DNA of 25,906 nucleotides from positions 1 through 25,906 of the IMG/VR virus record IMGVR_UViG_3300013126_002388; one strand, written 5' to 3'. How positions within the stretch are numbered: position 1 is the stretch's first letter; every line of letters starts with the position of its first letter. The notes under the pieces were generated by a model. It saw nothing but the letters and a program-made list of their open reading frames with translations. It had not been told where the DNA came from and did no database searches. Shown here in pieces: positions 1 through 25,906 of the stretch. The position numbers and the translations under genes were made by a program. Source of the stretch: a virus.

Positions 1-4
1 CACA

Positions 5-1012
5 TTAGGTGTCAAACTTTACAATGAAAGTTTGGTCTACATTTTTTGCTCTTGGGACTGGGTTTGCCAGTTTTACAATTGCAAGTAATTCGTAATTTTT
101 ATTATATAAACCTATTGTTGTTATGTATGGTGTGAGACTACCAGTTACAATATCGTTGTCTAAATTAAATACATCGGATAATCTTGGGCCAGGATTAATA
201 CCTGCTCCCATGCTTGCACTTGCTGGCCCTTCTACATCAATAAAGTGTTGTACGATAGCCGATGAAGAAATATTGGGTACATAATTTGTATATGTTACTG
301 TTTCTGATCCAGATACGTATGACCCAGTTACCGCTTTGTAATAACCAATTGTGTGATTAAACAACGATGCATTAAATTCGGTTGGTTTTAACTTACACAC
401 TATTGTGTGTTCTGTGATACTGAATGATGAACTGAACGCTACATCAACTTGTAAGAACGGAGACAATTTTAATCCATTTACAGATACAGATTGAGATGGT
501 GCAGATAAATTATTTTTTACTAATGCGATACCATGTTTGTAAAAAATATTACCAACAACACTTCCTGTATTATTTACATACAATCTACCGTACCCATCAT
601 CAAGAACTGGAGACGATCCTGACACTCTAATACTAAAACTACCAGGTTGTACTCCTTCTCCAACCGCTTGATTTGCTATATTAAAAACATATAGCGATTG
701 ACTTGGTGTGAACTTATTTACCGATATGGAAGATGTGCCATATTCCACAATCGATTGCGAAGAATAAAATGCACGATTTAATAAACTATATAATGGATAT
801 GAATAGATGCCACTTGACGAATTTAAATAACCTAAATCAAAATCACTGGTTTGTTGATATTTCCAATCGTCAGAAGGTTGGTCAGCAAAATCAATTGTTA
901 CATATTCAGTATTCGTAAGTGACCCAGAGGTAATTGTATAACTCTGGGACACATACGCTACATAATCATTTTTAGTGTATCCATCCGTATCGAGAGGTTT
1001 TACTGCTCTCAT
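5..1012 (-). CDS. Phage structural protein, paralogue of the next gene upstream
   Basis: Protein of 335 residues with Ser/Thr/Asn-rich, beta-type composition typical of tail or baseplate surface proteins. I do not recognise a named family over the whole length. The last 39 residues (about 297-335, TTIGLYNKNYELLAIVKLA then a basic and aromatic tail) closely match the last 40 residues of the 377-residue protein encoded just upstream, so the two share a C-terminal module and probably a common assembly site. The start is the ATG at 1012, preceded by a clear GGGAGG ribosome binding site. The gene follows its upstream neighbour by 18 nt and is the last gene of the tail operon seen here; its TAA stop is at 5-7. 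A tail or baseplate role is inferred from position and the shared module. A host-recognition accessory protein is an alternative. Confidence 0.75.
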   Translation of the reverse strand: MRAVKPLDTDGYTKNDYVAYVSQSYTITSGSLTNTEYVTIDFADQPSDDWKYQQTSDFDLGYLNSSSGIYSYPLYSLLNRAFYSSQSIVEYGTSSISVNKFTPSQSLYVFNIANQAVGEGVQPGSFSIRVSGSSPVLDDGYGRLYVNNTGSVVGNIFYKHGIALVKNNLSAPSQSVSVNGLKLSPFLQVDVAFSSSFSITEHTIVCKLKPTEFNASLFNHTIGYYKAVTGSYVSGSETVTYTNYVPNISSSAIVQHFIDVEGPASASMGAGINPGPRLSDVFNLDNDIVTGSLTPYITTIGLYNKNYELLAIVKLANPVPRAKNVDQTFIVKFDT

Positions 1013-1030
1013 AGAACCTCCCTTTGTTCA

Positions 1031-2164
1031 TTAGAAGTCAAGACGAACGCGGATTAATGCTTCCTTGTCGAACGACTTTTCTAATGGACGACTCGTTTTT
1101 GCAATTGCTAATAATTCATTCTTACTATTATATAATCCAATACTTGTTGCGTAAACATATGGGTCTTGTACGAAGTCATCGTTCAAGATTTGACCATTGG
1201 TGTTATTGTAGAATGTTGGATTGTTTGTATAGTTGAAGTCCTTATTTCTTAAACGAACGAAGTAATGTGTTGAAGAAATAGTTTCTGCTGAACGTGCTTG
1301 GAAATCTGCACCCAACTTAATTGAGCGAAGTAATCCATCATGTGCACGTTGTTCACGACCAGCACTACCATTTGATGTTAATGAACCAGTAAATGGTGCA
1401 AATGGTATTATTGTGTTTATAGTATCGTATGTAAAGTCTTGTGCTCCTGCATTACCATTACCTGCTGTAGCGGAGGATGCAGATTCAAACCCAACTGTTG
1501 GGATGATTGCATCTGGATTTAATACGATAATACCTAGGTCTGGGAAACACAAACCAAATCCCTTACCTGCTGCAGATTGACTGGTTAGTACGGTACTTCC
1601 ACTTGCACCTGTTAATGAACCAGATGCTACGTTGAACACACGACCAGACTTACTGGTTTTTGACTTTGCACTTAGTGTTTGACCACTATCATCAATAAAT
1701 GTAAACTTACCTTGTGAACCAGAAAGTGTCAAGAGCCAGTTACCTGGGTCGAGTTGTTCCTTCAAACGTGCACGTTGAATATTGATAATATAAACGTGGT
1801 CAGCATTAGTATTACCAAATGTGAATAAATCATCAGATGGGTCTAACAAAATGTTCTTATATTGTAGATATGTTGCCTTGGTTGCCAATACAGCCAAGTC
1901 ATCTTGTGCTAATGTTGGAGAACCACCACCAGAAATATGACCGTATGCTACAGCAAACTGAACTTCTGCTGTGGTGTCGGATGCTGGGTTCTTGTCATAT
2001 GCATCAAAATAATATTCACCACTAGCAGAAATCTGCGTGGTTGATGTGAAGAGTGTAGTTAAACTACCTGTGTCTCCAGACCACAAACCAGTTGTAACTG
2101 TGGTTTGGTTCGCTGGTACCACATCTTCATCAATGTTAAATGGGACGAAAGTTCTAATTGCCAT
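1031..2164 (-). CDS. Phage tail/baseplate structural protein with conserved C-terminal IGLYN module
   Basis: Protein of 377 residues, beta-rich, without a signal peptide or membrane segment. The C-terminus (about 338-377) contains TSIGLYNSKNELLAIAKTS followed by a basic and acidic tail ending RVRLDF. The same arrangement ends the 335-residue protein downstream, and this motif is, to my recollection, widespread in uncharacterised structural proteins of marine T4-like viruses. The middle region (about 270-335) is rich in Arg, Asn and Tyr, and holds an NNPTFYNNTNG stretch. It lies 14 nt after the 208-residue protein gene, within the same operon, with a weak GGGG-type ribosome binding site upstream of the ATG. 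The role is unknown; the position after the large LamG protein suggests a late-assembling tail or peripheral baseplate component. Confidence 0.75.
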   Translation of the reverse strand: MAIRTFVPFNIDEDVVPANQTTVTTGLWSGDTGSLTTLFTSTTQISASGEYYFDAYDKNPASDTTAEVQFAVAYGHISGGGSPTLAQDDLAVLATKATYLQYKNILLDPSDDLFTFGNTNADHVYIINIQRARLKEQLDPGNWLLTLSGSQGKFTFIDDSGQTLSAKSKTSKSGRVFNVASGSLTGASGSTVLTSQSAAGKGFGLCFPDLGIIVLNPDAIIPTVGFESASSATAGNGNAGAQDFTYDTINTIIPFAPFTGSLTSNGSAGREQRAHDGLLRSIKLGADFQARSAETISSTHYFVRLRNKDFNYTNNPTFYNNTNGQILNDDFVQDPYVYATSIGLYNSKNELLAIAKTSRPLEKSFDKEALIRVRLDF

Positions 2165-2178
2165 ATGTTAAACCCCTA

Positions 2179-2805
2179 TTATACTGTTGGCTTAGCAGCC
2201 ACAGAAACGGTGACTGTCTTGGTTGCGCCAGTAAGATTGTTTACAATTGTTAATTGTGTTGTACGATCAACAGTCAATTCCTTAGCAGTTAAATTGAAGC
2301 TAAATCCTTGAACGACCACTGCGTTTGCAGAAGTTGCTTGGTTGACGTTAAAGAACGGTACTGTGGTTCCTGCTGCCAACGGTTGGTTGGTGGTTAATGT
2401 TGCTACGTTACCATCAAAAAGAATTGCTGTGTATCCAGCGGTTGCCAATTCTGCGGTGGTGGTTGGACTTACAACAACCGAATCGTTGTAGTTAAGTGAG
2501 TATGCAGAAACACCCAAAGAAATAACTGGAATTTCCTTGGTACCTCTGTCTAATGAAACAAGCTTGTAACGCATTGCTTGTGTTTCATCAGGAGAAGCTT
2601 CTAGAACTGGCATACTTTCGATAATTGAACCATAGTATGCTGAACCTAGTGGATGAGCAGTAGTATACAAAGTATAATCTACTTCGTCATCAGCCACTGC
2701 AAATTGAGTGATTTCGAATTCACTTCTTCCCTTGGATAGAAGTTCTCTACCCTTTTTCGTTAACACCGCATCAACTGTGATTGTTGACTTGTTTAGATAT
2801 CCCAT
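2179..2805 (-). CDS. Conserved phage structural protein with LTKKGRELL N-terminus
   Basis: Protein of 208 residues. The N-terminal 55 residues (DAVLTKKGRELLSKGR, then an ITQFAVADDEVDY stretch and HPLG) form a compact motif I associate with small tail or baseplate proteins of T4-like environmental phages, although no function is established. The C-terminal part (about 165-205) reads like one Ig-like beta sandwich with alternating hydrophobic strands. The start at 2805 is supported by AGGAGAGG a few bases upstream. It is preceded by a 54-nt gap, one of only three longer gaps in the structural region, holding an AT-rich box that may be a promoter. It is followed after 14 nt by the 377-residue structural gene. 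A tail component is the likeliest reading. Confidence 0.75.
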   Translation of the reverse strand: MGYLNKSTITVDAVLTKKGRELLSKGRSEFEITQFAVADDEVDYTLYTTAHPLGSAYYGSIIESMPVLEASPDETQAMRYKLVSLDRGTKEIPVISLGVSAYSLNYNDSVVVSPTTTAELATAGYTAILFDGNVATLTTNQPLAAGTTVPFFNVNQATSANAVVVQGFSFNLTAKELTVDRTTQLTIVNNLTGATKTVTVSVAAKPTV

Positions 2806-2834
2806 AATTGTACCTCTCCTGACGTAAATTGTCT

Positions 2835-2844
2835 AATATAAATA
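2835..2844 (-). promoter_or_regulatory. Candidate late promoter box upstream of the 208-residue structural gene
   Basis: On the minus strand this reads TATTTATATT, 29 nt upstream of the ATG at 2805, in a 54-nt gap. The same ten bases occur in the gap upstream of the gene starting at 21515. T4 late promoters have TATAAATA as the sigma gp55 element. Here that exact octamer reads on the plus strand (2837-2844), so the orientation is ambiguous. Only position and repetition support a promoter. Confidence 0.35.
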
Positions 2845-2859
2845 TGTTATAGTTTGGTT

Positions 2860-5800
2860 TTAGTTCACATTTAGGTTGATTCCACCCAAATTATCTTCTT
2901 CTTGAAGGATGTTTGGAGATACCGTAATCGTGGTACCTGCGGTGAATGTGACCTCAACTGGTGAACGTCCATCTGTTGTTGTATCTTGTGTTTGGAGACA
3001 TCCCACGTAATTTCTACGTTTTGTAGCCAAAAGGGTGTCTCTATAGAACTTGTAATGTCTTGGTAAGTATCCAATTGGTAGTTCGATAGGTGCTTCGATA
3101 GCGAAATAGTTAAACGTCACAATGAATCCGTTTCCGTAACTGTTACCACCCAATTCATCAACTGTATAATAAATAATGGGGCTTGATGCCAACCCAATAT
3201 CATTATTAGCCAACGTTGCTGGTGGATACAATCCAATGTTTTTACTGACTGATCCTGATTCAAACTTCATATCAAATAGAACACCATGGTCACCAGATGG
3301 TTCTATTCCAAATGCTCTAGTTTTGTCTGCATCTCTTTTATCTGATCTATCGTATAATCTTACACGAATGTTTGGTGCTGGTGTGTCTCCTACACCCACA
3401 TTAACAGAAAATAGCGATGCAATAGCTTGTAAACGAACTAGTCCAGTTTCTTGTGTATTTGCCGAGAATGAGCCAAAACTCAATTTTTTCGAATATCGAC
3501 CAGGGGTAACAATTGGTCTACTGACGAGAACTCGTGTTACTGGTAGTGTGAATACTGCTTCGTCACCTTGCGCCTTATTAATATCGAATATAATACGATA
3601 TGGTGTATTGACTGCCTTTCCACGATAAAATACAGGCGCCCATCTATTTTTATCTTGTGATGGGAAATTATATGATACCGATGGTGAATCGGGGGCAATA
3701 TATCTAAATAGTTTGCCGTTTGACGTTTTAGCCGATCCTGTAGCTCCATACTGCACTACGACATCATTTCTATTGTACTGTGTTCCAAACGACCAGGTTG
3801 CTGATACTCCTGTTAGGAAATTTAGTTGGTTTTCACCGATAACTTCTTTATACACAGTTTCAAAATTGTAAATACCACTATCTCTAATAAAATAATTTAT
3901 AACACCATAATCATCAAAGTCTGCTGTTGGTGGTATGACGTTGATAATACTTGCATAAGTTAAGTTATCATTCAATCCAATCAAATCATTGATATCAATA
4001 ATATTGCCTGGTTTATATCCAACCGCAGCTTGTCTTGCTTCTGCTGGGGTCATACCTGCGTATGTTTGTAGATAATTGATATAACTTAACTTATCAATGT
4101 CCGAATCAAATACATCATATTGTGATTCAATAGAACGTGAAGTATATGGGTGGAATGCTGGCCCTTCATAATAGTTGTATTCACCCGATGGAATATCACC
4201 CATACTTTCTATTGTTGCTCCCTCCAACAAGCCAGCGAGTATTTCACCCTCTGGCATTGATGAAGTTATATATAGTGTTTGTGCATTATACGTGTTGTGA
4301 TAATCGCCTGATGGTACTACCAATGAACTTGTTAAGTCTGTGGTAAATGTGTTGTTAGAATCACTACGTAACACTATATTTTCATTTATATCAAGTGTGG
4401 TATTATAATCGGTATAGAATGCACTTTGGCTTTCGCGTGCTTGTATATTAATCGTGGTTCCAGTTGATAATGTTATATCAAAATCACGATTATATGTTTT
4501 TTCCGAGTTGGTGAATGTTCTATTTTTTCTTGTATTTTCACCACTTAATTTTACTGGTTTTTCAATAGTTAATTTTTTGTGTTCAAGTATGTTTGGTTCA
4601 ATAACTATACCCGATGCCAAAACTGTTTTTGCTGGTACTATTTGTCTTGCCTGTTCAAACAAGGTTGGTGCAAGTTGGTCGAAGAAACGAACAAATTGTG
4701 GAATATTTACAGTTGCATTATAGTATTGCTTATAATAGTTTTGCAACGATTCAATACCAGAGTATCTCGACGAATAACGTGGATTAATACCAACCAATCC
4801 TTTAACGTCAACATTACCTAATGAACGAATAAGTAAATTATTAACTGCATCTGTTGGTGATACGAAGAACCCAAGATACTTCTTTGTTTGCTGTTGTTGT
4901 CTGCGAGTTTCGTTATCAACTATACTCTTAGTTCTGTGTAGTGTTAATTCTCCACCTTGTCCTACTTCATTAAATACTGGTGGTGGTGTAATGATAATAT
5001 TATTACTACCATACGAATATGCACTTGCATTTGTAGTGTATTGTCGTATTTTTCTACTTACACGGGTCATACTATATGGGTATGCCGTCTTACTTTCAAA
5101 CCCAACCACTAAAATATTTGTAATGTTTGGTAGTGGTCCAGGAGCATTTCCTCCAAAATTTGGTTCAATACGTGTTGGTGGCTTTCTAGGATCTCCATCT
5201 TTATTTCTGTATGGTGATTCGTTTACAAGACTTCCCGTTGCTCCAAGATTTCTTGGTGAGTGGAATGACAACCGTACTGTTAGATTTTCTACAGGTGATT
5301 GATAGTCATTGCCAACAAAACTACCAGGGTCTAATACCTGCTCGTAGAATCGTTCATCTGTGATTTGTTCGCCCCAAACACGTACTTCATCGACATATCC
5401 ATTAAAGTTATTTAAGCTTAATGAACCCGAACCACCAAGATAGAAGTTTTGTGTAGCCTTCCAAGCATCACGTAGGTATGAACCAGTTGTACTCATACTT
5501 GATGAATACAATATTTCTTCTCCATCGGATTGTGCTACTAATAAATCTACCGTATTTGGTGTATAACGAAGCATTACATCGTAGTAATCTTCACTATCAA
5601 ATATATCTGCGTAGCTACTACTAAGTAATATTTCACCAATTGTATCTTTAACAACTACACGACCATATGGTGATGATGCCGACGGATATGTTTGTAATTC
5701 AACTGTCCAAGACCCAGATGATGCTCCTGTGTCTCCCACACCTAGGGTAGTGTTTGTTTGTGTAGGATTATTAAATCTAAATTGTAATGTATAGGTTTCA

Positions 5801-7524
5801 CGTTGTGCAGCACCACTCATTGGTAATACTAGATATGAACCTGTATTAAAATTCAATGCATTTGTTACTTCATCAAATAGTTCGAAACTTCCGGTCGTTG
5901 TTGTATTTGTTTCTCTAATACCGATAACTTGCTCATTTAATCCAAATATACCAAGTAATGCTTTTAGTGAATTTGCAGTTCCACGAGTTCTGTTAAGATA
6001 TGGTGCGTTATGTAAAAATCTCTTGTAAAGTTCTGTAACTTGCTCACGTTTCTTTGCAGTGTTACCGTCCGTTGTAAAGTTATATAATGATACTGCCGAT
6101 TCTGGGTTTGTAAGTGACAAACCAAATGATTTTGCAACATTCCATATCAAATCTTGTGACAATCCTTCTGTAGCATTTACTCGTCTATCATATATGTACG
6201 GTAGTTGGTCGATGTATATTTTAATTGTATCGAAGAAATGACCAACAAGATTTGTAAATTTTATAAAATCTTTTGAATTTATATCGTCTTGTAAATATTG
6301 TGGAATTGCGTTAGATAATAAATTTACATTGTTGTCATCGTATCGTCGTGCAATAGCAGATTGTATGTTATACCAGTTATTAACTTCTGTTGTACCTGGT
6401 GCGTACAAATGTCCATTTTGGTCTTTCTTTGGCCACGTTCCATCTGTATTATATTCTGTGTTGTTTAGTTGCCAATATACGCTTGCACTATATGCACTAC
6501 CTGATTGGTAGAACAAATATCTTTCATATCCGTCAAAACTACGAATAATATTTTCAATTTCAAGTGATGCAGTTTTTGCACCCTCAACCATATACAGCGC
6601 TGCCGATGGTAATGCTGGAACTTCAAAGATTGTTAGTGTTGAACCCGTTGTTACTAACAAAGATCCTGATTCCGTTATTGTAACAGGGCTTGCTAAAGTT
6701 GTACTTGAAAAAATAGTAGTTGGTGTAGAAATAAGTGTTTCAAACAAACCAAATATTGAACCAGAATTTCCAGTGTTGTAGAATCTTGATTTACCTTCTA
6801 ATTCTACAATCTTTGTGATTTTTTGTACGAATGCATCTAAACGTAACTTTGCTGAACCGTATGTTATAAAGTTAGCGTAATCTGTATAATCTACATTAAG
6901 TTCTACAGATTTATAATCATCGGTAAACCATTTACGTAAAATATCATTTTCAAATGTATATCCACCATATTGATCTTGCGAACCAGTAACATTGATTCCA
7001 ATACTAGATAGTGTTTGGTTAGCTACTCTACTACCATAAATGTTCAATAGTTCGGTATCGAAAATCAAACTCTTAACTTCTGTGTTTTTTGGTCGTAACC
7101 ACAAAGATGTATCTGGTTGTGGGATAAGTTCTAATTTTATGGTGTCGGTTACAGTATTAGCTACTTCACGACCAATAAATACTCTATTGCCTACGTCTAA
7201 ATTAAAATCAAGTGGTGATAATAATTTGACCAATAATTTTGTATTATCGTTTGGATCTAATTTCCAGTTGGTAATAATACGTTGAGTATCTTCACCAAAA
7301 TTAAGTAAAGTTTTTAAGAATCTATCTTTGTCAATGTACGTACTAACTCTAGAATTAACTTCTCTATTTAATACCGATACCAACGCATCACGAAGTCCAA
7401 CCGATACTGGTTCGTATGGTTGAATTTCTAGTCCAAGTGATAATGAACGTTCACCTGGATTTATATCTGCGTCATATACTGCAACTATGAGTCGTAGTGA
7501 TTTAATACTAGAATTAAGTGCCAT
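2860..7524 (-). CDS. Large baseplate/tail protein with LamG-like lectin domain
   Basis: The largest protein here at 1554 residues. Residues about 410-540 are helical and include a QLPYIYDRRVN segment and a YKRFLHNAPYLNRTRGT segment. This resembles the conserved helical section found in large tail or baseplate proteins of T4-like and Bacteroidota phages, where the form is usually RILNNLPYLLKTKGT. Residues about 548-755 form a LamG/concanavalin A-like jelly roll, ending in the typical FNGYVDEVRVWGEQITDERF strand-turn-strand. The remaining C-terminal 800 residues are beta-rich and unassigned. It lies in the operon position where T4 carries gp7 and gp8, after gp25 and gp6, so a gp7-like baseplate wedge role with carbohydrate binding is reasonable but not proven. 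The start at 7524 has no clear ribosome binding site, only an A-rich leader 8 nt after the previous gene, suggesting translational coupling. Confidence 0.8.
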   Translation of the reverse strand: MALNSSIKSLRLIVAVYDADINPGERSLSLGLEIQPYEPVSVGLRDALVSVLNREVNSRVSTYIDKDRFLKTLLNFGEDTQRIITNWKLDPNDNTKLLVKLLSPLDFNLDVGNRVFIGREVANTVTDTIKLELIPQPDTSLWLRPKNTEVKSLIFDTELLNIYGSRVANQTLSSIGINVTGSQDQYGGYTFENDILRKWFTDDYKSVELNVDYTDYANFITYGSAKLRLDAFVQKITKIVELEGKSRFYNTGNSGSIFGLFETLISTPTTIFSSTTLASPVTITESGSLLVTTGSTLTIFEVPALPSAALYMVEGAKTASLEIENIIRSFDGYERYLFYQSGSAYSASVYWQLNNTEYNTDGTWPKKDQNGHLYAPGTTEVNNWYNIQSAIARRYDDNNVNLLSNAIPQYLQDDINSKDFIKFTNLVGHFFDTIKIYIDQLPYIYDRRVNATEGLSQDLIWNVAKSFGLSLTNPESAVSLYNFTTDGNTAKKREQVTELYKRFLHNAPYLNRTRGTANSLKALLGIFGLNEQVIGIRETNTTTTGSFELFDEVTNALNFNTGSYLVLPMSGAAQRETYTLQFRFNNPTQTNTTLGVGDTGASSGSWTVELQTYPSASSPYGRVVVKDTIGEILLSSSYADIFDSEDYYDVMLRYTPNTVDLLVAQSDGEEILYSSSMSTTGSYLRDAWKATQNFYLGGSGSLSLNNFNGYVDEVRVWGEQITDERFYEQVLDPGSFVGNDYQSPVENLTVRLSFHSPRNLGATGSLVNESPYRNKDGDPRKPPTRIEPNFGGNAPGPLPNITNILVVGFESKTAYPYSMTRVSRKIRQYTTNASAYSYGSNNIIITPPPVFNEVGQGGELTLHRTKSIVDNETRRQQQQTKKYLGFFVSPTDAVNNLLIRSLGNVDVKGLVGINPRYSSRYSGIESLQNYYKQYYNATVNIPQFVRFFDQLAPTLFEQARQIVPAKTVLASGIVIEPNILEHKKLTIEKPVKLSGENTRKNRTFTNSEKTYNRDFDITLSTGTTINIQARESQSAFYTDYNTTLDINENIVLRSDSNNTFTTDLTSSLVVPSGDYHNTYNAQTLYITSSMPEGEILAGLLEGATIESMGDIPSGEYNYYEGPAFHPYTSRSIESQYDVFDSDIDKLSYINYLQTYAGMTPAEARQAAVGYKPGNIIDINDLIGLNDNLTYASIINVIPPTADFDDYGVINYFIRDSGIYNFETVYKEVIGENQLNFLTGVSATWSFGTQYNRNDVVVQYGATGSAKTSNGKLFRYIAPDSPSVSYNFPSQDKNRWAPVFYRGKAVNTPYRIIFDINKAQGDEAVFTLPVTRVLVSRPIVTPGRYSKKLSFGSFSANTQETGLVRLQAIASLFSVNVGVGDTPAPNIRVRLYDRSDKRDADKTRAFGIEPSGDHGVLFDMKFESGSVSKNIGLYPPATLANNDIGLASSPIIYYTVDELGGNSYGNGFIVTFNYFAIEAPIELPIGYLPRHYKFYRDTLLATKRRNYVGCLQTQDTTTDGRSPVEVTFTAGTTITVSPNILQEEDNLGGINLNVN

Positions 7525-7532
7525 AGTTTATT

Positions 7533-8408
7533 TTAAAATTGGCCGTTGTTATCAAAACCAAAATTATTTTCACCAACTGCTTGATATTGACACGAACCAT
7601 CATCTGTTGTTGCAGCTGGATTATAATTTATAGCTGATGGGTCGGTACATCCAAATACAGGTTGTGGTGCTTGTCTTTGTGCGCGGGTAAATGTTGGTGG
7701 GACATTTATAAATGTGTTTGTTGGTGTACTTGATAAAGCATTTGTCAATTGTGTTTGTATTGCGTTTAAATCCACAAATGTTTGTGTTTGTGTCAAAACT
7801 GGTTGTTGTTCTGGAACTTGTGGAATCACTTGTTGTACTCTTGTTAGTACTTGTTCAGGAGTAGCAGCTGGTTTTGGTGGTCTTGTTGAAGGTGATGGTG
7901 GTGTGAAAGTAGGTTGTTCTACAAAACGTTCTCGTACAGTTTCAATTTGTGAACGAGTTGGTATTGGTAATTGAGTTTGTGCTTCTTGTAATGTTGCTCT
8001 TACTGCATCAATACCGGTGTCAATTCTTCTTGGTCCCTCAACTGCCACTTGACTACATGCACCACGTTGTCTAATAACACCACCACTAAGATTAACCCAA
8101 TTACCATCTTCTGTTTTATAAAACCCGTCTGGTGCTATATTTGAACAACTATCAGTTGAATATACTGTATTTCTTGGGTTACCTAAATAATATGTGTTTG
8201 CAACACCAAATTGCGAACACGCGGATTCTATACTATCTTGTGTTGTGCTTAACGCCAAAACACTTGTATAACATCTAGGTACCTGTGGTAATGGATTGAT
8301 AGTGATGGTGTATTGTTCATTTATTACGTTACCATCAGGATCTACAGCTCGTGCAACAACAGCCACGACTCCACTGGTATCTCCGGTAACATATCTAGTA
8401 GTTGCCAT
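7533..8408 (-). CDS. Proline/glutamine-rich tail adhesin-like protein with Cys-bracketed repeat
   Basis: Protein of 291 residues in three parts. Residues 1-120 form a beta domain with four cysteines (46, 64, 88 and 118) and a DGFYKTEDGNWVNLSGG turn, similar to short adhesin modules ending in GYY-S-DG and SGGV. Residues 125-248 are a Pro/Gln/Thr-rich linker with TPPSPSTRPPKPAATPEQ. Residues 253-275 carry GCTDPSAINYN followed by a TTDDGSC turn, a Cys-bracketed acidic motif common in surface proteins of Bacteroidota and in some marine phage proteins, and likely calcium binding. It ends in a Gly/Asn/Phe-rich tail. It lies between the Ig-array protein (15 nt) and the LamG protein (8 nt). A fibre or decoration role is inferred. 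Residues 127-135 (RRIDTGIDA) echo a sequence in the upstream neighbour. Confidence 0.7.
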   Translation of the reverse strand: MATTRYVTGDTSGVVAVVARAVDPDGNVINEQYTITINPLPQVPRCYTSVLALSTTQDSIESACSQFGVANTYYLGNPRNTVYSTDSCSNIAPDGFYKTEDGNWVNLSGGVIRQRGACSQVAVEGPRRIDTGIDAVRATLQEAQTQLPIPTRSQIETVRERFVEQPTFTPPSPSTRPPKPAATPEQVLTRVQQVIPQVPEQQPVLTQTQTFVDLNAIQTQLTNALSSTPTNTFINVPPTFTRAQRQAPQPVFGCTDPSAINYNPAATTDDGSCQYQAVGENNFGFDNNGQF

Positions 8409-8423
8409 ATAAAATCCCTATTA

Positions 8424-9971
8424 TTAAATTGCGTTTATTCCTTGGTCAATAAATGCTACTTGATTGAAACCACCACCACTAGTAGCTCCACCAAATCCAT
8501 TTACTGTTGATGAACCAGCATTAACTCCAGTATCAATAATTCTTCCACCACCACCGATTGCTGGTGCTGGTTGTGTGACTCCGCATGGATCAGAACTAAT
8601 TCTACCAGCGGTTCCACCCAATTCAAGTTCTACAGGAATATTTGTTTCAACACCATCACGTATTACCACTGCTGTTACTGGCGTGCATTGTCCTACAAGT
8701 AATGTGGTTGGTGATGTGATTCTAATAGAATAGTTTGCAGTGCGAATTGATGATATATTTCCTGTTACTGAACCAGCGGTGTTATTTATTGCACTTATAG
8801 TAATTGTACCTGGTTCTGATACAGTAAATATTGCCGTTGCTTCACCTAGTGTATTTGTCTGTATTTCTTGAACACCTTCCGTTGTACCATTTGCAACAAA
8901 TCTAACTGCACCCAATCCAGCAGGTTGTCCGTTTTGATATGTTTGTGCAACAACAGTAAATCGTTTACCTGTTCTAAGTGTTCGTTCGGCTGTTATTTGA
9001 TTGCCTCGTTCGTCAAGTAATCTTAGAATTTGAATTGAGTAGTTGTTTGGTGGGTCTTGTCGTGTATATGATACGGCAATTTGATTACTTGTTCCAGGAC
9101 CAACATATATTTCACCACCACCACTTGGATTAAAGTTTATATTACCAACAGTTACAACATTTGGTGTAACAGTATATGTTCCTGCCGGAATATTATTAAA
9201 TGTTGTGGTTCGTGTTATTGTTTGATTGATACCCGAAATTGTTACGTTTGCTGGTGTGCCATTTACTACAACTGTTAGGTTACCCGTTGTGACCACAGGT
9301 TGTTGTGCACCTGCTTCTACAATAATTGGAATATTCGTAGAAACATTTGCAATACCACGAGTGTTTGAATACTGCGTTGGTGTTAATACACGAGCAGATA
9401 CAGTTGCTTTATTTACACTATTTTTTAATGCTTTAACAATACCTGTGGTGGTATCAATTTTAAATGCTTCTGCTCTATCATTTTCTAATGACCATTCAAA
9501 TGTTGCTGGTGTTGCTACATCATCAACATATAATATTGCAGTATATTGATTTGTTTCTCCAACTTCAGAAAATGTAAAATTGGATGGTGTAATTTGTATT
9601 CTTGATATAATTTGACGAGGTGCTTCTGGTAATGGTGGAAGTACCGGTGCTGTTGGAATTTCAGGAACTACAATTGGTGCCGCAGAAACAGACATATTTA
9701 ATGCACCTTCAAGTGTTCCGGCAGATAATAGTTCTAATTCAGCCGTATCATATTCAACCGTAACTGTTACCGATGCATTTGGTTCAAGAGTAAATACAGC
9801 TGGTGTTATTAACACAGAATTTATTGTAGATGTGATTGTTACAGATAGTCTGTAATTTGGTGCCGTATTAGTTGCAACAAAACTACGAGCATTAATACTA
9901 CGAGTTCGTAATTTATATGTTGCCAAAAGTTGTGTTGTATCTAATCTTAGATAGTCTGCTGCATTAGCCAT
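8424..9971 (-). CDS. Multi-domain Ig-like phage structural protein
   Basis: Protein of 515 residues built from consecutive beta-sandwich domains. Residues about 40-100 form an Ig/ASPM-like strand set, and residues 101-120 a proline-rich hinge (PEIPTAPVLPPLPEAP). Residues about 122-218 form a BIG2-like domain with ITPSNFTFSEVGETNQYTA and a TTGIVKAL turn. Residues about 228-302 resemble a PEGA or carboxypeptidase-regulatory-like domain (FNNIPAGTYTVTP). Residues about 310-408 form a BIG1-like domain (QTNTLGEATAIFTVSEPGTI), and residues 410-460 a further strand set with two cysteines (429 and 463). The C-terminal 50 residues are Gly/Ser-rich and include GRIIDTGVNA. Ig-like repeats are common carbohydrate-binding or spacing modules on phage virions. 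Tail or baseplate surface location is inferred from the operon; ligand unknown. Confidence 0.75.
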   Translation of the reverse strand: MANAADYLRLDTTQLLATYKLRTRSINARSFVATNTAPNYRLSVTITSTINSVLITPAVFTLEPNASVTVTVEYDTAELELLSAGTLEGALNMSVSAAPIVVPEIPTAPVLPPLPEAPRQIISRIQITPSNFTFSEVGETNQYTAILYVDDVATPATFEWSLENDRAEAFKIDTTTGIVKALKNSVNKATVSARVLTPTQYSNTRGIANVSTNIPIIVEAGAQQPVVTTGNLTVVVNGTPANVTISGINQTITRTTTFNNIPAGTYTVTPNVVTVGNINFNPSGGGEIYVGPGTSNQIAVSYTRQDPPNNYSIQILRLLDERGNQITAERTLRTGKRFTVVAQTYQNGQPAGLGAVRFVANGTTEGVQEIQTNTLGEATAIFTVSEPGTITISAINNTAGSVTGNISSIRTANYSIRITSPTTLLVGQCTPVTAVVIRDGVETNIPVELELGGTAGRISSDPCGVTQPAPAIGGGGRIIDTGVNAGSSTVNGFGGATSGGGFNQVAFIDQGINAI

Positions 9972-9979
9972 ATATTACC

Positions 9980-10864
9980 TCAAATATATCTAACTGTACT
10001 TTGTGTGAACAGATTGATATTGTTGTTAATCAATACGTTATCGACTGCACGTTCAATCAATACTGACATTTCACTTTCTTGTAGTCTGTCAAACTGTTTT
10101 GTATTTTTTGTTACTTCCAACAACGATACAAATTCTTCATAAATAGCACTAGATAAATATTCTATAGTTAAACTAAGATTTTCTGGTGCGTCTGGTTCTA
10201 AATCAGATAAAGTAAAAAATAAATCTGGTTGTCTCACTTGTAGCTCATTTAATACAGCATCTATAAATTGTTGTACTTGTATTTGACCAGCTGCCGTATC
10301 ATTAATATTTACAATATCTCCCGCATCCACTCCTACTGTTCCAGCAACTAATCCTGCAGCTACTACTCTTGGAACAGAAGGTTCCGTAAATTCAAATAAT
10401 TCATTTTGTTCTGTTTGTGTAAATGCTGTGGTGAACCCCAATCGTAGTTCTGTTCTTGAAGGTGAAACTTCTTCAATAATCATTTTAGGATTAGTATATG
10501 AACCAATTTCATTAGAAAACAAATTTAAACTTACAGAATATGTTCCTGGTGGAACCAACAAACCAAGTTCTTTTTGAACTCTGGTCATATCAATAATTAC
10601 TTTTTCGTCTTTGGTTCCATCTGATAATAGTATAGTTCTTGCAGATATTATTCCTGTACTAACAGGTATTACTACAGAACCCACCAATCTATTAGCTGTG
10701 TCATAGAAATGCATTTCAATGTTATCATCAGAATTGAATCCAAACTGTCCTGGTATTCTACCTTGAATAATATCTGTATCATTTTCTGATTCCGCTATGC
10801 GTGAAACAGAAAATGCTTGTGGATTACCTGGAATTTGTTGGACGTAATTTTCTTGATTTGCCAT
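9980..10864 (-). CDS. Conserved tail/baseplate protein of unknown function
   Basis: Protein of 294 residues. The N-terminal 155 residues are beta-rich, with an IPGQFGFNSDDNIEMHFYD section and VPPGTYSVSLNLFSNEIGSY, ending in EVSPSRTELRLGF. That last motif resembles a conserved strand I have seen in hypothetical structural proteins of T4-like marine phages. The C-terminal half is more helical and acidic, with long segments such as LSSAIYEEFVSLLEVTKNTK, and ends in an amphipathic tail (VDNVLINNNINLFTQSTVRYI). No signal peptide, membrane segment or catalytic motif is visible. It is only 2 nt after the upstream gene and 8 nt before the Ig-array gene, so it is co-translated with them. A structural role is inferred from context only. 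Confidence 0.7.
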   Translation of the reverse strand: MANQENYVQQIPGNPQAFSVSRIAESENDTDIIQGRIPGQFGFNSDDNIEMHFYDTANRLVGSVVIPVSTGIISARTILLSDGTKDEKVIIDMTRVQKELGLLVPPGTYSVSLNLFSNEIGSYTNPKMIIEEVSPSRTELRLGFTTAFTQTEQNELFEFTEPSVPRVVAAGLVAGTVGVDAGDIVNINDTAAGQIQVQQFIDAVLNELQVRQPDLFFTLSDLEPDAPENLSLTIEYLSSAIYEEFVSLLEVTKNTKQFDRLQESEMSVLIERAVDNVLINNNINLFTQSTVRYI

Positions 10865-10866
10865 TG

Positions 10867-12159
10867 TTAATCACACGGTTTGTCTAATATTTTTTGTAAT
10901 TGCTTCGACGTTTCTTCAAGAACTTTGAGTGCTTGTGCTTTTGTCATCGGTTTACGACCCTTTGGTACAGTGGTTCTTGCTCCAGCTAATGTACCGACCA
11001 CTCCCGCAGCAATACCAGTAGCTGCCGCACCACCTCCTATAGCAGTAGCTGCTGCCGCAAGTGATGCACCACCAGTTACAGGTGCCAATGCTATTCCAGC
11101 AATAGCTCCTAAGAAACCAGCTTTAAATAATCCACCAGTTAATCTACCAAATGCTGTTGATTTTACAATTGGAATATGTGTTGTGATACCACTTTTTGTT
11201 GCAATAATTGTGTTGGTACTTGCTCGTTGTGCTTCAATATCTTGCTTTACTAAATCAAGTTTCTTTTGTGTGTCTGCACGTGACACTTTTCGTTCTTTTC
11301 TCTTACCAATTCCCAAAAATCCTTTCTTACCTTTTGCTACGGTAATAAATTTACAATTGCCATCTTCATCAACACCAGATTGTGATGATTCTTCCACAGC
11401 TTGAATACCATCGTTAAGAAGGCCGATTGCTTTATTGATAGTATCAATACCTCTTACCTTTTTATTACCAGGTAATAATGGTAGTTTTTGAATTAAATCT
11501 TCTTCTAATACTTCAGGTACAGGATCTATGATATCCTCTGCTGCGTCTGTAGTTCCGATATCATCGGTTAATCCTATTAAATCCAATGCACCTAATTCGT
11601 CTGCTTCGTCCTGTGATAATACTGATGCAGGGTCAGGTTCTTGGTCTATAATTGCCGATGCTAATCCTTCATCGATAGCTTGATTTGCTTCTTCAATTGC
11701 TGCTGGATCGCCACTATCGGATGCAGCTGCCAAATCATCCAATGCCAATGCTGCTTGCATTGCTGCATCGCGTTGTGCTTGTAAATCTGCTACATCTTCG
11801 TCAGGTACTTCTAAATCATCAGTAAGTTCTTGAAAAAAATTATCTATTGGTATTTCTCGATATACGTCACTAACCGTAGAAATTGGATATAGTTGCGGTG
11901 TTGTAATATCAACCGCACCTATAGGTAATTTAACTACAGGTACATTATTTGCAGTGTATTCTACAACACTTTGGCTTGGTAATCCCAGTACATCTGATCG
12001 ACTTGTTGCAATTTGTCTTGGTGTAAAAAATTGTGTTTCGGCAGTAAATTGAACAATTTCACCAGATGCCAGTGGTATATTTAGTACCAAATCTGATGAA
12101 CCCGTAGTAAAATCAGAAACCTCTACTATTGTTTTGTCTATTACATTTAACAATGCCAT
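10867..12159 (-). CDS. Tail-operon protein with acidic linker and glycine-zipper hydrophobic segment
   Basis: Protein of 430 residues, family not recognised. Residues 1-100 are beta-rich. Residues about 104-225 are a strongly acidic, Ala-rich low-complexity region. Residues about 265-300 are basic (KGKKGFLGIGKRKERK). Residues about 339-395 are a long Gly/Ala hydrophobic stretch with repeated small-xxx-small spacing (for example GFLGAIAGIALAPVTGG and GGGAAATGIAAGVVGTLAG), the pattern of a glycine zipper able to pack helices or insert in a membrane. The last 30 residues are a basic amphipathic helix. The start follows the upstream stop after a single nucleotide, with GGAAG in the leader. A tail protein delivered to the host membrane is one idea; an assembly chaperone or scaffold is another. 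Neither is shown. Confidence 0.65.
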   Translation of the reverse strand: MALLNVIDKTIVEVSDFTTGSSDLVLNIPLASGEIVQFTAETQFFTPRQIATSRSDVLGLPSQSVVEYTANNVPVVKLPIGAVDITTPQLYPISTVSDVYREIPIDNFFQELTDDLEVPDEDVADLQAQRDAAMQAALALDDLAAASDSGDPAAIEEANQAIDEGLASAIIDQEPDPASVLSQDEADELGALDLIGLTDDIGTTDAAEDIIDPVPEVLEEDLIQKLPLLPGNKKVRGIDTINKAIGLLNDGIQAVEESSQSGVDEDGNCKFITVAKGKKGFLGIGKRKERKVSRADTQKKLDLVKQDIEAQRASTNTIIATKSGITTHIPIVKSTAFGRLTGGLFKAGFLGAIAGIALAPVTGGASLAAAATAIGGGAAATGIAAGVVGTLAGARTTVPKGRKPMTKAQALKVLEETSKQLQKILDKPCD

Positions 12160-12160
12160 A

Positions 12161-12886
12161 TTACTTTACTTCCACAACTGAGAGTTGTTTGTCCATCGTC
12201 ATATTTTGTAAGTTTGCCAACTTTTCCATATATCCTGCTCGTCTTAATAACTTAAAAGCAAGATTTTCAGTGGAAAACTCTCCACCTTTTTCTAATCCAG
12301 ATTGTCTAAACTTACCCAACTTGTCTTTAAATTTTTCTATTTTTTTATCAAGACCATCCAATTGACCAGCCTTGTATTGATTTACCAATTGGTCAAACAT
12401 ACCAACAAAATATCGTACCTTGGTCATTACGTCTTGTTCATCATATACTGGTGCGTCTTTTTTTGGTTCTTTAATCCATTTATCTTTTAATACACTATAT
12501 AAACCCGTTGCTACGTGTGGTGAACTTTCATCTTCTGCGTATACTTCTACATCGTACCCTTTAATCGTGATGTCATGTTTATCGTTCCACTTTGATTTTG
12601 CTAACAAGAAAAATTGTGATAATACTTCTTTGTCTTTACCAAAGTCAAACAATAAATGGAGGTCAATGTCTGAGTAATCTGAGTAGTTGTAGTTTGCTAA
12701 ACTTCCCGTAAAAACTATATCTTTGACCTTTGGTTTGTTTTTCAACTCAATAGTGTCGTAAAACTCTTTTGCAATCTTCATAAGAGCTACCCGAAGTTTT
12801 GAATTCAGTTTATTTTCTGGTGTCCAAAACTCCCTATTCAAGTCAGGTTGTACCTTGAACGTTTTTAATAAATCGTCAAACGTCAT
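12161..12886 (-). CDS. Predicted nucleotidyltransferase (polymerase beta superfamily)
   Basis: Protein of 241 residues with the diagnostic core of the polymerase beta-type nucleotidyltransferase fold. A strand leads to the GS of FTGSLANYNYSDYSDIDLHL (GS at 61-62), followed by the metal-binding pair D73 and D75. The likely third carboxylate is E114 in GYDVEVYAED. The catalytic residues look intact, so it should transfer an NMP group to protein, RNA or a small molecule. The C-terminal half (about 140-241) is helical and Lys-rich and may bind the substrate, which is unknown. It lies one nucleotide from both neighbours, inside the tail operon between the DNRLRE-like protein and the glycine-zipper protein, so it is made with late structural proteins. 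No HEPN toxin partner is adjacent, which argues against a simple MNT antitoxin. Confidence 0.8.
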   Translation of the reverse strand: MTFDDLLKTFKVQPDLNREFWTPENKLNSKLRVALMKIAKEFYDTIELKNKPKVKDIVFTGSLANYNYSDYSDIDLHLLFDFGKDKEVLSQFFLLAKSKWNDKHDITIKGYDVEVYAEDESSPHVATGLYSVLKDKWIKEPKKDAPVYDEQDVMTKVRYFVGMFDQLVNQYKAGQLDGLDKKIEKFKDKLGKFRQSGLEKGGEFSTENLAFKLLRRAGYMEKLANLQNMTMDKQLSVVEVK

Positions 12887-12887
12887 C

Positions 12888-13925
12888 TTACTTCACCAAG
12901 AATGTAAATACTTCTGGTATTATGTTGGTGTCGGAGCTACCATTATTGATTTCTAGATTGACAGAATAGTATCTGTTTTTGTATAGGTCAGCCGTATCTA
13001 ATACAAAGAACGACCCCGTTGCATCGCAACTCAACTTTGCAAATTCATCAATTGGTGATACAGTTGTTCCTGCTTGTTTATCTACGATACCAAAATACGA
13101 TGAGGTCGGTAGATAATATCTACTTGCATAACGTAACGTAGCGTCAAAATTTTTACGTGGATACTTATCACGTACTATAAAACGAATTTTTTCTTTTGAT
13201 CCACGAATATATGTTTCCTTTGGATTTTTCGGAACTACTTCAATGTCATATGTACTTGGAATTGGTTTCAATGATCCAGTTGAGAACGTAGATGTATCCC
13301 AAACAGCTTCCAAAATTGGTGCGTGAACGGTATGTGTTTGTTTTGAAAAGAATTTAATATTTCCTTTATTTACATAATCTGCTTCCGATGCGGATGAAAA
13401 CTTAACTATAAATCCTTTAAAGTCTCTATTATTGAACAACACATCTTGCATAATGTTTGATACATCAACACGTAAATCTTGCATTGGATATTCGTTTAAT
13501 ACAACACTTGTTGATGGTGATGCATAATAATCACCACCCAATATACTCCACGATACACCCGCTGCTGCATTACTACCACTCCACGTTGCACCATCACGAG
13601 GATTTACATTTTGTTGAACAAAATATCCACTACCTTCTACCCAAGAACCAGAAATTTCATATATTTCTAGTTGTTGTGAATATGGCATTTTTTCTGCATT
13701 TGCTATCTTTAAATTAAGATAAAATGATGCCGTATCTGGAATTGACCCACTTGTTGGTAATGCAAAATCTACTAATGCACGTGCAGCACTGGCGCTATAC
13801 GCGATATCCAAATCTTCTGGTTTTGCTACTTTACCAACTTCTATAATTTCGTCCAGTCCAGTATTAATTAACGGATATCTCTTATAGATAGTTGTGTCTG
13901 CGGAGGCGGTTAGGAATAATCTCAT
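12888..13925 (-). CDS. Tail/baseplate protein with DNRLRE-like beta domain
   Basis: Protein of 345 residues. Residues about 6-210 match the layout of DNRLRE/CBM96-like beta-jelly-roll domains: ADTTIYKRYPLINTGLDE near the start, RALVDFALP, a LNLKIANAEKMPYSQQLEIY strand pair, the GSWVEGSG turn, and a TWS-rich loop. These domains occur in secreted carbohydrate-binding and wall-associated proteins. The C-terminal 130 residues form further beta strands, with a YPRKNFDATLRYASRYYLP section. The ATG at 13925 overlaps the stop of the gp6-like gene by 4 nt (ATGA), so translation is coupled to gp6. Placement directly after gp6 suggests a wedge-associated baseplate component. This placement is an inference; the domain call is by pattern only. 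Confidence 0.7.
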   Translation of the reverse strand: MRLFLTASADTTIYKRYPLINTGLDEIIEVGKVAKPEDLDIAYSASAARALVDFALPTSGSIPDTASFYLNLKIANAEKMPYSQQLEIYEISGSWVEGSGYFVQQNVNPRDGATWSGSNAAAGVSWSILGGDYYASPSTSVVLNEYPMQDLRVDVSNIMQDVLFNNRDFKGFIVKFSSASEADYVNKGNIKFFSKQTHTVHAPILEAVWDTSTFSTGSLKPIPSTYDIEVVPKNPKETYIRGSKEKIRFIVRDKYPRKNFDATLRYASRYYLPTSSYFGIVDKQAGTTVSPIDEFAKLSCDATGSFFVLDTADLYKNRYYSVNLEINNGSSDTNIIPEVFTFLVK

Positions 13926-15865
13926 TGTCTTGCACTTCCTACGATATCATCTTCTGGGTATCTAATCTCGAAGATACACGGGTCAAGTGATGGATATACG
14001 ACACCATCAACGGTTGCTTCTGCGATGTCATAACGATATGGTTGATAATCTCTGCCATCTTTAAAGAAATATTTATTAACTATTTCAATATTATTTACGC
14101 TTTGAACACCATCTTGTGCGTTTAATAACAACGACAAGTCACCTAAACGAATTGGTTGGTTAATGTTCCACTTATCAATGTCAAAGTAATCGTTAATAGC
14201 ACCAAGGCATACGGCTATAACGTCTGCCATATTATAGTTTTTGAATACTGTTATATCAAAATTCACACCGATATTAACAACAAATGCATCAAGAATATTT
14301 ACTTGGTCTGTGAGCATTCTATATTGTGACAGATATTGTTGAAGGTTTGATTTAACCAAACTGTTTAGTGTAGCAATTTTCTTGTTTTCGTTGTATCCTA
14401 AAACATACAAATTAATTGCATTTGGTTTTGGATTATTTTCAACATATTGTCGAATACTAGCGTCTTGTTGTTCTGGTGAAGCTTCTTCTTGAATTTTACT
14501 TTGTAGGCTATCGGAAATTGCAAACACTTTTGCTACGGCACCAAATTGTGCTGGCATTGCTAAAGTTCTTGCTTCGTAATCTCTACGAGTTACTATACGA
14601 TTTTGTGCACTGTAACTTGCTAATGCACGTTGACGAATTTCTTCTACACTTTCTCCATCTTGCCCACCTGTGGCTGGCATTTCGTTAAATACTGTTACTG
14701 TATTTACTATATCGTTAAATAAATCAAGTTCTGTTTGATTAAATTCTGTTGTTCTATTTAAAATATTTAACTGTCCGGTTTGTACAATTGTTCCCGATGC
14801 TACATTACTACCAACTCCACCACCTGTAAAATAAGTAACTGTAATAGTTGTATTTGCTGGTGCTAAACCAAAATTATCGGTATTTAACAAGTCAGTATTA
14901 CTTAATGATACACTTGCTAATTGTGTTCCATATTCTGAATTTGCTACTTGTTGTGAATCAAGATATACAATATCTTCCGATGCATTACCTCGACCAGAAC
15001 CAAATATTAACTGTGTTCTTTTATCTGGTGTTAATCGGGTTACAAATCTTCGTGGAACAGTTCTAAACTTCATTGCGTATGATGGGCTGACCGATTCACT
15101 AACCGCTGCTGTGTATGATACTTCTTTGTCGTCAATAATAGTATCTTGTGCTAAATATTCTACTTCATGCCATCTATACCCGTCTGCATCCACGACTTCG
15201 CTAATAGATGTTATGTTTGTATCACCGACAGTAATAGTAGAAAACTTTTCTGGGTCACCAAATGTAAATGTTTCTTGTCGAATGTCACCCGCAATTACTT
15301 TAACTTTTTTAGTAACCAAATAAGTTAAAGGTAACAAAGTTACAGAATCCAATTGTCTTGGTGCAATAATTCTGTCAGTTGGGTCTGCAAAATCTACAAT
15401 TTCTGTTGTTCTAAATGTTACTACGTTTGGTGCTAATGTTGACATTGTTGAATTTCTATCTATTTTCAAGAAAAAATTTGCATCAGGAATGTATCCATCT
15501 TCTGCACCAAGAGCAGGAACTACTTGTGAAATTAATACCTCTGCTGTTGCCGGAATTATTGTTTTTGGTTTATATCCCATTGCTTGTGCAATAGTAATAA
15601 TATTACCTTCTTGTTCTGCATATGCTAGTAAATTTTCTTTAAAAGAGTTATCTACGTAAAAAGATAGTACATCACCAACATATGCTGCTAATTCTAACAT
15701 AATCATACCTGGATTTGCTTCGTTAAAATCGGTCCAGGTTGTAGGATAGTAATTTTTAATAAAAGTAATTAAATCACCTTTGAAGTCAACAAATGACTTA
15801 TTGAGGTAACTAACTTCCTTTGGTGTTACACTTAGTTTGTTTAGTACGTTATTGGTTGTAGCCAT
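13922..15865 (-). CDS. Baseplate wedge protein, T4 gp6-like (baseplate J family)
   Basis: Protein of 647 residues, close to the 660 of T4 gp6. The N-terminal region (about 45-105) has the family pattern: NPGMIMLELAAYVGDVLSFY, VDNSFKENLL and an AQAMGYKPK motif. The middle is beta-rich with LIFGSGRGN near 286-294, the equivalent of the F-G-dG-xG turn of baseplate J proteins. Residues about 394-440 hold NEMPATGGQDGESVEEIRQR and NRIVTRRDYEARTL, the strongest J-family signature. In T4, gp6 dimers form the inner ring of baseplate wedges, contacting gp25 and gp53, and drive the dome-to-star transition. It follows gp25 by 3 nt and overlaps the next gene by 4 nt, as expected for co-assembled wedge proteins. 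Confidence in the family is high. Confidence 0.92.
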   Translation of the reverse strand: MATTNNVLNKLSVTPKEVSYLNKSFVDFKGDLITFIKNYYPTTWTDFNEANPGMIMLELAAYVGDVLSFYVDNSFKENLLAYAEQEGNIITIAQAMGYKPKTIIPATAEVLISQVVPALGAEDGYIPDANFFLKIDRNSTMSTLAPNVVTFRTTEIVDFADPTDRIIAPRQLDSVTLLPLTYLVTKKVKVIAGDIRQETFTFGDPEKFSTITVGDTNITSISEVVDADGYRWHEVEYLAQDTIIDDKEVSYTAAVSESVSPSYAMKFRTVPRRFVTRLTPDKRTQLIFGSGRGNASEDIVYLDSQQVANSEYGTQLASVSLSNTDLLNTDNFGLAPANTTITVTYFTGGGVGSNVASGTIVQTGQLNILNRTTEFNQTELDLFNDIVNTVTVFNEMPATGGQDGESVEEIRQRALASYSAQNRIVTRRDYEARTLAMPAQFGAVAKVFAISDSLQSKIQEEASPEQQDASIRQYVENNPKPNAINLYVLGYNENKKIATLNSLVKSNLQQYLSQYRMLTDQVNILDAFVVNIGVNFDITVFKNYNMADVIAVCLGAINDYFDIDKWNINQPIRLGDLSLLLNAQDGVQSVNNIEIVNKYFFKDGRDYQPYRYDIAEATVDGVVYPSLDPCIFEIRYPEDDIVGSARQ

Positions 15866-15868
15866 TTG

Positions 15869-16339
15869 TTATCCCTGTCTAAACGTATCTGTTGGTAATT
15901 GTTGTCTGCTTGTTGTTCTACCAGAAACTACCAACCCACCACCAACAGTAGTATTCAATTGTAATTGAATTTCATCTGAGACGAGTGGATTATTTGTAAA
16001 TCCATATTTCACATATAAATTTATACTATTGTCATTTAAAAACGTCAAAATGTTCGTAATTTCTATACTTTGAAGTGATAGATATGGCATGAATCGTTGT
16101 ACGGCTTCGATTACATACTGTTGTGCCAAATCTTGCAATTCCCCATCCTTTTGTTCAAATAATAATCTCCACAAGTCACATCCAAAATCTGGATTTGACA
16201 CACGTTCTCCTTTTTTTGTCAATATTAAATTGATTAATTTTGACTTTTCATTTTCTAAAGCACTCGTAGTGGATTGAAAATATCCACGAGTACCTCTGTT
16301 TAGTGGGAGTATTTGACCTAGATAGGTAGTTGTTGACAT
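15869..16339 (-). CDS. Baseplate wedge subunit, GPW/gp25 family
   Basis: Protein of 156 residues (T4 gp25 is 132). The core at about 27-90 is diagnostic: ENEKSKLINLILTKKGERVS, then PDFGCDLWRLLFE, matching the gp25 pattern in which GER and a PdFG turn form the conserved EPR-type motif. LSLQSIEI and INLYVKYGF strands follow. The C-terminal 30 residues (about 127-156) are a Gly/Thr/Arg extension beyond the usual fold. In contractile tails, gp25 sits in the inner baseplate ring, interacts with gp6 and gp53, and nucleates sheath assembly. The gene lies one nucleotide after the 115-residue gene and 3 nt before gp6, the conserved 25-6 order. Confidence 0.92.
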   Translation of the reverse strand: MSTTTYLGQILPLNRGTRGYFQSTTSALENEKSKLINLILTKKGERVSNPDFGCDLWRLLFEQKDGELQDLAQQYVIEAVQRFMPYLSLQSIEITNILTFLNDNSINLYVKYGFTNNPLVSDEIQLQLNTTVGGGLVVSGRTTSRQQLPTDTFRQG

Positions 16340-16340
16340 G

Positions 16341-16688
16341 TTACTTTACTAGTCCCATCTTTTTCATTAATGCACTGTAGTCTTTAGTTATTGCCTCGAC
16401 TGCTGGTTTTACAGATGGATTATTTAAATCAACACCTTGCGGTATATTTTCTGGAAGCACCATATTTTTTGTGGTTGCTGTAATGGTATCTCCATGACGT
16501 TCCAATCCCATCAACGCTGCCAATCTTGTACGGTCAATCTTTGATTTGGTTGGAGTAGCAACAGTTTCATTAACTTGTTGTGTTCCTTTGATTTGAGATA
16601 CAGCTTCACCCAATAGTTCTGGAAGAATTCTATTGACTTCTTCTTCCACAATGGTTCTGATGTATGCTTTTAGTAATGTTTTGTCCAT
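16341..16688 (-). CDS. Small helical protein upstream of gp25, unknown
   Basis: Protein of 115 residues, family not recognised. Residues 1-32 form a charged amphipathic helix (MDKTLLKAYIRTIVEEEVNR), a middle section is polar and Thr/Lys-rich, and the C-terminus ends in a second helix (KDYSALMKKMGLVK). No membrane segment or signal peptide is present. The start at 16688 is strongly supported by AGGAGAG 5-10 nt upstream. It follows an 84-nt gap containing repeats and a palindromic AT box, so it probably begins a transcript or is controlled there. It ends one nucleotide before gp25. By position it could be a baseplate assembly factor, as gp53 is in T4, but I see no sequence evidence for gp53. 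Confidence 0.65.
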   Translation of the reverse strand: MDKTLLKAYIRTIVEEEVNRILPELLGEAVSQIKGTQQVNETVATPTKSKIDRTRLAALMGLERHGDTITATTKNMVLPENIPQGVDLNNPSVKPAVEAITKDYSALMKKMGLVK

Positions 16689-16772
16689 TTGTCTCTCCTG
16701 ATAAAAAATAACCGTTTTAGCCCCTCTATTTAAATATCAAAAATATATGATTTAGAACGATTTAGACCGTTT
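16689..16772 (-). promoter_or_regulatory. Intergenic region with AT palindrome and tandem repeat, candidate promoter/operator
   Basis: This 84-nt gap is the longest gap in the structural region. It holds a perfect 10-bp palindrome, TATTTAAATA (16727-16736), 38 nt upstream of the ATG at 16688. It also holds two tandem 10-bp copies on the plus strand, ATTTAGAACG (16750-16759) and ATTTAGACCG (16760-16769). AGGAGAG precedes the start codon. No strong GC hairpin with a T run is visible, so a promoter or operator is more likely than a terminator. Confidence 0.4.
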
Positions 16773-19595
16773 TTATGCGATAAATCCGCCACCTTCACTA
16801 CGAGTTTTAAAGGTAGTTATTGTAGCTTGATTGGATACGTTACCCACCGTTCCATCTCTATATAATGCACGTATTCTAACTGTATAAGTTCTATCGACTT
16901 CCAAACCAAATATGGAAATTGGAGAACTTACTGCTGCTCCTCTACCCGCTGCTGGTAATGCATCGGTCCATCCAGTGTTATCACCACGAGTCGTAAATTG
17001 ATAATTTTTTATGTCATTCGGTGTGACCACATCATCAAATATAATATTGTAACTAGTTGAACTGAAAGGTTCTGTTCTTCGTATGATTGGTTGGCTTGCC
17101 CGAATAATTACTGCTTGTGGTTGTGATGGAGAGGTTCTCGTACCATCGGCTCGTATACCTCGTACTCTAGCCGCATACACTCCATTGTCTAAATTATCAA
17201 TTACAACATCACCTGCTCTCGATGGTGGATTCAATATAGTCCACGTTCTACCGTTATCAATACTATATTCAATATTAGAAACTCTACCTGCGTTAAACGT
17301 AAGTCTTGCTCTGTTTCCCGCTGTTGTTACAGAAAGATTTGGTCTAGTAGCTTCTTGTGAGAACTCTAATTGCGGATCTTTTGGTAATTCTAAATCTGAT
17401 GGAATTTGTTGTGCTATTCCAAGTAATTGTCTTATTCTTGCTTTTTCTTGGTCGGAAATATCTGGATTTTCCAATCTTCTAGTTAAAGCTTCTATTTCAA
17501 ATACAGACAATTTACGTGGTGTTCCGAATATTGACTGTGATTCGTCTATATCAAATCCTGGTGTTGCAATTGGTGGTACGTTACTACCTGTAACTCTAGT
17601 TCTTGGTGCTGTTGTTCGTGGTGGTGTAGCTGTTGCGCTAGCTCTAATAAACGTTGTTTCTGCTACTTGTGTTTCAACTATAGGTGATACTTGTAGTTGC
17701 GATGGTGTTAATTGTGGTAGTATTATTGGTTGCCCAAAGTCACCACGTGCAATAACGGTAGAGCCCCGTCCTTGTCCAACACCAACTTGTGTTATTCTAC
17801 CTTCCAACGATTGCGATGCATAGGTAATAGTAAGTCTTGCTTCAAATACAGTTTGACCATTAATACGTTTTGGTATTGGTTGTGTTCCTTCCGTGGTTAA
17901 TGCTACACTATATCCAACTTGCTGTGCTCGTTGTCTATTCAACAGTTCTGCTTCATTTAACGCATCGTTAGGACGTAATCTACGTGAGACAGTAGTAATG
18001 GTTTTTGTTTGTTCATTAACAGCTATTTCTTGTTGTTGTGTTCCTGTAGATAACGATGAAATTTCTGGTGGTGTTTGCTGAGCTTGTTGCGTAATTTGAT
18101 TCACTGTTTGTGCTTCTTGGGCAATATTACGCAACACTTCTGTTTTAATTACATTATTATTTAATCCACCAACAAGTGCTCCGTATGATGTGGTCAAATT
18201 ATTAATTGTATTTGCTGCAGATGCTATTTCACCAAGATTTGCTGTTGCTCTTGCTGTGGTTCTGTTTGCCAACTCATTGATTCTATCACGTGCAGTTTGT
18301 AAGACATATACTCTGTTATTGGTTCTGTCAGTATAAACTGTTCTTCCATCTGGAGTAATTGTTCCTGTTGGTAAATCTCCGTATATATTTTTAATCGACG
18401 CATCAACTCTACTTGATTGTAATAGTTGTGAGGCTTCTGTTGTGGAAAGATATGCTTTACGACTACCAACTTGTTGTCTTGCAAGTTCTCCTGCTGTTTT
18501 TGCATTTTGATATTGCTTTAATATATTTTGACGTTCACGTTCAACGGTTCTATTAACATGTCTGACATTATCAATAAGTTTTGCTCTTACATTTTCAACA
18601 GCAGCGGTTCGTATAGCTTGTTTAACTTGAAATTCTGCTCGTACTTGACGTAATGAATTTCTTGCTTTTGCTAATCCACGTTGAATTTTGTCTTTGTTAG
18701 GATCTACAATTTCAAAACCTGATTGTTGTAATGCTGTAGCGTATGCTCTATCGTATGCTAAACTATTTTTAATTCGTAAATTACCCAACGCTAGTTTATA
18801 CTTTGCGTAAAAATCACCAATTGTAAAATTGATTCTTGGACGTTTTGGAAATTTTGGAAAACGTAAAATACGAGGAATTTCACGTAATTTTAAAATTCTT
18901 CGTAAAACATTAAGTGATTTTCTTACTCTATCTCTAAATCGTGGAATGTCTTTAAACAAAGCTTTGATAATTGCTTTTCTGGTATTTTGATAGGCTCGTT
19001 TGACCAATTCATACACAGCTTTTGCTGCATTGTATAGTTGTTCTAGTTGGTCTATTTTATTGATTAGAAATGTAAGACCAGCAGAAACTAATGCATCAGG
19101 TGCATTTACCAACGCATTAAATATAGATGTGTATTTGTTAATTTGTTGCTCTAATCTATCTGTTTGCTGTTGTAATCTATCTTGCAGTTGTCGTAGTATA
19201 CGTAAATCTTCAAGGTCTTGAACTAATTGTCTTGTTCTTGGGTCTAGTCCACGTAATATCCGTTCTCTTGGATTTAATGGTATACGTTGACCGTCACCTC
19301 GTCTACGTTGAATAGCTCTACCAGAAACAGAAGGTCTAAAATTTTGTAAATTATTTGTAAATAATCCTGTTTGTTGAAGTCGTAATGCTGATGCTGCACT
19401 TATGGTCGCAATTGTTTGTGGTTGTTGTATTGCTCGTATTCCTTGCGCAACTTGTGGTTTGTATGTTGTTAGAGCAATTAATGTTTCTAACGGGACATCT
19501 TGTGGAATTTGCGCAATGGTTGATACATTACCACTTGGTGAATTGGTGGCATTTCGTATATATATTTGAAAATATTCTTCTTTAAAAAATGACAT
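16773..19595 (-). CDS. Large basic coiled-coil tail protein with C-terminal FN3-like domains
   Basis: Protein of 940 residues, family not recognised. The N-terminal 100 residues are polar. Residues about 120-152 form a Gln/Leu/Arg coiled coil (RQLQDRLQQQTDRLEQQINK). Residues about 200-255 are a dense basic patch (including KFPKFPKRPR-type spacing), and residues 300-520 are long helices rich in Arg, Gln, Ala and Asn. The C-terminal part has two FN3-like beta sandwiches, at about 752-830 (IEYSIDNGRTWTILNPPSRA, GVYAARVRGIRADG) and 832-930 (TYTVRIRALYRDGTVGN). It lies between the gp5-like spike (1 nt) and the 115-residue gene before gp25. That location suits a hub, tape-measure-like or injected internal protein. 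The high positive charge would also suit DNA contact. The true tape measure of T4-like phages is usually elsewhere, so this is unresolved. Confidence 0.7.
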   Translation of the reverse strand: MSFFKEEYFQIYIRNATNSPSGNVSTIAQIPQDVPLETLIALTTYKPQVAQGIRAIQQPQTIATISAASALRLQQTGLFTNNLQNFRPSVSGRAIQRRRGDGQRIPLNPRERILRGLDPRTRQLVQDLEDLRILRQLQDRLQQQTDRLEQQINKYTSIFNALVNAPDALVSAGLTFLINKIDQLEQLYNAAKAVYELVKRAYQNTRKAIIKALFKDIPRFRDRVRKSLNVLRRILKLREIPRILRFPKFPKRPRINFTIGDFYAKYKLALGNLRIKNSLAYDRAYATALQQSGFEIVDPNKDKIQRGLAKARNSLRQVRAEFQVKQAIRTAAVENVRAKLIDNVRHVNRTVERERQNILKQYQNAKTAGELARQQVGSRKAYLSTTEASQLLQSSRVDASIKNIYGDLPTGTITPDGRTVYTDRTNNRVYVLQTARDRINELANRTTARATANLGEIASAANTINNLTTSYGALVGGLNNNVIKTEVLRNIAQEAQTVNQITQQAQQTPPEISSLSTGTQQQEIAVNEQTKTITTVSRRLRPNDALNEAELLNRQRAQQVGYSVALTTEGTQPIPKRINGQTVFEARLTITYASQSLEGRITQVGVGQGRGSTVIARGDFGQPIILPQLTPSQLQVSPIVETQVAETTFIRASATATPPRTTAPRTRVTGSNVPPIATPGFDIDESQSIFGTPRKLSVFEIEALTRRLENPDISDQEKARIRQLLGIAQQIPSDLELPKDPQLEFSQEATRPNLSVTTAGNRARLTFNAGRVSNIEYSIDNGRTWTILNPPSRAGDVVIDNLDNGVYAARVRGIRADGTRTSPSQPQAVIIRASQPIIRRTEPFSSTSYNIIFDDVVTPNDIKNYQFTTRGDNTGWTDALPAAGRGAAVSSPISIFGLEVDRTYTVRIRALYRDGTVGNVSNQATITTFKTRSEGGGFIA

Positions 19596-19596
19596 A

Positions 19597-21120
19597 TTAT
19601 AACTTTGCTACCAGTTCATTGTCAAATAATTTACGTGCTTGTTGTAATCCAGCGTTATCTATTTCATTTCTAGCGAATGTAACCGCATCAGCCGAACCAC
19701 GAGTTCCCAATCCAGATACCTGCTTGAATGATTGATTTCTTGGTAAGTATGTTGGACCACTCATTGTTTGTTCATTAGTTTTCATTACAAAGTTGTCGTT
19801 AGACGCCCATAATGGATTAAATGGATCTGGAAATACCATATACTTTGAATATACTATTAGCAATCTTGCTACCAGTGCAGGATTTATTAATCCTGATGGT
19901 CCGATTGTTAGCGGTGAAGTTGACATCAAAGTTCTTAACAATTCCAACATAAACATTTTCAACGGTTTTGCCATAGCGATAGGTGATGCTTGTGAGCTTC
20001 TACCACCTAAGAAAATTTCATTGCCATAAATGGTAATATTTCTATCACCACTGATATTAACATCTCGTCTAGCAACGAACAATCCATCTTCTTTACTTGT
20101 GATATCTACAGTTTTTTCACCAAATATGGATATGTTGTTTGGTGTTTTTATAGATACGGGACCAGCTGTATCTAACGTGATTCCATCTTCTAAAGAATTA
20201 AGATGGATGCCTTTTCTTGCAAACATGAAAATTGATGTTGCTTTAGAATTAAGTATTACTCTATCAGAATTCAATAATATAGATGCACCATCAAATGCAA
20301 GTGGTTTTTCTAATAAAGAGCTAAGATGAATATTGGTTCCATATGTCGCTGGTACTAATCCCAAAATTTGTTTCGAGACAATATAAATTGAACTTGCATC
20401 TTGATTGATTGATTCGTTTGTTAACGATGATTCACCTCTATCATCTGCTGTTTTTGCTGTGTCTGGTCCTTGTCCTGCTCGCAAAATTATATTTGGAAAT
20501 TGCTCACCCAGCGATGACCCAACCATCTGACTACTACCAAAACGAATAGATTGTCCGTATCGTCCTTGATAGATAATATCACCTTCAAATGATTTTAATG
20601 GATTGACATTTTGTTTTTTGAAGGTTGTACCAACTCTGTTTATATTTGGTTGTGCTTGTGTCAATACTCCTAACGCGGTTTTTCTTTGATTTTTAAATAA
20701 ATTATTTGCTGGCTGACTTGCTACGACTCCCAATAATGGATGTGCGTTTTCTGTAATTTGTCGTTTAGTATTAATTGGTCCAATATACCAATATGTACCT
20801 AACATTTTGAATACTAAGACATATTCACCAACCAAAGGATACATTGTTTGGTGTGGTAATAGTGGGTCAGCCCAAGGAAGTTCGCTACTATTAACACCTT
20901 TACCAGTGTTTATAAATCTTACCTTTGCTCTTCCTGTGTTAGCTGTGGCGCTTGTGTTGTTTGCGGATAAATTACTAGCTTCGTTTGTTACAATTTCTTC
21001 TACTTGCGCAGCTTCATAGATAAAGAAATCTGTAGTAGGCATCGGTTGTGAACCTGGGCCTCCAGGTAACAACGTTGCTGCCTTATTACTGACAGATGTT
21101 CTAAATCCCGAACCTGGCAT
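19597..21120 (-). CDS. Baseplate central spike, gp5-like, OB-fold plus beta-helix, no lysozyme domain
   Basis: Protein of 507 residues. Residues about 35-125 form an OB-fold-like domain with the typical gp5/VgrG sequence style (LPWADPLLPHQTMYPLVGEY, VLVFKMLGTYWYIGPI). Residues about 265-375 have short alternating strands with I/L and D/N/G turns (ILLNSDRVILNS, GIHLNSLEDGITLDTAG, VSIKTPNNISIFGEKTVDIT), as in the gp5 C-terminal or VgrG triple-stranded beta-helix. A helical and Pro/Asn-rich tail follows (about 385-507). The lysozyme domain that T4 gp5 inserts between these parts is not visible. The start codon overlaps the preceding stop by 1 nt (TAATG), so translation is coupled. The trimer would form the tail needle that pierces the outer membrane. 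The family call is by fold pattern and context. Confidence 0.8.
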   Translation of the reverse strand: MPGSGFRTSVSNKAATLLPGGPGSQPMPTTDFFIYEAAQVEEIVTNEASNLSANNTSATANTGRAKVRFINTGKGVNSSELPWADPLLPHQTMYPLVGEYVLVFKMLGTYWYIGPINTKRQITENAHPLLGVVASQPANNLFKNQRKTALGVLTQAQPNINRVGTTFKKQNVNPLKSFEGDIIYQGRYGQSIRFGSSQMVGSSLGEQFPNIILRAGQGPDTAKTADDRGESSLTNESINQDASSIYIVSKQILGLVPATYGTNIHLSSLLEKPLAFDGASILLNSDRVILNSKATSIFMFARKGIHLNSLEDGITLDTAGPVSIKTPNNISIFGEKTVDITSKEDGLFVARRDVNISGDRNITIYGNEIFLGGRSSQASPIAMAKPLKMFMLELLRTLMSTSPLTIGPSGLINPALVARLLIVYSKYMVFPDPFNPLWASNDNFVMKTNEQTMSGPTYLPRNQSFKQVSGLGTRGSADAVTFARNEIDNAGLQQARKLFDNELVAKL

Positions 21121-21515
21121 TACTTGACTCTTTTTGAGATTGCAAAAATATCTTCTTCTATTTCTTTCCCTTCATCTTCCAACTTTTCTACTTCCATTTT
21201 TAAATCACCCAAGAGTGCTTGCTTTTCAGCTTCGGATAATAGACCATCAATTGACTCACCCTTTGATACAGCCCCAACGATACGTTGTGCGATTTGGGCA
21301 ACACGAACGAGGTGTTCGTCGTTTTTGACGTTCACCTCGATAAAGTCCTTGATAACAGGACCAATAATTGCTGCATCTTCTGGTGTACGAATAAGTTTCA
21401 CCATACTTGCAACATATTGGTTGATTTGTTGCCTTTTAGAATCTGTGTTCTTGTAGATTTCCGAAAAGAGGTCTGAAAGTGTCTTTCCGTCAAATATTTC
21501 CTTGTCTAAACTCAT
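21120..21515 (-). CDS. Small helical acidic protein at the head of the structural operon
   Basis: Protein of 131 residues from the ATG at 21515. A longer reading from a TTG at 21527 is possible, but that codon overlaps the GGAGG ribosome binding site (21521-21525), which is spaced 5 nt from the ATG, so the ATG is preferred. The protein is almost wholly helical. The last third (about 95-131) is a strongly acidic coiled coil (KMEVEKLEDEGKEIEEDIFA). No membrane segment or catalytic motif is seen. It overlaps the gp5-like gene by 1 nt and follows the sigma factor by 38 nt. An AT-rich box in that gap may be a promoter. Its function is unknown; a chaperone or baseplate assembly factor would suit its place before the spike gene. 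Confidence 0.7.
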   Translation of the reverse strand: MSLDKEIFDGKTLSDLFSEIYKNTDSKRQQINQYVASMVKLIRTPEDAAIIGPVIKDFIEVNVKNDEHLVRVAQIAQRIVGAVSKGESIDGLLSEAEKQALLGDLKMEVEKLEDEGKEIEEDIFAISKRVK

Positions 21516-21535
21516 TATAACCTCCAAGTTACTAC

Positions 21536-21545
21536 AATATAAATA
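21536..21545 (-). promoter_or_regulatory. Candidate late promoter box at the head of the structural operon
   Basis: On the minus strand this is TATTTATATT, 20 nt upstream of the ATG at 21515 and just after the sigma-factor gene. It is identical to the box at 2835-2844. A TATAAATA octamer, the T4 late consensus, reads on the plus strand at 21538-21545, where it would point antisense into the sigma gene. Spacing and repetition support a regulatory role; orientation is unresolved. Confidence 0.4.
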
Positions 21546-21553
21546 GTTAGAGG

Positions 21554-22309
21554 CTATTTTTTATATGTAAAATACGCAGATGGGTCGGAAATATGTCCTG
21601 TTCGCCTAAATTCGTTCATTTGAACCAAAACGTGTCCCCGCATCTTATTGATAACCTTGGTGATGTGGGATGTTTTATGGTTTGTCATCTCTCTAATCAT
21701 CAAGTAGAGTGCTTTTTTATTAAAATTGTCGATGTTGTCAACTCTACGGAGAAGTTCGACCACAGCATTAGCGATTTCTATGTCCCGTTTCTTCTTAAAA
21801 ATCTTGGTGGTATTGAAATCCCAGTATTGAACTAAAAGTTGAGTGAAATCACGCATATCACTCTTGATTTCTTGCTCTTCTGGTTCTGATACAAGGATTT
21901 CTTCTAGAGCAAACGTTTCATCAGTCTTATCTCCAAGATACACCGATCGTTTTTCTTCCTTATATGCATTGTTGTTATGTAATATAAGATAATTTTTTGC
22001 AATCACACTGAAATAGGAGAATGCTTTTCCTTTTCCAGCAGCAAATTTATGTAGATTAATAACCAAAAAGGAAATCACCTCTGATTTTACGTCATCAAAG
22101 GAGCCTTCCATATAAGGGAACTTGAATCTGTTAATTACGTTTTCTGCTAATTTATCGAATGGTGCCCAAATGTACTCCCGATACAGATCTTCTCGTTCTT
22201 CTGGGTCGTCACTTAGGTTGTACTTAATGATTGCATCTTCTGTTTCTTGTGTAAAGTAGACTTTACCGAGCTTCGTTTTCTTTCTCCCCATCTTCCGTAT
22301 TACTCCCAT
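21554..22309 (-). CDS. gp55-like late-transcription sigma factor
   Basis: Protein of 251 residues resembling the sigma gp55 family of T4-like phages. The N-terminus has KVYFTQETEDAIIKY, then FDKLAENVINRFKFPY and SFDDVKSEVISFLVINLHKF (about 51-89). The strongest block is GKAFSYFSVIAKNYLILHNN at about 94-113, corresponding to sigma region 2. The C-terminal third has helical, basic segments with no clear region 4 helix-turn-helix, as in gp55, which instead binds the sliding clamp through accessory contacts. It would redirect host RNA polymerase to late promoters of the downstream tail operon. The reading starting at 22309 has no clear ribosome binding site and overlaps the upstream gene by 47 nt. 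A second ATG at 22291, preceded by GGAAG, gives a 245-residue protein beginning MGRKKTK and is equally likely. Confidence 0.88.
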   Translation of the reverse strand: MGVIRKMGRKKTKLGKVYFTQETEDAIIKYNLSDDPEEREDLYREYIWAPFDKLAENVINRFKFPYMEGSFDDVKSEVISFLVINLHKFAAGKGKAFSYFSVIAKNYLILHNNNAYKEEKRSVYLGDKTDETFALEEILVSEPEEQEIKSDMRDFTQLLVQYWDFNTTKIFKKKRDIEIANAVVELLRRVDNIDNFNKKALYLMIREMTNHKTSHITKVINKMRGHVLVQMNEFRRTGHISDPSAYFTYKK

Positions 22310-22550
22310 ATAAAAGCGGGCGTAAATCGTTGACCGTATCCACTATTTGATTGAAAACAGACCCTACTTCATCGTCTTTCTCAAACATTTCTCGTGAGTC
22401 AATAGCCCGCATAGTTTTTAATGTTCTATCTAAACGGGTGTAAAAGATATCTATGGCATCTTCCATAAGCTCGTTCTTACGCAACATATTCCAACATGCG
22501 TAACCGAGGGCTCCATTAGCTAAAATACTGATGATGAATAATACTATCAT
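22263..22550 (-). CDS. Small membrane-anchored protein of unknown function
   Basis: Protein of 95 residues. Residues 2-22 (IVLFIISILANGALGYACW) form a single hydrophobic transmembrane segment at the N-terminus. The rest is a soluble acidic domain with helical stretches (NELMEDAIDIFYTRLDRTLK) and a Glu/Asp/Asn-rich tail. The ATG overlaps the stop of the lysozyme-like gene by 4 nt (ATGA), so the two are translationally coupled. It overlaps the sigma gene by 47 nt if the longer sigma start is used. Coupling to a cell-wall enzyme makes a lysis-associated role (holin-like or spanin-like) conceivable. A pinholin normally has two transmembrane segments, and only one is seen here, so this is speculative. 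It could instead anchor an unrelated function. Confidence 0.7.
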   Translation of the reverse strand: MIVLFIISILANGALGYACWNMLRKNELMEDAIDIFYTRLDRTLKTMRAIDSREMFEKDDEVGSVFNQIVDTVNDLRPLLYGSNTEDGEKENEAR

Positions 22551-23071
22551 ATCTTCTGTAAGTTATAGATTGAGAATGTTTGCATATACTCACGAATACT
22601 CGTGCCGTTTGCATCCGTTCGTCCATTCCTATCATCGTTTTGGAAAAAGAGCTTCACATTTGCCGAACCTGCTAAATGTGCCGCTGCCAATACACCAGAC
22701 CGTGTAACTTTCACACCCTTGAACTTCTTATTTTCGTATTTAGTGATTAGTGTGTTTAGTTCTTTATTGTTTGACCGTAAATAAGCTACCATTACAGAGT
22801 CTTGGAGTTCTGGGTTGGATAGGAACTGGTTTCTTGTGACTCGAAACCCAAGAACTTTAACCGTGTTGGGATGAAACTGGTACTTCCCCATCATACCAAA
22901 ACGATTGACCACATGCGGAGTGTTATCACTCTCACGTTCTGCCATATGGTCAAGAAACTTTTCTAACTCTGTTGGTTCTGACCGAACAATACGATTCGGT
23001 ATATAGACTTCATTAATCTTTAACATTACGAGAACCGTTAATATACTGAGAACGGTTATTAATTTTTTCAT
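22547..23071 (-). CDS. Membrane-anchored lysozyme/transglycosylase-like protein
   Basis: Protein of 174 residues from the ATG at 23071, which has a perfect AGGAGG 5 nt upstream. A longer reading from 23110 would overlap the purine gene upstream and has no such site. Residues 1-19 (MKKLITVLSILTVLVMLKI) are a signal peptide or uncleaved signal anchor; no clear AxA cleavage site is seen. Residues about 38-75 read like a lytic transglycosylase/lysozyme fold: LDHMAERESDNTPHVVNRFG and MGKYQFHPN, with E45 or E47 as candidate catalytic acid. SGVLAAAHLAGSANVKLFF (about 125-143) and the DANGTSIREY tail at about 153-162 fit the same fold. It would cut peptidoglycan from the periplasmic side. A signal-arrest-release endolysin is one plausible reading. 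Confidence 0.75.
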   Translation of the reverse strand: MKKLITVLSILTVLVMLKINEVYIPNRIVRSEPTELEKFLDHMAERESDNTPHVVNRFGMMGKYQFHPNTVKVLGFRVTRNQFLSNPELQDSVMVAYLRSNNKELNTLITKYENKKFKGVKVTRSGVLAAAHLAGSANVKLFFQNDDRNGRTDANGTSIREYMQTFSIYNLQKI

Positions 23072-23084
23072 ACTATCCTCCTGT

Positions 23085-24101
23085 TTAGAGAAGATGCGGT
23101 CGTGCCTCATTTACTCCTGCTTGGGTCACGACAACATATTCTGGGAAATATTCACCGAGATTGTTTGCTCCTGCATAAGACAACGCCGACCTTACACCAT
23201 CTAACAAACCTTCTATAATGAACTTTACACCACCCTTAAACGGAACAACTGTAGATTCTCCTTCCACATTTCTCTTTGCTTGACCGTGAATACTCTTCGT
23301 TTCCAACGATGCGGCTCCACGATACCGCTTATACAACCCATTCTGCTTCTCAATAATTGCTCCAGGCGCTTCTTTTGTTCCTGCGATAAGTGACCCAAGG
23401 ATTACTGAGTTTGCTCCAACTCCCAACGCCTTTGCAATATCACCACTTGACCGAATACCACCACATGCAATAATAGGGACACTTACACTACCTGCACAAT
23501 CTTGGAGTGAGGTCACGTTGGGAACACCAAATCCCGTCTTGATACGAGTAGTGCAGAGTGACCCACCACCGATACCGACACGAATGGCATCTGCTCCCGC
23601 CGATTGCAGATTATATGCAGCGTCACCCGTTGCAACATTTCCTGCGATAACATCAACATTTAATGGAAGAAGATTCTTTAAATTACGAATTGCATCCATC
23701 ACAAACTGATGATATCCGTGTGCGACATCAATTAAAATAATATTCGCACCTGCTTTGACCAACTCTCGTGCTCGTTCCAAGTAATCACCATTTGCACCAA
23801 CTGCTGCCATTACTACCGCGTCTTGCACCGCAGTTCTTACTTTTTTGACTTCCAACACTTGTTCTTCTATTGTATTAAATCGGTGAATACATCCTACTCC
23901 ACCAAGTTCTGCCATTGCGATTGCCATTTCACCATCACATACCGTATCCATCGGGGATGCAATAAGAGGAACGTTGATCCTATAATTAGTTGTTAATTGT
24001 GTAGATAGGTCAATTGTGCTACGTGATTCGATACTCGAAAACGCAGGTATCAACTGGATATCATCATACGTGAGTGCTTGCTTACCGTGTAATTGTGTCA
24101 T
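23085..24101 (-). CDS. CBS-less IMP dehydrogenase / GMP reductase family enzyme
   Basis: Protein of 338 residues with a TIM barrel of the IMPDH/GMPR family. Residues 11-20 (TYDDIQLIPA) and PLIASPMDTVCDGEMAIAMA (about 45-64) are family signatures. The active-site loop is GGGSLCTTRIKTGFGVPNVT (about 178-197) with catalytic Cys183. ACGGIRSSGDIAKALGVGAN (about 212-231) binds the nucleotide phosphate. The VEGESTVVPFKG segment near 279-290 resembles the EG-rich loop of GMP reductase more than the flap of IMPDH. The two CBS domains of IMPDH (normally about 120 residues inserted near residue 95) are missing. It may convert GMP to IMP (GMP reductase) or IMP to XMP; I lean to GMP reductase but cannot decide. 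It overlaps the glycosyltransferase by 20 nt and precedes the cell-wall enzyme by 13 nt. Confidence 0.85.
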   Translation of the reverse strand: MTQLHGKQALTYDDIQLIPAFSSIESRSTIDLSTQLTTNYRINVPLIASPMDTVCDGEMAIAMAELGGVGCIHRFNTIEEQVLEVKKVRTAVQDAVVMAAVGANGDYLERARELVKAGANIILIDVAHGYHQFVMDAIRNLKNLLPLNVDVIAGNVATGDAAYNLQSAGADAIRVGIGGGSLCTTRIKTGFGVPNVTSLQDCAGSVSVPIIACGGIRSSGDIAKALGVGANSVILGSLIAGTKEAPGAIIEKQNGLYKRYRGAASLETKSIHGQAKRNVEGESTVVPFKGGVKFIIEGLLDGVRSALSYAGANNLGEYFPEYVVVTQAGVNEARPHLL

Positions 24102-24708
24102 AATATGCGTTTTGCTCCCGCTGTCTCTTGATGTCCTTGATATGATACAAACTCCATTCTTCTTCTGCTGGTAGTGGTGCGTGCGTTTGATATCCTACAA
24201 TCCGTTCATGCACTTTACCTTCCCATCTAATACGGTCTACATTTTTATACAATCTGGTTTGATAATCTGGAAACATTACCCAACCCTTTTCATCTATGAC
24301 CCAACCCCATCTACTCACATCGTCGTCAGTCAAACCGCTTACGACATTCACCCGTGGGATTAGGAACAAATCTACGTTCGTATTATTATACACTATATCG
24401 TGTAGATAAGTCAAGAGGTTGTTATGGAATTTTTCATCAGCATCAACTTGGAAGATGTAATCACCTTCGCATAACGAATTCACATAATTCTTGTGTGCTG
24501 CGAAATCGTTGTTTAGTGCGTGTGAATACAACTTGATTTTATCTTGTTCTTCATACCCATATAATAGTTGGGACGTAAATACATCTGTCGAATGGTCATC
24601 AACCACAACAATCTCATCCCCTGTTCTTTCGCAGTGAGGAATGAGTTGGTCAAGTAATTCTTGAATATACTGACCTTCGTTATGTGTTGTGATTGCAAAT
24701 GAAATCAT
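24082..24708 (-). CDS. Family 2 glycosyltransferase (GT-A fold)
   Basis: Protein of 208 residues with the GT2 layout. The N-terminal strand MISFAITTHNEGQYIQELLD is followed by EIVVVDDHSTD (about 32-42, nucleotide binding) and the metal-binding FQVDADEKFH (about 86-95). A C-terminal acceptor region follows, with RLYKNVDRIRWEGKVHERIV. Length is typical of a short single-domain enzyme. It likely uses a nucleotide-activated sugar; the acceptor (host envelope glycan, virion protein or DNA) cannot be told from sequence. It starts with ATG overlapping the UVDE stop by 4 nt and overlaps the IMPDH/GMPR start by 20 nt, so the three genes are co-transcribed and translationally coupled. There is no membrane segment, so it acts in the cytoplasm. 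Confidence 0.85.
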   Translation of the reverse strand: MISFAITTHNEGQYIQELLDQLIPHCERTGDEIVVVDDHSTDVFTSQLLYGYEEQDKIKLYSHALNNDFAAHKNYVNSLCEGDYIFQVDADEKFHNNLLTYLHDIVYNNTNVDLFLIPRVNVVSGLTDDDVSRWGWVIDEKGWVMFPDYQTRLYKNVDRIRWEGKVHERIVGYQTHAPLPAEEEWSLYHIKDIKRQREQNAYYDTITR

Positions 24709-25601
24709 ACGAAACTCCGATACTTTAGTAATGCAAGTTCTTTTGCTTTAGCTTCTAAGTCAACGTCAATATCAAGCCCATAGTCATCAATACGAGAAAA
24801 CACATAATCAGCATGTGCTCGTGGATTACCACTTACGTTCTCGTTGATGTTCTTGGACTCACTATAATGGAATAGTGGTTTAGTGTCCCACGTAGATGCC
24901 GCGAGTGATGCAGCGTCTTGACTGGACAGGTTATCTGTATGAAATGTATGGTGGAAATAGTCAAACGTCAAGGGGGTCTTGACCTGCTTGTAGATACGAT
25001 TGTAGAGTTGATTAATAGAGAATGCCGACGCCTTATCGTCGTTCTCTACTACCAACCGCTTCTTGCAGTTATCGGAGAGTCGGTCGAATGCTGCCAACCA
25101 TCGGTCAATCGTATCATCGGCATAGTTCATACCAACGTGGATATTGAGGCAGTTATAGTGTGATGCTTCTAACCCCATCAAGTCGAACACCTCGGAGTGA
25201 TGTTCAAGGTCGTGGAGTGCATTATCTACCACACCAGGTTTGGCAGACCCAAGCTTAACAAAGTGGTCTGGATGTGCGGTGATACGCTGACCCGTATTGT
25301 ATGCAATAGCACCCGCAGCGAGTAGATACTGACTAATCTTATCGTAGTCAGGTAGGTCAGTAAGTTTATATTTGGAATTCCACGGGAACAGGTCAGAGGA
25401 TAAACGAAATACCTTGATTCCGTTCTCTGCGTTCCACTTAATAATCTCTACAAGGTCACGTGCGTTCTGTAACGCCAACTCGGATGCGTAGTTAACACCG
25501 CGCTGTAGAAACGTGCGCTGAATCATACCACGATTGGTGGTCAGCTTGCGAGTCTTTTGCAACGTAAGATTGATACAACAATAACCAACATTATGTGGCA
25601 T
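24705..25601 (-). CDS. UV damage endonuclease (UVDE/UvsE family)
   Basis: Protein of 298 residues from the ATG at 25601, near the usual 300 for bacterial UVDE. A longer reading to 25706 would start inside the upstream gene and cross the promoter, so this ATG, with AAGG 8 nt upstream, is preferred. The N-terminus GYCCINLTLQ matches the family GY-x-C-x-N-L motif. The metal-ligand and catalytic pattern is present: H110 (ITAHPDHF), H155 (NIHVG), E186 (VENDDK), D214 and H217 (DYFHHTFH), H245 (HYSES), H263 and E283 (EAKAKE). UVDE is a TIM-barrel, metal-dependent nuclease that cuts the DNA backbone 5' to pyrimidine dimers and 6-4 photoproducts, starting alternative excision repair. It has its own upstream promoter and overlaps the glycosyltransferase by 4 nt. 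Confidence 0.88.
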   Translation of the reverse strand: MPHNVGYCCINLTLQKTRKLTTNRGMIQRTFLQRGVNYASELALQNARDLVEIIKWNAENGIKVFRLSSDLFPWNSKYKLTDLPDYDKISQYLLAAGAIAYNTGQRITAHPDHFVKLGSAKPGVVDNALHDLEHHSEVFDLMGLEASHYNCLNIHVGMNYADDTIDRWLAAFDRLSDNCKKRLVVENDDKASAFSINQLYNRIYKQVKTPLTFDYFHHTFHTDNLSSQDAASLAASTWDTKPLFHYSESKNINENVSGNPRAHADYVFSRIDDYGLDIDVDLEAKAKELALLKYRSFV

Positions 25602-25628
25602 GTATATAACCTTGTTAGAGATATACGA

Positions 25629-25657
25629 AATATAACACCAAAACGTTAAAAAGTCAA
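25629..25657 (-). promoter_or_regulatory. Sigma70-like promoter upstream of UVDE
   Basis: On the minus strand, a -35 box TTGACT (25652-25657) and a -10 box TATATT (25629-25634) are separated by exactly 17 bases. Transcription would begin near 25622, about 20 nt upstream of the UVDE ATG. The layout sits in the 71-nt gap after the upstream gene's stop and fits recognition by the host housekeeping RNA polymerase, so an early or middle expression class is likely. Confidence 0.7.
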
Positions 25658-25672
25658 GTCCCTTATTAAATA

Positions 25673-25867
25673 TTATTTTGTAAGACCATTTCTTCTTGCC
25701 CACCAATTTTCTAATACTTCTTCTGTTTCTGCTTTGGTCATATATTGTGGAAATGGGTCATCTTCGTTAAAATCACCATTATTAAATGGTATTATTCTAC
25801 GTTCTTCCACAACGGGCTCTTCTGGTTGAACTGGTTGGACGGGTGGTGTTTCTTCGCGTTTTATCAT
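25673..25867 (-). CDS. Small acidic proline-rich protein, possibly 5'-truncated by the window edge
   Basis: An ATG at 25867 gives 64 residues. The N-terminal 30 residues are Pro/Glu/Val-rich (REETPPVQPVQPEEPVVEE) and the C-terminal half has DDPFPQY, a helical TKAETEEVLENWW segment and a basic end. It is not recognised. No strong ribosome binding site precedes the ATG, only GAAG near -10. The same frame stays open for 13 more codons to the edge of the window, with similar acidic composition (ELNTHEET), so the real start may lie outside and the gene may be longer. It ends 71 nt before UVDE, just upstream of that gene's promoter. Confidence 0.55.
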   Translation of the reverse strand: MIKREETPPVQPVQPEEPVVEERRIIPFNNGDFNEDDPFPQYMTKAETEEVLENWWARRNGLTK

Positions 25868-25906
25868 CGTTTCTTCGTGCGTATTTAGCTCAGGAATGAC
25901 GATAGG

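What the first reader, a model, noticed from the sequence alone, without database searches (positions are those of the whole stretch)
12161..12886. Intact nucleotidyltransferase embedded in a baseplate/tail operon
The GS pair, D73/D75 and a likely third acid (E114) of the polymerase beta-type nucleotidyltransferase fold are all present. The gene sits one nucleotide from structural genes on both sides, so it is expressed with the late tail proteins. T4 has no such enzyme in this cluster. It could NMP-modify a virion or host protein, modify tRNA, or be carried into the cell. No HEPN partner is next to it, so a toxin-antitoxin reading is weak.
Basis: partly seen in the sequence, partly recalled or inferred. 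Interest (0 to 1): 0.7.

Follow-up and report, generated by a model that had tools for sequence, protein, structure and literature searches.

The report
Phage nucleotidyltransferase, probably carried in virions
A virus of bacteria carries an intact enzyme of the kind that attaches nucleotides to other molecules; the gene stays with virus-particle genes in most relatives that could be placed, and a relative's protein was found in purified particles, so the enzyme is probably shipped into the cell at infection, but its target is unknown.

Summary
Window 12161-12886 (-) encodes a 241-aa polymerase-beta-type nucleotidyltransferase (NTase): Pfam NTP_transf_2 just above cut-off, PHROG 36119 (unknown function) at 6e-41, confident AlphaFold model whose best solved matches are NTases. 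D73, D75 and E114 are invariant in 64/64 homologues, found without reference to those residues; dN/dS is 0.06-0.08. One base separates it from each neighbour. The family is phage-borne (Cyanobacteria, Bacteroidota and Caulobacter phages, Lak and other huge phages; >=576 IMG/VR stretches).

The baseplate position is not general. In 30+ relatives with the same upstream gene the NTase is absent from this slot. In the sister lineage it lies between portal/prohead protease and major capsid protein; in many others upstream of terminase/portal; elsewhere it is fused to HIGH-type nucleotidyltransferase, ligase-fold, peptidase or peptidoglycan-binding domains. So it is portable, mostly late-region cargo, not a tail part. 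In cyanophage S-CREM2 the homologue (ORF156, filed as 'hypothetical') was detected by mass spectrometry in CsCl-purified virions with two neighbours.

Best reading: a virion-carried effector NTase acting early in infection (Alt-like logistics). Packaging of the window protein, injection and substrate are inferred. RlaP, MNT/HEPN antitoxin and baseplate-component readings are not supported.

The parts
12161..12886 (-). Polymerase-beta-type nucleotidyltransferase, 241 aa (G61-S62, D73, D75, H77, E114; C-terminal helical part with R194, E203, N208, F211-K212, R215)
12888..13925 (-). 345-aa gene directly upstream (1 base gap), found with the gp6-like gene in nearly all contigs where both would fit; probable tail/baseplate protein, no family match
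13922..15865 (-). gp6 / baseplate J-like wedge protein, 647 aa
   Evidence: PF04865 1.3e-4, phrog_219 5.2e-22
15869..16339 (-). gp25-like baseplate wedge protein, 156 aa
   Evidence: PF04965 2.6e-12, phrog_261 2.5e-17
16341..16688 (-). 115-aa gene of unknown function at the head of the closely packed run of - strand genes
10867..12159 (-). 430-aa gene directly downstream (1 base gap), fast-evolving relative to the NTase (dN/dS 0.19 against 0.07)
9980..10864 (-). 294-aa gene; its homologue follows the 345-aa gene by one small ORF in phages that lack the NTase, so it marks the far side of the insertion

Best explanation
The gene encodes a catalytically competent polymerase-beta-type nucleotidyltransferase that is late-expressed virion cargo. 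It is made with the particle proteins, carried in the virion, delivered with the DNA, and transfers a nucleoside monophosphate to a host target at the start of infection, as T4 Alt does with ADP-ribose. Shown: fold, invariant catalytic acids, purifying selection, position within a close-packed baseplate run, detection of a homologue in purified virions of another phage, and repeated residence among head, packaging or tail genes. Inferred: packaging of the window's own protein, injection, NMP chemistry, substrate. On substrate I lean weakly to RNA ends, such as tRNA 3' ends (about 0.4), over a host protein hydroxyl (about 0.35), because relatives fuse the NTase to a ligase-fold domain; no direct evidence separates the two.
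For: Fold: PF01909, phrog_36119, AF2 pLDDT 90.6, Foldseek to AAD(9) 7e-4, MNT 8xeo prob 0.98, 2rff prob 0.99. D73/D75/E114 in 64/64; dN/dS 0.06-0.08. Virion: S-CREM2 ORF156 (126012-126725, the NTase homologue) had 6 unique peptides, 15.2% coverage, in CsCl-purified virions, with ORF155 (5 peptides) and cytidylyltransferase ORF154 (3); the only protein listed under 'DNA replication and metabolism' was Cas9, which argues against bulk cytosolic carry-over (PMC10665884 Table 3). Context: sister lineage (tree support 99) has the NTase between portal/prohead protease S77 and major head protein; about 25 of 56 NTase groups lie upstream of terminase and portal. Co-delivery: L061 fuses in one ORF the NTase, a HIGH-type domain and a KxDG ligase-fold domain; the last two form one 937-aa protein upstream of terminase in the window's own lineage.
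Against: No proteomics exists for the window's lineage; the MS homologue is 37% identical and has GG for GS. The S-CREM2 authors caution that such proteins could be highly expressed and co-purify. In Kyanoviridae the gene lies near gp43 or between gp55 and nrdA, not among structural genes, and in L063 next to a DnaB-like helicase and nrdA. About 14 of 64 sampled homologues have contexts I could not assign. The window protein has no recognisable capsid-targeting or prohead-protease site at its N-terminus by eye.
Confidence: 0.58

Rival explanations
1. The NTase is not packaged. It works in the infected cell late in the cycle, for instance modifying phage structural proteins, host proteins or tRNA, and its place in a late operon only sets its timing.
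For: Replication-region position in Kyanoviridae, Cr30 and L063; S-CREM2 authors allow co-purification.
Against: MS detection of the S-CREM2 homologue with almost no replication proteins; fusions to peptidoglycan-binding and M23 domains and head-cluster position fit particle residence better.
Confidence: 0.22
2. It is an RNA-repair enzyme, adding nucleotides to damaged RNA ends for a partner ligase (works like RlaP), whether packaged or not. This overlaps with the best explanation as regards substrate.
For: L061, L068, L206 and L060 put the NTase in one ORF with a KxDG ligase-like domain; the AF2 model of that domain returns RNA/DNA ligases as nearly all of its first 42 PDB matches, though none at E<0.001; the domain is encoded in 4 of 5 window-lineage contigs searched.
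Against: RlaP PF10127 never matches the NTase place; W09, W12 and W07 have a separate RlaP. 39 of 52 NTase-bearing records lack the KxDG domain and the MS-positive cyanophage has no PF09414 ligase. Other fusion partners are unrelated to RNA.
Confidence: 0.3
3. MNT-type antitoxin of a HEPN toxin-antitoxin pair.
For: Weak NCBIfam MntA hit (14.3 bits against a cut-off of 60); MNT structures among Foldseek hits.
Against: No HEPN-like neighbour in the window or in the commonest contexts; the recurrent upstream 80-aa protein looks KTSC-like. The protein is twice the length of MNT and has a conserved extra C-terminal part.
Confidence: 0.03
4. A structural baseplate component that happens to have an NTase fold.
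For: One-base spacing and fixed order in this lineage.
Against: Catalytic acids invariant; absent from the same slot in phages with the same baseplate run; located elsewhere in most relatives.
Confidence: 0.04

Closest known systems
PHROG 36119 (unknown function; includes cyanophage and huge-phage homologues)
   Same: Full-length homology, same invariant residues
   Different: Nothing essential; this is the family. It has no assigned function and I found no paper describing it.
T4 Alt ADP-ribosyltransferase (packaged and ejected effector)
   Same: Macromolecule-modifying type of enzyme, late gene; Iyer 2017 notes Alt-family genes lie near baseplate genes
   Different: Different fold and chemistry; packaging and ejection proven for Alt (PMC9026906), only suggested here
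Polyvalent proteins with Pol-beta NTase domains (Iyer et al. 2017, PMC5512222)
   Same: Pol-beta NTase combined in relatives with unrelated enzymes near late genes
   Different: Those NTases are minimal, usually fused to ArdC-N, mainly in Firmicute mobile elements; the window protein stands alone and has a large conserved C-terminal part
Aminoglycoside/spectinomycin adenylyltransferases (AAD(9), AadA, KNTase)
   Same: Best full-length Foldseek matches; NTase core plus C-terminal helices
   Different: TM about 0.26, 14% identity; no reason to expect a drug substrate
RlaP (PF10127) RNA-ligase-associated NTase
   Same: Pol-beta NTase of large phages, linked to ligases
   Different: No sequence match; some phages carry both at separate places

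Membership tests
Polymerase-beta nucleotidyltransferase superfamily | G-S/G-G motif, DxD and third acid on the core sheet | tested here: met
   D73, D75, E114 in 64/64; S/G at 62; PF01909 above cut-off
Polymerase-beta nucleotidyltransferase superfamily | Core fold | tested here: met
   AF2 pLDDT 90.6; Foldseek NTases at top, core matches 2rff prob 0.99, MNT 0.98
Polymerase-beta nucleotidyltransferase superfamily | NMP transfer activity | not testable with these tools
   needs assay
PHROG 36119 | Full-length profile match | tested here: met
   6.1e-41, residues 9-236
RlaP (PF10127) | Profile match | tested here: not met
   No match at the NTase place in 39 records; true RlaP elsewhere in W07, W09, W12
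MNT/HEPN toxin-antitoxin | MntA model above cut-off | tested here: not met
   14.3 bits against a cut-off of 60
MNT/HEPN toxin-antitoxin | Adjacent HEPN gene | tested here: not met
   Neighbours in window and relatives
Packaged, ejected effector (Alt-like logistics) | Present in virions | tested here: inconclusive
   Shown by MS for the S-CREM2 homologue (PMC10665884); not for this phage
Packaged, ejected effector (Alt-like logistics) | Late-gene location | tested here: met
   Baseplate run here; head or packaging region in many relatives
Packaged, ejected effector (Alt-like logistics) | Delivered to the host cytoplasm | not testable with these tools
   needs infection experiment
Polyvalent proteins | Two or more unrelated domains in one polypeptide | tested here: not met
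   Window protein has the NTase module only; met in relatives L047, L060, L061, L068, L099, L109

The most novel reading that the evidence does not exclude
A family of virion-borne nucleotidyltransferases, shared by phages of several bacterial phyla and by huge phages, forms with a ligase-fold domain and a HIGH-type nucleotidyltransferase a packaged enzyme kit that repairs or rewrites host RNA ends (or NMPylates host proteins) in the first minutes of infection.
Probability: 0.2. Interest if true: 0.8.

Novelty: new variant of a known kind. Interest (0 to 1): 0.55.

Why it matters
Packaged phage effectors with known chemistry are few (Alt, virion RNA polymerases, some kinases and SAM hydrolases). 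A conserved nucleotidyltransferase family linked to virions in several ways would add a chemistry, and it is testable because an isolated phage (S-CREM2) and its published proteome already exist. It also gives phrog_36119, until now without function, a concrete hypothesis, and links it to a very common but undescribed ligase-fold plus HIGH-domain late protein.

Tried and rejected
Toxin-antitoxin: no HEPN neighbour, MntA far below cut-off. RlaP membership: no match. Defence system: PADLOC gives only weak NTase-domain hits. Plasmid-borne relatives: none. Cellular origin: 10 relatives in the scan of 84,980 genomes, most with the same neighbours as the phage contigs; L128, L130 and L132 not resolved. 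Late-promoter search: TATAAATA is not enriched and not near the gene; sigma-70 and terminator scans show no excess. PDB sequence search with the ligase-like profile found nothing credible; only fold comparison did. A small motif (KRSKSAP-like) beside the NTase occurs in only four loci and was not pursued. The polynucleotide-kinase PHROG hit of the 227-aa gene that fills the NTase slot in G001 was not backed by Pfam and is not used. Looking for the 345-aa gene in the sister-lineage contigs found nothing, but those contigs are short.

Full report
WHAT IS THERE. The ORF 12161-12886 (-) is 241 aa with ATG start, one base from the 345-aa gene upstream and one base from the 430-aa gene downstream. 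The run of - strand genes is 115 aa, gp25-like, gp6/J-like, 345 aa, NTase, 430 aa, 294 aa. Pfam NTP_transf_2 is just over its cut-off (22.3 against 21 bits); PHROG 36119, unknown function, matches residues 9-236 at 6e-41. With 51 IMG/VR sequences AlphaFold gives pLDDT 90.6. Foldseek against the PDB returns spectinomycin adenylyltransferase AAD(9) (7e-4), CD-NTases, the MNT antitoxin, 2rff, CCA-adding enzyme, KNTase and AadA. Whole-chain TM-scores are low (about 0.26); it is the core that matches.

IS IT INTACT AND SELECTED. D73, D75 and E114 are identical in 64 of 64 distinct homologues down to about 31% identity, as are D56, S72, H77, S131, W137, R194, N208, F211, K212 and R215. The viral scan used patterns that do not contain the three acids. 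Seven of 64, the six cyanophage rows and Cr30, have GG for GS. Within the lineage dN/dS is 0.06-0.08; the genes compared on the 3' side, of 430, 294 and 515 aa, are at 0.17-0.35.

WHO HAS IT. 45 of 50,697 phage records: Lak phages, other huge phages, 14 Synechococcus phage records (Kyanoviridae), Maribacter phages, Caulobacter Cr30, one marine single-cell virus. No plasmid hits. Ten hits in 84,980 cellular genomes, most with phage-type neighbours such as the c44/c45/c46 genes and terminase.

WHERE IT SITS. In the window lineage the order gp6, 345 aa, NTase, 430 aa is fixed in nearly all contigs long enough to show it. But in contigs whose 345-aa homologue is 32-50% identical and whose downstream side is held, the NTase is never there; in most of them a small ORF of about 80-140 aa and then the 294-aa homologue follow. 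So the NTase was inserted, perhaps with the 430-aa gene. The closest outside relatives (L041, 60%; L027, L043-L045, 46-50%) carry it between portal/prohead protease (the G001 homologue of c27 is Peptidase_S77, 8e-27) and the major head protein (phrog_138), in a block syntenic with the 148-kb window-lineage contig G001, where that slot holds other genes. The tree puts L041 with the baseplate clade and both with the portal-capsid clade (99, quick tree, SH-aLRT only). In about 25 of 56 groups it lies some genes upstream of terminase and portal. Kyanoviridae and L063 have it in replication or nrd regions, which is the main exception.

FUSIONS. In L047, L060, L061 and L068 the NTase is inside 900-1300-aa ORFs with HIGH-type nucleotidyltransferase, DUF192, zinc-protease-like or KxDG domains; in L099 it is joined to a peptidoglycan-binding domain, in L109 to Peptidase_M23. 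On the tree fused/solo changes at least 8 times, with the caveat that some 'fused' rows are counted as fused only by ORF length (400 aa or more). The KxDG domain has EKxDGQ, RNK and EG motifs, weak PF09414 matches at the same spot in six contigs, and an AF2 model whose first 42 PDB matches are nearly all ligases, best E 8e-3, probability up to 0.98: ligase fold likely, not proven. In G001 this domain and the HIGH domain make a 937-aa protein upstream of terminase; L061 joins both to the NTase. 60 of 80 KxDG loci have the HIGH domain in the same ORF.

VIRION EVIDENCE. Table 3 of the S-CREM2 paper (PMC10665884) lists ORF156 at 126012-126725, which is the NTase homologue, with 6 unique peptides and 15.2% coverage, next to ORF155 and the cytidylyltransferase ORF154. 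The authors call ORF156 hypothetical and warn that some such proteins might co-purify. Apart from Cas9 no replication and metabolism protein is listed, which makes gross contamination less likely. The capsid-targeting and prohead-protease logic of T4 (PMC9026906) would be one route into the head, but I saw no such site in the window protein, and did not test it formally.

INTERPRETATION. Most of this fits a portable enzyme that phages keep with particle genes and that, in one case, was found with the particle. I therefore favour packaged effector (0.58). What it modifies is open: ligase-fold fusions hint at RNA, the MNT and ANT resemblance at protein or small molecule. In polyvalent proteins the partners are functionally unrelated (PMC5512222), so fusion partners speak for joint delivery more than for a joint pathway. 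As a packaged nucleotidyltransferase it would be a new variant of a known kind, packaged host-modifying enzymes.

Noticed in passing
window 23085-24101 (-): IMP dehydrogenase / GMP reductase family gene (PF00478 2.5e-98, phrog_9582 3.9e-100) among tail-region genes, next to a GT2 glycosyltransferase (24082-24708) and an SLT transglycosylase (22547-23110).
   Followed up: no
L122:146-2959 (G001) and L137-L216: A 900-970-aa late protein with a KxDG ligase-fold domain and a HIGH-type cytidylyltransferase-like domain lies upstream of terminase; at least 566 IMG/VR stretches encode the KxDG domain, and only its cytidyltransferase part has a PHROG name.
   Followed up: partly
L052, L057, L082, L087: A KRSKSAP/SAPPG-like short motif in a basic linker lies beside the NTase domain in four loci only; possible processing or targeting site, function unknown.
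   Followed up: no
L122:13764-15291 (G001): The slot between prohead protease and major head protein that holds the NTase in L041/L043/L044 holds other small genes in the window lineage, one a weak polynucleotide-kinase PHROG hit; L043 has that gene elsewhere, on the opposite strand.
   Followed up: partly
L128 (WOR-3 MAG CP070664.1): An NTase homologue lies in a 2.8-Mb bacterial MAG without the usual phage neighbours; prophage, mis-binning or real transfer not resolved.
   Followed up: no
L035:12301-13194 (S-CREM2 ORF160): ORF160, also a virion protein by MS, shares a 24-residue stretch with residues 63-86 of the S-B68 major capsid protein, which may be a capsid-targeting or cleavage region.
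   Followed up: no
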